A stretch of 64,000 nucleotides of DNA. It comes from Nitrospirota bacterium (GTDB lineage Bacteria; Nitrospirota; Thermodesulfovibrionia; SZUA-242). The notes beneath the pieces were generated by a model. It made no database searches and was not told the DNA's origin. It was given only the letters and a program-made list of their open reading frames with translations. The position numbers and the translations under genes were made by a program. Shown here piece after piece: positions 1 to 64,000 of the stretch (its first letter is position 1; the number at the start of each line of letters is the position of its first letter). The DNA is taken from contig JACRHH010000001.1 in NCBI GenBank assembly GCA_016212095.1, positions 62,001 through 126,000 of the forward strand, given 5' to 3'.

Positions 1-713
1 ATCGTCTGCTCAGTGGCCAGACCCAGCCGCGCAAGGGTTTCGCTAAGGAATTCATCCTTCTGCCGCTCTTTTTCGGCCCGTTTCAAGGCCGCGTCGTCGA
101 GCACGCCGGCCTTCACCAGAATGCTTCCCATCATTCCGCGGTTTTCGTTGAAGAGCGCCGAATAGCCCTTTATCTTCTGCTCCTGCTTTTTGGTTATCTC
201 GCGGAGCTTCCGGTTTTCATGCATAAGCGCATACTGCTGAAGCGCGAGGCTCACCGTGAGGCGCAGGTCTTCGTCGTTCCAGGGCTTCGTGATGAACTTG
301 TAGACAGCGCCCTCGTTCACAGCGCCCATTATCGACTGCACGTCGGCGTAGCCGGTGAGCATTATCCGGATGGTTTCCGGCCAGCGTTCCTTCACATGGC
401 GCAGGAACTCCGCGCCTGTCATGCCGGGCATCCGGTGATCGGATATAACCAGATGAATCCTTTTGGCGCTCATGATTTCGAGTGCCTCGTTGCCGGTGGC
501 TGCGGTCAGAATCTCGTAGTTTTCGTCGAGGAATATGCGCGCAAGCGCCTTCAGGATGCGTTCCTCGTCATCGACGAAAAGAATCGTGTAGCGGCTTGGC
601 TGGGCATCGGATAAATCCGATGCGACAGCGGCGCCGGATGAATCCGGCGTTAAAGTATCGTCCTGTCTGCCTGCTTCCGGCGACGACTTGAACAGTTCAG
701 CGTAGCGCGACAT
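1..713 (-). CDS. response regulator, REC domain plus C-terminal extension (3' end outside window)
   Basis: The frame opens with ATG at 713 (protein begins MSRYAELFK) and stays open to the window edge, so the C-terminus is missing. After a linker of about 40 residues comes a receiver domain: acidic pair in ILFVDDE, phospho-acceptor Asp in VISDHRMPG, and conserved Lys in FITKPW. A helical stretch follows, then a segment (GSILVKAGVLDDAALKRA) that resembles the start of the helical domain found at the N-terminus of type II secretion/MshE ATPases; that resemblance is inference. It lies 3 bp downstream of a histidine kinase and is the last visible gene of a six-gene signalling operon, so it is probably a phosphorylation target of that kinase. 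The linker is encoded by two adjacent palindromes (604-649). Confidence 0.85.
   Translation of the reverse strand, partial: MSRYAELFKSSPEAGRQDDTLTPDSSGAAVASDLSDAQPSRYTILFVDDEERILKALARIFLDENYEILTAATGNEALEIMSAKRIHLVISDHRMPGMTGAEFLRHVKERWPETIRIMLTGYADVQSIMGAVNEGAVYKFITKPWNDEDLRLTVSLALQQYALMHENRKLREITKKQEQKIKGYSALFNENRGMMGSILVKAGVLDDAALKRAEKERQKDEFLSETLARLGLATEQT
604..649. repeat. two adjacent palindromes inside a coding linker
   Basis: 604-612 and 615-623 are perfect 9-bp inverted arms around AA; 632-639 and 642-649 are perfect 8-bp arms around GA. The two palindromes share the core CGGATxAATCCG. Both are read in frame as the flexible linker before the receiver domain of the response regulator. 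They look like an inserted palindromic element rather than a regulatory site, because they lie within coding sequence. Confidence 0.7.
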
Positions 714-716
714 CGG

Positions 717-2012
717 CTAGCTCTTCGACACTGAGGCCGGAAGCCGTATCGTGAATGTTGTTCCCATGCCCGGTTCGCTATCCACGCCGATTTCACCGCC
801 GTAGCGGTTAATCACATCATACGCCACCGCAAGCCCCATGCCTGTCCCAGCGCCAACATCCTTGGTTGTGAAGAACGGGTCAAAGACTCGCGCGATAATG
901 GACGGCGGAATGCCCGGCCCGTTGTCGGTAATGGTGATAACAATGCGGCCATCGCCATCTTCCGCCGTATTGACAACCAGTTTGAGTCCGGCTCCGCGCG
1001 CTTGGGCCGCGTTCAGGATTATGTTCAGGAAAACCTGACAGAGAAGCGCCGGGTTGCACCGGAAGCCGTGAACGGCTCCGTACTGCCTCACTATCTCGGC
1101 GTCTGGCGGTATTTCATGCGCCAGAACGTTCAACGTCCGGTCTATTTCGGCGTTCAGATCGATCGAGATCTCCTCTCCGTCGTCTATATGGGAAAATCCC
1201 TTGAGGTCTGAAACAATTTTTTTCACCCTCTCCGCGCCTTCGAGGCTTTGGTGAACAAGGTCGTCGATGTCTGCAAAGATATGCTCGATCTTGAGCGAGT
1301 GCCACCGTTTCTCGATGTATTCCCGTTCCGCCCCCGAAGGCCCGTGCGAAGACAGGTCTCGGTATGAGCTCAGCATCTCCCTCATTTTCCCGGCATAGCG
1401 CCCCAGCGTGTTGATATTGCTGGTAATAAATCCCATCGGGTTGTTGATCTCGTGCGCCACGCCAGCGGCAAGCTGGCCGATGGACGCCATCTTTTCCTGC
1501 TGCAAGAGGCGCGTATGCGCAAGTTCAAGCTCCCTTGTGCGATCCTCCACCATGCGTTCGAGTGTTCCGGCCAACTCCCGGTATTTCGACTCGGAAACCG
1601 CAAGCCGCCTGTTAGTCTCGATCAGTTCAGTGTACGACTGCCGCACCACCGATGTGTGCAGGTCTGTTGTGAGCACTCGCTTCATGTTGCTTGAGATGAT
1701 TACCGTCAGAGCGGCATGAATGATCCCGACGGTATCGCGAAGCCGTTCGGCGTCCTCCGCGTCGCCGCGCGCGATTATCGCCCCGGCGGGTTCGCCCTCA
1801 AGCAGGATCTCGTGCCGTTCGGTTATGAAATCTATCTCCGGAGACTTGCCGGACGACGCTATCACGTTGCCGTCGGCGTCGATCACCGAAAGCAGAATGT
1901 TGCCGTGCGCGGCGGCGCGTTCAAGAAGCGGCAGTATCTCATCGCGCCTGATGACGTCGCCAAGCTTCTTGTCGGCGCCGAAGACGTGTTCCATGTCGTC
2001 GGGGTGGCTCAT
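717..2012 (-). CDS. sensor histidine kinase, soluble
   Basis: Protein of 431 residues without a signal peptide or clear membrane segment. Residues 1-115 form a small sensor region (ILLSVIDADGNVIASSG) that is followed by a coiled coil (130-170). The phosphorylation site is His187 in GVAHEINNPMGF. The C-terminal ATPase shows an N box (FLNIILNAAQA), a G1 box (DNGPGIPP) and GTGMGLAVAYDV. Its start overlaps the end of the GTPase gene by 4 bp (ATGA), which implies translational coupling. It has the same HisKA/HATPase layout as the 681-residue kinase at the head of this operon. The ligand of its N-terminal region cannot be told from sequence. Confidence 0.9.
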   Translation of the reverse strand: MSHPDDMEHVFGADKKLGDVIRRDEILPLLERAAAHGNILLSVIDADGNVIASSGKSPEIDFITERHEILLEGEPAGAIIARGDAEDAERLRDTVGIIHAALTVIISSNMKRVLTTDLHTSVVRQSYTELIETNRRLAVSESKYRELAGTLERMVEDRTRELELAHTRLLQQEKMASIGQLAAGVAHEINNPMGFITSNINTLGRYAGKMREMLSSYRDLSSHGPSGAEREYIEKRWHSLKIEHIFADIDDLVHQSLEGAERVKKIVSDLKGFSHIDDGEEISIDLNAEIDRTLNVLAHEIPPDAEIVRQYGAVHGFRCNPALLCQVFLNIILNAAQARGAGLKLVVNTAEDGDGRIVITITDNGPGIPPSIIARVFDPFFTTKDVGAGTGMGLAVAYDVINRYGGEIGVDSEPGMGTTFTIRLPASVSKS

Positions 2013-2698
2013 GAACCGCCCCTGCTGTCGCCTGAATTATCTTCCGAACGATGCGAAAGATTTTCCACAAACATTTCCTTGTCCAGTCCCTGCGCTTCTT
2101 TCAGGCTGTAACGCCTGTCAACAGCGTCGTAAACCATCCCGGCCAGCGCGCGAAAGGTTTCCACGACGCCCCATCCCTCCAGCGCCGACGCCATGACCAC
2201 CGGTATGCCGGTTGGCGACCACGTTTTTCGTATCTCATCCTCCGGCTGAATGTCTGCCATGTCGCGCTTGTTGAACTGGAGCACCAGCGGAACGGCTGCT
2301 ATATCGAGGCCCACGAAGGCCAGGTTTTTTTCGAGGTTCTCGAAGCTCTCGAAATTGTTCGCCATTTCGGCTGTCCGGCTGTCGGCGATGAAAGCCACGC
2401 CGTCGGCCCGCTGAAGCACGGCCTTTCGCGTGGCGTCGTGGCGCACCTGCCCCGGCACGGTATAGACCTTCACCTTTATCCGCAGCCCGCCCGGCGCAAC
2501 CATGAAGAAGGGAAGCAGGTCGAAAAATATCGTCCGGTCGTCCTTGGTGTCGAGCACCATCAGGTCGCCGCGCCCTTCAGCCGTCAGAATGTCGTGCAGC
2601 CGCAGCAGGTTGGTTGTCTTGCCCGAAAGGGCCGGGCCGTAATAGACCAGCTTCAGCACCATCCGGTTGTCGATGTCGTCGAACTCGATCACGGTCAT
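2009..2698 (-). CDS. MglA-type small GTPase
   Basis: Protein of 229 residues with Ras-like GTPase motifs. G1 is YYGPALSGKTTN (about residues 14-25), the switch II region carries TVPGQ, and G4 is NKRD in VLQFNKRD. The family is MglA, the bacterial polarity switch that controls gliding and type IV pili in Myxococcus and is found in many Deltaproteobacteria. No Roadblock/MglB activator is visible in the window. The gene is embedded between a REC-HD-GYP protein (4-bp overlap) and a histidine kinase (4-bp overlap), so GTPase output is probably tied to this phosphorelay. About 30 C-terminal residues beyond the G domain are charged and of unknown role. Confidence 0.88.
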   Translation of the reverse strand: MTVIEFDDIDNRMVLKLVYYGPALSGKTTNLLRLHDILTAEGRGDLMVLDTKDDRTIFFDLLPFFMVAPGGLRIKVKVYTVPGQVRHDATRKAVLQRADGVAFIADSRTAEMANNFESFENLEKNLAFVGLDIAAVPLVLQFNKRDMADIQPEDEIRKTWSPTGIPVVMASALEGWGVVETFRALAGMVYDAVDRRYSLKEAQGLDKEMFVENLSHRSEDNSGDSRGGS

Positions 2699-4029
2699 GC
2701 CGCCTTTTTACGCCAGATAAATACCCCTGTTTTTGCCGGATCAAGCTGGTAGTATCGCTTGAGCGCCGCGAGGCTTTTGTCGTTGACCACCGAGTTTTTC
2801 TTCAGCAGCAGCAGGCCGGTTCCGCTTCGCGCGTCTTTTGCAAGCGTCATTCCGGGTTTCAGGCCATACACAGGAATCTCTACCTCCTCCATGTCGCTTG
2901 ACTGCGACGCGCCGGAGTAGATCGACCAGACCATCTCCTCGAAATAGTGGACGGTTTTCCTGTCCAGCAGGCTGCCGCCCGCCTCCCGGAGCTGAACGAT
3001 CAAGAACGAGGCGGTATCCAGTCCGGTGTATGTTCCGGCGCTCTTGTCGATGAAATCGGCCACCGCGATTATTCTTGCTCCCTGCGGGATGTCGTTGCCC
3101 TTGAGATGATCCGGAAATCCGGTTCCGTCGTATGCCTCGTGGTGATGCCGGATCAGAAGCCCGGCCTCCCGCAGATCCTCGATCGAATCGACAGCCGCCT
3201 GTCCGCGAACCGGATGCTGCCTGTAGATTTTAAGCTCTTCAGGACTCATCTCGCCGACAGCTTTCACAAGCAGCGCATCCGAAATGCCGATCTTGCCTAT
3301 GTCGTGCAGCAGTCCGGCGATGCGCACCGCCTCGACATCCTCCTCGCCCATCTTCATGGCGCGGGCAACGTTTGCCGACATTTCCGAAACATTCCTGGAA
3401 TGATTGCGTGAAGCCATGTCGCGAAGCTCAAGAATGCTTGAGAAGATGGTGATCGAATCGTTGAAGTTCTTCTTCAGGCGCGTGTTGAGCCCCTCAAGCT
3501 CCTGGTTCTTTTTAGTGATCTCGACGGTCTGCTCCTCCACAAACCATTCAAGCTGGGTGTTCCACCGCTGAAGCTCGTCGTTCTGCTTTTTCACAAGCGC
3601 GGTCAGCCGCTCGTTCTCGTGTTTCAGGCTGTAAAGCGCTATGCCGTCCTTCACCGTGCTGACAAGCGTTTCATCCACCCACGGCTTAGTGATATACCGG
3701 AACGCGCCGCCCCGGTTGATGGCGTCTATCGCTGCGTTCACGTCGGCGTAGCCGGTCAGGATGATTCGAACGGCTTCCGGCGCTATATCGCGCGCCTGCT
3801 CAAGGAAATCAACTCCGGTGAGGCCGGGCATCCGCTGATCCGAGACAATCAGTCCGATGTCGCTTTTCTCCCGCAGAATATCCAGCGCCTCCTCGCCGGA
3901 GGCGGCGGTTTCCACCTCCATGTCATCCTCGTCCATGAACAGGCGGCGCAGCGAGCGCAGGATATTGGCCTCGTCGTCAACGAAAAGCACCCTGACGACT
4001 GATTTATCTTCGGTTGTGGTTTCGCTCAT
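2695..4029 (-). CDS. response regulator with HD-GYP domain (c-di-GMP phosphodiesterase-like)
   Basis: Protein of 444 residues if begun at ATG 4029; a GTG at 4056 would add nine residues and overlap the previous gene, and neither start has a well-placed ribosome site. REC domain 11-125: DDE, Asp64 in VSDQRMPG, Lys in ITKPW. A coiled coil spans about 135-190. The HD domain has His242-Asp243 in LLHDIGKIG and a GYP-like motif read as DGTGFP (301-306) after HHHE. HD-GYP proteins typically hydrolyse c-di-GMP; GFP for GYP is a mild variation. The C-terminal 100 residues are an extra domain of unknown function. Part of the signalling operon, upstream of the MglA GTPase. Confidence 0.88.
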   Translation of the reverse strand: MSETTTEDKSVVRVLFVDDEANILRSLRRLFMDEDDMEVETAASGEEALDILREKSDIGLIVSDQRMPGLTGVDFLEQARDIAPEAVRIILTGYADVNAAIDAINRGGAFRYITKPWVDETLVSTVKDGIALYSLKHENERLTALVKKQNDELQRWNTQLEWFVEEQTVEITKKNQELEGLNTRLKKNFNDSITIFSSILELRDMASRNHSRNVSEMSANVARAMKMGEEDVEAVRIAGLLHDIGKIGISDALLVKAVGEMSPEELKIYRQHPVRGQAAVDSIEDLREAGLLIRHHHEAYDGTGFPDHLKGNDIPQGARIIAVADFIDKSAGTYTGLDTASFLIVQLREAGGSLLDRKTVHYFEEMVWSIYSGASQSSDMEEVEIPVYGLKPGMTLAKDARSGTGLLLLKKNSVVNDKSLAALKRYYQLDPAKTGVFIWRKKAA

Positions 4030-4046
4030 GATGCAATAACAGGCGT

Positions 4047-4877
4047 CTAACGCCACTCCTCTTTGCCGACAAAAGCCAGAATTATTCCTTCCTGACCGTC
4101 GGAATGGCGCATATACACGCCCCTGCTCACAACTTCGCCGCCGGACATGAGAACGTTGGCCACTGCGCTGTCTTTTTCGATCACCTCGTCCACCAGCCTG
4201 TTTATGTCGTCGGGCAGCGCTGCCGCGCGCTCAAGACCGATCATTTCGCCGCTGTCGCGTCCGAGCAGTTCATGGGCCTTCATGTTGCACTGCACGATCA
4301 TGCCGTCGGCATCCAGCCCCACCACGCCAATAGGAAGCGATTCCAGAACGCGCCACGCGCGGTCGAGCACCCTGTTCTGGAAGCGAAGCTCCTCGGTGCG
4401 TTCGGCCACCAGGTTTTCGAGCCCTTCGTTCAGGAGCGTCAGTTCCTCGTTTTTTACCTTCAGTTCCTCGGTAAGCTGCTGGTTTCGCTTTTGCAGGAAG
4501 TAACGCTCGATGGCGTTGTTGATCGTCACTTTCAGTTCGTCGTCGTTCCATGGTTTGGGAATGAACTTGTATATGCGCCCGTCGTTTATCGCGGCAACCA
4601 CCGCTGCTATGTCGGCGTAGCCCGAAAGCACGATTCGCACGGTGTCGGGCCGCCGCTTGTAAACCTCCTTCAGGAAATCCACGCCGTTCATGCCGGGCAT
4701 CCGGAAATCGGATATGACCACCTGAATTCCCGGCTCGTCCGAAAGCACATCCAGACCTTCCTGTCCCGACATGGCTATCAGTATCTCATACGGTTCGTCC
4801 ATGAAAATGCGCTCAAGCGCCCGAAGGACGTTCTTTTCGTCATCCACGCATAGGATTCTCACCTGATCGTCATTCAT
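4047..4877 (-). CDS. response regulator with REC, coiled coil and PAS domains
   Basis: Protein of 276 residues. The receiver (1-120) has CVDDE, the phospho-acceptor Asp in VISDFRMPG and Lys in FIPKPW. A long coiled coil (about 130-175, LVAERTEELRFQN) leads to a single PAS domain (about 180-276) that contains LPIGVVGLDADGMIVQCN. There is no enzymatic or DNA-binding output, so it probably passes signals to partners, perhaps to the kinase encoded directly upstream, whose stop codon abuts this start (no gap). Its coiled coil resembles those of the neighbouring kinases, which suggests heteromeric coiled-coil pairing (inference). Confidence 0.85.
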   Translation of the reverse strand: MNDDQVRILCVDDEKNVLRALERIFMDEPYEILIAMSGQEGLDVLSDEPGIQVVISDFRMPGMNGVDFLKEVYKRRPDTVRIVLSGYADIAAVVAAINDGRIYKFIPKPWNDDELKVTINNAIERYFLQKRNQQLTEELKVKNEELTLLNEGLENLVAERTEELRFQNRVLDRAWRVLESLPIGVVGLDADGMIVQCNMKAHELLGRDSGEMIGLERAAALPDDINRLVDEVIEKDSAVANVLMSGGEVVSRGVYMRHSDGQEGIILAFVGKEEWR

Positions 4878-6923
4878 CTATTTCCCTCCAACCACCGGTA
4901 TCCTGACGGTGAAAGTCGTTCCCTTGCCGACCTCGCTCTCGACCTTGATGTCGCCGTTATGCTTCTTGATGATGTCGTATGTGATGCTCAAGCCCAGGCC
5001 GGTTCCCTTGCCGACCGGCTTTGTCGTGTAGAACGGCTCAAATATCCTGTTCACGGTTTCCGGCGGAATGCCGCATCCGGTGTCGGAAACCGACGCGAAT
5101 ATGCTCTCGCCCTCAAGCCACGTGCGCACCGTGATGACGCCCTCTTTTTCTATGGCGTGCGCGGCGTTCACCAGCAGGTTCATGAAGACCTGATTGATCT
5201 GCTGGGGGTAGCATTTCGTGAGCGGCATGTCACCGTATTCCTTGACAACCTTCGCCTTGTACTTGATCTCGTTTCTTACGATGTTGATGGTGCTCTCCAT
5301 GCACTCGTTGATGTCGGCGGGCTTGTACTCCGCCTCGTCCACGCGCGAGAAGCTCTTCAAGTCCTGAACGATCTTCTTCACCCTGTCGGCGCCGTCCAGC
5401 GATTCCCTGATAAGCTCTTTTATGTCATCCGTCACGTAGTCTATCTTGAGCTTCTTTCTGGCCTGCCGCAGGTTTTCAAGTTCATCCGGCGGCGCCGTCC
5501 TGTCCAGCGCCTCGGTCTGAACCCTGATAAACTCGGTAAACTTGTCCATGTATTTGTCGAGCGAGCCAAGATTGCTTCCGATGAATCCCATGGGGTTGTT
5601 GATCTCGTGCGCCACTCCGGCGGCAAGCTGGCCGATGGAGGCCATCTTCTCCTGTTGCAGAAACTGCGCCTGCGTGGCCTGAAGCTTCTTGTACGCGCCG
5701 TCCAGCTCGCTGTTCTTCGATTCCAGGATATGCATCATGTTGTTGAACTGCTCGCCTATCCGGTAGATCGGGTCGGCTGTTGCGGCCTTGTACACGTCGC
5801 ATTCCACGCAGTTACGGTATTTGACGGCGAATTGGCCCTGAACCTTTCCGCCGCAGTAGGTTCCGGCTGTTTGCCAGCAGCGCATGGCATCCTGATTGTG
5901 GCAGGGGCAGTCGGTCTTGACGCATTGCTTCAACTCGTAGCACCGCCCAAGATTCGGGTTTTCGTACCTTATTCCGAAGTCCTGCGATGTGGATACGCGC
6001 TCGATCAGCGATGCGATCTCGTCAAGCGCGTGCTGAAGCTTGGTTCTGTGCTCATTGATCTCGAAGTTCTTTTTTTCCAGTTCCTCGGCTATGAGCCTGA
6101 TCTGCGTGGAGTCGTGAATGGCAATGACCGTTCCGGAATCGGCTGCTTCGCCGTCGCCGCGAAACGGATACGAGCTGAATATGAACCAGCGCCTGGTTGC
6201 CTCGTGATAGAGTTCCGTCTCTGTGGCAAAAAACGTGCTGGGCAGCATTCCGTGCTCGGCCAGGAACTCGTCCCATTCCCTGCCGATTATGCCGTCAAAC
6301 TCAACTCCGGTGAACTGCCTCACGGTGGAATTGCACCGTTTGATCACGCCGTCGTTGTCCACGAGAAGCACCATGTCGCCCACGCAGTCCATCGTCCGCT
6401 CCCATTCACGCTTGGCCTGCTCCACCTGATTGAAGAGCGAGGTCAACTGCTCGTGTTTGGCGTGAAGTTCGTCGCGTCCGGCCTTCAGCCTGATTTCTGC
6501 CATCTTGCGATCCGTGATGTCGCGCGCGGTATGCACCACCTGCGACACTTGTCCGTTTTCATCGATGATAGGAAAGGTCGCAACCTCGACATAGCACTTG
6601 TGTCCGTCGTTTATGTAGTGGATATGCTCCACAACCTGCGCCTCGTTGCGTTCGAGCGTTTCCTTCAGCGGGCAGACATGATTGGGCAGGCCGCATGGCT
6701 CAACGGTTCCGTGCGTGATCTCGTGGCACTTGCGCCCGATAACCTCGCTCTCCGTCAGCCCGTACTCGGAAAGAAACGCCTTGTTCACCCCGACAATGCG
6801 CAGGGTGCGCACATCGATGATGGAGATGGCGTCCCTCATGCTGTCGAGCACCGTGCGGGCGAAAGATGATGACATCACAGTGGCGGAAACATCGTCCGAA
6901 ACCGGAGACGCCGGTTTAACCAT
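4878..6923 (-). CDS. PAS-PAS histidine kinase with embedded two-CW cysteine-rich domain
   Basis: Protein of 681 residues, soluble. PAS1 (about 20-140) carries KCHEITHG (Cys66) followed by Cys77 and Cys84. PAS2 spans about 165-280. A cysteine-rich segment at about 322-380 (Cys328, 334, 339, 341, 349, 357, 372, 375) has the signature CW...GTYCGGKVQG...CVEC, also seen in the small proteins at 38498-39417. A coiled coil then leads to HisKA with His439 in GVAHEINNPMGF and a complete HATPase (DTGCGIPPE, GKGTGLGLS). It is the promoter-proximal gene of the six-gene operon running to the left edge. Clustered cysteines suggest metal, Fe-S or thiol redox sensing; that is inference. Confidence 0.9.
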   Translation of the reverse strand: MVKPASPVSDDVSATVMSSSFARTVLDSMRDAISIIDVRTLRIVGVNKAFLSEYGLTESEVIGRKCHEITHGTVEPCGLPNHVCPLKETLERNEAQVVEHIHYINDGHKCYVEVATFPIIDENGQVSQVVHTARDITDRKMAEIRLKAGRDELHAKHEQLTSLFNQVEQAKREWERTMDCVGDMVLLVDNDGVIKRCNSTVRQFTGVEFDGIIGREWDEFLAEHGMLPSTFFATETELYHEATRRWFIFSSYPFRGDGEAADSGTVIAIHDSTQIRLIAEELEKKNFEINEHRTKLQHALDEIASLIERVSTSQDFGIRYENPNLGRCYELKQCVKTDCPCHNQDAMRCWQTAGTYCGGKVQGQFAVKYRNCVECDVYKAATADPIYRIGEQFNNMMHILESKNSELDGAYKKLQATQAQFLQQEKMASIGQLAAGVAHEINNPMGFIGSNLGSLDKYMDKFTEFIRVQTEALDRTAPPDELENLRQARKKLKIDYVTDDIKELIRESLDGADRVKKIVQDLKSFSRVDEAEYKPADINECMESTINIVRNEIKYKAKVVKEYGDMPLTKCYPQQINQVFMNLLVNAAHAIEKEGVITVRTWLEGESIFASVSDTGCGIPPETVNRIFEPFYTTKPVGKGTGLGLSITYDIIKKHNGDIKVESEVGKGTTFTVRIPVVGGK

Positions 6924-6953
6924 CGTCTGAGCCTCCTTCCGAACTCCGAAACA

Positions 6954-6971
6954 TGACGCAATAATGCGTCA
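6954..6971. promoter_or_regulatory. perfect palindrome upstream of signalling operon
   Basis: TGACGCA at 6954-6960 and TGCGTCA at 6965-6971 are perfect 7-bp inverted arms around ATAA. The site lies 31 bp upstream of the first gene of the minus-strand signalling operon, in the divergent intergenic region, and is a plausible operator for a dimeric regulator. No matching regulator is identifiable in the window. Confidence 0.4.
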
Positions 6972-7030
6972 ATATCTTTTCGGCAGGAAAGATGCGGAAA
7001 CTTAAACAATAAACGATCGTTAACAGGCGA

Positions 7031-7050
7031 TTATTGGACGATCCCAATAA
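7031..7050. promoter_or_regulatory. inverted repeat just upstream of the unknown gene at 7071
   Basis: TTATTGG (7031-7037) and CCAATAA (7044-7050) are perfect 7-bp arms with a 6-bp spacer, ending 20 bp before the ATG at 7071. Position and symmetry fit an operator. It could serve autoregulation of the two-gene unit downstream, which includes a HEPN-type protein. Confidence 0.4.
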
Positions 7051-7070
7051 CGTGTGATAGATTTAAAGGC

Positions 7071-7643
7071 ATGAACGCTGTGCATGGTGCGGAAATCGAT
7101 GGTTCCCGTGTTGCAAATGCCCATACCGGCATTATTCCAGGCATTGCGCCCGGCATGTTGGAAATTTACCTGACGCATCTTGGCCATGACGAGGCGCGTT
7201 CGATGGATTTTCTCTCCGGAGTGCCCGCTGCGTCGATTGTCAGTTCCGGTGAAAACCGGTTGTCCGGGTTTCTGGTTGAAACCGTCTGCTCAGGCCGTTT
7301 TCGCCACATTCATATTGTAACCGGGTGGGCGGAGCTTCTTTCGCTGCTGGGTGTGACCGAATCGGCGAATTCTTCAATGCGCCTGCTGAGGGAAGCCGGA
7401 ATGAAGGAGTGCGAGGCGGCGGCGTTCAGGGGCGCGTTGCCGTCGGAACTCTTTCCTTCGCTTTATTACGGGAAACGTTTCGATATCCTGAAAAAGGCAT
7501 GTCTGATGGCGAAACGCCGTTTTGAATCTATGGACTGCTCAACACGGATAGACTGCCATCTGGTTGCGTCCGGCATAATGCAGGTTGTGGCCACGAGCCT
7601 GTGCGACAGTTGCATTGTTCCAAAAACGGGAAGGCAGCGCTGA
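7071..7643 (+). CDS. hypothetical protein
   Basis: Protein of 190 residues with no family I recognise. It has no signal peptide or membrane segment. It contains a region (GRFRHIHIVTGWAELLSLLG) and a C-terminal part with four cysteines (for example MDCSTRIDC and SLCDSC). The ATG at 7071 has only a weak AAAGG close upstream. It is divergent from the signalling operon and 44 bp upstream of a HEPN-like gene on the same strand, so the two may form one transcription unit. Codon usage looks like the neighbours and the frame is intact. Whether it is a partner or antitoxin of the HEPN protein cannot be decided from sequence. Confidence 0.6.
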   Translation: MNAVHGAEIDGSRVANAHTGIIPGIAPGMLEIYLTHLGHDEARSMDFLSGVPAASIVSSGENRLSGFLVETVCSGRFRHIHIVTGWAELLSLLGVTESANSSMRLLREAGMKECEAAAFRGALPSELFPSLYYGKRFDILKKACLMAKRRFESMDCSTRIDCHLVASGIMQVVATSLCDSCIVPKTGRQR

Positions 7644-7687
7644 CCGCCTTGCCGCACCCAACTAACTGACGGAGGAACTTCAGATTC

Positions 7688-8137
7688 ATGACAAGGGAAG
7701 AACTGCTCGGCTTCTGTGACAGCGAACTGAGCTCCATAGATGCTCTGACCGGCGATATTTTATCCTTGAAGCAAACAGGCGGGGCGAAGTTTACACGGGT
7801 TGAGGTTGCAGCGGCTTCGGCGCTAATTCATTACCTGTTCGTTTCGGTTGAAAGGATTCTTGGCGCGATCCTGGAGTTCGACGGCATAGGCGAATCGCGC
7901 GACGAATCAATTCAGCACCAGAAGCTGCTCAAGACCGCCGGGGAGCTTGGCATCGTTCCGCCCGACCTGTTTCGTCCGCTTTCCGACATGCTGTCATTCC
8001 GTAACGAATTCATACACGGCAGAAGCGGTTTGGCCGAATGGGAAAACATATCGCCGATCGTGGAGGAACTGGACGGCTTCAGAAGCGTCTTTGCGCGAGA
8101 AATACGCGATTATCTTGCGGAAGTGGATACTGAATAA
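7688..8137 (+). CDS. HEPN/HepT-like protein
   Basis: Protein of 149 residues, mostly alpha-helical. The segment MLSFRNEFIHGRSG contains an R-x4-H motif (RNEFIH), the catalytic signature of HEPN RNases, in the position typical of HepT-like toxins. Upstream helices (ASALIHYLFVSVERILGAI) fit the HEPN four-helix bundle. GGAGG lies 12 nt before the ATG, a rather long spacing. No MNT nucleotidyltransferase antitoxin is adjacent; the only close gene is the unknown at 7071. It could therefore be a solitary HEPN ribonuclease or half of an unrecognised pair. It ends in a shared hairpin terminator (8142-8167). Confidence 0.65.
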   Translation: MTREELLGFCDSELSSIDALTGDILSLKQTGGAKFTRVEVAAASALIHYLFVSVERILGAILEFDGIGESRDESIQHQKLLKTAGELGIVPPDLFRPLSDMLSFRNEFIHGRSGLAEWENISPIVEELDGFRSVFAREIRDYLAEVDTE

Positions 8138-8141
8138 ACCA

Positions 8142-8167
8142 CAGGGGCGCTGCAAGCAGCGCCCCTG
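8142..8167. terminator. hairpin between convergent genes
   Basis: CAGGGGCGCTG (8142-8152) pairs perfectly with CAGCGCCCCTG (8157-8167) around a 4-nt loop. It sits between the convergent genes ending at 8137 (plus) and 8177 (minus), so it can serve both. There is no long T tract on either side. Confidence 0.6.
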
Positions 8168-8176
8168 CAACCGTAA

Positions 8177-8383
8177 TCAAACTACCTGATACCCTGCCTT
8201 GCGTATCGCGTCTTCAAGCGATGAACGCGTTATTCCGCCGCCGTCGTAATCGACCGTTATGTTTCCCGATGCCAGATCAACCGTCGCCTCGCTTACCCCT
8301 TCCACCGCCTTGAGCGCCTTTGTCACCCTCATCACGCAATGTCCGCACGACATTCCGGCTGCCTTTATCACTTCACGTTTCAC
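8177..8383 (-). CDS. heavy-metal-associated domain protein (CopZ-like copper chaperone)
   Basis: Protein of 68 residues made of one HMA domain (beta-alpha-beta-beta-alpha-beta). The metal site is the GMSCGHC motif near residue 10, where two cysteines bind a soft metal, usually Cu(I). Family members are cytosolic copper chaperones or free-standing metal-binding domains of P1B ATPases. No copper ATPase is adjacent, so specificity is inferred from the family only. It is transcribed divergently from the heme-c sensor kinase gene across a 99-bp gap. Confidence 0.88.
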   Translation of the reverse strand: MKREVIKAAGMSCGHCVMRVTKALKAVEGVSEATVDLASGNITVDYDGGGITRSSLEDAIRKAGYQVV

Positions 8384-8482
8384 TTTCTTGCCTCCTTTAT
8401 GCGGGTATTTCGCCCTGAATATCGTTTATACTAACAAAATGCAGCATCACCCGACATACCGGAGCGGCAGCACTCGCGAAGT

Positions 8483-10504
8483 ATGAAAAATAGAATTGTT
8501 TTCTCGCTCTTCCTTCTTTTTGCCCTCTTTACCACGGGAGCCGGCTTTTCCATGTACTACATCAACGTCACGTCACGGCAGCTCGATTATCTGGTGGGCC
8601 TGCATCAGGTCGAGATCATGCGCCAGAACCTGATAATCAGCGTCCAGAAGGTTCAGACAGACCTTTACGGCGTCAATACGATCTTCGGCGAGGAGATGGA
8701 TTCGATTGTCCTGGACGTTGAAAGGCTTGATGCCGCAGTGCATAAGTGCTCAGGCTGTCATCACAAGCCGGCTGTCGCTGAACGGTTGAACGAGCTTGTT
8801 CCACTGGTTGAGGAGTATAAGGAGCATATCAGCTATGCAATCACGACGTCGGCCAATACGCAGCGCATAGAGTCGCTCAAGATGAAGGCCGGAATCGTGG
8901 GTCAGGACATACTGAACCGGACGCAGGAGATGACAATCGTCGCGGCCCAGAAGCTTCATCAACAGACGGTTCGGGCTATCGGCGAAATCAATAACTCCCG
9001 CAACATTCTGATAGCAACGCTTGTTCTGTCGTTTTTCATCGCGCTTGTGATTGCGGTCATGCTCACGCGGGCCATTACCCGTCCGATCTCCGATCTTCTC
9101 GAATCGGCCCGCAGAATCGCATCCGGCGAGTTTGGCCGCGCTTCCGCGCTGACGTATGTGGAGAAGAACGAATTCGGCGAGCTGGCCTCGGCGTTCGATC
9201 ACATGCGTCTTGCCCTTCGCGAAAGCAAGGATCGCATATTGAGATTCGTCCGCCAGCTTTCCGGTCTGTACGACACAACGATTTCGATCCATACCGTCAC
9301 CGAAATGGAAGAGATTTTCAAGGGCCTTCCGGTGGAGATAGCCTCGCTTCTCAATGTTGAGCAATGCGGAGTGATGCTTTGCGATCCGGCCACGAAGAAG
9401 TTCGCGCATCTGTTTCCCGCCTTCGGGCTGAGCGAGCGTCAGATCGGAATGCTGGAGATGACCGAAAAGGAGGCGCACAGGCTGTTCGATGCCTCGCTTG
9501 ACGGCGTGTACACGCTCAACAACCCCGATCCCGGCGCCCTGCCCGATGAGGCGCGCCCCAGATCGTTCGGAGTGCGGAACCTGATTATCGCATGGATACA
9601 CCGCAAGGGCCGGATCATCGGCGCCATCAGGGCCGCAAACAAGGTTGGCGACGAGTTTCACAAGGAAGACGCGCAGCTTCTCTCCATACTCGCAAGCCAC
9701 ATGGCCGTGGCTATCGAAAACGGCAGATTGTACGAAAACCTGAAGCGCCAGATGAAGGAACTGCAAGACGCTCAGGAGCAGCTTGTGCAGTCCACAAAGC
9801 TTGCCGCAATCGGCGAGCTGGCCTCGAATGTGGCGCATGAGATCAATAATCCGCTTACAAGCATTCTCGGTTACACTCAATTGCTGAAGGACGAAACCGA
9901 TCTTGGAGCCGTTCGCGCGGATCTGGCGATAATAGAGCAGGAGTCCCTGCGCGCGCGCCTGATCGTTCGCCAGCTTCTTGAGTTTTCACGCCGCAAGGCG
10001 ATGCAGGTCAGCAAGGTGGATGTAAACATGGTGCTGGATGAAATCCTGCCGCTGGTGCAGAACAAGGCCAGGGCGGCGAATGTCGAGATCGTTCGCGAAA
10101 GAAACGACGTTCCATCCACTGCCGCAGATGCCGACCAGTTGAAGCAGGTCATGATAAACCTTATAAACAACGCGGTATTCGCCATGCCGGAAGGCGGAAT
10201 GCTCACAATCGCCACATCATGTCGGGACGGCCTCATCTCTCTCTCCTTCCGGGATACCGGAGCTGGAATTCCGGCGGAGATTTTACACCGTATTTTCGAG
10301 CCGTTTTTTTCAACCAAGAAGGAGAAGGGAACCGGTCTTGGGCTTTCGATCAGCTACAGCATTATCCAGAACCACGGCGGGCGGCTGTCGGTAAAAAGCG
10401 AATCTGGAGCAGGGAGTGAATTCACGATCATCCTGCCGGTTCGCGATGTTGAATCGGGCGCGGAAAGCAAGGAGTTGTCCGGTTCTGCCGGCGCTGCTGT
10501 CTGA
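8483..10504 (+). CDS. membrane sensor histidine kinase with periplasmic heme c motif
   Basis: Protein of 673 residues. TM1 lies at about 5-27 and TM2 at about 174-194, enclosing a periplasmic helical domain of about 145 residues. This domain carries a canonical heme c site, CSGCH (Cys89, Cys92, His93), directly followed by another His. Next come HAMP (about 195-248), GAF (about 265-410), HisKA with His452 in NVAHEINNPLTS, and HATPase (DTGAGIPAE, KGTGLGLSIS). Heme-c sensor kinases of this layout are known or suspected redox or gas sensors in metal reducers. No response regulator is adjacent. The ATG at 8483 has no strong ribosome site. The next gene downstream is tRNA-Leu. Confidence 0.9.
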   Translation: MKNRIVFSLFLLFALFTTGAGFSMYYINVTSRQLDYLVGLHQVEIMRQNLIISVQKVQTDLYGVNTIFGEEMDSIVLDVERLDAAVHKCSGCHHKPAVAERLNELVPLVEEYKEHISYAITTSANTQRIESLKMKAGIVGQDILNRTQEMTIVAAQKLHQQTVRAIGEINNSRNILIATLVLSFFIALVIAVMLTRAITRPISDLLESARRIASGEFGRASALTYVEKNEFGELASAFDHMRLALRESKDRILRFVRQLSGLYDTTISIHTVTEMEEIFKGLPVEIASLLNVEQCGVMLCDPATKKFAHLFPAFGLSERQIGMLEMTEKEAHRLFDASLDGVYTLNNPDPGALPDEARPRSFGVRNLIIAWIHRKGRIIGAIRAANKVGDEFHKEDAQLLSILASHMAVAIENGRLYENLKRQMKELQDAQEQLVQSTKLAAIGELASNVAHEINNPLTSILGYTQLLKDETDLGAVRADLAIIEQESLRARLIVRQLLEFSRRKAMQVSKVDVNMVLDEILPLVQNKARAANVEIVRERNDVPSTAADADQLKQVMINLINNAVFAMPEGGMLTIATSCRDGLISLSFRDTGAGIPAEILHRIFEPFFSTKKEKGTGLGLSISYSIIQNHGGRLSVKSESGAGSEFTIILPVRDVESGAESKELSGSAGAAV

Positions 10505-10604
10505 CGGAGACGGCGTGCATTGACCCGCCCCGTTATAAAATGCTAAAAAAGCTGATTCTAAGGTAACATTCACAGGCTTCATACAATTTGTATTTCTCAA
10601 AAAT

Positions 10605-10691
10605 GCCCGAGTGGCGGAACTGGTAGACGCAAGGGACTTAAAATCCCTCGGCCTACGGGCCGTGCCGGTTCGATTCCGGCCTCGGGCACCA
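10605..10691 (+). tRNA. tRNA-Leu, anticodon TAA
   Basis: A complete class II tRNA. The acceptor arm GCCCGAG (10605-10611) pairs with CTCGGGC (10681-10687). The anticodon stem AGGGA/TCCCT encloses the loop CTTAAAA, so the anticodon is TAA and it reads UUA. A long variable arm and the TTCGATTC T-loop are present, and CCA is encoded at 10689-10691. A short hairpin with a T run follows at once and may help termination. Confidence 0.97.
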
Positions 10692-10728
10692 TCTTTTTGA
10701 TGGTATAAAGAAAATCCCTGAAATTAAA

Positions 10729-10771
10729 GAAGGGCCTTCAATGCCGTTTCCGGCTTTGAAGAACCCTTCCT
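10729..10771. terminator. large imperfect hairpin after tRNA-Leu
   Basis: Arms GAAGGG plus CTTCAA on the left pair with TTGAAG plus CCCTTC on the right, and an inner GCCG/CGGC stem closes a short loop, giving a long interrupted hairpin. Its place between the tRNA and the opposing cytochrome operon fits a transcription terminator, though the T tract is poor. Confidence 0.5.
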
Positions 10772-10796
10772 CCCCCGTTGGGCCGACGGGAGCCTG

Positions 10797-10980
10797 TCTC
10801 CCGGCGCTTGTCGCCGGGATGTAAAATCTCTCCCGGCGCTTGTCGCCGGGATGTAAAATCTCTCCCGGCGCTTGTCGCCGGGATGTAAAATCTCTCCCGG
10901 CGCTTGTCGCCGGGACGTGAAATTAACCGGCTGTGCCGGGCGGTTAAACCAATCTCCCGGCGCTTGTCGCCGGGATGTTA
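10797..10980. repeat. tandem 32-bp hairpin repeat
   Basis: Five copies of a unit whose core is CCCGGCG CTTGT CGCCGGG, a 7-bp perfect stem with a 5-nt loop. Cores begin at 10800, 10832, 10864, 10896 and 10956: the first four are exact 32-bp tandem copies, and the fifth is separated by a different hairpin (TTAACCG...CGGTTAA, about 10923-10947). The array fills most of the 315 bp between tRNA-Leu and the cytochrome stop codon. There are no spacers of CRISPR type. It could act as multiple terminators, as an mRNA 3' stabiliser, or be a mobile palindromic repeat. Confidence 0.85.
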
Positions 10981-11006
10981 CGTCGATTATGTTGCTCTTC
11001 CCTACC

Positions 11007-13796
11007 CTATTCCACAGTTCCGTTAACGTGCTTTGCCTTGTTGCTGAAACTGATGTTATCAGCATTGACATGCGCATGACAAGAACTGCAACTGCTGTTT
11101 GCCGAATGGCCGCCTCCTGGCGGGTAGCCGTGGCATCTGGAACAGTCGGCAACGGTTCCATTCAGATAGTTTACATCGTTCCAGACCGGATCGGTTCCGG
11201 AAGACCATCCGTGCTCAAATTTGCCGCCGTCGTGGCAGTAAGTGTTTGAGCATTTGCGAAGGGCGTAATCGTAAGCCGGTGAAGCCGCGTTGGTTTTCGA
11301 AAGAGCGCCGAAAGTCACTTCCGCCCGTACATCGCCGTCAATATGCGTGGGATCATCAACATGGCCGAATGCGGGCACAATGTGGCATTCGTTGCAGGCA
11401 ATGTTCGGGCTGTAATTGCTGGATGCAAGCAGATGAGCCTGATGCGCTCCCACCTGCGGATCGTCGGCGGAGATGTCGCCGTTCAGATCGGGCGGAGGAG
11501 CGTCGTTTATGTTTCTTCCGCCATGGCAAACATCGCAGGGCATGTCAACCACCTCCACCGTGCCGTTTACATGAAGCGTCGGGTTCTTGAACGAAAGGTT
11601 GTCTGTGTTGACGTTTGTGTGGCAACCGGTTCCGTTGAACGTGCCGCAACCGGCATCGCGCGGATGGCCGTTGCCGGGCGGATAGCCGTGGCACTTAGCG
11701 CAGTCCGCAATCGAACCGGCCAGATACGATGTGTCGTTCCACACCGGATCGGTTCCGGCGGAAAAGCCAAACTTGAAGTTCCTGCCGTCGTGGCAGTAGG
11801 TGTTGGAGCAGGTGCGCGCGCTGTAATTGTAGGCTGGCGACGCGCCGTTGCTTTTTGACAGCGCGCCGAATGTTACTTCAGCAGCATTGTCGCCGTCGCG
11901 GTGTGACGCATCGTTAACCGCCGCAGGAACGATGTGGCATTCCACGCAGGCAATCGTTGCGCTTATTCCGTCCGTTGCCTGAAGATGCGTCTGGTGCGCT
12001 CCAACCTTTGGCGAAGATGCCGCGGTGTTTCCATCGAGATCGAGCGGCGGCGCGTTGTTCACCGCAACATCTCCGTGGCAGGAGTAGCATGGGCCGTCCA
12101 CTGCCTCGATCGTTTTGTTCAGATGTTTTGTGGCATCGTTGAAGCCGGTGTCGTTGGCCGAAACATGCGGGTGGCATTTGCTGCAATCCGAATCCGCCGG
12201 ATGAGCGCCGCCGGGCGGATAACCGTGACACTTCGAGCAGTCGGCAGCCGCGCCTGACAGATATGATGAATCGCTCCAGACCGGATCAGCGCCGGAAGAC
12301 CAGCCGTGCTTGAACCGCTTTCCGTCGTGGCAGTATACGCCGGAACATGCGCGTGTTGTGAAGTTGTAGCTGCCTTCCGAACCGTTCGCCGAGGCGATCG
12401 AGCCGGAAAGCGGAACCTCGGCCAGATGATCGCCGTCGCGGTGGGCCGGAGACTCGACGCTTGCCGGCACGACGTGGCACTGATCGCACGAGACCGGATT
12501 CGAATACCCTGACGACGCCAGAAGATGCGTCTGGTGCGCTCCAACCTTCGCGGAATCGGTCAACCCGGAGTTGTCAAGAGGCGGCGCCGGATTCACTCCT
12601 TCGGTTCCATGGCAGGCGTAGCACGAGCTGACGCTCTCATCCACGTATCCGTTCATGTGGCGAAGCGGATTCGAAAAGCTCTTGTTGTCGCTGCTTACGT
12701 GCAGATGGCATTTCGCGCAATCGTTCTTCTGCGGGTGGTTTTGCGAAGGCGGATAGCCGTGACACTTCGAGCAGTCGGCAACCGTGCCGGTCAGATACGC
12801 GGTTTCGTTCCATTCCGGATCGGTTCCGGCAGATCCTTTTGCCGGGAAGTTTCTGCCGTCGTGGCAATATGTGTTGGAGCATTTGCGCGTGGTGAAACTG
12901 TATGCGGGCAACGCGCCGTTGTTTGTGGCAAGTTTTCCGGCAAGCGGCACTTCGGCAGTGAAGTCGCCGTCCCTGTGGCCGGTTTCGTCGATGCTGTACG
13001 GGAATGTGTGGCATTCGCCGCAGGCAACCGTGTCGCTATAGCCGTGCTTCGCCGTCAGGTGAGATTGGTGAGCGCCGACTTTGGGGTCGGATTGATCGTT
13101 TGCGCCGGAAAGCGAATATGGCGGGGCGATGTTCACGCCTTTGGTTCCGTGGCAGGCGTAGCACGATCCGCCGCCCGGAGTGGCGTGGCAGAGCGTTCCG
13201 TTAAAACATCCGGCAGGCGATCCTGTTTCGGGTTTCGCCCCGGCAAAAGTTCCCTCATGGCATATTGCGCAGGCAGGCGCGTTTCCTTCGTCAACATCCG
13301 TGTGCCGCCTTGCTGCGCCGCGCCATGGCTTTGGCGCGTGCGGTGTTGTCTTGTGGCAGGCGTAGCAAGACTTGCCGACAAGTCCGCCGGTTAAATCGCC
13401 GCCGTGGCACTTCCGGCAGTTGGCCATGCCATTTATTCCGGACGGCGCGGCCTTCGCCGCAGCGCCGTGTTCCGACGGCTCGCCCCATGTTGCCGAGACA
13501 TGGGCGCCCGGCCCTCCGGCGTGGCATGTCTGGCCGCTTCTGCCTGTGTTGAAACAGGTAACAGCCGATATGCCGCCCTTGAGGTCGGTTCCGTGGCACT
13601 GGGCGCACTGGTTCGATTTCGACAACCCGCCCGACGCGCTTATTGGCTCGTTAAGAAATGTTGCGCCGTGGGCCTTGATCCAGCCGCTCGAATGGCCCGA
13701 ATCCGCCGTGTAAACCGTGCCGCCGCGCGAATCGCTGCATCCGGCCATCGCCAGCGCCGCGATAACCGTCAACGCCATGCGGGCTATTTGTGACAT
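11007..13796 (-). CDS. large multiheme c-type cytochrome lipoprotein with CxxxxCH/CxxCH modules
   Basis: Protein of 929 residues from ATG 13796, where a lipoprotein signal (ALAMAGC) begins; an earlier in-frame start lacks a signal. I count 19 CxxCH and four CxxxxCH motifs (CSNTYCH type), plus three wider C-xn-CH motifs, so about 23 to 26 hemes. The C-terminal three quarters is four tandem modules of roughly 175 residues: CYACHG, AHQTHL, CxECH, HRDGD, CSNTYCHDG, DPVWN, DCSKCHGYPP, CSKCH. The CxxxxCH...CxxCH pair is a named Geobacter-type domain. With the preceding pentaheme lipoprotein (13-bp overlap) and beta-barrel it probably forms an outer-membrane electron conduit, this protein being the surface partner. 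Confidence 0.92.
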   Translation of the reverse strand: MSQIARMALTVIAALAMAGCSDSRGGTVYTADSGHSSGWIKAHGATFLNEPISASGGLSKSNQCAQCHGTDLKGGISAVTCFNTGRSGQTCHAGGPGAHVSATWGEPSEHGAAAKAAPSGINGMANCRKCHGGDLTGGLVGKSCYACHKTTPHAPKPWRGAARRHTDVDEGNAPACAICHEGTFAGAKPETGSPAGCFNGTLCHATPGGGSCYACHGTKGVNIAPPYSLSGANDQSDPKVGAHQSHLTAKHGYSDTVACGECHTFPYSIDETGHRDGDFTAEVPLAGKLATNNGALPAYSFTTRKCSNTYCHDGRNFPAKGSAGTDPEWNETAYLTGTVADCSKCHGYPPSQNHPQKNDCAKCHLHVSSDNKSFSNPLRHMNGYVDESVSSCYACHGTEGVNPAPPLDNSGLTDSAKVGAHQTHLLASSGYSNPVSCDQCHVVPASVESPAHRDGDHLAEVPLSGSIASANGSEGSYNFTTRACSGVYCHDGKRFKHGWSSGADPVWSDSSYLSGAAADCSKCHGYPPGGAHPADSDCSKCHPHVSANDTGFNDATKHLNKTIEAVDGPCYSCHGDVAVNNAPPLDLDGNTAASSPKVGAHQTHLQATDGISATIACVECHIVPAAVNDASHRDGDNAAEVTFGALSKSNGASPAYNYSARTCSNTYCHDGRNFKFGFSAGTDPVWNDTSYLAGSIADCAKCHGYPPGNGHPRDAGCGTFNGTGCHTNVNTDNLSFKNPTLHVNGTVEVVDMPCDVCHGGRNINDAPPPDLNGDISADDPQVGAHQAHLLASSNYSPNIACNECHIVPAFGHVDDPTHIDGDVRAEVTFGALSKTNAASPAYDYALRKCSNTYCHDGGKFEHGWSSGTDPVWNDVNYLNGTVADCSRCHGYPPGGGHSANSSCSSCHAHVNADNISFSNKAKHVNGTVE

Positions 13797-14227
13797 GCCG
13801 AACACCTTGCGTTGTTGGCTCTGCCGTGGCAGACAAAGCACCGCGCCGGATCGATGCGTCCGTCCATCTTGTGCTGCGTCATGTAGTCGCCCCTGTGCGG
13901 CGAAAACCGCTCAGGCGAAGTTCTGTATTTCATGTCGGGCGCAAGCTCTTCCCTTCCGGCGTGGCAGTCGGAACAGAACGACGGCGCGTGGCAGACCGTG
14001 CATATCTGACGGCCCTGAGCGGCGTATGAGGAATGCTTTCGCGCGAAATCCGGCGTGTGATCATACGCCAGCTTCGGGTCGTCTCCGTGGCAGCCTGAGC
14101 ATATCGGCGCTGTCGTGAGCTCGAACGGATGCGATTTCCGCAGGCTGCCGTCCCTGGAGCACGCCGATACGGCAAGCAGAATCGAAATGACCGATAGCGA
14201 AATTAAGGTTAAAAACTTCCTGTTCAT
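13784..14227 (-). CDS. pentaheme c-type cytochrome lipoprotein
   Basis: Protein of 147 residues starting at ATG 14227 (MNRKFLTLIS), 2 nt after the stop of the beta-barrel gene. A lipobox (LLAVSAC) ends the signal peptide. Five CxxCH motifs follow: CSGCH, CTVCH, CSDCH, CFVCH and CSACH. In known porin-cytochrome conduits a small periplasmic or lipid-anchored cytochrome inserts into the barrel; this protein is suited to that role (inference from context). It overlaps the downstream large cytochrome by 13 bp, so all three genes are probably co-translated. Confidence 0.88.
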   Translation of the reverse strand: MNRKFLTLISLSVISILLAVSACSRDGSLRKSHPFELTTAPICSGCHGDDPKLAYDHTPDFARKHSSYAAQGRQICTVCHAPSFCSDCHAGREELAPDMKYRTSPERFSPHRGDYMTQHKMDGRIDPARCFVCHGRANNARCSACHK

Positions 14228-14229
14228 CT

Positions 14230-15498
14230 TCAGTTCCCGTTTGCTTCGCCGAAAGCCGCGGCGAAACGATAGATGTAATTTATTAATCCCTTGACCTCGG
14301 ACTTGAACTCCGGCGTGCTCGCATACTCGACGCTTGCGCCCAGCCTGCCGCTTGCCGCCACGTTCCACGCGCCCGAAACAGCCGCCGTCCAGCCTGTGTC
14401 CACGCCGTTTATCTCGCGGTCGTAGCGCGATGCGGAAACGTCAGCCGAAAGGCTTGCCTTCTCCGTCCGGGTGAACGCATACGCCCTGGCCTCCTCATAT
14501 CCGGTGTCGTCGCCCTTGCTCTCCATGCGGTGAATGCTCACGCCCGCGCCGCCGGATTCAGGCTTCGCCCATGCTATCGTGCCGCCGTAGCGGTTGGCAT
14601 CGTCCTTGATGTCGTATGAATAATTGCGGTAATCGGCTGTCACTGTAAGGCCTTCGGCGGGCGTGAATTCTATTGCCGCGCCCCTCATCGCCATTTTTTC
14701 GTTCGGATCGACGATTCCGGCTGCCTGCCTGAAGACGCCTGTTGTCGCGCCGGTCATGTACGCGCCGTAATCGACAGCCTCGTAATCTGCCAGAAGGCGT
14801 GTTCCGGCATACGGGCCTGTTGTGAAATGCCATGAATGTCGCATCCACTCCGCCAGCTTGTTGTTGTAGCCGGAAAGTCCGGAAAGCTCGGCCTTCGACC
14901 ATGGCCGCAGCCTCAGATCGATCCCGGCCTCCTCGCGTTCGGAAGCGGAACCGCCGCTTTCGGCAAGATAAGACAAGCCAAGCGCATAAAGTCCGCCGGT
15001 TGCATGAGCCAGTCTTCCGCCGTATGCGGTTGCGCTTGAAGAGTTGTAATCGCCGGATTTCACCGCTCCGCCGCCGAAGACGGAAGCGGAAAGCCCTCCG
15101 GCAAGATCGGTTCTGCCGTAAACGCCGTCGATGCGGCCTGCCATCACGCCCTCGTTGACGAAAACGCGCCCGGCGTAAATAGCGCCGTTTCCGGTCTGGC
15201 TCCTGAGCGCGAGATACGCATGGTCAAGCTCGTCAGCGCTGGTACTGCCGCCGACAGAGTCTTTGTCGGCGGCGCTTGCCCTAAACCAGCCTCCAACGTG
15301 AAAGTCGGTGTCGTCCGTAATTATATGATCGGCGGAAAGGTTCAAATATTCGTAGATATTGACCAGTTTTCTTGAATCGGCTGTTTCCCGCGTAAGAACA
15401 TAGGTGCGCGATTCGCCGCTTATACTGACCTCGGCGGAGGCCGTAACAGAGGTGAAAAGCATGATTGCCGCAAGCAGAAAATAAATGTGAACCGGCAT
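14230..15498 (-). CDS. outer-membrane beta-barrel (porin-like) protein of a cytochrome conduit
   Basis: Protein of 422 residues from ATG 15498 with ribosome site GGCAGG and a cleavable signal (MPVHIYFLLAAIMLF to ASA). The mature part alternates polar and hydrophobic residues in short strands with Gly/Tyr-rich turns (for example LGLSYLAESGG, VTADYRNYSYDIKDD), as expected for a large barrel. It has no heme motif. It is the first gene of a three-gene unit with two multiheme lipoproteins, the composition of Pcc/Ext-type conduits in Geobacter. No homologue name can be assigned from sequence alone. Confidence 0.8.
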   Translation of the reverse strand: MPVHIYFLLAAIMLFTSVTASAEVSISGESRTYVLTRETADSRKLVNIYEYLNLSADHIITDDTDFHVGGWFRASAADKDSVGGSTSADELDHAYLALRSQTGNGAIYAGRVFVNEGVMAGRIDGVYGRTDLAGGLSASVFGGGAVKSGDYNSSSATAYGGRLAHATGGLYALGLSYLAESGGSASEREEAGIDLRLRPWSKAELSGLSGYNNKLAEWMRHSWHFTTGPYAGTRLLADYEAVDYGAYMTGATTGVFRQAAGIVDPNEKMAMRGAAIEFTPAEGLTVTADYRNYSYDIKDDANRYGGTIAWAKPESGGAGVSIHRMESKGDDTGYEEARAYAFTRTEKASLSADVSASRYDREINGVDTGWTAAVSGAWNVAASGRLGASVEYASTPEFKSEVKGLINYIYRFAAAFGEANGN

Positions 15499-15608
15499 CC
15501 TGCCGCCCTCGCCTTGCTTCCTGAAAGATGCTCCCGCATCGCGGGACTTGCTTGAATACGCCATTATTGCACGTATCGGCAGGCGTGGCGAGGCACTTTA
15601 GGGGGAAA

Positions 15609-16199
15609 TCAATCTGCCGAGCAGTAAATCCTCTCCGCCAGATCACAGAGCACATGCCCAAGAATATTGTGGCACTCCTGAATGCGCGGCGTGTCTGTTG
15701 ATGGAACCGCGAAAGCGAAATCGGCCATTGCGGCCATCCGGCTGCCTTTTTCACCTGTAAGCACGATCACCTTCATCCCGATGCGTCGAGCCTCTTCCAT
15801 GCCGCGCAGCACGTTTGGCGAACTTCCGCTTGTGCTTATCGCAACGGCGATGTCGCCCGGCGCGCCCAGCGCCTCGATCTGGCGCGAGAATATGTTGTTG
15901 AAGCCGAAGTCGTTGGCGATCGAGGTGAGCACCGCCATGTCGGTTGCCAAGGCGATGGCCGGAAGCCCGCGCCGCTTGATAATGAATCGGTTTACAAACT
16001 CAGCCGCGATGTGCGAGGCATCCGTCGCGCTTCCGCCGTTTCCAAACAGAAGCAGCTTGCCGCCGCTCCGGAATGCGTCGGCCATCGCGCGCGACGCATT
16101 CAGCATCACATCGGCATGGGTTTCGAGAAACAGCTTCTTCACGCGGATGCTTTCCTCGAATATGTCGTGAATATGTTTTATCAAAGGCTCCACTTTCAA
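15609..16199 (-). CDS. gmhA: phosphoheptose (sedoheptulose-7-phosphate) isomerase
   Basis: Protein of 196 residues, a single SIS domain. It has the phosphate-binding motif GNGGSATDASHIAAEF, STSGSSPNV and the C-terminal ECHNILGHVLCDLAE characteristic of GmhA. The enzyme converts sedoheptulose 7-phosphate to heptose 7-phosphate for ADP-heptose and the LPS inner core, in the cytosol. DiaA is a paralogous SIS protein but the catalytic pattern fits GmhA better. The preceding lipoprotein gene stops 1 bp before this ATG, so the genes are co-transcribed. Other heptose genes are not in the window. Confidence 0.9.
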   Translation of the reverse strand: MKVEPLIKHIHDIFEESIRVKKLFLETHADVMLNASRAMADAFRSGGKLLLFGNGGSATDASHIAAEFVNRFIIKRRGLPAIALATDMAVLTSIANDFGFNNIFSRQIEALGAPGDIAVAISTSGSSPNVLRGMEEARRIGMKVIVLTGEKGSRMAAMADFAFAVPSTDTPRIQECHNILGHVLCDLAERIYCSAD

Positions 16200-16982
16200 T
16201 CACTCCGTTTCGGGTTTGACGGTTATTTCAATATCTACAGCGGCGCTCTCAGGCGTGTTGGCTCCATCGGAAAGAGAGGTCAAACGATACCTGTATTTCC
16301 CGATAACCGCGCCCGCGCCCTTGTCGGCATACGACGGCTGATAAACAACGCGGCAGTCGGCTGCGGCTCCGTCTTTCAGCCTGCATACGCGCCAGCCGGA
16401 TGAATTAGTTGTGCCGCCCGGATCGTCCCAGACCAGATATATAGTGTCGCCCGCCATGAATCCATGCGCGCCGGTTGGCGGAATCGGGGCGGAACTTCGT
16501 TCCGGCGGCGGATTGACCTCATTCGCTGCCGGTATTGCCGCCTTTTCCGCCTCCGGCTTTGCCGGGTTCGACGGCAGACTGGATACATTTAGCGTATTTC
16601 TGCTTGCAACTGAATATACATATAAAACGCCCGCCTTCACCGTCTCGTCGTTATATGCCAGTGTCTGCCGCTGTGCTTCCAGCTTTTCGCCGTCGAGCGC
16701 GGCGATAACACGAAACGGAAAATCGTTGTCGGATCGGGAGATGACGTATGCCGCAAGGTTTCGAAACGGCGAACCGTCGGCATTTTTAGCCGGACGGCTC
16801 CAGCTCAGGTGAACCTTGCCATCGCGCTGAACCGCGCGAAGATCGTTTATTGGCGCTGGGCGGTAATCGTCCTCCAGCCTGAGCGGCCCTTTTCTGCCGC
16901 ATGACGCGAGCAGCAACAGGCAGGCAAGCGACAGCAGAAGCGAGCGCAAAATCAGCCGTCTATTTCCTGCCGCGAATGGCAT
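16200..16982 (-). CDS. lipoprotein with LptM-like N-terminus and fibronectin-III-like domains
   Basis: Protein of 260 residues from ATG 16982, overlapping the end of argH by 23 bp. The signal peptide ends in a lipobox LLASC followed by GRKGPL, the same CGxKGPL pattern seen in the small LptM/YifL lipoproteins that often sit next to argH. Unlike those short proteins it continues for about 230 residues with two beta-rich segments resembling fibronectin type III folds (for example [21 protein letters not shown]) joined by a Pro-rich linker. Function is unknown; an envelope role is inferred. Confidence 0.72.
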
Positions 16983-18330
16983 CCAGCCTTGCAAGCACAG
17001 CCTCGCGCGCGGTTCCGCCGTGCGACTTCCGCCGCGATGCGCTGCCGTCAACCGAAAGCCAGCCGTAAACGTCGTCCTTTATCAGGTTCGAGAATCCGGC
17101 GAATTCGTCCATCGTTAGTTCGCCAAGGGTTTTATTGCGGCTAATGCAATAGGCGACCGCCTTTCCGGCAACCTCGTGTGCGTCGCGAAACGGCAGTCCG
17201 GCCTCAACCAGATAATCGGCCAGATCGGTGGCCGTGGCGTAGCCGCCCTCGGCGGCCTCGCGCATCCGCGCCGCCTTCACCTTCATCTTCGGAATCATCC
17301 GGGCCATCACATCCAATGCCGCCTTCACGGTGTCAACCGCGTCGAAAATGGCCTCCTTGTCCTCCTGCATGTCGCGGTTATAGGCAAGCGGAAGCCCCTT
17401 CATTATAGTAAGGAGGGTAAAAAGACTGCCGTAAACCCTGCCGGTTTTGCCGCGCGTAAGCTCGGCAACATCGGGATTTTTCTTCTGCGGCATGATCGAC
17501 GAGCCGGTGGCGAAGGAATCGGGCAGGTCTATGAAGCCGAACTCGCCGGACGCCCACAGGATAATGTCCTCGCTCAGGCGCGACAGATGCATCATAGTAA
17601 TTGCGCAGCACGAAAGAAACTCTATGGCGAAATCACGGTCTGAAACCGCGTCCATGCTGTTTTCGGAAATTGCGGCAAACCCAAGCTGTTTTGCCACGAA
17701 ATGCCTGTCTATCGGAAAAGTTGTTCCGGCAAGCGCGGCGGAACCGAGCGGCAGAACACTTATGCGCTTGAGCGTGTCGCTGAATCGATCAGCGTCGCGC
17801 GCGGCCATCTCATGATACGCAAGCAGATGATGCGCGAACAGCACCGGCTGGGCGCGTTGAAGATGCGTGTAGCCGGGCATCACCGCGTCTGTGTTCTTCT
17901 CGGCGAGCGTGACGAGTGCGCGCCGAAACCGTTCGAGAAGGCCGATAATCGCGGTTGTTTCATCGCGCAGATAGAGCCTGATGTCGAGCGCAACCTGATC
18001 GTTCCGGCTTCTGGCAGTATGCAGCCTGCCGCCCACCGGGCCGATCTTCTCGGTGAGCCGCGCCTCGATGTTCATATGTATGTCTTCATATTCGCGCCGG
18101 AAAACGAACTCGCCGCGTTCGATTTCGCCGGCGATTTCCTTCAGCGCCTTAACAATAATTTCGGCGTCCTGCCGCGGAATGATCTTCTGCCGGCCAAGCA
18201 TTCTGGCGTGGGCGATGCTGCCCGTGATGTCGTGCCGCCAGAGCCGCCTGTCGTATGAGATTGATTCGGTGTATGTTTCAACAGCCTCGTTTGTTCCGGC
18301 GGAGAACCTGCCGCCCCATAGCTTTTTCAT
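16960..18330 (-). CDS. argH: argininosuccinate lyase
   Basis: Protein of 456 residues from ATG 18330 ([12 protein letters not shown]), the usual ArgH start; an upstream in-frame start would add 12 unrelated residues. The fumarase/aspartase superfamily signature [12 protein letters not shown] is present, as are [12 protein letters not shown] and [11 protein letters not shown]. The enzyme splits argininosuccinate to arginine and fumarate in the last step of arginine synthesis. The C-terminus keeps the family [11 protein letters not shown] motif. No other arg genes are in the window. Confidence 0.96.
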
Positions 18331-18632
18331 GCCACGTAGAATAATCGGCGGGCCGGAAGGTGTCAAGCAGCCGACTGGTTACGGATGCCTCCGCATGTGT
18401 AGCTGCCTGTTTGGTAAATGAACGCGTAATGCCTTGATTGCATGTCATTAAATCGCCATGTTGTCAATTGTTTTGCATTGACAACCGCCGCCAATCTGCC
18501 TTTAAATACTGCGAAAAATAATGCCCGTTGATACTGGGTGGATATTAACAACGTCGGCCACATCTCGCAAACTAAACACAAAAGGCTTTCCGCGTTAAGG
18601 GGCGGAAGATATAAATATCCTGGAGGGGTTTC
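18331..18632. other. intergenic region with candidate promoter
   Basis: About 300 bp, more AT-rich than its surroundings, between divergent argH and a small lipoprotein gene. A TTGACA box at 18478-18483 followed at 18-19 bp by TTAAATA (18502-18508) is a weak sigma-70-like candidate for the lipoprotein. A clear ribosome site (GGAGG) precedes the ATG at 18633. I see no gene or riboswitch. Confidence 0.4.
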
Positions 18633-18872
18633 ATGAGGGGTTTCAATCGTTTCAGTCGTTTTGCGCTGTTATTGGCATTGTCGGCAGCCGTGCTTGCGGG
18701 TTGCGGCGGTGACAGGGAGGAAAGCAAGAAAATCACGCAGCAGCACATGTCGTCTCAACTCGAAAACGGCGAGATGCCGCAAATGGAGCAGATGCCGCGT
18801 AGCGCAGGCCCGGAGCCGGTTTCCGGAGCGGAGTCTGGGGCGAGTAATTCCGCCATTAATTCTAATGATTGA
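18633..18872 (+). CDS. small lipoprotein
   Basis: Protein of 79 residues with a signal peptide and lipobox (AAVLAGC) followed by GGDREESKK. The mature part of about 50 residues is polar, rich in Met, Gln, Ser and Glu, and lacks recognisable domains. A strong ribosome site (TGGAGGGG) lies 6-7 nt before the ATG. It stands alone, convergent with the enhancer-binding regulator whose stop is 25 bp away. Function unknown. Confidence 0.7.
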   Translation: MRGFNRFSRFALLLALSAAVLAGCGGDREESKKITQQHMSSQLENGEMPQMEQMPRSAGPEPVSGAESGASNSAINSND

Positions 18873-18896
18873 ATAACTTATGTAGCGCTGCCTGCA

Positions 18897-20216
18897 TCAA
18901 GACAGGCAATTAATCTGGCGAAGTTTTCGCTGAAGCTGCTGGCGGTAAATGCCCAGCGATGCTGCGGCGCGTGAGATATTGCCGCCGGAATCCCGGAGCG
19001 CGGCAAGTATCACTTCCCGTTCGCGCTCCGCAAGCGCGTGGCGAAGAATAGGCGTGAATGACGTTGGCGCGGCAATTACGCCGCCCTCGCGCATGAATCC
19101 CGGCAGGTCGGCGGGCAGAATCTCCGGGCTGTTTGTAAACGAGATTGCGCGTTCGATTATGTTTTCCAGCTCGCGCACGTTTCCGGGATATGAATGGTTC
19201 ATCAGCGTGTTCATTGCTTCGGGCGATATTCCGCGCACAACCATGTCGCGCCTCTTTCCGGCATGTTTTTCGATGAACCGAATGGCCAGATGCGGAATAT
19301 CGTCCATTCTGTCGCGCAATGGTGGCAGATGAATGTTGATCACGTTCAGGCGGTAGAACAGATCTTCACGGAAAACGTTCTGCCTGCACGCGGCCCTCAA
19401 ATCCTTGTTCGTAGCCGTAATGATACGCACGTCCACCTTGATGGGCCGCATTCCGCCCACCCGCATGATCTCGCCCTCCTGAAGCATTCGGAGAACCTTG
19501 ATCTGGAACATGGGCGAAACATCGCCGATCTCGTCGAAGAAAAGCGTGCCGCCGTGGGCGGATTCAACCAACCCCTTTTTGGTGTAGTTCGCGCCGGTGA
19601 ACGCGCCTTTCTCGAAGCCGAAAAGCTCGGATTCAAGCAGCGTGTCGGGAATCGCGCCGCAGTTGATGCTCACGAACGCGCCGTCGCTTCGGGGGCTCCA
19701 GCGGTGAATCGCGCGCGCCACAAGCTCTTTTCCCGTGCCGGATTCGCCGGTCACCAGAACGTTGCTTTCGCTTGCGGCGGCGCGTGTTATCAGGCCGAAA
19801 ATCTCCTGCATCGCCGCGCTTGTTCCGGTAATTTCGTCGAAACCATACTTGCGGTTCAGGATTTTTTTCTTGTAGCGCCCGATGATCTCGGTCATCACGT
19901 CCGGCGTGAGCGGCTTGGAAACGTAATCGCCCGCGCCAAGCTTCATCGCCTCAACCGCCCTGTTAATGTCAGGATGCGAAAAAGCTATTACCGGAGCCTG
20001 TTTTCTCAGTTCGGTGAGCCGGTAACGCCAGTCCGGAAGATCGAGATCGAGGAACGTGAGATCGTAGCCGGCAGCCGAGGAATTGGCCGCCGAAGAATGG
20101 GCGCTGTCGGTAGCCTCGCCGCTGTCGCCCCTGTCGGCTGATAGCGCGAATCCGCCGGCCTTGTGCGCCGCGCGGATGTTTCCGGCCTCGTTGGAGATGA
20201 TCAGGACGTTGAGCAT
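18897..20216 (-). CDS. sigma-54-dependent transcriptional activator with degenerate receiver
   Basis: Protein of 439 residues of the NtrC family. The AAA+ domain has Walker A GESGTGKE, the sigma-54 contact loop GAFTGAN, Walker B GGTLFFDEIGD and arginine-finger region. A Fis-type HTH closes the protein (GNISRAAASLGIYRQQLQRKL). The N-terminal receiver keeps an Asp (57 or 59 in LTFLDLDLPD) and Lys101, but the acidic Mg-binding pair is replaced (LIISNEA) and a Ser/Ala-rich insert sits at about 24-50. Phosphorylation is therefore doubtful. No cognate kinase is adjacent; the target may be the polysaccharide genes just upstream (inference). Confidence 0.9.
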   Translation of the reverse strand: MLNVLIISNEAGNIRAAHKAGGFALSADRGDSGEATDSAHSSAANSSAAGYDLTFLDLDLPDWRYRLTELRKQAPVIAFSHPDINRAVEAMKLGAGDYVSKPLTPDVMTEIIGRYKKKILNRKYGFDEITGTSAAMQEIFGLITRAAASESNVLVTGESGTGKELVARAIHRWSPRSDGAFVSINCGAIPDTLLESELFGFEKGAFTGANYTKKGLVESAHGGTLFFDEIGDVSPMFQIKVLRMLQEGEIMRVGGMRPIKVDVRIITATNKDLRAACRQNVFREDLFYRLNVINIHLPPLRDRMDDIPHLAIRFIEKHAGKRRDMVVRGISPEAMNTLMNHSYPGNVRELENIIERAISFTNSPEILPADLPGFMREGGVIAAPTSFTPILRHALAEREREVILAALRDSGGNISRAAASLGIYRQQLQRKLRQINCLS

Positions 20217-20237
20217 TGGCGCAACATTTTATACAAG

Positions 20238-21200
20238 CTACCCCTTCAGCCGCTCCCACCATGCGCGGTTGTCGCGATACCAGCCGACCGTGCGCTCGAT
20301 TCCCTCATCGAACGAAACCGACGGCTTCCAGCCAAGCTCTCGCCTGATCTTCGAGTTGTCGAGCGCGTAGCGGAAATCGTGGCCAAGGCGGTCTGTCACA
20401 AAATCTATCCGCGAATCATCCCGTCCCATAAGCGCGAGAACCTTGTGCGCCACTTCGATGTTGCGCACCTCAGACTCGCCGCCAACGTTGTAAACGCTTC
20501 CGGGCGCGGCGCGTTCCAAAACGGCGAGAATAGCGCGGCAGTTGTCCTCAACGAAAAGCCAGTCGCGGATGTTGCGGCCATCGCCGTAAACCGGAATCCG
20601 CCCGCCGTCCGAAAGATTCGTCACCATCAGCGGTATGAATTTCTCAGGGAACTGATAAGGGCCGTAGTTGTTCGACGGCCGCACGGTTGCCACAGGCATT
20701 CCGTGGGTTTCGAAGTATGAGCGCACCAGCAGATCGGCCCCGGCCTTCGACGCGGAGTATGGCGAATTCGGCGCAAGCGGGGTTTCCTCGGTGAATATGC
20801 CGGAGTCGCCGAGCGTTCCGTAAACCTCGTCCGTGGATATATGGACGAATTTCCCAACGCCAGCCCTCCGCGCGGCATCGAGCATGGTCTGCGTTCCGAC
20901 AACGTTGGTTATCACGAACGGGCGGCTGTCCTGAATGGAGCGATCTACATGGCTTTCCGCCGCAAAGTGAACCACCGCGTCAACGCCCGCCATCGCCGCC
21001 GAGACCGCAGCCTCATCCTCGATTCGCCCCTGAACAAACGAATAACGCGGACTGGAGGCGACATCAGCCAGATTGGCCAAGTTTCCGGCGTAGGTGAGCG
21101 CATCAAGGTTTACAACCCGCAAATCAGTCTCGCGCAGAACCATCCGGACGAAGTTCGATCCGATGAATCCGCATCCGCCGGTGACAAGTATTTTTTTCAT
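20238..21200 (-). CDS. rfbB: dTDP-glucose 4,6-dehydratase
   Basis: Protein of 320 residues, extended SDR family. NAD-binding GGCGFIGSN, catalytic STDEVYG and YSASK are present, and the C-terminus (RYALDNSKIRRELGW) is typical of RfbB/RmlB. It dehydrates dTDP-glucose to dTDP-4-keto-6-deoxyglucose, the branch point to rhamnose and other deoxysugars. It follows ugd by 12 bp in the same minus-strand operon; the remaining rml genes are not in the window. Confidence 0.92.
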   Translation of the reverse strand: MKKILVTGGCGFIGSNFVRMVLRETDLRVVNLDALTYAGNLANLADVASSPRYSFVQGRIEDEAAVSAAMAGVDAVVHFAAESHVDRSIQDSRPFVITNVVGTQTMLDAARRAGVGKFVHISTDEVYGTLGDSGIFTEETPLAPNSPYSASKAGADLLVRSYFETHGMPVATVRPSNNYGPYQFPEKFIPLMVTNLSDGGRIPVYGDGRNIRDWLFVEDNCRAILAVLERAAPGSVYNVGGESEVRNIEVAHKVLALMGRDDSRIDFVTDRLGHDFRYALDNSKIRRELGWKPSVSFDEGIERTVGWYRDNRAWWERLKG

Positions 21201-21212
21201 CGTTTCCCTCCC

Positions 21213-22520
21213 TCATCCCCGGCCAACGCCGATATATTCAAATCCTGCCGCTCGCATCGAATCCGGATCGTAAACATTTCGCAGATCGACGAACACAGGC
21301 GTGCTCATCAATTTCTTCAGCCTCACAAGATCGAGGGCGCGATATTCGTTCCACTCGGTCATCAGAACAACGCAGTCCGCTCCCGCACAGGCGTCATACG
21401 GATCATTCACGCAGACTATTTCAGGCATCATCCTTCCGGCCACGTCCATTCCCTGCGGATCGTGAGCGCGAACAGCCGCGCCCTTTTCTATCAGCGCCGG
21501 AAGGATGGTGAGCGCCGGGGCGTCGCGCATGTCGTCGGTCTGCGGCTTGAACGTAAGCCCAAGCACGGCAATGGTTTTTCCAGCCTCGCTTCCGCCGAGC
21601 GCCTCGCGAATCTTTCGCACCATTCTGGCCTTCTGCGCCGAGTTCACCTCAACCACGGTTTCCACGATGCGAAGCGGCGAGCCATGCTCCTGCGCAATGC
21701 GTATGAGCGCGAGCGTGTCCTTCGGGAAGCACGAGCCGCCGTAGCCGGGGCCGGGATGCAGGAATTTCCGCCCGATGCGTCCGTCAAGCCCGATGCCCTT
21801 TGCAAGCGAAACAACGTCGCCGCCCACGGCCTCGCAAAGGTTTGCGATTTCGTTGATGAAACTGATTTTCACCGCCAGAAACGCATTGGCCGCGTACTTG
21901 ATCAATTCGGCGGTCTCAATTCCGGTGACAACCATTGGCGTCTCGATGAGATACAGCGGCTTGTAGAGCTGCTTGAGCACGTCGGCGGCGCGCTCGTTGT
22001 CCACGCCCAGAACCACGCGGTCGGGGCGCATGAAATCGTTAATCGCCGCGCCCTCGCGCAGGAATTCCGGGTTCGAGGCAACGTCGAAGTCGGCGCCCGG
22101 ATTTGTTTCCCTTATAATCCGCGCCACTTGACGCGCGGTTCCAACCGGCACTGTGCTTTTATCCACCACAACTGTGTAACCGGTCAGATACGCGGCAATT
22201 TCCTTTGCCGCCCCATAAACATAGCCCAAATCAGCGTATCCGTCGCCGCGCCTCGATGACGGCGTGCCGACCGCAATAAAAACAGCGTCGGCCCCCGCAA
22301 CCGCCGACTGGGTATCCGTGGTGAAGGTCAATCTTCCCGCAGATGAATTGCGGGCCACAAGTTCGTCAAGCCCCGGCTCGTAGATCGGGATTCCACCCTG
22401 CCTGAGCGCCTCAACCTTGCCGGCGTCCTTATCGACGCAGATCACATGATGTCCGAATTCAGAAAAACACGCGCCGGAAACCAGTCCGACGTAACCGGTG
22501 CCAATTACAGCGATTTTCAT
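21213..22520 (-). CDS. ugd: UDP-glucose 6-dehydrogenase
   Basis: Protein of 435 residues. The N-terminal Rossmann motif is GTGYVGLVSG, the catalytic cysteine lies in GGSCFPKD, and the C-terminal domain has LGLTFKPQTDDMRDAP. It oxidises UDP-glucose to UDP-glucuronate with two NAD+. The UDP-glucuronate epimerase-like gene about 730 bp upstream in the same operon would use the product. Its start directly follows the HEPN gene stop, so the toxin-antitoxin pair is co-transcribed with it. Confidence 0.94.
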   Translation of the reverse strand: MKIAVIGTGYVGLVSGACFSEFGHHVICVDKDAGKVEALRQGGIPIYEPGLDELVARNSSAGRLTFTTDTQSAVAGADAVFIAVGTPSSRRGDGYADLGYVYGAAKEIAAYLTGYTVVVDKSTVPVGTARQVARIIRETNPGADFDVASNPEFLREGAAINDFMRPDRVVLGVDNERAADVLKQLYKPLYLIETPMVVTGIETAELIKYAANAFLAVKISFINEIANLCEAVGGDVVSLAKGIGLDGRIGRKFLHPGPGYGGSCFPKDTLALIRIAQEHGSPLRIVETVVEVNSAQKARMVRKIREALGGSEAGKTIAVLGLTFKPQTDDMRDAPALTILPALIEKGAAVRAHDPQGMDVAGRMMPEIVCVNDPYDACAGADCVVLMTEWNEYRALDLVRLKKLMSTPVFVDLRNVYDPDSMRAAGFEYIGVGRG

Positions 22521-22919
22521 TTATTGCCGCTTCTCCAATAGAAATTTTATTTTTCCAGCAACTTCCCCGGCCGCGCTGCGCATTTCCATTGCCTTGGACA
22601 GCGAGTAATTTGTTGGCCAATGCACCGGGTAGCGGGTATCGATATATGCGGTGTTCAGCGCCTCGCAATCATTCATGAGTTCATTCAGTGAAGGTTCCCT
22701 TGTCTCACAGATTTTAAGCAGGTAAATCAGATTGTGAAGCTTCACGAATTCCAGGTCGTGGGCGACAATAAACGCCTTCAGATATTTTTCGGCGGCCTGA
22801 TGAAAATGGAAGCATATCTGAGCATAAAATCCGCTGTCTTCATCGAGATTGGCGCTTGCGAAGTTGAAATCCTCGTCGGCCTTGCAGAGCCATTCACTGA
22901 CAATCGCCGGATCAGCCAT
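22521..22919 (-). CDS. HEPN domain protein of an MNT/HEPN pair
   Basis: Protein of 132 residues from ATG 22919; an in-frame start 21 bp upstream also exists. The sequence is alpha-helical with the HEPN family features WLCKADEDFNFA, FHFHQAAEKYLKAF and DTRYP...H. HEPN proteins paired with a small nucleotidyltransferase form type VII-like toxin-antitoxin modules, the HEPN part often being an RNase. Here the R-x3-H variant (RYPVH) departs from the R-x4-6-H rule, so activity is uncertain. It overlaps the nucleotidyltransferase gene by 8 bp. Confidence 0.82.
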   Translation of the reverse strand: MADPAIVSEWLCKADEDFNFASANLDEDSGFYAQICFHFHQAAEKYLKAFIVAHDLEFVKLHNLIYLLKICETREPSLNELMNDCEALNTAYIDTRYPVHWPTNYSLSKAMEMRSAAGEVAGKIKFLLEKRQ

Positions 22920-23229
22920 ACAGCAACCTGCCTTTTTCAAACACCCTTTTCATGAACGGATCGCCCATGGAGAGCCGTTCACTGACCTCGCCGGGTTTGT
23001 ACACCAAATAATCAACGGGCACATCCACATTCATGAGGTGATACAACTCCATTATCCTGTCGGCCCCATAGTGCGGAACATCCTCCTTAACGATAAGAAG
23101 ATCGATATCATTCGCAGCCTCGCCCCCCCATGCGGCTGAACCGAACAGAATAATCTTTTCCGGCTTGTAGCAAGATACGAGCCGGGACGTAATACTCTCC
23201 AGTTCACGGGTTATGGTCGCTCTGTCCAT
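22912..23229 (-). CDS. minimal nucleotidyltransferase (MNT) of an MNT/HEPN pair
   Basis: Protein of 105 residues with the nucleotidyltransferase motif GSAAWGGEAANDIDLL (about 30-45), matching the GSxxxG...DxD pattern, and a third acidic position in VDYLVY. In characterised pairs the MNT protein is the antitoxin that modifies or binds the HEPN toxin. It is the first gene of the pair and lies 19 bp downstream of the epimerase gene, inside a polysaccharide operon. Confidence 0.85.
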   Translation of the reverse strand: MDRATITRELESITSRLVSCYKPEKIILFGSAAWGGEAANDIDLLIVKEDVPHYGADRIMELYHLMNVDVPVDYLVYKPGEVSERLSMGDPFMKRVFEKGRLLYG

Positions 23230-23248
23230 ACTGTTATTGATAACGCTC

Positions 23249-24223
23249 TCAAACCTTATAAAACTCCCTGTACCATTTTACGAATTCGGCCAGCCCGTCC
23301 TCAATTCGCGTTGACGGCTTGAATCCGGCATCCGCCACAAGCTCGTCGATGTCGGCGTATGTCTCCGGAACATCGCCCGGCTGGATCGGCAGATATTCCT
23401 TCCGTGCCTCACGGCCAAGCAAGCGTTCCAGAACCTCGATGAAATATGAAAGTTCTTCCGGCTTGTTGTTGCCGATATTATACAGCTTGTACGGCGGCGT
23501 TCCTCCACCTGCTGCCGGCGGCATGTGCATCACCCGCACAACGCCCTCCACAATGTCGTCGATATATGTGAAATCGCGGCGCATCTTGCCGAAGTTGAAC
23601 ACCTTGATCGGCTTGTCGTCCAGAATCGCCTTCGTGAACAGGAAGTACGCCATGTCCGGACGCCCCATCGGGCCGTAGACCGTGAAAAAACGAAGCCCTG
23701 TGGTCGGAATGGCATAAAGATGGCTGTATGTGTGGGCCATCAGTTCGTTCGCCTTTTTGGTGGCGGCGTAGAGCGAAACCGGGTGATCCACGTTGTCGCC
23801 AACCGAAAACGGCTGTTTTTTGTTCGCGCCGTAAACCGAGCTGGACGACGCGTAAACCAGATGCTTCACGCCCGAATGCCTGCAACCCTCAAGAACATGC
23901 GCGAATCCGGCAAGGTTGCTGTCGACATACGCCAGCGGGTTTTCGAGCGAATAGCGCACGCCTGCCTGCGCCGCAAGGTTCACCACCATGTCGAATTTTT
24001 CACGCGCAAACAGATCGGCCATTCCCGCGCGATCCGCCAAGTCCATGCGAATGAAGCGGAAACCGTCATGTCCGGCAATAAGCTTCAGCCGTGCTTCTTT
24101 CAGCCGCACGTCGTAATAGTCGTTCAGGTTATCGATGCCGACAACTTCATGTCCGTCGTTCAACAGGCGGGCCGAAAGCGCCGCGCCGATAAAACCCGCC
24201 GCGCCGGTAACGAGGATTTTCAT
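23249..24223 (-). CDS. UDP-glucuronate 4-epimerase-like SDR enzyme
   Basis: Protein of 324 residues from ATG 24223, which overlaps the cysQ stop by 4 bp (ATGA). Extended SDR features: GAAGFIGAA, SSSSVYG and YAATKKANE. Sequence such as NDYYDVRLKEARL and the FFTVYGPMGRPDMA segment match UDP-glucuronate 4-epimerases (LspL/CapI type), which make UDP-galacturonate. Co-occurrence with ugd supports that reaction, but other UDP-sugar epimerases cannot be excluded. Confidence 0.85.
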   Translation of the reverse strand: MKILVTGAAGFIGAALSARLLNDGHEVVGIDNLNDYYDVRLKEARLKLIAGHDGFRFIRMDLADRAGMADLFAREKFDMVVNLAAQAGVRYSLENPLAYVDSNLAGFAHVLEGCRHSGVKHLVYASSSSVYGANKKQPFSVGDNVDHPVSLYAATKKANELMAHTYSHLYAIPTTGLRFFTVYGPMGRPDMAYFLFTKAILDDKPIKVFNFGKMRRDFTYIDDIVEGVVRVMHMPPAAGGGTPPYKLYNIGNNKPEELSYFIEVLERLLGREARKEYLPIQPGDVPETYADIDELVADAGFKPSTRIEDGLAEFVKWYREFYKV

Positions 24224-24987
24224 GCGGCGCACCCCCTCACTATGAACTTCCCGTTCTTGATGATCTGCTTGTTGTACTGAAGGCGTCCGCCGTCAAGATC
24301 GACAACCTCCCCGCCCGCCGCCTCAACTATCGCCTGCCCGGCGGCTGTGTCCCACTCCCATGTGGGGCCGAAGCGCGGGTAAAGATCGGCACTGCCGTCG
24401 GCCACAAGGCAGAACTTTAGCGCGCTTCCCGCCGAAACGTCATCCTTCACGCTTATTCCTGAAAGATACTCTTCAAGCTCAGGCGACGGATGCGATCTGC
24501 TTTTTACGACTGTCAGCGGCTCGCCGCACGGAACGCCGGAAACGCCGATGCGCTCGCCGGTCAGGTTATCCGCCGATCCGCGCCATGCGCCGCCTTCAAC
24601 CGAACCGTAATACAGCTTGCCGGTCACCGGAACGTGAAGCACGCCAAGTATCGGGTAAACGCCTTCCACCAACGCGATGTTCACGGTAAACTCGCCGTTG
24701 CGTTTCACAAATTCCTTCGTGCCGTCAAGCGGATCGACAAGCCAGAATCGGCTCCAGCCCCTGCGCGTTTCGTAATCGGCCTGTTCGAGAGATTCCTCCG
24801 AAACAACCGGGATGCCGGGAAACGCCCGTGAAAGCCCTTCGGCAATCACCTCGTGCGACATGCGGTCTGCCCGCGTGAGCGGCGATTTGTCGTCCTTGTA
24901 ATCCACCGAAAAGTCGGTGGCGTAAACCTCAAGTATTTTGCGGCCAGCCTCGACGGCAAGCCGTTTGGCAACTTCGAGATGATTCAT
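24220..24987 (-). CDS. cysQ: 3'(2'),5'-bisphosphate nucleotidase
   Basis: Protein of 255 residues of the inositol monophosphatase superfamily. Metal-binding motifs: SEES and DPLDGTKEF, plus WEWDTAAGQAIVEAAGG near the C-terminus. CysQ removes the 3'-phosphate from PAP formed in sulfate assimilation and sulfation. No sulfate-assimilation genes are nearby; the adjacent epimerase and polysaccharide genes leave open a role in recycling PAP from sulfotransferases (inference). It follows rimI by 12 bp. Confidence 0.9.
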   Translation of the reverse strand: MNHLEVAKRLAVEAGRKILEVYATDFSVDYKDDKSPLTRADRMSHEVIAEGLSRAFPGIPVVSEESLEQADYETRRGWSRFWLVDPLDGTKEFVKRNGEFTVNIALVEGVYPILGVLHVPVTGKLYYGSVEGGAWRGSADNLTGERIGVSGVPCGEPLTVVKSRSHPSPELEEYLSGISVKDDVSAGSALKFCLVADGSADLYPRFGPTWEWDTAAGQAIVEAAGGEVVDLDGGRLQYNKQIIKNGKFIVRGCAA

Positions 24988-24999
24988 CAGCCCTCCAAA

Positions 25000-25452
25000 T
25001 TATAAATCCGCAAACATCACGGCTGCGTTCTCAACCGGATTGCGGTAATATTCTTTTCGTGCGGCAAGCCGCTTGAAACCGAACCGTTCGTAAAGACCTA
25101 TCGCCGCCGCGTTCGACTCCCGCACCTCAAGCGATACCCTCACAACGCCAAGTTTTTTCAATTCTCCCATCGCATGGCGAAGCAGCTTGCCGCCAATTCC
25201 GCGCCGCCGCATCGACGGCGAAACGGCAAGCTTCAGCACCTCGCCGCCGTCCTCAACCCGGCGGCATATGATAAAGCCGATAACCCTGCCGTCAGCCGAC
25301 ACCGCCACCCACGGAAGCGAATGCGCGCATGAAAGTTCGGATTCAAACGATTCCATCGACCACGGATTCAGACAGGATGATCGTTCTATGCGGCGCGCTT
25401 CTTCAAGATGACGGAAACCCATTGCGGTTATGAGGACGCTTTCGCCGGTCAC
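25000..25452 (-). CDS. rimI: ribosomal-protein-alanine N-acetyltransferase
   Basis: Protein of 150 residues, one GNAT domain. The acetyl-CoA loop is MRRRGIGGKLL, preceded by LKLAVSP, and the C-terminal part has VSLEVRESNAAAIGLYERFGF and RKEYYRNP, all typical of RimI. It acetylates the N-terminus of ribosomal protein S18. RimI and TsaB are often neighbours; here tsaB lies upstream in the same direction, with a ParE module inserted between them. The start abuts the ParE stop. Confidence 0.88.
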   Translation of the reverse strand: MTGESVLITAMGFRHLEEARRIERSSCLNPWSMESFESELSCAHSLPWVAVSADGRVIGFIICRRVEDGGEVLKLAVSPSMRRRGIGGKLLRHAMGELKKLGVVRVSLEVRESNAAAIGLYERFGFKRLAARKEYYRNPVENAAVMFADL

Positions 25453-25749
25453 TTAATCGAACTTGAATGCTGTGGTAATTTCGCGCGCCCCGTGTATGAC
25501 CGCCAAGACATCTATCCGATCAGGCAACACGCGGTAGATGATTCTGTACGATCCCTCAATCAGTTCATGAATGTCATCGTTTCCGTAATCCGGAAGCATT
25601 CGTCCTGAGAACGGGAAAAGCCCAAGCTGTTGCGAGCGTCCGGTCAGGCGATCGATCATCCTTAAGGCATATCGTGGCGAACCGATGGCAATATATGCGT
25701 ATATGGCGTCAAGATGCTCTTGAGCCGTGCGAGTCCAATGGACATTCAT
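25453..25749 (-). CDS. ParE/RelE-family toxin
   Basis: Protein of 98 residues with the ParE-like pattern: WTRTAQEHLDAIYAYIA, SGRMLPDYG, IHELIEGSYRIIYRV and a C-terminal VIHGAREI. Members poison gyrase (ParE) or cut mRNA on ribosomes (RelE); the helix-rich N-terminus and the final HGAR favour the ParE side. It overlaps its upstream partner by 4 bp (ATGA). The module separates tsaB from rimI. Confidence 0.88.
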   Translation of the reverse strand: MNVHWTRTAQEHLDAIYAYIAIGSPRYALRMIDRLTGRSQQLGLFPFSGRMLPDYGNDDIHELIEGSYRIIYRVLPDRIDVLAVIHGAREITTAFKFD

Positions 25750-25946
25750 TCGTCAAGGCATTCATGAAGGCCATATCTGGCCCGCACTTCCCTGACATCC
25801 ATCGTTCTTCCGGCGTTACTGTCTTCAAGACCGCGTCCGATAACCTCCCTCACATATATTTCATTGATCAGGTCATCCCATGTTGCATTTTCGGGCATTC
25901 TGTCAACAAGTTCGTGGGCCTGCATTTTTTCGAGTGTTATTGGCAT
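25746..25946 (-). CDS. antitoxin of ParE-type module
   Basis: Protein of 66 residues beginning MPITLEKMQAHELVDRMPENATWDD in pattern (start of helical domain), with ribosome site GGAGG 7 nt before ATG 25946. It has no visible RHH or HTH motif but its size, its placement directly upstream of the toxin and its C-terminal charged tail fit a small antitoxin of the kind found with ParE toxins. The residue pattern VREVIGRGLEDSNAGR may be the toxin-binding region (inference). Confidence 0.75.
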   Translation of the reverse strand: MPITLEKMQAHELVDRMPENATWDDLINEIYVREVIGRGLEDSNAGRTMDVREVRARYGLHECLDE

Positions 25947-26010
25947 CGGATCACCTCCGGATCATAATATGAACGATTGGTTTTAAAATAACATCCACGA
26001 TAACCGGTTG

Positions 26011-26700
26011 TCACTTCTGTTTCTTCCACCTCACCTCCGCCTCCGACGCCTTGATATATCGCGGCGCAAGCGTTGCCGCGTTTGGCGCGGGCGATGCGGC
26101 GAACCGGCGAAGCGCAATCGCTCCAACCCAGACCGCGCTTGCAACAGACAGCACGCCGGGCGCAAAATGCGCGTTGCCGCCGATGCTGGATTCGAAAATG
26201 CTTCTGTATTTTGCCGCGCCGTCGCCCATCAGCAGCACCGGCCCGTTCAGCGATGCTGCCAGTTCGTCCGGCGTCATTGCGCATTCATCCAGAATCGTCC
26301 GGAATTCGCCGTTTACCGGCTGATAAAGCGCGGCGTAGACCTCGTTTTTCCGGGCCTCGACAACCGGGCAGACCGGCATTGACGAGTGAGCAAACGGAAA
26401 CGCGAGCGCTTCGAGCGTGGAAACCGGCCAGATCGGGATGCCGGAAGAGAAGGAAAGCCCCTTCGCCGTGCCAAGTCCAACGCGAAGACCGGTGAACGAG
26501 CCGGGGCCGATCGAGACGGCGATTGCGTGAACGTCCCGCATCGAAAGCCCTGAATTGCCCAGAATCATGTCGATGCTCGACATCAGCCTCGCCGAATGGC
26601 CGGTCTGAAGACAGAAACGCGCCTCGGCGATAAGCTCATTACCATTTATAAGAGCTACCGCGCCGAGGCGTGTCGATGTTTCAATGGCAAGAACCGTCAA
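26011..26700 (-). CDS. tsaB: tRNA threonylcarbamoyladenosine biosynthesis protein TsaB
   Basis: Protein of 229 residues. I place the start at TTG 26700, giving [17 protein letters not shown], the standard TsaB N-terminus; this TTG overlaps the slipin stop as TTGA. Longer readings are antisense-like sequence within the slipin gene. The motif [20 protein letters not shown] is diagnostic. TsaB with TsaD and TsaE makes t6A37 in tRNAs reading ANN codons. It is the last gene of the nfeD-slipin-tsaB operon. Confidence 0.93.
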
Positions 26701-27494
26701 GCCGCGTTTTTCCGTTCCGCCTCGACAGCATTGGCCTTGACGAGCCGCATGAACGGTTCGAGAATATCGATCGGCACAGGGAATATGATCGTCGAATTCT
26801 TCTCCGTGGCAATTTCGGCAAGGGTTTGCAGGTAACGAAGCTGAAGCGCAGCCGGCTCGGTGTGCAGAATCTTTGCCGCGTCGGCCAGCTTCTGCGACGC
26901 CTGCTGCTCGCCCTCGGCGTGGATGATCTTGGCTCTCCGCTCGCGCTCCGCCTCGGCCTGACGCGCAATGGCTCTCAGCATCTCCTGCGGAAGATCGACG
27001 TTTTTCACCTCGACAGCCGACACCTTGATTCCCCACGGCTCGGTCTGCTGGTCAATCACCTTCTGAAGCGCAATGTTCAGTTCCTCGCGCTTTGCCAGCA
27101 GATCGTCGAGCTGGCTCTGACCCAGAATGCTTCGAAGCGAAGTCTGGGCGATCTGACTGGTGGCGTACATATAGTCTTCAACTTCGGTAACGGCCTTGAT
27201 CGGATCGATCGGGCGGAAATAGACGACGGCGTTCACCTTGACCGTGATGTTGTCGCGCGTGATTATGTCCTGCGGCGGAACGTCCATGGTCACGGTGCGA
27301 AGGCCGACCTTGACCATTTTGTCCACGCCCGGAATGATCAACCGCAGGCCTGGGCCCTTGAGCGGACGAATCCGTCCGAAGCGGAAAACAACGCCGCGCT
27401 CGTATTCCTTCAGGATTTTAACGCCGCTGTACAAAATGGATGCAATGATGAAAATTACAATAGGCAGACCCGATAAACCTTGCAAATCGTGCAT
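26697..27494 (-). CDS. slipin (SPFH/stomatin family membrane protein)
   Basis: Protein of 265 residues. An N-terminal hydrophobic segment (about 10-24) anchors an SPFH domain ([43 protein letters not shown]) and a coiled coil ending at about 215. Slipins form membrane-associated cages; those encoded next to long NfeD proteins are thought to be NfeD partners, and NfeD proteases of this type cut stomatin tails in archaea. The gene lies 17 bp downstream of the nfeD-like gene. Confidence 0.92.
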
Positions 27495-27511
27495 ATTTGT
27501 TCCTCCTTAGG

Positions 27512-28807
27512 CTATGAAGATCGTTTTACTTCTATCTTTAATCCCGATACCGAAACAGCAACAACATGCTCGCCCCTGCCGACGGCTTCGGCGCTTCCGG
27601 CCCGCCATATCTCGCCGTGAATTGCCACCTGGCCTTCCCCGCCCGGCGCAATGTCTGTAAGCGCCGTACCCTCCATTCCGATCATGCCCTCGGCTCCGGT
27701 TATGACGGCTGCCCGCTGCGCCCGGATCACAAACCACGTCACTGCCACGAAAAGCGCGGATATTATAACAACGGTCGGAAGCAGTATGATAAGCGAAACG
27801 CGGAAAAACGGCGAGGGGGAATCAAACAGCATAAGCGATCCGGCAACCAGGGAAATGATCCCGCCGATTGTGAGAAGCCCGTATGACGTCACCTTTATTT
27901 CGAGAATGAAGAAGACCACCGCAAGCAGGATGAGAAGCACTCCGGCATAGTTTACCGGCAGTGTCTGAAGCGCGTAGAATGACAGTATGAGACATATGGC
28001 TCCGGCAACACCGGGGAATATTACGCCGGGATTGGTCAGTTCCACGTATAGCCCGATGATTCCGGCAAGCATTAAAAGGTAGGCAATGTTCGGATTTCCA
28101 ACCACATCCAGTATGCGAAGGCGAAGCGGCATCTCGCGCCGCTGCAGCACGGCTCCGGCAGTGCGGATCACGGTTTCGCCTGAAACAGTGGACACATTCA
28201 TCCCGTCGATTTTCGCTAACAGAGCGGAAAGATCAACCGCCACAATATCCACAACTTTTTTCGACAACGCCTCGGTTTCCGTGATGGATGCGCTTTTCCT
28301 GACAGCGTCTTCAGCCCAGGCGGAGTTTCTGCCGCGCTTTTCTGCCAGAGAGCGGATGAAGGCCACCGAGTCGTTCGTCACCTTGGCCGACATCGTCTCG
28401 TCCATCTTGCCGCCTGAAAGCTCCACCGGATGCGCCGCGCCGATGTTCGTGCCTGGCGACATCGCGGCCACATGCGCGGCCATGGCAATGAAAACGCCAG
28501 CCGACGCCGCCCTTGCGCCGCCCGGAGCAACATACACAGCAACCGGGATGGGGCTGTTGACGATTTTCTTCACTATCATGCGCATGGAGGTGTCGAGGCC
28601 GCCGGGCGTGTCCAGCTCGATAACAAGAAGCGCCGCGCCAGTTCCCGCCGCGCTGTCGATGTTGCCGGAAATGAATTCGGCCATTACCGGCCCCACTATG
28701 CCCTCGGCCCTTATCACCGGGATATTGACCGGAGCCGGCGCGGCCCCGGACATGCCGGACGGTAGCGTCAGCAAAAGAAACCATATGAAATATAAACATT
28801 TTTTCAT
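27512..28807 (-). CDS. long NfeD-family membrane serine protease
   Basis: Protein of 431 residues: signal peptide (about 1-23), a ClpP-like protease domain (about 25-230) with ELDTPGGLDTSM and the nucleophile Ser in ARAASAGVFIA, followed by four or five membrane segments (about 235-345) and a C-terminal OB-fold NfeD domain (EGMIGMEGTA). The long form with its catalytic domain facing the periplasm is typically paired with a slipin, as here. It is proposed to act in membrane protein quality control. The promoter must lie in the 144 bp shared with the divergent cyclase gene. Confidence 0.92.
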   Translation of the reverse strand: MKKCLYFIWFLLLTLPSGMSGAAPAPVNIPVIRAEGIVGPVMAEFISGNIDSAAGTGAALLVIELDTPGGLDTSMRMIVKKIVNSPIPVAVYVAPGGARAASAGVFIAMAAHVAAMSPGTNIGAAHPVELSGGKMDETMSAKVTNDSVAFIRSLAEKRGRNSAWAEDAVRKSASITETEALSKKVVDIVAVDLSALLAKIDGMNVSTVSGETVIRTAGAVLQRREMPLRLRILDVVGNPNIAYLLMLAGIIGLYVELTNPGVIFPGVAGAICLILSFYALQTLPVNYAGVLLILLAVVFFILEIKVTSYGLLTIGGIISLVAGSLMLFDSPSPFFRVSLIILLPTVVIISALFVAVTWFVIRAQRAAVITGAEGMIGMEGTALTDIAPGGEGQVAIHGEIWRAGSAEAVGRGEHVVAVSVSGLKIEVKRSS

Positions 28808-28951
28808 GATACGTCGATCCTATCAGGGCGGCATGGGGTTGTCAACGGCATTGCCGTCTGTATAATGGATTGATATGTTCAAGTATTCGGTGGTGGTGTC
28901 GATATAATATCAGCACTAATTGAACCGGAAACGATTTCAGCACAGATATTA

Positions 28952-30250
28952 ATGGCTCAAAACGGAAAACATCAATCGCCTGAGCGGGGCGACTCACCGG
29001 CTTCGATGCAATTGTTTGCGCGGGCCATTCTGTCCATGATCGCGGCGAATCTGGTCTCGCTGGGGATTTCGGACATGACCGGCATCGGCGGAAAGACGGG
29101 GTATTTGATCGCCAACGTTGTTCTGTTTGCCGCGTTCATGACGCCGATTCTCTACGTTCTTTTATACAGGCCGATGAAACGTTACATCAGTGAGCGCGAC
29201 AGGGCTGTCAATGAGGCGAACGCCGTCATGCAGAAGCAGCAGGCGACGGTTCGCGAGCTTACGATACTTTCCGAAATGATGGGCTACATCAATGCCGAGA
29301 TAAAGCAGGAACGGGTTTTGATGTCGCTTGTGGTGCGCGCAAAGGAACTGCTCAGGGCGGAATACGCCGCTCTTCTGCTGATAACCGGCGTGAGCGAAGG
29401 CAAGGCCGTGTTTGTCTCCAGCGATCCGGATCACGATCTGGGCAAGGGCGAATGGCTTCTTACCGGGCCTTTCGCCGATGTATTGAGCGGCTTTGCGCCG
29501 CTTCGCATCGACCAGGAGAATCCGGATGGGCTTGCGTTCTGCCCGGACGGCACAAGAAACCTCATGGCCGTCCCGTTAATTTCAAACGGCAGGGTTCACG
29601 GCCTTCTAGTGCTTCTGAACAAGCACGACGGCAATTTCACGGCAGAGGACGAAGACACGCTCATCAATTTCGCGTTTCATGCCTATCAGGCGATATGGCT
29701 GAACGCCGAGATCACGCGCATGGCCAACACCGACGGGCTTACCGGCCTGAACAATCACCGCGTGTTTCAGGAGCGGCTGGCGGCTGAACTCAACCGGCAC
29801 ATACGTTACTCCCGCAAGCTGTCGCTCATGATGCTCGACATCGACCATTTCAAGTCTTTCAACGACAACTACGGCCACCAGACCGGCGACAGGGTGCTAA
29901 AAGAACTGGCCGCCACCATGGAGCATTTCGTTCGCTCGATGGACATCACGGCGCGCTACGGCGGCGAGGAATTCGTTATAGTTCTTCCCGAAACTCCTGT
30001 CGAAGAGGCGTTCATGGTTGCCGACCGGCTTCGCCAGAAGATATTCAACAACGGCTTCATCCTTGAGAGCGGCGAACGCATACCGCTTAGCATCAGCATC
30101 GGCGTTGCCGGCTTTCCTGATGACGCGCGCATCCACAGCGAGCTTGTCAAATGCGCCGACAAGGCGCTCTATCACGCCAAAAGAACCGGACGAAACCGTG
30201 TTTGCACATATCATGAAACCGTTGTGGAGATGCCGGACAACGATATCTGA
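28952..30250 (+). CDS. diguanylate cyclase with membrane anchor and GAF domain
   Basis: Protein of 432 residues. Two hydrophobic segments (about 22-40 and 52-72) form an N-terminal anchor, followed by a coiled coil, a GAF domain (about 105-255) and a GGDEF domain (about 262-425). The active site is GGEEF, and an inhibitory RxxD site (RSMD) lies five residues before it, so product inhibition is expected. DIDHFKSFND is the metal-binding loop. It synthesises c-di-GMP, which the HD-GYP protein at 2695 could degrade. There is no good ribosome site before ATG 28952; a second Met 18 codons in is possible. Confidence 0.9.
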   Translation: MAQNGKHQSPERGDSPASMQLFARAILSMIAANLVSLGISDMTGIGGKTGYLIANVVLFAAFMTPILYVLLYRPMKRYISERDRAVNEANAVMQKQQATVRELTILSEMMGYINAEIKQERVLMSLVVRAKELLRAEYAALLLITGVSEGKAVFVSSDPDHDLGKGEWLLTGPFADVLSGFAPLRIDQENPDGLAFCPDGTRNLMAVPLISNGRVHGLLVLLNKHDGNFTAEDEDTLINFAFHAYQAIWLNAEITRMANTDGLTGLNNHRVFQERLAAELNRHIRYSRKLSLMMLDIDHFKSFNDNYGHQTGDRVLKELAATMEHFVRSMDITARYGGEEFVIVLPETPVEEAFMVADRLRQKIFNNGFILESGERIPLSISIGVAGFPDDARIHSELVKCADKALYHAKRTGRNRVCTYHETVVEMPDNDI

Positions 30251-30265
30251 TAATATTCCTGCCGT

Positions 30266-30913
30266 ATGTCGTCAACATTCAGAATAAGCGAGATATTTGG
30301 AAGCATACAGGGCGAATCCACTAACGCCGGCCTGCCGTGCGCCTTCGTGCGGCTTTCCGGCTGCAACCTGCGATGCGTCTACTGCGACACGAAATATGCG
30401 TATGCCGAAGGCCGCGAAATGTCGCTTGACGAGGTTTTGAAGGCTGTCGCAAGCCTGAACATCCAGATGGTTGAGATCACCGGCGGCGAGCCATTGATGC
30501 AGGAAGGCACGAATGAACTGGCCGCCGGACTGCTTGACGGCGGCTATCGGGTGATGGTCGAAACAAACGGTTCGCGCCCGATTTCGGAACTCGACGCCCG
30601 CGTCATGGTTGTCATGGATGTGAAGACGCCGGGAAGCGGTGTTTCCGATTCGATGCTTTTCGATAATTTCAAGGCGCTTAAACCCATGGACAACATCAAG
30701 TTCGTCATCACCTCGGAAGGCGACTATCTCTGGTCGCGAAGCATTATCCGTGATTTCGACCTGCACAAAAAATGCCCTGTTTTGATGTCAGCGGCTTTCG
30801 GCATGGTGGAATACCGCGCCCTTGCCGAATGGATAATGCGCGACCGCCTGCCGGTTCGATTAAACTTGCAACTGCACAAGCATATCTGGGGCTCCGACGC
30901 CACCGGCGTTTGA
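30266..30913 (+). CDS. queE: 7-carboxy-7-deazaguanine synthase
   Basis: Protein of 215 residues, radical SAM family. The cluster motif is CNLRCVYC with the QueE-type N-terminus EIFGSIQGEST and the GGEPL motif. It converts 6-carboxytetrahydropterin to 7-carboxy-7-deazaguanine on the way to queuosine. It starts 15 bp after the cyclase gene. Other que genes are not in the window. The C-terminal LQLHKHIWG is conserved in this family. Confidence 0.94.
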   Translation: MSSTFRISEIFGSIQGESTNAGLPCAFVRLSGCNLRCVYCDTKYAYAEGREMSLDEVLKAVASLNIQMVEITGGEPLMQEGTNELAAGLLDGGYRVMVETNGSRPISELDARVMVVMDVKTPGSGVSDSMLFDNFKALKPMDNIKFVITSEGDYLWSRSIIRDFDLHKKCPVLMSAAFGMVEYRALAEWIMRDRLPVRLNLQLHKHIWGSDATGV

Positions 30914-31014
30914 CGCGAACATGGCATGGGGTTATTGCAGAAGGCGCCCGCAAATTAGCCTTTCAATGGCGGGGCATTGAAGGCAAGTTCGAATTTACAT
31001 TTGCGGCATGATCC

Positions 31015-31044
31015 GGTAAAGTGAATTATCGCATTCGCTTTACC
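31015..31044. promoter_or_regulatory. inverted repeat upstream of AbrB/PIN module, candidate operator
   Basis: Left arm GGTAAAGTGAAT (31015-31026) and right arm ATTCGCTTTACC (31033-31044) match at 11 of 12 positions around TATCGC. The right arm ends 2 bp before the GGAGG ribosome site of the antitoxin gene. This fits autoregulation by an AbrB-type antitoxin dimer. Confidence 0.6.
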
Positions 31045-31056
31045 TGGAGGTGTTCA

Positions 31057-31296
31057 ATGCCGGCAACAGTCACTCTCAGCAGCAAAAACCAGATTGTAAT
31101 TCCGCGTGAAGCCAGGGAGATGATGCATCTTTCGCCCGGCAGGCAGCTTCTGGTGATATGTGAGGAAAACCGTATTGTGATGATCCCGAAACCGTCGGAT
31201 TTTGTGTCGAAAACGGCGGGGTTGCACAAGGAAATCTGGGATGGCGTCGATACCGAAAGCTATATCAGGGAGGAACGTGAAAGCTGGAATCCCTAG
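31057..31296 (+). CDS. AbrB/MazE-type antitoxin
   Basis: Protein of 79 residues from ATG 31057, chosen because GGAGG lies 6 nt upstream and because VTLSSKNQIVIPREARE, the swapped-hairpin AbrB DNA-binding motif, then begins close to the N-terminus. The C-terminal part (DGVDTESYIREERESW) would bind the toxin. A perfect-looking operator sits just upstream. It overlaps the PIN toxin frame by 13 bp. Confidence 0.88.
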   Translation: MPATVTLSSKNQIVIPREAREMMHLSPGRQLLVICEENRIVMIPKPSDFVSKTAGLHKEIWDGVDTESYIREERESWNP

Positions 31297-31739
31297 ATAA
31301 GGCGCTTGCGTCGCATGAAGTTATTGCCATCGACACCTGCGTCTGGATATACCACTTCGAAAATCACCCCCGATACGGCGAATTGACATCCAGAATATTC
31401 AGGTCGGTAAGTTCAGGCAGATGCCGTGCGGTGATGTCGGAAATCAGCCTGTTCGAACTGTTGGTTCGCCCTCTCAGTCTGGCGCGTCAGGATGTGGCGG
31501 ATGAATATGAGGCGCTTCTGACGCATTTCCCGAACCTTGCACTTGCCACCATAAGCCGCCGGATACTTGTTCGGGCAGCGTCGATACGCGCTGAATACGG
31601 ATTCCGCACGCCGGACGCAATTATTCTGGCTACCGGCATTGTTGAGAGGGCAACGCTTATGATTACGAACGATATGCGATGGAAGCGCGTCAGCGGCATT
31701 GAAGTGTTGTGCCTGGACGGGCTTGCCTCCGATAATTAG
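31284..31739 (+). CDS. PIN-domain toxin, probable CTG start
   Basis: Protein of 151 residues if started at CTG 31284. This frame contains the essential PIN N-terminus VIAIDTCVWIYHFE, with the first catalytic Asp, then SEISLFELLV and the C-terminal acidic pair in TPDAIILATG and TNDMRW. No ATG, GTG or TTG exists between the in-frame stop at 31278 and TTG 31383, and starting at 31383 would remove the catalytic Asp. AGGGAGGAA (31267-31275) is correctly spaced for CTG 31284. A frameshifted gene originally started at GTG 31277 is the alternative. PIN toxins of AbrB modules are RNases, often cutting tRNA. Confidence 0.75.
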   Translation: MESLDKALASHEVIAIDTCVWIYHFENHPRYGELTSRIFRSVSSGRCRAVMSEISLFELLVRPLSLARQDVADEYEALLTHFPNLALATISRRILVRAASIRAEYGFRTPDAIILATGIVERATLMITNDMRWKRVSGIEVLCLDGLASDN

Positions 31740-31755
31740 CCTTTCTAGTGTTGCC

Positions 31756-34700
31756 ATGACCCACACCTCCGCATACCCCCACGTTTCCCTCTCGGCATCC
31801 GCCGGCTCCGGCAAGACATACGCGCTTACGCTCCGGCTGCTTGGAATGCTGATGCGCGGCGTTCCGCCCGAAACGGTTCTCTGCACCACGTTCACAAACA
31901 AGGCCACTCACGAGATGGCCGAGCGGCTGATGGCGCGAATCGACACACTTGCCGGCTGGACGCCTGACGACGCTGAAAAGACAGCGAAAGCTGCCGAAAT
32001 TCTTGCAAATATGGCGGGACGGCAGAGAGATGATGTTGGCCTCGATGAAATCGCCGACGCGAGCCTGCGGGCGCGGGCGGCGCGAAACAGTCTGCTTGAA
32101 AACTACTCGCGCCTGAACATCGTTACGATGGACAGTTTTTTCAACTCGATCATCAGGCTGTTTCCGTTTGAAACAGGCGTTTCGCCCGATTTCGAAATCA
32201 TGACCGACGCAGAAGACGCCGGGGTTTTCCGCGCCGCCATGGACAGGCTTGTGGCCGAAATCGAGAAGATGCCCGAAGACCGCGAGATTCTGAAAAGCCT
32301 TACATTATCTTTAAGCCGGACGGTGAACGATCCGAACGCGCTTCTGAAAGAGCGTTTCGACACGCTTTCCCCCCGGCGCGCGGGCATCAGGCATCTGGCC
32401 GAAAAAATTGAACGGGCTGCCGTGATCGCCAGCATGAAACGCCTCGATGAGACGGCGGCGATGGCGACGGCTGCGGCACACAGCTTCGGCGCGGCGCTTG
32501 TCCGGCACGAGGGCGCGATGTCGGAAAGCGGCAGGAAGGCGGTTCGCAAATGCCTGAACGCCCAGTCGCCGCAGGACGCGCTATCGCTCACGCCGTTTCA
32601 GAAGGAAACTTGCCGCGAGTACAGCTTTTTCAAAAAGCTGCCGCCCGATGATCTCCTGGACACTGCGTTCGACGACGCGCGCAGCCAGCTTGCCGCCTAC
32701 ATCGCGGCAAAAAACGAGTTCGTCATATCCGCGTTATTGTTCTTCTTTCAACGATATATAGCCATCGCCGACGGCAGGAAGCGCGAAATGCGCCGACTTT
32801 CTTTTTCCGACATCGAGCGGCTTTGCTTCGAGCTTCTCGCCGGAGACAGCGGTGAATCGCCCGGATTTTCAGCCGTGAGGGACGACCGCGAATTTTTCTA
32901 CTACCGCCTCGACACGCGCCTGAAGCATCTGCTGATGGACGAGTTTCAGGACACCAACACGGTGCAGTGGGAGATATTCAGGCCGATTGTGGAGGAGATA
33001 ACTGCCGACAGCGAAGGCTCGTTCTTCTACGTGGGCGACCCAAAGCAGGCGATCTACCGTTTCAGGGGCGGCGAAAGCGGGCTGTTTGAGTTTGTGCGAG
33101 CGTCGCTTGCCGACCGGATAGAGACCGGCTCGCTCACGAACAACTACCGCTCAACCGTCACGATTGTCGAGTTTGTGAACCGCGTGTTCGGCAGCGTTCA
33201 AGGCCGGTTCGATTATGCCTTCGAGCCTCAGGGCGCATATTCGCAGTCTGCCGGTTTCGTGGAGATTACCGGCGTGCCGCGTCCTGAACGCGGAAGCGAC
33301 GCCGATCCGGTGGGCGATGCCGTTGTGGAGCGGGTGAAATCGCTTCTGGGCGGCGGCGTTCCGGCGGGTGAAGTCGCCGTGCTATGCCGGAAGAACGATA
33401 GCTGCATCAGAATAGCCGAACTGCTTGAATCCGCCGGAATAGCCACGCAGACCGAGAAAAAGGACACGCTGCTTTCGAGCAATGCGGTGCGGACGGTTGT
33501 GGGCCTGCTCCGGTATCTGGCCGATAGCTCGGCGAAAATTCATCTGGCCGATTTCATCGCGCAACTGCCGGACATTGCGAACGCCGACGGACTGCGGCGG
33601 CTGCGTCAGGCGGAGAACATGCTTGAAGCCCTTAAAAATATATCGCCTGAGGCGCACGAACGTATAAGGCGCATCCGTAACAGCGTTGATTTCGCGCCTG
33701 TAAAAAGTGTGGTTGCGGCGATAATCAGGGAATTCGGGCTTGGCGCGCGCTTTGCCGACGCCGAAAATCTTCTGCGGCTGATCGAGGTTTCCGGCGGTTT
33801 TACCGGAAACGGCGTTAACGGGCTTCGCGGCTTTCTGGACGATCTCGACCGCTACGGCGACGGCATTCCGCTTGCATCTCCCACGCGCGCGAACGCGGTT
33901 CAGCTTCTTACGGTGCATAAGGCCAAGGGGCTTGAGTTCGGCGCGGTAATCCTGCCGGAGGTGGATGATGATATCACGTTCAACCGCAGCCGATCCGACT
34001 TCATGTTTCCGTGCGACGGGCAGTTCCGGCTGGAGGGCATTTATCTTACGCCGTCGAAGGATGAACTGCCGTTTGCGGGCGGGCTTGCCGGAATTTACAG
34101 GCGGGAAGAGCGTAAAAACCTTGTCGATGAGCTGAACCTTTTATATGTGGCGCTCACGCGGGCCAAAACAGGGCTTTTTATCATCTCGGCTGTGAAGCCG
34201 CCATCGAAGAAAAACGACGACGAGCCTCGCCTGAACTGGTTTTCGCTAACTGCCGAGGCACTCGGCATCGGTCAAATCCCTGCCGAGGCACTCGGCATCG
34301 GTCAAATCCCTGTCGAGGCGCTCGGCGTGGACGCGGGCAAGGCGGGCGCATTGCCCGCAGTTTTGTATTGCGAGGGCGACATGTCGGCGTTCAGGCCGGT
34401 TGAAGCGATAGCCGCTGAAACCGTTCCGGAAGCGCGCGACGGCATCCCGCGTCTTGCGGCTGGAGCAGCCGCGCGAATAGACGAGACAGGGGAAGATGAC
34501 GGCGATGACGAGTATGCAACCGCTTCGCCCGGTAATTTTCTGGCGCGAAAGTTCGGCGAGGCGTTTCATATCGCCATGGAAAACCTGCCGCCCATACCGG
34601 ACGCCGAACGCGCTTATTCGGCTGCGGTTGCGCGCTACGGCAGGTTTCTGGATGAAAATGCTCGAAAAAGGCTCAGACGCGCCATCGAGAGCGCGGCCCG

Positions 34701-34986
34701 GCATCCCGGACTCTTGTCGCTGATGCGCGGCGGCAGGGTGATGACCGAGCTTCCGATCACGCTGCCCGGCGGCGCCATGAGAAAGGCCGACGCGGTGTTT
34801 GTGACCGACAGCGAGGTGGTGGTGGTCGATTACAAAACCGGCTACAACGAGGCGATGCTTCCGCGATACCGCGAGCAGGTGGGCGAATACGCGAGGCTGC
34901 TTGGCGGCCTTATGCCGGGCAGGAAAACGCGCGGAATGCTGGTGTTTGTGGATGGAAAAGGCGCGCGGATGGAGAGAGTGGGGTGA
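31756..34986 (+). CDS. UvrD/AddA-RecB-type helicase-nuclease
   Basis: Protein of 1076 residues from ATG 31756. Superfamily 1A motifs: Walker A ASAGSGKT (13-20), CTTFTNKATHEMAERL (Ia), LLMDEFQDTN (II), GDPKQAIYRFRGGE (III), NNYRST (IV), HKAKGLEF (V) and VALTRAKT (VI). The C-terminus has a PD-(D/E)xK nuclease end (RKADAVFV...VVVDYKTG, then QVGEY). This architecture is AddA/RecB, which processes double-strand breaks with AddB or RecC; no such partner gene is in the window. The linker before the nuclease contains a 30-bp tandem duplication and palindromes (34251-34358). Toxin-antitoxin modules flank it. Confidence 0.88.
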   Translation: MTHTSAYPHVSLSASAGSGKTYALTLRLLGMLMRGVPPETVLCTTFTNKATHEMAERLMARIDTLAGWTPDDAEKTAKAAEILANMAGRQRDDVGLDEIADASLRARAARNSLLENYSRLNIVTMDSFFNSIIRLFPFETGVSPDFEIMTDAEDAGVFRAAMDRLVAEIEKMPEDREILKSLTLSLSRTVNDPNALLKERFDTLSPRRAGIRHLAEKIERAAVIASMKRLDETAAMATAAAHSFGAALVRHEGAMSESGRKAVRKCLNAQSPQDALSLTPFQKETCREYSFFKKLPPDDLLDTAFDDARSQLAAYIAAKNEFVISALLFFFQRYIAIADGRKREMRRLSFSDIERLCFELLAGDSGESPGFSAVRDDREFFYYRLDTRLKHLLMDEFQDTNTVQWEIFRPIVEEITADSEGSFFYVGDPKQAIYRFRGGESGLFEFVRASLADRIETGSLTNNYRSTVTIVEFVNRVFGSVQGRFDYAFEPQGAYSQSAGFVEITGVPRPERGSDADPVGDAVVERVKSLLGGGVPAGEVAVLCRKNDSCIRIAELLESAGIATQTEKKDTLLSSNAVRTVVGLLRYLADSSAKIHLADFIAQLPDIANADGLRRLRQAENMLEALKNISPEAHERIRRIRNSVDFAPVKSVVAAIIREFGLGARFADAENLLRLIEVSGGFTGNGVNGLRGFLDDLDRYGDGIPLASPTRANAVQLLTVHKAKGLEFGAVILPEVDDDITFNRSRSDFMFPCDGQFRLEGIYLTPSKDELPFAGGLAGIYRREERKNLVDELNLLYVALTRAKTGLFIISAVKPPSKKNDDEPRLNWFSLTAEALGIGQIPAEALGIGQIPVEALGVDAGKAGALPAVLYCEGDMSAFRPVEAIAAETVPEARDGIPRLAAGAAARIDETGEDDGDDEYATASPGNFLARKFGEAFHIAMENLPPIPDAERAYSAAVARYGRFLDENARKRLRRAIESAARHPGLLSLMRGGRVMTELPITLPGGAMRKADAVFVTDSEVVVVDYKTGYNEAMLPRYREQVGEYARLLGGLMPGRKTRGMLVFVDGKGARMERVG
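34251..34358. repeat. in-frame palindromic repeats in helicase-nuclease linker
   Basis: A 30-bp unit (34251-34280) is repeated exactly at 34281-34310, with a partial third copy to about 34330. Each unit holds GCCGAG gca CTCGGC, a small hairpin, and encodes AEALGIGQIP. A further 8-bp inverted repeat, GCGGGCAA (34333-34340) with TTGCCCGC (34351-34358), follows. All lie in a flexible region between helicase motif VI and the nuclease domain, so they are tolerated insertions. Confidence 0.85.
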
Positions 34987-35036
34987 AGGGGTTGCTCCTG
35001 ATTCGTTTGTTTAGGCCTATCAAAACCGCCTGACAA

Positions 35037-35345
35037 TCAGTCTCTTTTAAGCAATCGCCGCGCAACGTCGGCATAGACCTCAAAATCGGCTCTTCTGCCG
35101 ATGCCGACCACTTCCACTATTATCTCTTCCTCGACAATCCGGTACACAATGCGGATTGATTTGCCCGCCGCGTACATCTTGTAGTATCCGGTCAGATCGA
35201 AGCCGCGCATGTTCCCAAGCGGTTTGCCAAGGTGCGGAGATTGTTCAAGCTTTTTAAGCTGGGCAGCCACGGTTTTCTTCACGGAACCGTCCAGTCGGCG
35301 GAAATCATCCGCAGCATCCCCGGTCAGGAGAATTTTATAATGCAA
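35037..35345 (-). CDS. RelE-family toxin
   Basis: Protein of 102 residues from TTG 35345 (M)HYKILLTGDAADDF, overlapping the antitoxin end by 11 bp; an upstream reading would use antitoxin codons. RelE features: VKKTVAAQLKKLEQSP, LGKPLGNMRGFDLTGYYKM, and the basic strand SIRIVYRIVEEEIIVEVVGIGRR. These toxins cut mRNA in the ribosomal A site. Part of the gene is duplicated as a decayed copy at 35777-35964. Confidence 0.88.
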   Translation of the reverse strand: MHYKILLTGDAADDFRRLDGSVKKTVAAQLKKLEQSPHLGKPLGNMRGFDLTGYYKMYAAGKSIRIVYRIVEEEIIVEVVGIGRRADFEVYADVARRLLKRD

Positions 35346-35625
35346 CGCCTTCCTCTGCCAGCAACTCGTCCAGGGCCACACGCCTCCCGCCGCTGTCCTT
35401 CCTTTTGGCTACCATGTCGAATATCTCAAGATGTTCAACAAATTCAACGACATCCGCCATGTATTCATACTCATCCACCGGAAGGATGACGGCTGATATT
35501 TCGTTGTTCCTTACAATCGCGGTTTTTTCAGTCTTGTGTCCGGCGATATCCGACACCACCTTGCCGAAATTCTTCGCAGCCACGGTTGCGCTTATCATCT
35601 CGTTGCGTTTAAATGCCGACTGCAT
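35335..35625 (-). CDS. Phd/YefM-type antitoxin
   Basis: Protein of 96 residues from ATG 35625, chosen for its GGAGG 5 nt upstream. The N-terminal Phd fold is visible in ISATVAAKNFGKVVSDI, TAIVRNNEISAVILPVDEYEYM, and the C-terminal acidic tail (DELLAEEGVAL) would bind the toxin. It is the first gene of the module and probably represses its own promoter. Confidence 0.87.
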   Translation of the reverse strand: MQSAFKRNEMISATVAAKNFGKVVSDIAGHKTEKTAIVRNNEISAVILPVDEYEYMADVVEFVEHLEIFDMVAKRKDSGGRRVALDELLAEEGVAL

Positions 35626-35776
35626 GAATACCTCCAAATTGCACGCGTTATATTACGTGTAAAGATACGCTATTAAACGCGCATTATCAAGCCAAACCTC
35701 ACGCCTGTTCTGAACAATGCCTTCGATCGGGCATGGTGGATGGCTAGTTTTGCCCTTCCGCCGCAGACAGCCGGTG

Positions 35777-36050
35777 AATCAAAATCGGCTCTTCTGCCGA
35801 TGCCGACCACTTCCACTATTATCTCTTCCTCGACAATCCGGTACACAATGCGGATTGATTTGCCCGCCGCGTACATCTTGTAGTATCCGGTCAGATCGAA
35901 GCCGCGCATGTTTCCAGGCGGTTTGCCAAGGTGCGGAGATTGTTCAAGCTTTTTAAGCTGGGCGGCAGGGTGCTGATGGGCGGCCTGATGCCGGGCAGGA
36001 AAACGCGCGGATGGAGAGTGTGGGGTGAAAAGGGGTGCTCCCGATCCGGT
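35777..36050 (-). pseudogene. decayed duplication: relE fragment plus helicase tail
   Basis: 35777-35964 is a nearly exact copy of about 35079-35267 in the RelE gene, without the toxin's ends. It is followed directly (about 35968-36045) by a diverged copy of the helicase 3' end (about 34905-34995) in which the stretch between two GCGCGG repeats is missing. The two source segments occur here in reverse order. The relE fragment retains a minus-strand frame (35673-35909) that reads into unrelated residues, so no functional toxin is expected. Confidence 0.75.
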
Positions 36051-36054
36051 TGAA

Positions 36055-36100
36055 AAGGAACCCCCTTAGCCCCCAATGATGGTGGCCAAGGGGGTTCCTT
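36055..36100. terminator. 13-bp perfect inverted repeat downstream of cheV-like gene
   Basis: AAGGAACCCCCTT (36055-36067) pairs perfectly with AAGGGGGTTCCTT (36088-36100) around a 20-nt loop. It starts 7 bp past the stop of the minus-strand cheV-like gene, and in that direction the hairpin runs into TTCCTTTTC, a modest T-rich end. Confidence 0.65.
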
Positions 36101-36106
36101 GCAGCT

Positions 36107-37045
36107 TTATTTCATCGCGTATTCATCAACAAGAGCAATCAGATTCGGCAGATCGGGCTTCGTGATAATCCGTTCGGCTCCAAGATCGCGCCATTTGCGG
36201 ATGTTGTCGTCCGTGGCCATCGAGGAAAATATCAGTACTGGAAGCGTCTTTAGAACCGGATCATCCTTTATGCGGACGGTAAGATGCGTGCCGTCCATGC
36301 GCGGCATCTCCACGTCTGTTATCACGACAGACACATGTTTTTCGATAGGCTCGTGCTTGCTTTCAGCCCGTTTCTTCAGATCGAGCAGTATGTCAAGCGC
36401 CTCCTGCCCGTCACATGCCTCAAGAACCGGGTAGCCGGCATCGGATAGCGCATTCCTGATATTTTTCCGTATGAAACCGGAGTCGTCCGCCATCATTACG
36501 TATTTGGTGGCGCGTATGGCGGCTTTTGTTTCCTCCGTGTTTGACGGAACAGGAATCCGGAGAGCAGTCTGCGGACATATGTCGGCGATGATCTTCTCGA
36601 AGTCCAGCAGCATGACGATGCGGTCTTCCATCTTCACGATGCTTGTGACAAGACCGTCATCGATCATGTTGACGGGCGGTTCCACATCTGTCCAGGAAAT
36701 CCGGTGAATGCGCTGAACCGAATGCACCATTATGCCTACCTGAACATTGTTGAACTCCATCACGATAACCTTGCTGGCCTTCACATCGCCGGTCTCCTTG
36801 CCCAGGAGCTTGGCCATGTCCACTATGGTTATAACGCTGCTTCTAAGCGTGGCGATTCCGGCCACGGCGTATGTGCTGTCCGGGATATGCGTGAGTTTTG
36901 GAAGATTGATGATCTCCCTGACCTTCCCGACGTTAACGGCGTAATAGCATGGTTTTATCTTGCCCTCGTATCCGATTTCATCGATGCGGAATTCTATGAT
37001 TTCAAGTTCGTTAGTGCCGCTTTCAAGCAGGATTTGTGACTCCAT
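36107..37045 (-). CDS. cheV: CheV-type chemotaxis coupling protein (CheW-REC)
   Basis: Protein of 312 residues: a CheW-like domain (about 1-165; YYAVNVGKVREIINLP, GIATLRSSVITIVDMAKLLG) fused to a receiver (about 178-312) with MMADDSGF, phospho-acceptor Asp in VITDVEMPRMDG, and ITKPDLP. CheV couples chemoreceptors to CheA and is tuned by phosphorylation. No cheA or receptor gene is adjacent, though a chemoreceptor begins at 63625. It lies 91 bp downstream of a PAS kinase gene. Confidence 0.92.
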   Translation of the reverse strand: MESQILLESGTNELEIIEFRIDEIGYEGKIKPCYYAVNVGKVREIINLPKLTHIPDSTYAVAGIATLRSSVITIVDMAKLLGKETGDVKASKVIVMEFNNVQVGIMVHSVQRIHRISWTDVEPPVNMIDDGLVTSIVKMEDRIVMLLDFEKIIADICPQTALRIPVPSNTEETKAAIRATKYVMMADDSGFIRKNIRNALSDAGYPVLEACDGQEALDILLDLKKRAESKHEPIEKHVSVVITDVEMPRMDGTHLTVRIKDDPVLKTLPVLIFSSMATDDNIRKWRDLGAERIITKPDLPNLIALVDEYAMK

Positions 37046-37136
37046 GTTACCTCCGGGAATGCCTGTGATTTACCGCATATTCCTATCGGATGGCATTCCG
37101 GAAACTTGAGGCGAGCATCAAGCCATGTAATTGTCG

Positions 37137-38321
37137 TCAGCAGTCTGAAGCATTTGCCAGAGGAAGGTACATCCTGAATAACGCGCCCTCGCCTGGAGCG
37201 CTTTCCGCAACAATATATCCGTTGTGTCGCCGGACAACCCCGTAAACCGTGGCAAGCCCCAAACCCATGCCCTTTGTTCTGCTCCTGGTTGTAAAGAACG
37301 GATCGAAAATATGCTTCATTACTTCGTCGTCCATGCCTATTCCGGTGTCGTTGACACAGAGCATGGCATATATTCCAGCCGGCAAGGCGGCTGATGCCTG
37401 GCGTTTCGTAATCGTAACCTCGGTTGTCGTGACGGTGAGCCTGCCGCCGGAAGGCATGGCATGAACCGCGTTCACTGCCAGATTGATGAATGCCTGTTCC
37501 ATCTGGCTGCGGTTGCCCTCAACCATCACCGTTTTCCCGTATATGTTACGTTCAACCGTTATTCCGGATGGAATCGTCGGCGCAAGCATGTCGCATGTCA
37601 TGGAAACCAGCTCGTTCAGGTCGAAGCGGCTGCGCTCCACGGGATCATTCCGGCTGAACGCGAAAAGCTCCCGCGTTATCGCCGAAGCGCTCTCTGTTGC
37701 CCTCATGATCGCAAGCAGATGCCGTTCAAGCGGCGAATCGTCCGGCAGAAGATGAAGCACCACGCCGGCATTTCCGTTTATCGCGGCCAGAATATTGTTG
37801 AAATTATGCGCAAGGCCGCTTGCGAGCATCCCGATCGATTCCATCTTCTGAGCATGGAAAAGCCGCGCCTGAAGCTCGCGGGCCTCTTCCTCGGCCAGCC
37901 GCTTTTCCGAAATGTCGCGCACGATATGAATCGCGCCGATGATTGAACCGCCCGCATCCCTTCTTGGAAAAGCGCGTATTTCAACCTCCGAACCAATATG
38001 AGGCTCAAACAGTTCCGCCTCCACGGGTTCGGCGCAACGAATAGCCACATGGCACGGACACTTGTCGGGCGGGGTGTCCTTGCCGTGAAATGCCTGGTAG
38101 CACTTTTCCCCCACAAGCTTTTCAGCGGATGTGCCCAACATTCGCCCGGCAGCGCTGTTTGCGAATATTATGTTGTAATCGGTGTCGTGTATGGTGATCG
38201 CATCGGCTATGTGATGAAGCGTTTTTTCCCAGTCGAGCCGTGTCTGGCTAAAGAAACACCGCTCGCTCTCTGACGGATCATGTGAAGCATGATCGCCTCC
38301 CGATAAACTTCCCTGTTCCAA
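37137..38321 (-). CDS. PAS-domain sensor histidine kinase with cysteine-bearing PAS
   Basis: Protein of 394 residues, soluble. The PAS domain (about 30-145) contains KCYQAFHGKD (Cys74) then KCPCH (Cys88, Cys90) and Cys96, the same KCxxxxHG...C...C layout as in PAS1 of the 681-residue kinase. HisKA: His172 in GLAHNFNNILAAI, the Asn-Phe variant of the H box. HATPase: NLAVNAVHAMPSGG, DTGIGMDDE and TKGMGLGLATVYG. The output partner is not certain; the receiver-bearing two-CW protein just upstream and CheV just downstream are candidates. Confidence 0.9.
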   Translation of the reverse strand: MEQGSLSGGDHASHDPSESERCFFSQTRLDWEKTLHHIADAITIHDTDYNIIFANSAAGRMLGTSAEKLVGEKCYQAFHGKDTPPDKCPCHVAIRCAEPVEAELFEPHIGSEVEIRAFPRRDAGGSIIGAIHIVRDISEKRLAEEEARELQARLFHAQKMESIGMLASGLAHNFNNILAAINGNAGVVLHLLPDDSPLERHLLAIMRATESASAITRELFAFSRNDPVERSRFDLNELVSMTCDMLAPTIPSGITVERNIYGKTVMVEGNRSQMEQAFINLAVNAVHAMPSGGRLTVTTTEVTITKRQASAALPAGIYAMLCVNDTGIGMDDEVMKHIFDPFFTTRSRTKGMGLGLATVYGVVRRHNGYIVAESAPGEGALFRMYLPLANASDC

Positions 38322-38442
38322 TATCCCGCCTCCTGGCTATTTGTTAATATGCTTTCTGTTTATGGAACTGATTCCACACCTACTAAACAGCCAAAACGGC
38401 GCAAAGTCAACCTTAACTTCTGGCTTTAGCTTATTTGTTACC

Positions 38443-38472
38443 AATCCCCCCCCTTCGGGAAAAGGGGGGATT
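38443..38472. terminator. 9-bp inverted repeat downstream of small two-CW gene
   Basis: AATCCCCCC (38443-38451) and GGGGGGATT (38464-38472) are perfect arms around a 12-nt loop. It lies 26 bp past the stop at 38498 on the minus strand. T tract absent; it may be a repeat element used as a terminator. Confidence 0.45.
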
Positions 38473-38497
38473 CCATGAATTGGTCAAACTACGGTTC

Positions 38498-38743
38498 TCA
38501 TACCCTCGCCACCACACCCGCACCGTTGTAACGCTTGTTGTAATGCTGGCTTTTGTAGTAATCGCATTCCATGCAGTTTGTAAGCTTTGTGGCAAACGAA
38601 CCCTGTATCCTGCCGCCGCAGAGCGTTCCGGCCACGCGCGCGCAGGTATTGCCTCCGTCGGGATACGCCGGGCAAACGCCCAACTCACCGCTTTTTGCGC
38701 CGCCTTTCTCGCGTCCGCATTTCTTGAATTCCCAGCATTTCAT
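38498..38743 (-). CDS. small cysteine-rich protein, two-CW domain
   Basis: Protein of 81 residues from ATG 38743, with GGAGG 8 nt upstream. Seven cysteines (3, 9, 24, 34, 42, 57, 60) follow the pattern CWEFKKC...CPAY...C...GTLCGGRIQGSFATK...CMEC. The same pattern starts the next protein upstream and lies within the 681-residue kinase. I recall NCBI using 'two-CW domain' for such proteins; the function is not established. The CxxC and paired cysteines suggest metal or Fe-S binding or a thiol switch. The last 15 residues are unrelated to the domain. Confidence 0.85.
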   Translation of the reverse strand: MKCWEFKKCGREKGGAKSGELGVCPAYPDGGNTCARVAGTLCGGRIQGSFATKLTNCMECDYYKSQHYNKRYNGAGVVARV

Positions 38744-38793
38744 GTCAGTCACCTCCGGTAAGATTATGATCTATCAGACTTTCTTGTTTGCCG

Positions 38794-39417
38794 TCAATTT
38801 TTCAGGACATGACCGATCCTGGCCAGCAGGTCGTTCGGCTCGAACGGCTTGTCCAGATACTCGCAGCATCCCCTTCGCATCAACTGCGCGATCTGACCTT
38901 TGTCGGCATGAGCCGAAATAGCAAATACGGGAATCCTGCTGTTACGGCGGTTGAGTTCTTCAATCAACTCGATGCCGTTCATGCCCGGCATCTGGACATC
39001 GAGCAGAATCAGGTCGAAATCCTTGTCCGGATTTTTTGTATTGAACAATATGGCAAGAGCGTCTTCGGCGCTTTCCGCCGCCCTTGTCCGGTAACCGGCT
39101 TTCTTTAGCGAAATTGCGGCGGAGAACAGGAACTTCTTCTCGTCATCCACCACCAGTATCCGCTTCTGCCTCATGCTTGCGGCGAGTTTGGCGGCGTTTT
39201 CACTTTCCACAGTGTCACCGCTGTGCATTCTGTTTACATATTGATAGAATTCGCATTCCGTGCAACTTGACAGCTTCTGCGCGTAAGTTCCCTGCACCTT
39301 GCCGCCGCACATGGTTCCGGCCACCAGCCAGCATATATTGCCGCTCTTCTTGTCGTATGCGGGACATCCGCCATCGCACCCTCGCGAGCAATTCTTGTAT
39401 TCCCAACAGTTGAGCAT
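38794..39417 (-). CDS. two-CW domain fused to a receiver domain
   Basis: Protein of 207 residues from ATG 39417 with GGAGG 6 nt upstream. Residues 1-60 form the two-CW domain (Cys4, 10, 14, 18, 29, 37, 52, 55; MLNCWEYKNC, GTMCGGKVQGTYAQK, CTECEFY). After a short linker the receiver (about 80-207) has VVDDE, phospho-acceptor Asp in LILLDVQMPGMNG, SAHA and DKPFEPND. There is no DNA-binding or enzyme output, so the cysteine domain itself is the likely effector or input. It is the first gene of the group that includes the small two-CW protein and the PAS kinase. Confidence 0.88.
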   Translation of the reverse strand: MLNCWEYKNCSRGCDGGCPAYDKKSGNICWLVAGTMCGGKVQGTYAQKLSSCTECEFYQYVNRMHSGDTVESENAAKLAASMRQKRILVVDDEKKFLFSAAISLKKAGYRTRAAESAEDALAILFNTKNPDKDFDLILLDVQMPGMNGIELIEELNRRNSRIPVFAISAHADKGQIAQLMRRGCCEYLDKPFEPNDLLARIGHVLKN

Positions 39418-39720
39418 GACCAATCCTCCGGTTAACAGCATTGCCCTCATCAGCGCCATGTAAGAGCAGTATTCATGCCAATACGTCCTTTACGGGAAAT
39501 GGCTGCAATACGTCAGGTTACCAAATCGCCTGGCAACTTATGTCGCTCAGCCAGGCTGCCCTCATTAGGCATTTGCAAACAATTCACTTAATTTACAAGG
39601 CATTGGCCGCCATGCAACATTAGTTGACAATGCAACGGATGTTGCTGGAACCAAATTGACAAACACAGGGCCGTGTGACATGTTAGTCCGGTATGAATCA
39701 AACACCTGATATGGCAGACC
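39418..39720. other. intergenic region without recognised gene
   Basis: About 300 bp between divergent genes, more AT-rich than its flanks. TTGACA occurs at 39624 and again at 39656 but neither has a convincing -10 partner. I see no tRNA, hairpin terminator or riboswitch pattern. Promoters for both the two-CW group and the ABC transporter must lie here. Confidence 0.4.
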
Positions 39721-40965
39721 ATGCTTGCCCGCCTTCTTAAGCGCTCATTCGCAAACCAAAAAAAGGCCATGGCCATAATGGTTATTGCCGTTGCCTTCGG
39801 CACGGCGCTGGCCGCGTCGCTTCTTACCGTTTCTTTTGAAATATCGAACCGCGTGGCAGTGGAACTGCGGGCTTTTGGCGCAAACATCAGCGTCGAGCCG
39901 AAGGTTGAGGGCATGGCCGGCTTGGCCGGACAGACGCGGTGGCTGAACGAGTCCGATCTGAAGAAGATAAAAACCGTATTCTGGCGGCATAACATTCTGG
40001 GCTTCAGCCCGGTTCTGGAGGCCGAAAACGAGGTCGAAGCCGCCGGACGCAGGGAGCGCGTGACCATCGCCGGAACCTGGCACGAGAAAAAACTTCAGCT
40101 TCCGGGCGAGGAACGGAAGTTCTCGGCTGGCGCGGTCTCGGTGTCGCCGTGGTGGGATGTTCAGGGCGCGTGGCCGCCGGACGACAGTTCCGTGGCGGTC
40201 GGCAGCGCGCTTGCCGCGAGGCTTGGCGTTTCCACCGGAAACGCGATAACTGTTTCCGGCAGGCGGTTTACGGTTTCCGGAATTCTCACCACCGGCGGGC
40301 GCGAGGACGAGCAGGTTGTTATGGAGCTTTCCGCGCTTCAATCGCTTGCGGGGCTTCAGGGGAAAATTTCGCGCGTTCTGGTAAGCGCGTTAAGCACGCC
40401 GATGGACGATTTCGCATACAAGAATCCGGACAAGATGAGCCGCGCCGAGTACGAAAAATGGTACTGCACCGCCTACGTCACATCCATAGCCAAACAGGTT
40501 GAGGAGGTGATGACCGGCTCGCGCGCGCGCCCGGTCTGGCAGGTGGCCGAAACCGAGGGCAAGGTTCTGGACAGGCTTCGCACCGCGATTTATCTGCTCT
40601 GCGCCGTGGCACTTGCCGCCTCGTCCATCGGCGTGGCAACCACGATGATCACCAGCCTGCTTCGCCGCGTGGAAGAAATCGGCCTGATGAAGGCGATGGG
40701 GGCCGATTCCTTCGGCATAGCGCGGCTGTTTCTGTCGGAGGCGGTGATAATCGGGCTTGCGGGCGGGCTGGTCGGGCTGCTTGCGTCGGTCTGGATTTCG
40801 GGCGAAATCGGCCTGCGTGTATTCGGCACAAAGCTTGCCCAGAGGACCATGCTGTTTCCGCTTTCGGTAACAATTGCGCTTGTTATCTCAGTAACCGGCT
40901 CGCTTTTTCCCATAGCGCGCGCGCTTCGGATCAAACCGGCGGTTGTGCTGAAAGGCGCGGAATAA
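39721..40965 (+). CDS. ABC transporter permease, MacB/FtsX type (first)
   Basis: Protein of 414 residues. One N-terminal membrane segment (about 18-38), a large periplasmic domain (about 40-280), and three C-terminal segments (about 285-405) with the FtsX-like LLRRVEEIGLMKAMGADSFGIA motif that contacts the ATPase. Such permeases power extrusion or mechanotransmission rather than pore transport. It forms one unit with a second permease (1-bp gap) and an ATPase. Substrate unknown. Confidence 0.9.
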   Translation: MLARLLKRSFANQKKAMAIMVIAVAFGTALAASLLTVSFEISNRVAVELRAFGANISVEPKVEGMAGLAGQTRWLNESDLKKIKTVFWRHNILGFSPVLEAENEVEAAGRRERVTIAGTWHEKKLQLPGEERKFSAGAVSVSPWWDVQGAWPPDDSSVAVGSALAARLGVSTGNAITVSGRRFTVSGILTTGGREDEQVVMELSALQSLAGLQGKISRVLVSALSTPMDDFAYKNPDKMSRAEYEKWYCTAYVTSIAKQVEEVMTGSRARPVWQVAETEGKVLDRLRTAIYLLCAVALAASSIGVATTMITSLLRRVEEIGLMKAMGADSFGIARLFLSEAVIIGLAGGLVGLLASVWISGEIGLRVFGTKLAQRTMLFPLSVTIALVISVTGSLFPIARALRIKPAVVLKGAE

Positions 40966-40966
40966 G

Positions 40967-42061
40967 TTGAAGCGTAGCGGCTGGTTCTACTATTTCCTCA
41001 AGCGCTCGGTCGGCCAGCGCCGGATGCGTTTTGCGATAGCCGCGCTTTCGGTTGCGCTTGCGGTCTCGGTTCTGATCGGCCTTGCAGGCCTGTCGCTTGG
41101 AATACGCGAAAAACTTGGCGACACGCTTCGGGCCTACGGCGCGAACATTCTGGTTTCCGGCGGCGCGAACGATCTGGATGCCGCGGCAGCCGAACGCATT
41201 GCCGCCCTGCCGTCGGTCGCGTCAGCCGAGCCGCAGCTTTTCGGGCGCGTTTCGGTTCGCAACGCTACTGTTGAGATGGTTGGAGCCGGATTCGGTAAAT
41301 TGCGGGAGCGCGGTTGGCGAATTGACGGCGGCTGGCCTTCGGGTGAAGGCAATGCCCTGGTTGGCGCGGGCCTTCGCGAAGCGCTTGGCGTAAAAATCGG
41401 CGATGCGCTGGAGATTTCGTCCGACGCCGGGCAAAGTCTGACGGTTAAAATTTCAGGATTCGTCGAGCGTGGCGGCGATGAGGACAAGGCTGTTTTCATC
41501 GACATCGGCGCGGCTGGAATGCTTCTTGGCAAAACCGGACGCGCAGGCGTGATTCTTGTGCGAAGCCGCGAAAACGTTGATGCGACAGTTAAGGAAATCA
41601 GCATGGCAATGCCGGGCGTGGCGGTAAAAACCCTCCGGCAGGTGGCGCAGGCCGAGGAATCGCTGCTGCTTAAAATCCAGCTTTTAATGGCGATGGTCAC
41701 GCTTGTTGTGTTTGTGGCGTCGATCATCAGCGTTGGAAGCACGATGGGCGCAACCGTGCTTGAGCGGCGCGAGGAGATCGGGCTTATGAAGGCGCTGGGC
41801 GGAACGCGCATAGGCATCGCCGCCTTCTATGCCGCCGAAGCCGCCGCAATAGGCATTGCAGGGGGGCTTCTCAGTGTTCCGGCGGGTTTCGCGTCGGCGC
41901 AGATTGTTTCTAAGGGCGCGTTCGGCTCGTTTATAAACGTGCCGTGGTATCTGGCTCTGGCCGGGCCGGTTGCCGGAGCGGCGCTGGCCGTGGTTTCGGG
42001 CTGGTTTCCGGTGCGCAATGCGATGAAGCCCGCGGCATCGACAATTCTTCGTGGAGAGTAA
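40967..42061 (+). CDS. ABC transporter permease, MacB/FtsX type (second)
   Basis: Protein of 364 residues, started at TTG 40967 one base after the stop of the first permease. Same plan: N-terminal segment (about 20-42), periplasmic domain with LRAYGANILVSGG, and three C-terminal segments containing VLERREEIGLMKALGGTRIGIA. The two permeases are paralogues sharing the ANI(S/L)V entry to the periplasmic domain. They likely form a heterodimer served by the ATPase at 42071. Confidence 0.9.
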   Translation: MKRSGWFYYFLKRSVGQRRMRFAIAALSVALAVSVLIGLAGLSLGIREKLGDTLRAYGANILVSGGANDLDAAAAERIAALPSVASAEPQLFGRVSVRNATVEMVGAGFGKLRERGWRIDGGWPSGEGNALVGAGLREALGVKIGDALEISSDAGQSLTVKISGFVERGGDEDKAVFIDIGAAGMLLGKTGRAGVILVRSRENVDATVKEISMAMPGVAVKTLRQVAQAEESLLLKIQLLMAMVTLVVFVASIISVGSTMGATVLERREEIGLMKALGGTRIGIAAFYAAEAAAIGIAGGLLSVPAGFASAQIVSKGAFGSFINVPWYLALAGPVAGAALAVVSGWFPVRNAMKPAASTILRGE

Positions 42062-42070
42062 TTTTATAAT

Positions 42071-42742
42071 ATGTCGCTTATAGTCGCAGAGAAAATCGAG
42101 AAATCATACGCAACAAACGCCGCGCTCCGGGGCGTGAACATCGCCATCGAGCCGCGAGAATGGGTGAGCATAACCGGGCCGTCGGGTTCAGGGAAAAGCA
42201 CTCTGATGAATATTCTTGGCGGCCTCGATCTGCCGACTGCCGGATGCGTGCGCTTGAACGGAACCGACATCTGCGCGCTTTCGGAAGACGGCCTTGCCCG
42301 CTTCCGGCGCGAGACAATCGGATATATTTTCCAGCAATCGCACCTTATTCCGTATCTCTCGGCAACCGAAAACGTGATGCTATGCCAGTATTTTCACAGC
42401 ATTCCCGATGAGGAAGAGGCGCGGGAGGCGCTACGGCGCGTGGGGCTTGGACACCGGCTCGATCACAAGCCGTCGCAGCTTTCCGGCGGAGAGCAGCAGC
42501 GCGTCTGCATCGCGCGGGCGCTAATCAACAGCCCCAAACTGCTTCTGGCCGACGAACCAACCGGCAACCTCGACCGCGAAAATACCCGCGTTGTGCTTGA
42601 GTTACTGAAACGGATGTACGACGAGGAGCATTTCACCATCGTGCTGGTTACGCACGATCCTTTCGTGGCCGAATGGGCGGGCCGGGTTGTGGGCATGGAA
42701 GACGGGCATATCGTGTTTGACAGGAAAGCGGGGGAAACCTGA
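42071..42742 (+). CDS. ABC transporter ATP-binding protein, LolD/MacB family
   Basis: Protein of 223 residues with Walker A GPSGSGKST, Q-loop QQSHLIPYLSATENV, signature LSGGEQQRVCIARAL, Walker B LLLADEPTGNLD and switch HDP. The ENV segment after the Q-loop is typical of ATPases of FtsX-like permeases. GGAGAG lies 13 nt before the ATG. Two-permease exporters of this arrangement occur in iron-linked loci of some bacteria, but no such marker gene is adjacent here. Confidence 0.92.
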   Translation: MSLIVAEKIEKSYATNAALRGVNIAIEPREWVSITGPSGSGKSTLMNILGGLDLPTAGCVRLNGTDICALSEDGLARFRRETIGYIFQQSHLIPYLSATENVMLCQYFHSIPDEEEAREALRRVGLGHRLDHKPSQLSGGEQQRVCIARALINSPKLLLADEPTGNLDRENTRVVLELLKRMYDEEHFTIVLVTHDPFVAEWAGRVVGMEDGHIVFDRKAGET

Positions 42743-42779
42743 ACGCAACCCGATTGATTGCTGATTGATTGCCGGATGG

Positions 42780-42947
42780 TCAGAGTCCGAGCGCCTTCGA
42801 TGTTCTTTTCACCGTTTTGTTGTCCGGATGCTTGACGGCTATCTCGCGCCCCGCGCTTGAGCGGGCAAGCGAAAGGCATAGCTTCCGCAATGCGCCTGCC
42901 TGCGCAAGCCGTCTGCTTATGGCTTGCGGGCTCATGTCAATTTTCAT
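42780..42947 (-). CDS. short hypothetical protein
   Basis: A 55-residue frame from ATG 42947 to TGA at 42780-42782. The product is basic and helical (ISRRLAQAGALRKLCLSLAR ... DNKTVKRTSKALGL). A weak AAAGG lies upstream. It fills the 294-bp space between the convergent ABC ATPase and the PolB-like exonuclease gene. Composition is like the neighbours and the frame is uninterrupted, but its shortness leaves doubt. No family recognised. Confidence 0.45.
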   Translation of the reverse strand: MKIDMSPQAISRRLAQAGALRKLCLSLARSSAGREIAVKHPDNKTVKRTSKALGL

Positions 42948-43036
42948 CCGAGATGCCTTTCAGGTATTCAATTGAAATTAAGTCTATACCGCATGAGCAC
43001 TAATGTCAGCAGTGAAGCGTTAAACCATCAATCCGC

Positions 43037-43885
43037 CTACCGCTTGCGCCGCGCCGAGAGCCGCTCCCACGCCTCAAGCCAGGCGCTCAGATGCGCGTGG
43101 CGCGGCTGCATCGAGACGGCGGTTATCATGACGCGAACCCGTTCCTCCTCTTCGGCGTATTCCCCGGCGGTAAAGAAACCGGCCAGACGCGCGGTTTTCA
43201 GCCAGAGAAGATATGTCGTAAGCGCGTCGAATTCGTTATATTCAACAACGCGACGCGTGTCGCCCGAAAGCCACAGATCAACCACATCCCGTCCGTCGGT
43301 TCCCATCTTGCCCGGAATTCCGCAGGCCTGCGCGATTTCGTGAAGCGAGGGAACCGCCTTGCCCCAGCCGCTAAGAATTCCCTTCAGGTCAACATGGGCG
43401 TCGCCATACTTGCTCATGTAGCCCATGAATTCCTTCCCGTCGCGGCTTGCCGGCCTGCAAAACGATGGTGCCGAAAGGCCGTTCACCAGCGCCCGCTGGA
43501 ATATAATCGGCATGTCAGACGATGACGAATTGAACCCGACAAGCTGGGGCTTCTGTTTTGATACGCCGTCGAGGAACCGCGCAAGCATTGCGCCTTCCGG
43601 CGGCGGATCATCCGTATCTTCCGGAAGGCTGTGGAGCTTGAGCGAAACCGTGCCGTCGGCATTCCGCTTGCGCGCAACAACCGCCACCGACACAATCCGG
43701 CAGAGCGCGGTTTTCAGGTACGGGCGCGGCTCTTCCGGCGTGGCTCCGCCATGCGCCCACATCGCGGCGATGACATCGGCATCGGGCATCTCGTCTGGAA
43801 GACCGTAAACCAGACGCCCGGAGGCCGGATCGGGAACCCATTCCAGATCGAAGGCCCAAACGGTGTCGAAAATGGATTTAAACAT
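43037..43885 (-). CDS. PolB-like 3'-5' exonuclease
   Basis: Protein of 282 residues from ATG 43885; an earlier TTG would overlap the methyltransferase gene. DEDDy exonuclease residues: FDLEW (D and E), SSSSDMPII (D) and YNEFDA (Y and D). The family is the stand-alone 'predicted exonuclease related to PolB'. The C-terminal 35 residues are basic (ARRKR end). It lies 22 bp downstream of the methyltransferase gene. Role in DNA or RNA trimming is unknown. Confidence 0.82.
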   Translation of the reverse strand: MFKSIFDTVWAFDLEWVPDPASGRLVYGLPDEMPDADVIAAMWAHGGATPEEPRPYLKTALCRIVSVAVVARKRNADGTVSLKLHSLPEDTDDPPPEGAMLARFLDGVSKQKPQLVGFNSSSSDMPIIFQRALVNGLSAPSFCRPASRDGKEFMGYMSKYGDAHVDLKGILSGWGKAVPSLHEIAQACGIPGKMGTDGRDVVDLWLSGDTRRVVEYNEFDALTTYLLWLKTARLAGFFTAGEYAEEEERVRVMITAVSMQPRHAHLSAWLEAWERLSARRKR

Positions 43886-43907
43886 GGCTAAGGTTTCGTC
43901 CCCTTGC

Positions 43908-44651
43908 TCACTTCTCAAGCACAACGTACAGATTCAGCGTGAAATATTCGCCAAGGCCGGGAAAGCGCCGAAGCGCGTTTACAATAAATCTGAACGGGCT
44001 TTCGCTTGCGTTTATTCCTACATGAACAATGCCTAGCCCCGAACGCTCGATCATCTCGAAATAGAGTCTGGCCGGATAACAATTCAGCCCAAGCTCCCTG
44101 ACAGCCGAAACCTGATGCTCCGGATTCCTCCGGTTGAAGCGATTGACCAGCCATGCTTCGGGAAACAGAAGGTGCGACCACGGGAAAAACCGCTGAAACG
44201 GCGCGCCAAGCAGTTTGTGATCGCCCCACGGCGAGTTGTAAAGCGGCCCGAACCCGATATAAATCCTGCCGCCTTCGGCAAGACGCTGTTTCATTCCGGC
44301 CAGACAATCTTCGGGAATGGGGATATGCTCGAACGCCGCCTGGCTAATTATCACGTCGTATCTCTCGTCCGGATCGAGACCGGCAATATCCCCGCACACA
44401 AAATCGACCCTATCCGCGATCGAACCGAAATTCGACGCCAGCATGTTGCGGGCGAAATCGATGTAGCTCTGCTCAGGATCAATGCCGCGAACGCTTGCCG
44501 CGCCGCTTGCGGCAGCATGGAAACTGACCGCGCCCTGGCCGCACCCCACATCGAGAACGCGCTCTCCGGAGAAATCCACGCCTCCCCTGAATCGCGCGCA
44601 GAAAACGGACGCCTTCCGCATCCGCCAGTCGAAGTATTCGGATTCACACAC
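43908..44651 (-). CDS. class I SAM-dependent methyltransferase
   Basis: Protein of 247 residues. The SAM motif is VLDVGCGQGAVSFHAA (about 31-46), followed by GIDPEQSYID and a post-motif VIISQAAFEHIPIPEDCL. The C-terminal half is aromatic-rich (PLYNSPWGDHKLLGAPFQRFF), as in small-molecule or sugar methyltransferases. Its start lies 2 bp after the PIN toxin gene stop. Substrate unknown; proximity to glycosyltransferase genes hints at glycan methylation (inference). Confidence 0.82.
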   Translation of the reverse strand: MCESEYFDWRMRKASVFCARFRGGVDFSGERVLDVGCGQGAVSFHAAASGAASVRGIDPEQSYIDFARNMLASNFGSIADRVDFVCGDIAGLDPDERYDVIISQAAFEHIPIPEDCLAGMKQRLAEGGRIYIGFGPLYNSPWGDHKLLGAPFQRFFPWSHLLFPEAWLVNRFNRRNPEHQVSAVRELGLNCYPARLYFEMIERSGLGIVHVGINASESPFRFIVNALRRFPGLGEYFTLNLYVVLEK

Positions 44652-44653
44652 GA

Positions 44654-45046
44654 TCAGCCGTCAAGGTACGCCTTAAGCGTAATGATCTCCGTGTTGTTGA
44701 AGCGTCCAAGCTCAAGCATTTTTTTATCGCCAGTCACAATCAGGTCAGCATTGCCGGCTTCGGCGCATTCAAGGATTCTGTTGTCGGGTTCATCCAGCAG
44801 AATATTGACCGCAGCCGTTGGCCGAACCACGCGCGCAATATCCGCAATATAAACCGCAGTGCGGCTTAAAGCCTCGGCGTCGCCGCCGAACTTGGAGGCC
44901 AAAACAGTCAACACCTCATCGATAACCGGCTTGGAGATGAACAATGTGTCGTCGCGTTCCAATATCTTTTCCACCGCGAGGGCCGCCCTGCTGTTTGGAA
45001 TAACGAAAGCGGAGATATAAATATTAGTGTCGAAAACCACCCTCAT
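44654..45046 (-). CDS. PIN-domain toxin (VapC-like)
   Basis: Protein of 130 residues starting MRVVFDTNIYISAF, with catalytic Asp6, Glu in PVIDEVLTVL, and the acidic pair in DEPDNRILECAE and LIVTGDKKML. This is the PIN family often annotated as putative toxin component. It overlaps the CopG antitoxin by 4 bp (ATGA). All catalytic positions are present, so it should be active. Confidence 0.9.
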   Translation of the reverse strand: MRVVFDTNIYISAFVIPNSRAALAVEKILERDDTLFISKPVIDEVLTVLASKFGGDAEALSRTAVYIADIARVVRPTAAVNILLDEPDNRILECAEAGNADLIVTGDKKMLELGRFNNTEIITLKAYLDG

Positions 45047-45279
45047 TTTTCAAGATAACGTTCCAGGTCGCCTTCCGTAAGTATCCCCTTCTCCCTCGCC
45101 TTTGCACTCCAGCAGTTCTGAACACGGCCCAATTCATTCCTGAGCCTTTCACGCTTTGCAATCCTTATGGCATCCTGAACTACGGCACTTAGAGTTTTCC
45201 CCTCCTCGTTCGCCGTCCGCTCAACCTCCTCGGCCAGTTCAGGGGGCAGTGAGATTGTTTTTCTTACAGCAGTAATCAT
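45043..45279 (-). CDS. ribbon-helix-helix antitoxin (CopG-like)
   Basis: Protein of 78 residues. The N-terminal RHH motif is TAVRKTISLPPELAEEVER, followed by a helix ending LSAVVQDAIR; the C-terminal part (LTEGDLERYLEK) would bind the PIN toxin. GAGGTG precedes the ATG. A palindrome at 45299-45315 just upstream is the likely autoregulatory site. Confidence 0.88.
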   Translation of the reverse strand: MITAVRKTISLPPELAEEVERTANEEGKTLSAVVQDAIRIAKRERLRNELGRVQNCWSAKAREKGILTEGDLERYLEK

Positions 45280-45298
45280 GATTTTTCACCTCAGAATA

Positions 45299-45315
45299 GT
45301 ATGAATTAATCATAC
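45299..45315. promoter_or_regulatory. palindrome upstream of CopG/PIN module
   Basis: GTATGA (45299-45304) and TCATAC (45310-45315) are perfect arms around ATTAA, 20 bp upstream of the antitoxin ATG. RHH antitoxins bind such short palindromes. Confidence 0.55.
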
Positions 45316-45353
45316 CACCATTCCGCTCCCGATGAGTCAATCGGCAGAAACCC

Positions 45354-46958
45354 TCACAGTTTCAACGCCTTAAGCCTATATTCAGCCATTTTCCGCTGTT
45401 CGCCAAGATATGGCGGAGCGGTTTCGATGAATCTGCCGTAAGAGTTGGCGGCATCCTGTGCCATGCCGCGAGCGTCGAACTCGCGCGCAAGATTGAACCA
45501 CGCCTCGGCATTGCGCTGGTCGAATTCCACGGCCTTTCTGTAATGAACAAGCGCGTCATCCGGGCGGCCTGTGACAAGATATATATTGCCAAGCTGGTTG
45601 TGCGTGGCGGAATCGGCAGGCTTCAGCTCAAGCGCGTGGCGGAATGCCTCTCCGGCTTCCGCGTACCGTTCACGCACCGCAAGTTCGGTTCCATAATTGA
45701 ACCACGGGCGAAACTTGTTCGGCGATTTCACTGCCGTATCGTAATGAAACATAACCGGATCGGCCCATGTCAGGTTGCGCTGCCATGTTGCGCCTGCAAG
45801 CGCAATGAAAACGGCAAGAGCAAGCAGCATTGCGGGCTTGCGCTTGCGCGATTCGGCAAGCGCCACACCGGCAACAGCCGCAACCATCGCCATCGGCAGG
45901 TACATACGGTGCTCAAACACCAGTTCCAGATTCACAGGCCCGGACTCAAGCAGGTGAAGCACGAAATACGCGATCAGAGGAAAGCCGTAACGAGGCCGCT
46001 TAATCGCAAGCCGGACGGCCATGACCATGGCGGCAAGCAGCATGAGAACCGCAACCGGCGTTGTCCACGGCTCAGTCAGAGAGGTGGAAAGCCTGAAATC
46101 GTGATCGATGTTCAACATCGACGGCGCGGGCCACATAAGCAGAAGCAGATAGAACCACTGCGCCCTGAACTCGGTAAGAACACGCTGGTATCCGGTGTAA
46201 TCCCGCCCGAAAAAGCGCTCGCTCCAGCTAACCTGCAACGGTGAGGCAAATAGCGCAACGGCTATCGCCGCGATGAAGACAAGCGCCGCAACTCCGTAAT
46301 AACGGCGGTAATCTTTCAGAATTCGCCAATCTTCCCGCTTGAAACATGCCTCGTATGCCGCGACTACAAGCGGCATCACGACAGCGTTTTCCTTGCAGCC
46401 AAGAGAGACGGCAAGCGATGCGGCGCTTGCCGCGAACAGCCGGTTTCGCCCTGACCGGTCAGCCGAATTCCTGGCCTTGATATATGCCGCAAGTGACAAA
46501 AGGAAAAATAGCGCGGCAAGCGACGTCATCCGCTGCACAGTGTACGTAACCGCCTGAATGTTTAGCGGATGCACCAGAAACAACGCGGCTCCGGCAAGAG
46601 CGGCTGTCTGTCCGGCGCCCAGAAGCAGAATCAGCCAGGCAACCGCGCCGCCGGCAGCAAGATGGATAAACAGGTTAGTCCAGTGATATGCCGCCGGATT
46701 CAGGCCGGATGCAAGGTGATTGAACGCAAGGCTCAGATTCGATATGGGCCTGTTTTTTACATGCGCCCCGAAAATGGCGGATTTCAATGAATCAACCGAA
46801 AGTCCGGTCATGTGAAGCCCCGATGCCTCAACAATGTTCGGCTGATCGTCGAAATAGAACCCGGCGCGCATTCCCGGCAGATAGACCATTACCGTGACCG
46901 CAATTACAGCAAACCATGCAATTATCAAGCGTGGCGGCAAACGCCTGGAGTCGTTCAT
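45354..46958 (-). CDS. polytopic GT-C-like membrane protein with C-terminal TPRs
   Basis: Protein of 534 residues with about ten membrane segments (first at about 12-30) and, in the first loop, YFDDQPNIVEASG, the acidic motif expected of GT-C glycosyltransferases. The last 110 residues are TPR repeats (WFNYGTELAVRERYAEAGEAF, NQLGNIYLVTGRPDDALVHY, WFNLAREFDARG). The layout matches bacterial relatives of TMTC O-mannosyltransferases. It overlaps the next gene upstream by 4 bp and is last of three similar genes beside a giant cytochrome gene. Confidence 0.8.
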   Translation of the reverse strand: MNDSRRLPPRLIIAWFAVIAVTVMVYLPGMRAGFYFDDQPNIVEASGLHMTGLSVDSLKSAIFGAHVKNRPISNLSLAFNHLASGLNPAAYHWTNLFIHLAAGGAVAWLILLLGAGQTAALAGAALFLVHPLNIQAVTYTVQRMTSLAALFFLLSLAAYIKARNSADRSGRNRLFAASAASLAVSLGCKENAVVMPLVVAAYEACFKREDWRILKDYRRYYGVAALVFIAAIAVALFASPLQVSWSERFFGRDYTGYQRVLTEFRAQWFYLLLLMWPAPSMLNIDHDFRLSTSLTEPWTTPVAVLMLLAAMVMAVRLAIKRPRYGFPLIAYFVLHLLESGPVNLELVFEHRMYLPMAMVAAVAGVALAESRKRKPAMLLALAVFIALAGATWQRNLTWADPVMFHYDTAVKSPNKFRPWFNYGTELAVRERYAEAGEAFRHALELKPADSATHNQLGNIYLVTGRPDDALVHYRKAVEFDQRNAEAWFNLAREFDARGMAQDAANSYGRFIETAPPYLGEQRKMAEYRLKALKL

Positions 46959-48970
46959 ACCGAAAAGAACGACAGGAATACCGCGCCCGCGAGCATCCCG
47001 AACCAGCCGCGAAGCGCCGCGCGCGCGTAGTCGAGCCGGCGGCGCTCGAAGAAGCCGTCGGCCATGGAAAACCCCTCGGCGCAGATAAGCGAAAACGGCA
47101 GCATTCCGGCAAGAGCGTAAAACGCCTTGGCCTGGCCGTAAAACGGAAGCTTGAGGTTGATGTAAACAACGCCGAACGCCAGAGCGTAACCGCTCCAGAG
47201 AACGGCCAGCCGCCCGACGTCAAGATCGCCGTATGCGCGCCTTGTCATCGAGACAAGGCCGCCTGCAAAGATAAAGGTCACCGGCGCGGCAAGGAGGTAT
47301 ACAGCCGACATGTAATCGTAGTTCCAGGGCGGGCGGCTTCTGAAATAGGCCTTGCCGCCGATGTCGCCGTCGCCCCAGAATGTGGAATATATCGAATCCC
47401 AGAATGAATGAAACCCTGAAAAATAAGGCGATTCGAATACGCGCCCAAACCGCATGAAATAGCCGGAAGTATGATAGCCGGGATCCTGCCACCACCGCAT
47501 TCCTGTGACTGCGTCCCAGTTTCCGACAAGCGGATTTCCATACGCCGACCAGTTGCGGATGTAAAACCAGCCGGATACAATCGCAACAACAAGAACAATC
47601 AGCGCGACCGGCTTGATGGCATCAGGCAGCTTGCCGTTTTCCCTGCTGAATCCGCGCGCCATGACAGCCGCCAGGATCACGGGAACAACCAGAAGCGCCG
47701 TGAATTTGGACAACAGGGCAAGGCCGCAGGAAAGGCCGAGAATTGCGACTGAACGTGAATTCATCTCACGCGAGTACGCCACGCGCAGGGCAAGCAGCAG
47801 CGAAAGCGCAATCATGCCAGCCGAAAGCGACTCGTTCGAGGCATAATGCGAGATGTAAATATTCATCGGGACGACGGCGGCCGTTGCGACAGCGAACATC
47901 CGGGCGGTTGCGTTTTCCGGCAACAATAGACGCGCGGCAAGCCAGACAAGAACGATCTGACCAACGCCGCTCAGAAACGGAACCAGCCGCGCGGCATACA
48001 ACGCGGTATCCATCGGCAGGAATATGGAGGCAAATTTCACCAGTACTGCCGACAACAGATAGTAAAGCGGCGGCTGATACATCTCCCATCCGTCGGATGC
48101 GCTTGGCAGGTGTCCCTTGTCGAGCAGAAAGCGGATGTGGTCGAGGTGTTCGCGCCCGTCGAATCCCAGATCGATAGGCAGCCGCCCGAAATTCCGTGCA
48201 AACAGTACAGCCCAGAATGCAAGCGCAATGGCAAGCACTGTTTCAGGTGTAAAGCGCAGATGCCTTGAAACCCGATGATTACGCACACCAGAACGAGAAC
48301 CGGCGAATCCGTTCCACCAGTACAGGACGAATGACAATGCGAATAATAACGCAAGCGTCGGAAGTGTTGAGGCCAGCGCAGATGTGGGCGAATGCGCGTC
48401 GGCTGCCGGATACCGAAAATCATCGTCTGCCGCAACCGCCGGCACCATCGGCCCGCCGCTCAAAGACACGCGCCACGACGCGCCGCTTGAAAGCGGGGCA
48501 AGCGGATCGTCAGCGGCAATCCAGAGCGCGGGCGGGCCGGAGGCGTTATGAACGCTCACCACCACGGAATTCGGGCCGGCAGCTAGGTATCCGTTTAAAT
48601 CGATCTCACTGACATGCTTCCAGTTGGCCTGTTGCGACGGATTTACCGGAATCTCGCGGCCATTGACCCATATTCGGTAAAGCCGCATTGCCTGAATGCC
48701 AATAACCGCCTTGACGGGAGGCGATGACAAGGCAATGTCGTTGCGAAAATCGGCTATGAGATCAACGTAATTGCCTTCGCGTAATTTGGTCTGCTGTTCA
48801 AGCGGAAAGCTGATCCATGAAGCCTCTCCATCAGACGGCAGAAACGGAATGGATGAATCGAAACGCGCCTTCGCCAATATGAATACAAGCGACGCAAGCA
48901 GGACAAATATCGATATGGCGATTATATATTTCTTTCCGGCAGCAGCATTTGTCGGGCTGGAATTAATCAT
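46955..48970 (-). CDS. GT39-like membrane glycosyltransferase
   Basis: Protein of 671 residues. A first membrane segment (about 15-33) precedes a beta-rich periplasmic domain (about 35-190, with WVNGREIPVN and VVVSVHNASGPPALWI), then about ten segments with the GT-C loop motif GFDGREHLDHIRF and SDGWEMYQPPLYYLL typical of GT39/ArnT-like enzymes. These use polyprenyl-phosphate sugars on the outer face of the inner membrane. It lies between two TPR-bearing relatives; no TPR is present here. Confidence 0.82.
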   Translation of the reverse strand: MINSSPTNAAAGKKYIIAISIFVLLASLVFILAKARFDSSIPFLPSDGEASWISFPLEQQTKLREGNYVDLIADFRNDIALSSPPVKAVIGIQAMRLYRIWVNGREIPVNPSQQANWKHVSEIDLNGYLAAGPNSVVVSVHNASGPPALWIAADDPLAPLSSGASWRVSLSGGPMVPAVAADDDFRYPAADAHSPTSALASTLPTLALLFALSFVLYWWNGFAGSRSGVRNHRVSRHLRFTPETVLAIALAFWAVLFARNFGRLPIDLGFDGREHLDHIRFLLDKGHLPSASDGWEMYQPPLYYLLSAVLVKFASIFLPMDTALYAARLVPFLSGVGQIVLVWLAARLLLPENATARMFAVATAAVVPMNIYISHYASNESLSAGMIALSLLLALRVAYSREMNSRSVAILGLSCGLALLSKFTALLVVPVILAAVMARGFSRENGKLPDAIKPVALIVLVVAIVSGWFYIRNWSAYGNPLVGNWDAVTGMRWWQDPGYHTSGYFMRFGRVFESPYFSGFHSFWDSIYSTFWGDGDIGGKAYFRSRPPWNYDYMSAVYLLAAPVTFIFAGGLVSMTRRAYGDLDVGRLAVLWSGYALAFGVVYINLKLPFYGQAKAFYALAGMLPFSLICAEGFSMADGFFERRRLDYARAALRGWFGMLAGAVFLSFFSV

Positions 48971-48976
48971 CCTGAA

Positions 48977-50722
48977 TTAAGGCTTGCCCTTTGTTGAAAG
49001 CCGCCGCATCAATTCGCGGGCATCCGAATTGTCCGGCGACATCTCAAGTATTTTAGTGACATGCGCATGTGCTTCACCGATCCTGCCAAGTTGTTCAAAT
49101 ATAAGGCATAAATTCAGCCTTGCACCTATATCGTTCGGCTTGACCTCGATAGATTTGAGCAGCAACGGCACGGCCTCCTCAAAACGGTCCTGCTGCGCCA
49201 TTGCGATAGCCTTGTTGTTGAGCGCGCCGATATCGTTTGGCCGCACATTCAGAATATCGGCATACAGAAGCGCCGCTTCCGCATATTTCCCCGATTTCAT
49301 TAGCGAACCGGCCAGCTTCGAATTAGCCTCCACGTAGTTGACCAGCACCCGGTCGGCATAATCGGGATTGATCCTGAGCGCCTCGTTGTAATGGGTTATC
49401 GCCTCGGCATATCGCCCCCTCTCAAGCAACGCGTCGCCAAAACCATCATGCGCCACGTAGTTGTTTTTTGTAACCCTGAGCGCCTGCTCGAAGAGCGTGT
49501 AGCTGTTTTTCCAGTAGCCGGTCTGATTCCATGCGGCAAATGAAAGAGCCAGAATCGCGCATAAAGCACCAGCCGCGCCGATTGTTTTGCCCGATCGGCT
49601 GCCCAATCGGTGATCACGAAAAAGTTCAGCCCCACCCCACGAGATCAGGATGAAAAGTCCGATATGCGGGATATATGTATATCTGTCGGCCATGGCCTGC
49701 CTGCCTACCTGAACAAGCCCGATAACAGGCAACAACGTTACAAGAAACCATGCCCAGCCTACAATCAGGTGGCGCTTGCCGGAACGGATAACAAAAACAG
49801 TCACCGTTACAAGAAACAGCACAGACAATAGCGCGGGCAGAACCGGCACAGCATTGCCAGGGTGTGGATAAATAACTGCAAGCCCGGTTGGCCAAAGCGT
49901 TTTCCAAATGTACGAAACGGCCGATATTGCAGCGTTTGCCACTCGCATGGAGGGATACACCATCTCAAGATCGGCAACAGCGCCGCTAACCTTCTGCGCA
50001 TAAAACGTAACCAGGCTCGATACTATAATCAGGGCAAACAAAGGCAGTTTCTCGATTATGACCGGCCTGATAGAAGGATTGCTACCTTGCCCCATGCCAA
50101 TTCGCTTCAGCGGCCAGTAATCCATGACCAGCAATACAAGAGGCAGTGTCACAAGCATCGGCTTTGACATGAGCCCAAGCGATAGAAACAGGGCAACCAA
50201 TGCATATCTGCCGGTAGACGGAGCCTTTATATAGCGCAAATACCCCAGCATAGTCAGCATCCAGAAGAATGCGCTCAAGACATCCTTGCGCTCGGCTGCC
50301 CACGCCACAGACTCCACATGAAGCGGGTGAACCGCAAAGAGCGCGGCCACAAAAGCGCTTCGCCATGTTGCGCCGGTAGCCTGAAGCAGTATCCAGAACA
50401 GAAGCAGAGAGTTTACGGCATGAATCACAACATTGGTGAGATGATGGCCTCTCGGATTTTCGCCGTAAACGCCGTAATCGAAAACATGCGTCAGCCAGGT
50501 GACCGGATGCCAGTTACCGGTATATGTGGAGGTGAACGCCCACGCCAGACTTTTTGCTGAAAAACCTTCCTGAATATCGCGGTTGGCTGTTATGTATGTT
50601 CCGTCATCGTAATTAACGAACTCATGAGATGCAACCTGTCCATAGATTGAAACAACGAGCAATAACAAAGCCAATACAATTATTGAGTTGCGAGACATTA
50701 TCGAATTTGGTGTGTGATCCAT
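48977..50722 (-). CDS. polytopic GT-C-like membrane protein with TPRs
   Basis: Protein of 581 residues, TMTC-like. First segment about 10-28, then the acidic loop EFVNYDDGTYITANRDI, WHPVTWLTHVFDY and AVHPLHVESVAWAAERKD, all hallmarks of this family. Eight or more segments follow, then at least four TPRs from about residue 430 (AHDGFGDALLERGRYAEAI, ALNNKAIAMAQQDRFEEAV). It is the first of three co-directional genes and lies about 105 bp downstream of the 1303-residue cytochrome gene, from which it is separated by a hairpin. Confidence 0.85.
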   Translation of the reverse strand: MDHTPNSIMSRNSIIVLALLLLVVSIYGQVASHEFVNYDDGTYITANRDIQEGFSAKSLAWAFTSTYTGNWHPVTWLTHVFDYGVYGENPRGHHLTNVVIHAVNSLLLFWILLQATGATWRSAFVAALFAVHPLHVESVAWAAERKDVLSAFFWMLTMLGYLRYIKAPSTGRYALVALFLSLGLMSKPMLVTLPLVLLVMDYWPLKRIGMGQGSNPSIRPVIIEKLPLFALIIVSSLVTFYAQKVSGAVADLEMVYPSMRVANAAISAVSYIWKTLWPTGLAVIYPHPGNAVPVLPALLSVLFLVTVTVFVIRSGKRHLIVGWAWFLVTLLPVIGLVQVGRQAMADRYTYIPHIGLFILISWGGAELFRDHRLGSRSGKTIGAAGALCAILALSFAAWNQTGYWKNSYTLFEQALRVTKNNYVAHDGFGDALLERGRYAEAITHYNEALRINPDYADRVLVNYVEANSKLAGSLMKSGKYAEAALLYADILNVRPNDIGALNNKAIAMAQQDRFEEAVPLLLKSIEVKPNDIGARLNLCLIFEQLGRIGEAHAHVTKILEMSPDNSDARELMRRLSTKGKP

Positions 50723-50760
50723 AAATGTATGTGTCTATTTTTCAGCCAACCTTAATACAG

Positions 50761-50795
50761 ACGGGGAACCAGTTAAGTGCAAGCTGGTTCCCCGT
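50761..50795. terminator. 12-bp perfect hairpin after giant cytochrome gene
   Basis: ACGGGGAACCAG (50761-50772) pairs with CTGGTTCCCCGT (50784-50795) around an 11-nt loop, 33 bp past the cytochrome stop. No T tract follows, so it may attenuate rather than stop transcription into the glycosyltransferase genes. Confidence 0.55.
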
Positions 50796-50827
50796 GCTAT
50801 CAAACCTGAGCGATAAAAAACAATGAA

Positions 50828-53800
50828 CTACTCATTCGGCGGCTCGAACCAGGCGTGAGGCGGAGTCACAACTGAATATGAACTATGACATGTATACGTA
50901 CAGTTGACAGGCGTTGCTCTCAATGCATTGTTAGAGTTCCCCACCGTACTGAAATCCAATATTCCATACGCCTCGTTTGGATGCGAAACATCACCTGAAT
51001 AATGATTGTAATTCATCTGATCACGCACCATGGCAACGGAATTACCGCTTCCATGAACCGAATGACATGTAACACAAGTTGCCCCACCAGTCACACCTCT
51101 GTAAACCCAGAATCCGTCTGTCGAGATATGATACCAGTGCAGATTTATACCGGGGAGTATATTGAAATCATCATATGCCCTCTGTGATGGGAAGTTATTC
51201 TGATCCCTGAATTTAGTCTGTATCGAAGCCAAATAATACGGTGGCCTCTGTCCATTAGGCCCATAATTGCCATCGTACCGTCCGCCCTGTTTCACGCCAA
51301 GCACCGACTCCTTGCTCACACGCGGATATGAGGAGTGGCAATCAAAGCATAGCTTGAAATCGTTCAGATTATACTCATCAGGTACTACACTAGGTATTGG
51401 CAGAGTCAAATTAGCGGCAAAAAGCACCTTATTGTCCGTGCCATGAGCATTTCCGTGGCAACCGGTATTCGGCGTGCCGTTACCAAGACAGGTAACCCGC
51501 TTGTCTGCTGCAAAATCACCATGTCCAAACTGTTTGTTCCAGTTTGTCCTGATTGTTGTTGCCGCGACGTAGTTCCCCTGCCCAAGTATTGCTCCGTCGG
51601 AAAACGGGGCCATATTGCCGGCGGCGCCATCATCATCGTGGCAACTAAGACAGAAGGGCTCTGCTGTAGACGGATCGGCAGCATCGTACACATATATGGC
51701 GCCCGTATCGGCATCCTTCAGACGGACATTGCCTTTGGCATGCTGGGACAGATCGTGGCATTTTTCACAATCAGCCTTTGTTGGGATCGAGGCTATTACA
51801 TGATGAGATGTCTTCATGAAATCGCCGCCGGTTCCCGTTCCATCTCCATTCGAATCGACAATCTGCCTGCGGTTCACAACCGCTCCCTTGTGGCAGTCGA
51901 AACAAACAAACGCTGAGCCGCCCCAAACCGGGCTGTTGCCTCCATGGCAGTTGGCGTTCGAGCAGCGACGCGTACCAAGATCGTAACTAAATGAATATGG
52001 AGTCCCACCCTGAATGTCATACGTGCCGTTGATATGGAGTGATGGATTGGTTATTGAAACACCATCGGTTGTGGTTCCGTTATGACAGGCAGAACACTTG
52101 AACCCGGAAGTTTCGACATGCTTCGCGTGGCTGTTTGTCTTGGGAGTGCCGTTTGCATAATCCGGCATGGCTGCAACATTACCCACCACATAGGTTCCGT
52201 GACAGCCGCTGCAATCGAGAGTCTGTCCCCAGACCGGGCTGTGGAATACGCCGCCTACACTCTTTGTGCCATCACTGTGGCAATAGATATTGGAGCATGT
52301 TTTACTGCCCGATGCCTGATACAAATCACCGCCCGCACTTGTAGGCCCCCATGCAACATCGGCTGCCTTGCTCAAATGCTTCGACTTGTCTTTAATGGTA
52401 CGATTGTCGCTGACAGTATCGTTATGACACTCGACACATCCCTTGCGTCCCACCCGAACATGCTTGTCATGGCTCCCGGAATTCATCGTGAGGGATGCGG
52501 AATGGTCATTTTTGTGGCAGAAAGTGCAATCCGCAGGAACCGCAGTCTCTCCCCACTTCGTTATTCCGGCCACGCCGTTCGGCACCCCGCCGCGTCCATC
52601 GCTATGGCAGTATAGGGCTGAGCAGTTACCGTAGCCATCGCCCGGAGATATACTTCCGCTATATGAGGCGCTCCCCAGATTGAGACCGTTTCGATCCATG
52701 ATCGAGCCGCTAAACACATTAACGGCATCATTGACATGCAGGGAACCGGATCCGTTATGACCGTGGCACGTCTCGCAGTTGAAGCGTGAGCCATAACCCG
52801 ACGAAGACAGATGCTTTGAATGACTGCCGCTGTCCATGAGCGTCTGATCGCCATCAACGCCATTACCGTTATGACAACTTCCGCACTGAACCGAATTCGC
52901 ACTTCCCCAAAGAGGCTGTTTAAATTCGCCTGCCGCACCGGTAAGCGCCAAACCGCCGTTCTTCTGTACTATGGAATGACAGGATGCATTACTGCAATAG
53001 CCATACCCGTTTCCCCGTGCGCCATCAGCCCTTGTAACTCCATTGGAAGTATACATCCAGACCGGAACGTCAATTATGCCATTAAGGTGAATATTGCCAT
53101 TATGACAGCGCGAACATGCTATTCCAGCGCCTGTCACATGCTTCACATGACTTCCGGTTGCAATTTTGGGCCTGGCCGTCGAGCCGTCGCCACCATGACA
53201 GGAGCCGCATTCTCCGCTTGCCTTATCGCCCCAATCAGGTAGAGCATAAACGGGAGTCGCCGACAAACCGTCAGCCGACTGCCCGGAACTGTGGCAATAG
53301 ATGTTATTACATTCCTGCTTGTCCAACGTATTCATGGTAACACCGGCACTGTAACTATATGTAGCATCCGCAAACGGTTTACCGTCGAACTGGCCACCCT
53401 CGGCGATACCGCTAAACGACAGCGTAAGAACCCCGTTAGGCATTACAAAACCATTATGACAATTCTGGCAATCGAAACCGTAATCGACGACATGACGCCT
53501 GTGCTGACCGATCGGATGGCCTGTTGGCGGACTCAGCATGTCCGATCCATCGTCGCGTATCGGAGCTCCTACGGATTCCTTGCTTCCGTGACACCCTTCA
53601 CAAGACACCTTGAATCCGTTGAGCTTGTTGTGGCAGCCGGCACAATTTTCCCGCCCGGTTACACCGTAAGCGTGTGGATTGCTCCATTCCAGCCCGGCGG
53701 TCTGACATGCCGCCTTGGTAGTGTACTGGGAATCCTGACATAGCCAATTGGTCCACATCTTCCCTGCCGCCTGACATGTCGCCTGTGTCTTGTATTGGGA

Positions 53801-54739
53801 GTCGGAACAACTCCAGTTAGTCCATGAACCTCCGTTTGTTTCACACGACGCCTTGGTGGTATATTGCCCCTGCTCCACGGCGCAATACCATTTTATCCAC
53901 TTCGCTCCCGCAGCGGAACATGTTGACTCACTTGAGAAATTAAGATTCGTACACATGCTTCCGTCACTGCGGAAAAAACGCAACTTGGTATGACAGACCT
54001 GACAGATACCATTGACAGTCGAGTCTCCGTCATTGTCCACGAAAGAGTAGTTGGTGCTTGCCCCATTGTTATCGAAGAACTTCACATCAGCGTAATTGAC
54101 TGTATAATTAACATCCTTGCCATAGAACAATACGAAAGTGGACTGTGGAGCCAATGCAGAAGCGTCTCCCCTTACGGTTAGTGTTGAGTCTCCGTTACTG
54201 AGGATTTTATACATGGCGGAAGCGCTTCCCGCCTTAATGGTATAGCCCTTCCAGTCCTTGAGTTCCTGATTCCATGTAAACTTCTGGCCTGACAGGTTTT
54301 TCCATAGAGTTACAAGCGAAGTATTTAAATTACTGTCGTAGGTAATTGCAGGAGTAGTTGCGATATACCCATTCAAGATCGCACTGTCCGGCCATGTTGA
54401 AGACTGTTTTTGATAATGATGCTCATGACAATCACGGCAACCTCTAGTCCAAACGCCATATTTCGTGCCAAGGATGGTAGATGAGTGAGTCTCTTTCATT
54501 GGCGCATCGACGTCATTATGACAAAACCAGCAGACCTTGTTAACTCTGGTGTCATCAAGATCATTCTGAGTATTATTCCAGAACGGTAAAGTACCGGTCA
54601 GCACCCAATGGCATTTTCCGCAACTGATCCCGTTGGTTTTATCGTGAGGCGCATCAAGTGCCATGACTTCACCGCGAGCCACAAACAACCCGACTGCAAG
54701 CAACAATGCACCGAAAAGAACTTGCAAGCGACTATTCAT
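50828..54739 (-). CDS. giant multiheme c-type cytochrome (about 25-27 hemes) with heme-free domains
   Basis: Protein of 1303 residues with a signal peptide (1 to about 28) and ribosome site AGGAGGGG. I count 20 CxxCH and five CxxxxCH motifs (CNNIYCH, CSNASCH, CSALYCH, CSNIYCH, CSNANCH), plus one CX9CH and one CX3CH. Three hemes lie before residue 105. Residues about 130-245 are a beta-rich, heme-free domain. Residues 263-352 hold four repeats of 23-25 residues with paired cysteines and WTNW (Cys274, 299, 322, 345 and 286, 311, 334). The remaining hemes follow. It is probably periplasmic or extracellular in long-range electron transfer. No lipobox is seen. Confidence 0.92.
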   Translation of the reverse strand: MNSRLQVLFGALLLAVGLFVARGEVMALDAPHDKTNGISCGKCHWVLTGTLPFWNNTQNDLDDTRVNKVCWFCHNDVDAPMKETHSSTILGTKYGVWTRGCRDCHEHHYQKQSSTWPDSAILNGYIATTPAITYDSNLNTSLVTLWKNLSGQKFTWNQELKDWKGYTIKAGSASAMYKILSNGDSTLTVRGDASALAPQSTFVLFYGKDVNYTVNYADVKFFDNNGASTNYSFVDNDGDSTVNGICQVCHTKLRFFRSDGSMCTNLNFSSESTCSAAGAKWIKWYCAVEQGQYTTKASCETNGGSWTNWSCSDSQYKTQATCQAAGKMWTNWLCQDSQYTTKAACQTAGLEWSNPHAYGVTGRENCAGCHNKLNGFKVSCEGCHGSKESVGAPIRDDGSDMLSPPTGHPIGQHRRHVVDYGFDCQNCHNGFVMPNGVLTLSFSGIAEGGQFDGKPFADATYSYSAGVTMNTLDKQECNNIYCHSSGQSADGLSATPVYALPDWGDKASGECGSCHGGDGSTARPKIATGSHVKHVTGAGIACSRCHNGNIHLNGIIDVPVWMYTSNGVTRADGARGNGYGYCSNASCHSIVQKNGGLALTGAAGEFKQPLWGSANSVQCGSCHNGNGVDGDQTLMDSGSHSKHLSSSGYGSRFNCETCHGHNGSGSLHVNDAVNVFSGSIMDRNGLNLGSASYSGSISPGDGYGNCSALYCHSDGRGGVPNGVAGITKWGETAVPADCTFCHKNDHSASLTMNSGSHDKHVRVGRKGCVECHNDTVSDNRTIKDKSKHLSKAADVAWGPTSAGGDLYQASGSKTCSNIYCHSDGTKSVGGVFHSPVWGQTLDCSGCHGTYVVGNVAAMPDYANGTPKTNSHAKHVETSGFKCSACHNGTTTDGVSITNPSLHINGTYDIQGGTPYSFSYDLGTRRCSNANCHGGNSPVWGGSAFVCFDCHKGAVVNRRQIVDSNGDGTGTGGDFMKTSHHVIASIPTKADCEKCHDLSQHAKGNVRLKDADTGAIYVYDAADPSTAEPFCLSCHDDDGAAGNMAPFSDGAILGQGNYVAATTIRTNWNKQFGHGDFAADKRVTCLGNGTPNTGCHGNAHGTDNKVLFAANLTLPIPSVVPDEYNLNDFKLCFDCHSSYPRVSKESVLGVKQGGRYDGNYGPNGQRPPYYLASIQTKFRDQNNFPSQRAYDDFNILPGINLHWYHISTDGFWVYRGVTGGATCVTCHSVHGSGNSVAMVRDQMNYNHYSGDVSHPNEAYGILDFSTVGNSNNALRATPVNCTYTCHSSYSVVTPPHAWFEPPNE

Positions 54740-55003
54740 TTTGTTCCCCTCCTACATAATTATCCGGGAAATACGATCTCTCCGAAATCGCAAAACGCTG
54801 AAGAGCCTGCCCAATCGACAGACCCCCAAATGCAAATGCAATTATCGTGCAACCATAAGCCCTCTATATATCAATGTGTTAAGCGGTGAGTCTCAGAGCT
54901 AAGAACAACACGGGTGCGTTATAATGCTCACCATGCGCGAAATGCAACACGAATTAGACGAAACACCCGGAAATCACATCAATCCATATTTATATGATAA
55001 AAC
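54740..55003. other. intergenic region upstream of giant cytochrome
   Basis: About 260 bp, AT-rich relative to its flanks, between co-directional panD and the cytochrome gene. I checked for the conserved core of c-di-GMP (GEMM) riboswitches and did not find it. No convincing hairpin terminator after panD is visible. The cytochrome promoter is expected here. Confidence 0.35.
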
Positions 55004-55390
55004 CTATAACCGCTTTCCCGAAGAATAACTATCCCGTACTACCTCGGTGATATGATTGCTGCCATCAACTTTAATTATTGCCGGTTGGTAGTCCTTCAGT
55101 TCGTCATCGGTGAGATATTCATAGCAAAAAATAATCACCCGATCCCCCGGAACTCCCTTTCTTGCCGTTGGACCGTTCAGGCATACCACTCCCGATCCAT
55201 ACTCACCGGGGATCACATATGTCCCGAAACGCTCTCCGTTGTTCAGGTTACTTATAAGTACCTGCTCATACGGCAGCATTCCGGCCTTCTCCATAAGCAG
55301 TGAATCGAGCGTTAAACTGCCCTCGTATTCCAGATTCGATTCCGTAACAGTGGCGCGATGAACCTTGCATCTCAACATGCATCTAAGCAC
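55004..55390 (-). CDS. panD: aspartate 1-decarboxylase proenzyme
   Basis: Protein of 128 residues. The family N-terminus (MLxxKxHRATVT form) and the self-cleavage site YEGSL are present; cleavage before Ser gives the pyruvoyl group. Tyr and Arg of the active site lie in NGERFGTYVI and the C-terminal VIIFCYEYL is conserved. It forms beta-alanine for pantothenate and CoA. It starts 9 bp after gatC, an unusual partner; other pan genes are not in the window. Confidence 0.95.
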   Translation of the reverse strand: MLRCMLRCKVHRATVTESNLEYEGSLTLDSLLMEKAGMLPYEQVLISNLNNGERFGTYVIPGEYGSGVVCLNGPTARKGVPGDRVIIFCYEYLTDDELKDYQPAIIKVDGSNHITEVVRDSYSSGKRL

Positions 55391-55399
55391 GACCTTCTC

Positions 55400-55687
55400 C
55401 TAATCCTGCCCTATGATCTTCGGAACCCGGAAACATCCGGATGAAGCTTCCGGAGCGTTAGCCAGTATGGCTTCACGGGCAAAAGAACCAGCTTCATCAT
55501 CATCGCGAAATACATTCCGCATTCCAAGCACATGTGCCGTAGGCTCGACTTCGTCCGTACAAATTGTGTTCAGCTTTTCGGCATAAGAAAGTATGTTGCC
55601 GATCTGGGATGCAAAGCGTTCCATTTCGTCTTCCCTGAGATCGAGGCGGGCCAGCAAGGCTATATGTTGAATTTCATTGATATCCAT
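55400..55687 (-). CDS. gatC: Asp-tRNA(Asn)/Glu-tRNA(Gln) amidotransferase subunit C
   Basis: Protein of 95 residues with the GatC pattern IQHIALLARLDLREDEMERF, ILSYAEKLN and, near the C-terminus, FRVPKII. GatC holds GatA and GatB together in the transamidosome. gatA normally follows directly but here panD does, so gatA and gatB must be elsewhere. It lies 39 bp downstream of the helicase gene. Confidence 0.93.
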   Translation of the reverse strand: MDINEIQHIALLARLDLREDEMERFASQIGNILSYAEKLNTICTDEVEPTAHVLGMRNVFRDDDEAGSFAREAILANAPEASSGCFRVPKIIGQD

Positions 55688-55726
55688 AACCGGTTTGAGA
55701 GGTGAACCTGCAGCACAAGCCCCTGA

Positions 55727-57844
55727 CTATATAACCTCAAGATTAGCAAACTTGAGCGCAAGCCTTTTCACGCCCACGCTGGAAAAATTCACCGTTATTT
55801 TCGCTGCATCACCATCACCCACGAAATCGCGAACCACGCCTGTTCCCCAGGTTATATGCCGAACCCGCGCACCAACCGGAAACGGCAGTATTGCTCCATG
55901 CAGCCTGGGCAGCACCGACGGTTCGGCAGCCTCCCTTCGTGTAGCCCTCTCAATAACCGAGCAGAGATCAGACGGTATTTCCTTAAGAAAACGTGACGGT
56001 TCCTGCGACTGCACTCGCGCATAAAACCTGCGGCTTGCCGCTCCGGAAAGAAACAGCATGTCACATGCGCGGGTCATCCCCGTATACAGCAGCCTTTTTT
56101 CACGCTCGATCAATTCAGGATCATCCTTGCACGCATGAGAGTTAGGGAGCAACCCTTCCTCCAGGCCGGTTATATAAACTACCGGGAATTCCAGTCCACC
56201 CGCCTCCGGAAATGTCATGACCGTTACCGCATCCGCCACACCGGCTCCGTCCGAATGCGAGATAACAGAGACATGATCCAGAAATTCATCAAGCTTCCTG
56301 TCGCCTGCGGCTTCAATCAACGCATTGATGTTCGCTGTCTTGACAGCGCCTGATTTATCCTGAGACAACCACTCCATATAACCGGATTCGTCAAGCAGCT
56401 TTCTTAGAATGTCACCGGCACTCGCATCCGGCTTGCTGAAAGACTGCACAAGTTCTATTAAATTTCTCACCTTGATCTGCGATTTTCGCGCTCTCGAAGT
56501 CCGCTTGAGCGTTTCAAAGAGGCTTGTTCCGTCACGCCGGGCCGCCTCGCAAGTCTTTCCAATGGCAGTCTCGCCCATGCCGCGCGGAGGGCTGTTTATG
56601 ATCCGGCGCAGGCTTACCGAATCGTTAGGATTCAGCACCACCCTTGCATACGCAAGCGCATCCTTGACTTCAGGCTTCTGATAGAACATGAAGGCGGACG
56701 GCGCATAATATGGAATGCCCTCCCTACGGAAAGCCTCCTCTATCGGACGCAGTTGCATGCCCAAACGATAGAGCACGCAAAAATCGGAATAGCCGTACTT
56801 GCCTGAGAGATAAAGCTCCCTGATCCCGTGCGCAACATGCGCGGCTTCCTCGGTTTCAGTGGCGGCATGAAAATATACAGGCCTTGTTCCGGCCTGACGA
56901 ACCGTTTTAAGTGGTTTCAGTGACTTGACGCCTTTTTTTGCGGTTCCATTCCCCATAACAGCGCAAACCACGTCGCTTATGCAAGGAGTGCTCCGGTAAT
57001 TGCTCTCAGGACGAAAAACACGCGCGGCCCTGTAATCCTTCCGGAACAGCTCCACATAATCGGCGCACGAACAGGACTGCCCGCCAAGCCACTGATTGGT
57101 GTCTGCGGCAACCATGATGTTCCCGTTATCTCCGGAAAGCAGTGTTACCAACCGATACTGTGCAGGAGTAACTGTCTGGAAATCGTCCACCATTACATGC
57201 CTGGCCTGCCTTCTGTAACGATCGAGCACGTCGGGCCGTTCATCCAGAAGCCTCACAGAGTTCATCACCAGATCGTCATAGTCCATGGCGTTGTTTTTCC
57301 GAAGTTCACCCTGATAACGCATGTATACCCTGGCAAGCTTTTCCTCGAATCCGAAGCTTCCGCCGCCTTCCAGAAAATGATCAGGCGTGACCATATCCGC
57401 CTTCAAAGAGCTTATTCGTCCGGCTATTCCACGGAAAAGCGCCTCATGTATCTTGAATTCCTTCAGAATCGACCGGATAAGACAGAACCTGTCATCGTCG
57501 TCGTAGATGATGAAATCCCTGCTGAAACCGATAGACTCGCAATCATCCCGCAATATCCAGCGGCAAAGCGCCTGAACCGTATCCATGCGCAGCATTTCCG
57601 ACATGGAAGCCCCGGCGGCCTTTTCGACAAGAGATTTCATGCATGATGCAGCCCTTCTGGTCAGGGCAAGTGTTATCACCTCGTCCGAGGTTGCATCGCC
57701 AGACTTGACAAGCATTAGATGGCGGAGCGCCAGAATACGGGTTTTACCACTGCCCGCGCCTGAAATAATCAATGCCGGGCCGCCCTGATGCATCAGGGCT
57801 TCCAGTTGAGACTGACTGTGTCCTTCAAGAAATGAATGCTTCAA
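55727..57844 (-). CDS. UvrD/PcrA-like helicase with divergent motifs
   Basis: Protein of 705 residues. Walker A is intact (SGAGSGKT, about 28-35). Motif II reads VDDFQTVTPAQY (Asp220-Asp221) where the family has DEFQD, so the catalytic Glu is replaced by Asp. Motif Ia (ALTRRAASCM) and motif III (ADTNQWLGGQS, where the family has GDxxQSIYxFRGA) are also altered. Motif IV (SNYRST) and VI (LLYTGMTRAC) remain, and the C-terminus carries the usual UvrD/PcrA barrel (HITWGTGVVRDF). A reduced or altered ATPase is possible. Its place before gatC matches the pcrA-gatC order in relatives. Confidence 0.87.
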   Translation of the reverse strand: MKHSFLEGHSQSQLEALMHQGGPALIISGAGSGKTRILALRHLMLVKSGDATSDEVITLALTRRAASCMKSLVEKAAGASMSEMLRMDTVQALCRWILRDDCESIGFSRDFIIYDDDDRFCLIRSILKEFKIHEALFRGIAGRISSLKADMVTPDHFLEGGGSFGFEEKLARVYMRYQGELRKNNAMDYDDLVMNSVRLLDERPDVLDRYRRQARHVMVDDFQTVTPAQYRLVTLLSGDNGNIMVAADTNQWLGGQSCSCADYVELFRKDYRAARVFRPESNYRSTPCISDVVCAVMGNGTAKKGVKSLKPLKTVRQAGTRPVYFHAATETEEAAHVAHGIRELYLSGKYGYSDFCVLYRLGMQLRPIEEAFRREGIPYYAPSAFMFYQKPEVKDALAYARVVLNPNDSVSLRRIINSPPRGMGETAIGKTCEAARRDGTSLFETLKRTSRARKSQIKVRNLIELVQSFSKPDASAGDILRKLLDESGYMEWLSQDKSGAVKTANINALIEAAGDRKLDEFLDHVSVISHSDGAGVADAVTVMTFPEAGGLEFPVVYITGLEEGLLPNSHACKDDPELIEREKRLLYTGMTRACDMLFLSGAASRRFYARVQSQEPSRFLKEIPSDLCSVIERATRREAAEPSVLPRLHGAILPFPVGARVRHITWGTGVVRDFVGDGDAAKITVNFSSVGVKRLALKFANLEVI

Positions 57845-57881
57845 TTATATGACTGCTCCAAAATGACGTCATGCTGACGCC

Positions 57882-59750
57882 TTACTCCACCGTCACGCTC
57901 TTTGCCAGATTCCGCGGCTGATCCACATCGCAACCCCTGAGCACCGCTATGTGATACGCGATAAGCTGAAGAGGCAGCGAAAACAGAAGCGGCGCAAGAA
58001 GCGGGTGTGATCTCGGTATCGCGAAAACGTCCTTTGCCTTGCCGCCAAGTTTCGAATCGGCTCCGGTTTCAGCGTTTCCAGCTTCAGCTCCATCATCAAC
58101 GCAGATGGCGATGATCTGGCCGCCACGGCTACGCGCTTCCTCTATATTACCAAGTATCTTCAGGAAAGAGCCATCCCCCGGCGCAAGCACCACCACAGGC
58201 AACTCCTCGTCGATAAGCGCGATAGGCCCGTGCTTCATCTCTCCAGCCGGATAACCCTCGGCATGGATATATGAAATTTCCTTGAGCTTGAGCGCTCCCT
58301 CAAGCGCCACGGGGTAGTTCAAACCCCGCGCAAGATAAAGGAAATCCGACGCCTTGAAGTACCGTCGCGCCATATCGGCAATCTCCGATTCGCGATGCAG
58401 GATGTTCTCCATCTGGTGCGGAATGGTTATCAGCCCGTTCAGGAGTTCAAGAGCCTGTTCGCGCGAAAACGTTCCGCGCGCCTCGCCCATCGAAAGCGCA
58501 AGCATGTAAAGCGCGGCAAGCTGGGACGTAAACGCCTTGGTGGATGCAACGCCTATTTCGGGGCCTGCATGGGTGTATATCACCGCGTCCGCCTCGCGCG
58601 CGGAACTGCTGCCCACGACATTGCAGATGCTGAGCACCTTCGCGCCGCGCCGCTTGGCCTCCTTCTGGGCGGCAAGCGTGTCGGCGGTTTCGCCGGACTG
58701 CGTTATAGCCACGAACAGATCGCCCGGCCCGATTATGGGATCGCGATAGCGGAATTCAGAGGCGATGTCGGTTTCCGCACCGATGCGGGCGACAGACTCC
58801 AACAGATACTTGCCGACAAGCCCGGCGTGCCACGACGTGCCGCAGGCAACCAGGAATACCTTCCGCACATCGGCCAGCATCTCCTTCGCAAATCCTATCT
58901 CTTCGAAGTTGATACCGCCCGTCTCAAGCGAAAACCTGCCGCGGATAGTATCCATTACCGTGCGCGGCTGCTCGAAAATCTCCTTCAGCATGAAGTGCCG
59001 GTAGCCGCCCTTTTCGGCCATCGCCGGACTCCATGTAATCTTTTCGACCTTCGCCTCAACCGGATTGCCCTCGAAGTCGGTAATCGAAACGCCGTCCGCC
59101 GTTAGAACCGCCATCTGGCGGTCGTGCAGAATAATTACGTCCCGCGTATGGTTCAACAGCGCCGGAATGTCGGAGGCAAGCAGGTATTCGCCCTCGCCCA
59201 ACCCCACAACCAGCGGGCTTTCCTTCTTGGCCGCCACAATCTTTCCCGGCTCGCGGTCGCTCATCACGCCGATGGCGAACGATCCTTCCGCCTCGTTGAC
59301 CGCGATACGGACAGCCTCTTCGAGCAACAGCGATGGATTCTGCTCGCAGTGGTACGCGATAAGGGCGCTCAAAACCTCCGAATCGGTATCGGAACTGAAT
59401 TCATAACCAAGTTTTTTCAACCGGCTCTTGAGCGACATGTAGTTTTCGACAATGCCGTTATGAACGATAACCACATTCCGCACGCGATGCGGATGCGCGT
59501 TCGCCTCGGTCGGGCCGCCGTGGGTGGCCCATCGAGTGTGGCCAAGCCCGATGAAACTGGACAGATTCTCGCCGCCCACAAGCGACTCAAGCTCGCGGAT
59601 TTTGCCAACACATCTACGCACATCGAAGCCCGTATCGGTTGGGAAAACTATTCCGGCGGAGTCGTAGCCTCGGTATTCAAGCTTTTTCAGGCCATCTATA
59701 AGGATTGGAACCGCGTTACGATTGCCGATGTATCCGATTATTCCGCACAT
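57882..59750 (-). CDS. glmS: glutamine-fructose-6-phosphate aminotransferase (isomerizing)
   Basis: Protein of 622 residues. The N-terminal nucleophile is Cys2 in MCGIIGYIG, with GHTRWATHG; two SIS domains follow (CGTSWHAGLVGKY, QSGETADTLAA) and the end reads DQPRNLAKSVTVE as in GlmS. It makes glucosamine 6-phosphate from fructose 6-phosphate and glutamine. It lies 52 bp downstream of glmU, its pathway partner. I see no glmS ribozyme in the gap. Confidence 0.97.
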   Translation of the reverse strand: MCGIIGYIGNRNAVPILIDGLKKLEYRGYDSAGIVFPTDTGFDVRRCVGKIRELESLVGGENLSSFIGLGHTRWATHGGPTEANAHPHRVRNVVIVHNGIVENYMSLKSRLKKLGYEFSSDTDSEVLSALIAYHCEQNPSLLLEEAVRIAVNEAEGSFAIGVMSDREPGKIVAAKKESPLVVGLGEGEYLLASDIPALLNHTRDVIILHDRQMAVLTADGVSITDFEGNPVEAKVEKITWSPAMAEKGGYRHFMLKEIFEQPRTVMDTIRGRFSLETGGINFEEIGFAKEMLADVRKVFLVACGTSWHAGLVGKYLLESVARIGAETDIASEFRYRDPIIGPGDLFVAITQSGETADTLAAQKEAKRRGAKVLSICNVVGSSSAREADAVIYTHAGPEIGVASTKAFTSQLAALYMLALSMGEARGTFSREQALELLNGLITIPHQMENILHRESEIADMARRYFKASDFLYLARGLNYPVALEGALKLKEISYIHAEGYPAGEMKHGPIALIDEELPVVVLAPGDGSFLKILGNIEEARSRGGQIIAICVDDGAEAGNAETGADSKLGGKAKDVFAIPRSHPLLAPLLFSLPLQLIAYHIAVLRGCDVDQPRNLAKSVTVE

Positions 59751-59802
59751 AGTACCTGTTCAAGCGGCAATTGCCGCCCTCCTCCTGACGATATTTTGCT
59801 CA

Positions 59803-61182
59803 TTATTTACTGCCCGAATTGGCCTTCCTGGAGACCCAGTCGGCTATATTCCTCTGCCTGACCCTGCTGATCGCAAGCGCGCCCGGCGGCACATCGGCTG
59901 TTATTGTCGATCCGGCCCCCACATAAGCGCCATCGCCCACGGTCACCGGCGCGACAAGCTGGGTGTCGCTTCCTATGAAAACGCCATCGCCTATCGTGGT
60001 TTTGTGCTTCTTCTTTCCGTCGTAGTTGCAGGTTATGGTTCCAGCGCCGATGTTCACGTTCCTGCCGATCTGCGCGTCGCCAAGGTAGCTCAGATGCGAC
60101 GCCTTGGCCCCATCCTCCATCACCGCCTTTTTAAGCTCTACGAAGTTTCCAACCTTCACATCATTCTTGAGCACCGACCCCGGCCTGATATGCGCAAACG
60201 GGCCGACCGAACAACCGTCGCCCACAGTGCTTTCCTCGATAAGCGTGCTGTCCTTCACCTTCACCCTGTTGCCGATAACCGCGTTAACCAGCCGAACCCC
60301 CGGATAGATGACGCAGCCCTCGCCAATGCTTGAAGCTCCCTCGATCACCACGTTCGGATAGATTACCGTGTCGCGCCCGACAGCTATTCCCGGCTGAATG
60401 AACGCGCTTTCCGGATGCATCACGGTAACGCCTGAGTCCATCAGATCGTTCAGCATCCTGCGGCGCAGAATGGCTGCCGCGCCCGCAAGCTCGCGCCTGC
60501 TGTTTACGCCAAAGAGGTCTTCCTCGTCAACAACGTATCCGCCCACCTTCATCCCGGCAGAAACAGCAAGCCCCACCATGTCGGTCAGATAATACTCGCC
60601 TGCGGCGTTATTGTTCGTGATCCGCTCCAGAAGCGGCAGAACCTCCGGTTCGATCACATATATGCCGCCGTTGACTTCCGTTATGGCAAGCTGCTGCGGC
60701 GTTGCGTCTTTCTTCTCCACAATGCCCAGAATGCGCGAGCCGTCACGGATTATGCGCCCGTATGAGCCGGGGGCGTTGGTTATGAACGTGCCGACGGTAA
60801 GGGCGTTTTTCGATTTCCTGTGCGCGGCGATGAAATTCTTCAGGGTTTCGGTTCTGGTAAGCGGCATGTCGCCGTTTATCACCAACACAATGCCGTCGAA
60901 GCCGCGAATCGGCTCAATGCCTGTTTTGAAGGCGTCGGCGGTTCCGAGCATCTGCTTCTGCGTGGCAAAGACAAGGCCGCGCTCCGAACTGAACGCCGCC
61001 TCCACCTTGTCGCCCTGATGGCCCACCACAACCGAGATAACCGACGGCTTGAGCGGCTTCACAGCCTCAAGCGGCCAGGAGAGCATCGGTCGTCCAAGAA
61101 TGGGATGCAGCACCTTTGCCATGCCGGATTTCATCCGCGTGCCAAGACCGGCGGCAAGAATTACGGCAGCAAGTTTTTTCAT
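59803..61182 (-). CDS. glmU: bifunctional N-acetylglucosamine-1-phosphate uridyltransferase / glucosamine-1-phosphate acetyltransferase
   Basis: Protein of 459 residues. The pyrophosphorylase half has LAAGLGTRMKSGMAKVLHP and VINGDMPL; the left-handed beta-helix half (about 250-450) has hexapeptide repeats and HLSYLGDAQIGRNVNIGAGTI. It completes UDP-GlcNAc synthesis for peptidoglycan and LPS. It is the first gene of the glmU-glmS unit. Confidence 0.96.
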   Translation of the reverse strand: MKKLAAVILAAGLGTRMKSGMAKVLHPILGRPMLSWPLEAVKPLKPSVISVVVGHQGDKVEAAFSSERGLVFATQKQMLGTADAFKTGIEPIRGFDGIVLVINGDMPLTRTETLKNFIAAHRKSKNALTVGTFITNAPGSYGRIIRDGSRILGIVEKKDATPQQLAITEVNGGIYVIEPEVLPLLERITNNNAAGEYYLTDMVGLAVSAGMKVGGYVVDEEDLFGVNSRRELAGAAAILRRRMLNDLMDSGVTVMHPESAFIQPGIAVGRDTVIYPNVVIEGASSIGEGCVIYPGVRLVNAVIGNRVKVKDSTLIEESTVGDGCSVGPFAHIRPGSVLKNDVKVGNFVELKKAVMEDGAKASHLSYLGDAQIGRNVNIGAGTITCNYDGKKKHKTTIGDGVFIGSDTQLVAPVTVGDGAYVGAGSTITADVPPGALAISRVRQRNIADWVSRKANSGSK

Positions 61183-61319
61183 GTCTGGTGAATTACGCCG
61201 CGAATGCTCATTCAGCTCCTCCGTTTTTCTATATATTTCGGCTGAAATGTTTCATGGATTGGCTATTCTACAACGAAAACCGGACTGATTGCACGCAGCC
61301 CACGCAAAAACCGGAACAA

Positions 61320-61353
61320 AAAGCCCGCCTTCCGAAAACGAAAGGCGGGCTTT
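61320..61353 (-). terminator. rho-independent terminator of octaheme cytochrome gene
   Basis: AAAGCCCGCCTT (61320-61331) pairs with AAGGCGGGCTTT (61342-61353). Read on the minus strand the GC-rich stem is followed by TTTTTG, and it lies 22 bp past the stop at 61376. Confidence 0.8.
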
Positions 61354-61375
61354 AAGCTGGCGCTATGTTGCGCTG

Positions 61376-62608
61376 TTACTTCTTGCCGTGCTCGGCCCGA
61401 AGCTTTGCGGCCTCGTCCTTGATCTTCTGCAGCGTTTCCTTCATCGGAGCCCATCCGTACCAGTGCATGTAGTCCGGGTTCATGTGAAATGCGCCCTGAA
61501 ACGCCCTCATGCGGTATTCAAGAAACATCACATACAGATCTTGCTCCACAGAGCTTTTGGCCTCGTAGAACTGAAGCAGATCCGGCGCTGTTGTCCATCC
61601 CGCCGGTTTTTTGAGGATGCCGTCGCGATACAAACCTTGCACCTCGCGAATGGCCTCTGCCATGATTTTATCGACGTCCTTCACCACAGCGTCGCCAGCG
61701 TCAAGCTGGCCCTTCGCATATGTTGCGCCGTGACACTGCGCGCAGATGGCGGTCATCTTGTCGCGCTCCTTCTGGAATTCCTCTTTTGTCAGCCGCGCAA
61801 CACGGCCAGCCTTCACAACATCCAGCCTGCCTGTCGCGCCGCCCTTTTCATCGAGCACCCCAAGCGCCTGCAGAATGGCAACCCTGTCGTTCAGCCAGTC
61901 CTTGTCATCCTCCGGAAGCCGGAGCGCAAGAAAGCCCCATGAGGTAAGAACGTTGTGATCGCCGCCCTGCATGTGGCAGGTCTGACATGTTGGCGCGCGC
62001 TTGCTGCCCTTGCCCTCGATCTGCCAGATGGTTCCATGCTTGGAGGTTGACCACATCTCCCACTGCGGATGGTCGAAACCCATGTGGCATGTCATGCATG
62101 CGCGCGGATCCTGAGCCTCCGATTTCTTGAACGAATGGCGAGTGTGGCACGAATCGCACTGCGCGTGTCCGTAGCGATATTCGGCTTTCTCGGCATCGCC
62201 CTTCGCGCCGATCTTGTGGCAGGCCGAACATCCCTTGTAGCCCTCGCCGCTTACGCCCTTCGACTGATGGCCCCACATAGGCATCGCGCTCGATGCCACC
62301 CACGCCAGATTGTGCTTGCCCGCCTTGAACTGCCCGGTCTGCTTGCTGTGGCATCCGGCGCATGTGTCGGGCGTCGGCATCGTCGCCAGCCTGGCGTCGT
62401 CCATCTTCGTGTGCTTCGATCCGTGGCATGTTGAGCAATCGACGCCCTTTTTCGACATTTTGCCCTCAAGATACTGCTCGACAACCCCCGGAGTGACCTT
62501 CTTGTGGCAGTCCACGCAGGCGCTTCCACCCTTGGCGGCCCATGCCGCGCCGGACATCATGAAGACCACCGCAAACACCAACGCCGCTTTCCATAACGAT
62601 TTTCCCAT
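61376..62608 (-). CDS. octaheme c-type cytochrome, hydroxylamine-oxidoreductase-like
   Basis: Protein of 410 residues from ATG 62608, chosen for AGGAGG 6 nt upstream and the signal peptide that follows (ALVFAVVFMMSGAAWA). Eight CxxCH motifs: CVDCH, CSTCH, CAGCH, CSACH, CDSCH, CMTCH, CQTCH, CAQCH. Heme spacing and the C-terminal helical region with MNPDYMHWYGWAPM resemble the HAO family, whose members oxidise hydroxylamine or reduce nitrite. Tyr residues in that segment are candidates for the family's heme cross-link, which needs alignment. No haoB or NapC-type quinol oxidase is adjacent. A single gene with its own terminator. Confidence 0.82.
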   Translation of the reverse strand: MGKSLWKAALVFAVVFMMSGAAWAAKGGSACVDCHKKVTPGVVEQYLEGKMSKKGVDCSTCHGSKHTKMDDARLATMPTPDTCAGCHSKQTGQFKAGKHNLAWVASSAMPMWGHQSKGVSGEGYKGCSACHKIGAKGDAEKAEYRYGHAQCDSCHTRHSFKKSEAQDPRACMTCHMGFDHPQWEMWSTSKHGTIWQIEGKGSKRAPTCQTCHMQGGDHNVLTSWGFLALRLPEDDKDWLNDRVAILQALGVLDEKGGATGRLDVVKAGRVARLTKEEFQKERDKMTAICAQCHGATYAKGQLDAGDAVVKDVDKIMAEAIREVQGLYRDGILKKPAGWTTAPDLLQFYEAKSSVEQDLYVMFLEYRMRAFQGAFHMNPDYMHWYGWAPMKETLQKIKDEAAKLRAEHGKK

Positions 62609-62827
62609 CCGAATCCTCCTAAACGACCGCGCATTTTTACCGGTGAATACCGATACACCCCCCAACCACTCCACGGCCCCATCATACTCCGGAATATTCT
62701 ACGCAGCCAGTTTTTTACGGCTATGACATGGATCATAAATATCCTCAAGAAAACCCCATGGCAGACCGAAAGGAATGAACCGGTGGCCGGAAAACGGCAT
62801 CCGGCATATGCTTTCAGGAGGAAAATA

Positions 62828-63583
62828 ATGAACAAATCCCTCATGTTATCCCTCTCACTGCTTTTCCTTGCCGCTACGATCGGAAACAGTTTTGCCGATG
62901 AAATCCGGGTGGGCGCGGGTGCTGCTCCGTCAAGCGCCGTGCTGAAACCGGTGAAGGAGCATTTCGAAAGCGCCACGGGCATAAAGCTTGTGCATCTTGA
63001 GCAGGGGCCGAAGCTTGCTCTGCAAGGCGTAATCAAGGGCGAACTCGATGTTGCGGGAGCCGGTGTGAGTTTCGACGAATGGATTGCCCTGATGAAAAAG
63101 GAAGGCGTCGAAGTGAAGGCAGATGAACTTCGATCCTTTATTGTAGGCAAAAGCAGGGCTGTTGCCATGATCAACAAGTCGAACCCGGTCAAGAGCCTGA
63201 CCAAGGCGCAACTCAAGGACATTTTTAGCGGCAAGGCGTTGAACTGGAAGGATGTGGGCGGAAGCGACATGCCGATTTTGGTTGTTTTCGCCAAGCTCAC
63301 GCCGGGCATGAACTCGCTGTATGTAAACCGCGTGCTGGACGGAACCCCGATCACAAAAGAGGCTCTCGATGTTTCAACCGGGCCGGATCTGCGGCAGGCC
63401 GTCGCTTCCAACACGGAGGCCATCGGCATATCGGCAGTTGGCGTTGCCGACGACTCGGTGACCGTGCCTGAGCAGCCTGAAGCCTCCAGCGACATCACGT
63501 TCATTACACGCGGCGAGCCGTCCGCAAACGTTAAAAAACTTATTGAGTTCATAACAGGCGCAGGGCGCAAGTATCTGAAATGA
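62828..63583 (+). CDS. PstS-like periplasmic substrate-binding protein
   Basis: Protein of 251 residues from ATG 62828 with AGGAGG upstream and a signal peptide ending NSFADE. The fold is that of PstS-like phosphate-binding proteins (IRVGAGAAPSSAVL, SRAVAMINKSNPVKSLTKAQLKDIFSGKALNW, EAIGISAVG). No pst transporter genes follow; the next gene, 41 bp on, is a chemoreceptor. It may deliver ligand to that receptor rather than to a transporter (inference). Specificity for phosphate is not certain. Confidence 0.85.
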   Translation: MNKSLMLSLSLLFLAATIGNSFADEIRVGAGAAPSSAVLKPVKEHFESATGIKLVHLEQGPKLALQGVIKGELDVAGAGVSFDEWIALMKKEGVEVKADELRSFIVGKSRAVAMINKSNPVKSLTKAQLKDIFSGKALNWKDVGGSDMPILVVFAKLTPGMNSLYVNRVLDGTPITKEALDVSTGPDLRQAVASNTEAIGISAVGVADDSVTVPEQPEASSDITFITRGEPSANVKKLIEFITGAGRKYLK

Positions 63584-63624
63584 TTTAACCGTTAGTTTCG
63601 GTTTTGCCTCGAAGTGGGGAGTTT

Positions 63625-64000
63625 ATGACAATAAAAACAAAGCTTGGCCTTAACGTGATAATTATTATTGCGGCGGTGGCAACCGTTGCCGCCGCAAGCA
63701 TCATCGGCATGGGATTCATCAAGGACAGGTTGATGCATCTCACCGAACGCAGCACTCCGTATCAGTTAAGAGCCATAGAGCTTCAGCGCGCGATGCAGGG
63801 AGCCGCTTCAAGCCTGATCGAGGTCGGCATGTCGCGCACAAGGGAGGAGTTCAATGCTGCGCGCTCTGCTTCCGAAAAGGCTCTTTCCGCGGTAAGGAAT
63901 GCGCAGGATGCGGTGAACGCGCTGTCCGACGGAGCCGGAACGGATGCGCATGGCGAGCTGAAGAACATGGCAGCCGGTTTGTTCAACGTGACCGACGAGC
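63625..64000 (+). CDS. methyl-accepting chemotaxis protein, N-terminal part (runs off right edge)
   Basis: Open frame from ATG 63625 (ribosome site GGGAG) to the window end, at least 125 residues. MTIKTKLGLNVIIIIAAVATVAAASIIG forms in short pieces the cytoplasmic lead and first membrane segment, after which comes a helical periplasmic sensor region (MHLTERSTPYQLRAIELQ, GMSRTREEFNAARSASEKAL) of the four-helix-bundle type. The signalling domain lies outside the window. It is probably co-transcribed with the binding-protein gene upstream. Confidence 0.75.
   Translation, partial: MTIKTKLGLNVIIIIAAVATVAAASIIGMGFIKDRLMHLTERSTPYQLRAIELQRAMQGAASSLIEVGMSRTREEFNAARSASEKALSAVRNAQDAVNALSDGAGTDAHGELKNMAAGLFNVTDE

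Follow-up and report, generated by a model that had tools for sequence, protein, structure and literature searches.

Clusters of hairpins have been described as intrinsic-termination units by Gupta and Pal 2021 (PMC8355165). In the excerpts of that paper considered here, the hairpins of a cluster lie less than 15 nt apart, a U-tract is often missing, about nine in ten clusters are found within 50 nt of a stop codon, and units of two hairpins are the commonest. The same excerpts define U-shaped terminators, i.e., consecutive hairpins with a short spacer, and X-shaped terminators, which are coded from both strands. Another group of intergenic palindromes, the REP/BIME elements, is presented in excerpts of two further papers as 20-40 bp in length and high in copy number, with hypothesised roles in termination, mRNA stabilisation or supercoiling (PMC3733652, PMC8266576); in the former, REP super-families are told apart by a GTAG or CGTC tag.

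Here we describe five copies of one hairpin arrayed between a tRNA-Leu gene and a multihaem cytochrome gene, in a 64,000-nucleotide stretch of a Nitrospirota genome (the window, i.e., the whole stretch of DNA analysed). Like the hairpin clusters of the PMC8355165 excerpts, the array is a series of short hairpins, spaced by under 15 nt, soon after a stop codon, with the U-tract dispensable; unlike them, it consists of five identical hairpins, where mostly two-hairpin units are described and exact tandem copies of a single hairpin go unmentioned. Its consecutive hairpins and short spacers recall the U-shaped terminators of those excerpts, and its coding from both strands the X-shaped ones, but it departs from either in that a single hairpin is present five times, some of the copies in exact tandem, alongside unlike hairpins. 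With the REP/BIME elements, as portrayed in the excerpts of PMC3733652 and PMC8266576, it shares the character of an intergenic palindrome; however, its hairpin occupies a single site in the readable genome, whereas REPs are high-copy.

Anatomy and setting of the array

The array and its neighbours comprise the following features, with positions counted from the first base of the window.

10605-10691, + strand: tRNA-Leu gene, anticodon taa (ARAGORN; Rfam RF00005, 59.1 bits), running into the array from the left
10730-10769: long imperfect hairpin, folding at -19.0 (+ strand) and -22.9 (- strand) kcal/mol, with the - strand tail TTTAATTTC
10774-10790: weaker hairpin of about -10 kcal/mol, in 32-bp register ahead of unit 1
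10797-10828: unit 1, 32 bp, hairpin at 10799-10819 (sequence, TRF)
10829-10860: unit 2, same as unit 1, hairpin at 10831-10851 (sequence, TRF)
10861-10892: unit 3, same as unit 1, hairpin at 10863-10883 (sequence, TRF)
10893-10924: unit 4, hairpin unchanged at 10895-10915, three linker changes (script)
10923-10947: interrupting hairpin, TTAACCG/CGGTTAA or else CCGGC-TGT-GCCGG (sequence, consensus scan)
10955-10975: fifth hairpin copy, displaced; the first hairpin reached by the cytochrome transcript, 31 nt past its stop codon; terminator-like on the - strand in the consensus terminator scan, with the tail GATTGGTTTA
11007-13841, - strand: multihaem cytochrome ORF (ORF list), 944 aa in its longest reading, with its 3' end toward the array

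Within the 64-kb window, TRF reported a tandem array at 10797-10978 with a period of 32 and a score of 248. When the 64-kb sequence was shuffled 50 times under a first-order Markov model, TRF returned 15 rows altogether, the top score being 71. Thus, a chance origin of the array is excluded. Its repeated core, established by sequence reading and by script, is a perfect 21-nt hairpin, namely TCCCGGCG-CTTGT-CGCCGGGA. The stem measures 8 bp by direct reading, which corrects the 7 bp of the original prediction. The four tandem units occupy 10797-10924, successive hairpins are 11, 11, 11 and 39 nt apart, and the five together extend over 179 bp.

Four exact units and a displaced one had been proposed. 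The displaced copy is there, and units 1-3 are the same over all 32 bp, but unit 4 differs from them at unit positions 24, 27 and 32. Taken over the same 32 bases, the fifth copy departs from units 1-3 at positions 27, 29 and 30. All six differences (6/6) fall outside the 21-nt hairpin; for unit 4, the p value of a kept hairpin beside a changed linker is only 0.033. Recent amplification, also proposed, agrees reasonably well with units 1-3. Because the fifth copy is displaced and linkers have changed, however, the copies are probably not all of the same age. The 39-nt gap ahead of the fifth copy does contain, as predicted, the different hairpin TTAACCG/CGGTTAA. Two extra hairpins lie on the tRNA side, outside the span originally assigned to the array: that at 10774-10790 is possibly a diverged unit, and that at 10730-10769, given its tail, appears terminator-like for the cytochrome transcript. 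The latter is missing from the consensus scan because its stem is imperfect. With pairs restricted to 45 nt or less, the whole gap folds at -128 and -137 kcal/mol.

The placement between tRNA-Leu and cytochrome is as the original prediction had it, and the two flanking genes form convergent units. The cytochrome ORF matches the Pfam families Cytochrome_C7 (5.8e-20) and GSu_C4xC__C2xCH (1.3e-09). The draft genome comprises 2.97 Mb in 39 contigs; the array stands on a contig of 154 kb, about 72.8 kb into it. When the genomes G001 and G002 were searched with the cytochrome, neither gave a match at E 0.001; the histidine kinase to the left of tRNA-Leu has a 58% relative in G002. In G001, a single hairpin stands behind the best match to the tRNA-Leu, ahead of a same-strand ORF, and there is no array.

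Judged by the spacing that defines hairpin clusters (below 15 nt), the three 11-nt linkers fall within range and the 39-nt gap holds another hairpin; likewise, the 31 nt from the cytochrome stop codon to the first hairpin in its direction compare with the 50 nt given for clusters. The units differ from canonical terminators in their tails. Read on the + strand, i.e., from the tRNA side, the stem is followed by TGTAAAATC, with no U-tract. Read on the - strand, from the cytochrome side, it is followed by GAGATTTTACA, in which GAGA stands ahead of TTTT, so that the U4 lies 4 nt past the stem. Since the GC-rich stem has no directly adjoining U-tract, the tandem units are not canonical (L-shaped) intrinsic terminators. 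Three sites come out of the consensus terminator scan, two on the - strand (fifth copy, interrupting hairpin) and one, within the tRNA, on the + strand. This rate is near chance (1.7 expected, sd 1.5). In the host genome as sampled, a hairpin followed by at least 5 T in 8 was found at 26 of the 671 3' ends of genes and at 6 of the 715 5' ends (crude gene calls, ends at gaps above 30 bp), so that canonical terminators exist in this genome, though this test finds few of them. The genome also encodes Rho, so that arrays of this kind are not required for termination.

Rarity of the sequence and recurrence of the structure

Within what is readable of the host genome, the sequence of the hairpin is confined to this locus. 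Allowing up to 3 mismatches, the readable host genome contains five copies, all at the array; the sampled stretches include 72,000 N bases, and statements of rarity cover the readable genome. A 131-base stretch of the array gave eight matches in the host genome, two of them within the array and six at E of at least 0.34. A search of genome_contigs (84,980 species, among which records close to the host genome may be absent) with the exact 23-mer TCTCCCGGCGCTTGTCGCCGGGA gave no match. At the order level, the host genome alone matches among 3 genomes. At the class level, with up to 2 mismatches, 18 of 200 genomes match, the host included; the other 17 contribute 19 scattered single places, none in tandem, compared with 9 places for a reversed control pattern.

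The structure is less confined. Our host sample consisted of 79 stretches chosen by place and the window, i.e., 1,603,012 bp with 72,000 N, or about half of the genome. Genes were called by codon usage in the 76 stretches, out of 80, whose sequence was mostly readable, and gaps above 30 bp were scored for one hairpin with a stem of at least 6 bp present twice or more. Controls were taken from G001, G002 and 80 assorted bacterial loci. Such a repeated hairpin is found in 6 of 684 host gaps, i.e., at the window array and in five further gaps, which hold two to three copies each of unrelated sequences. Three lie among the 82 convergent gaps (the window, L135 and L244), three among the 494 codirectional gaps (L150, L154 and L182), and none among the 108 divergent gaps. 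The corresponding control counts are 1/120, 1/707 and 0/157. The repeated-hairpin architecture thus recurs in the host genome, and since every such gap has its own sequence, it is structure, not sequence, that recurs. Uniqueness in the genome, which the original prediction had named as speaking against its proposal, accordingly holds for the hairpin sequence in the readable genome and does not hold for the architecture.

Whether the architecture is enriched is a different matter. Convergent host gaps (3/82) compared with other host gaps (3/602) give p = 0.025, or 0.11 without the window array; host against control convergent gaps give p = 0.31, or 0.57 without it; and all host gaps (6/684) against all control gaps (2/984) give p = 0.07, or 0.13 without it. 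The GC content of the host sample is 0.546, compared with 0.456 for G001, 0.576 for G002 and 0.454 for the assorted loci, so that most of these controls are GC-poorer. The counts do not establish that the architecture is enriched in the host genome or that it prefers convergent gaps. A cruder count with longest-ORF genes had given 5/145 convergent gaps against 2/548 others and 0/162 control convergent gaps; it miscalled at least L182, where the gap separates two same-strand genes, and was replaced by the recount, whose codon-usage gene calls lowered the evidence for enrichment. A TRF survey of hairpin-unit arrays, likewise with crude gene calls, found six outside ORFs, of which one is CRISPR-like, across the 89.7 kb of noncoding sequence in the first 60 stretches, compared with none in G001 (27.1 kb), none in G002 (21.4 kb) and one in the assorted loci (123.0 kb).

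Three of the five other cases, L135, L244 and L154, have convergent partners supported by domains. The closest parallel is the array at 18323-18412 of L135 (contig C2, about 144323-144412), with 2.5 copies of a 36-bp unit at a TRF match of 100%. It is terminator-like and lies directly behind a tRNA-Met gene and ahead of a convergent DUF1189 ORF, so that both it and the window array consist of tandem GC-rich hairpins with a tRNA gene on one side and a convergent gene on the other. Its sequence is different, however, and in its first two copies a T6 follows within 2 bases of a CCGCCG/CGGCGG stem, which makes it look like a duplicated canonical terminator. At L244 (16672-16758), three exact copies of a GCAGGAG...CTCCTGC hairpin are present, the first of which overlaps the final codons of a carbamoyl-phosphate synthase ORF, with a convergent RRM protein beyond. 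At L154, a TPR protein faces a cytochrome c7; the recount misses this domain-supported cytochrome and therefore tallies the gap as codirectional.

At L182 (5985-6051), two hairpin copies with loops flipped (CTTG and CAAG) lie between the ATP synthase A-chain gene and a same-strand ORF resembling subunit c. Inside an atp operon a terminator would be out of place, and this pair is not a terminator site; because a similar pair sits there, such hairpins need not mean termination.

Explanations for the array

The array most likely helps to end transcripts and would then be a known type of transcript end in uncommonly regular form. More specifically, we hold with about even confidence that it is a bidirectional 3'-end hairpin cluster between convergent units, formed by local tandem duplication of a GC-rich hairpin. 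A polymerase arriving from either side would leave nascent RNA that folds into 8-bp hairpins 11 nt apart. Each of these could pause or dislodge RNA polymerase, with stopping thus distributed among a number of weak sites; the cytochrome transcript would have a backup in the final, longer hairpin with its T-rich tail. Any hairpins remaining on the transcript would also impede 3' exonucleases. Under this reading we infer that transcripts end at the array, that several hairpins outperform one, and that the array arose by local duplication. The combination of a shared structure with unshared sequences points to local hairpin duplication, and not to a mobile family or to the sites of one DNA-binding protein. 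Stacked terminators or 3' protection, the functions put forward in the original prediction, agree with the anatomy, the convergent placement, the 31 nt from the stop codon and the presence of five more repeated-hairpin gaps in the sampled genome, including the duplicated terminator behind tRNA-Met; the non-canonical tandem units and the pair inside the atp operon fit them less well.

Two serious rivals are neutral slippage and mRNA stabilisation. In the former, which we regard as possible though doubtful, the gap is under little constraint, a palindrome within it is prone to replication slippage, and the copies add nothing over a single hairpin. The identity of units 1-3 is as expected after recent slippage, and the five other cases, with their few copies of unrelated sequences in convergent and codirectional gaps alike, look like the outcome of a mutational process. 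Such an origin also agrees with excerpts of PMC3519483, which report genetic instability as a consequence of repeats, direct as well as inverted. It accounts less readily for units 4 and 5, whose linkers changed around a kept hairpin (p only 0.033 for unit 4), or for the empty divergent gaps; yet promoters may forbid insertions there, and 0/108 is not far from 6/576. The latter rival, in which the hairpins mainly shield the long cytochrome mRNA from 3'-5' exonucleases without terminating, we consider unlikely. The row of strong hairpins soon past the cytochrome stop codon, the weak U-tracts of the array and the pair within the atp operon all speak for it, but by itself it leaves the duplicated terminator behind tRNA-Met unexplained. 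It is, moreover, compatible with the hairpin-cluster reading.

The other alternatives carry far less weight. Since this is a draft assembly, its copy number could be an artefact; this is very improbable, because the hairpin span lies deep inside a long contig and the unit-specific linker changes and the interruption anchor the copies. BIMEs are short palindromes in tandem in intergenic 3' regions, and in this the array resembles them. An identity as a mobile or protein-binding palindrome array of the REP/BIME type is nevertheless extremely improbable: there is no dispersal, with five copies at one site in the readable genome at 0-3 mismatches; the 23-mer search of genome_contigs, where records near the host may be absent, gave no exact match; and a single sequence-specific binder is unlikely when every array has its own sequence. 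Finally, CRISPR arrays have unlike spacers of about repeat length between their repeats; with linkers of 11 nt, identical in units 1-3, the window array was rejected as one of these.

If the hairpin-cluster reading is true, the locus offers a clean natural test of the basis of hairpin-cluster models, namely that a group of identical hairpins, even where their U-tracts are poor, terminates better than a single hairpin. Local duplication would then be one mutational route to such clusters, and the empty search for a repeat family would be explained, as structure rather than sequence recurs in the genome. A bolder proposal, which we think improbable, is that the lineage tunes its transcript ends by tandem amplification of a resident hairpin, with copy number acting as a fast-evolving, strain-variable termination dial and the five-copy array as an extreme.

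Other repeats in the sample

Several further repeats were met and set apart from the cases above. A second tandem array in the window (34250-34326) lies in a helicase-like ORF (31699-34986), where its 30 bp amount to 10 codons and encode a 10-residue protein repeat. At L186, a hairpin followed by GAATTTTACA (6601-6673) was rejected as a relative of the unit, being within a called ORF and of 27-bp period, and a candidate at L133 (14304) falls within a long ORF. Repeated hairpins at L165, L166 and L180 appeared in the TRF survey and were dropped under the stricter gap tests of the crude count and the recount. The array at L139 (226-407) is CRISPR-like, with a repeat of about GCTTCAATGAGGCCGGGGCCGAAGCCCCGGAAATAC close to a contig end; it entered the crude count and is absent from the recount gaps. 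Repeats at 13463-13539 of the same stretch presumably resemble those at IS21-type ends and were set aside.

In the gap immediately before the ATP synthase A-chain gene of L182, at 5141-5240, is an exact array of 2.9 copies of 34 bp with TTGACA words, in which the hairpin finder found no hairpin and which is possibly a repeated promoter part. At L165, a 276-bp repeat in 4.8 copies (20-1351) falls nearly all in a called ORF and consists of repeated coding modules.
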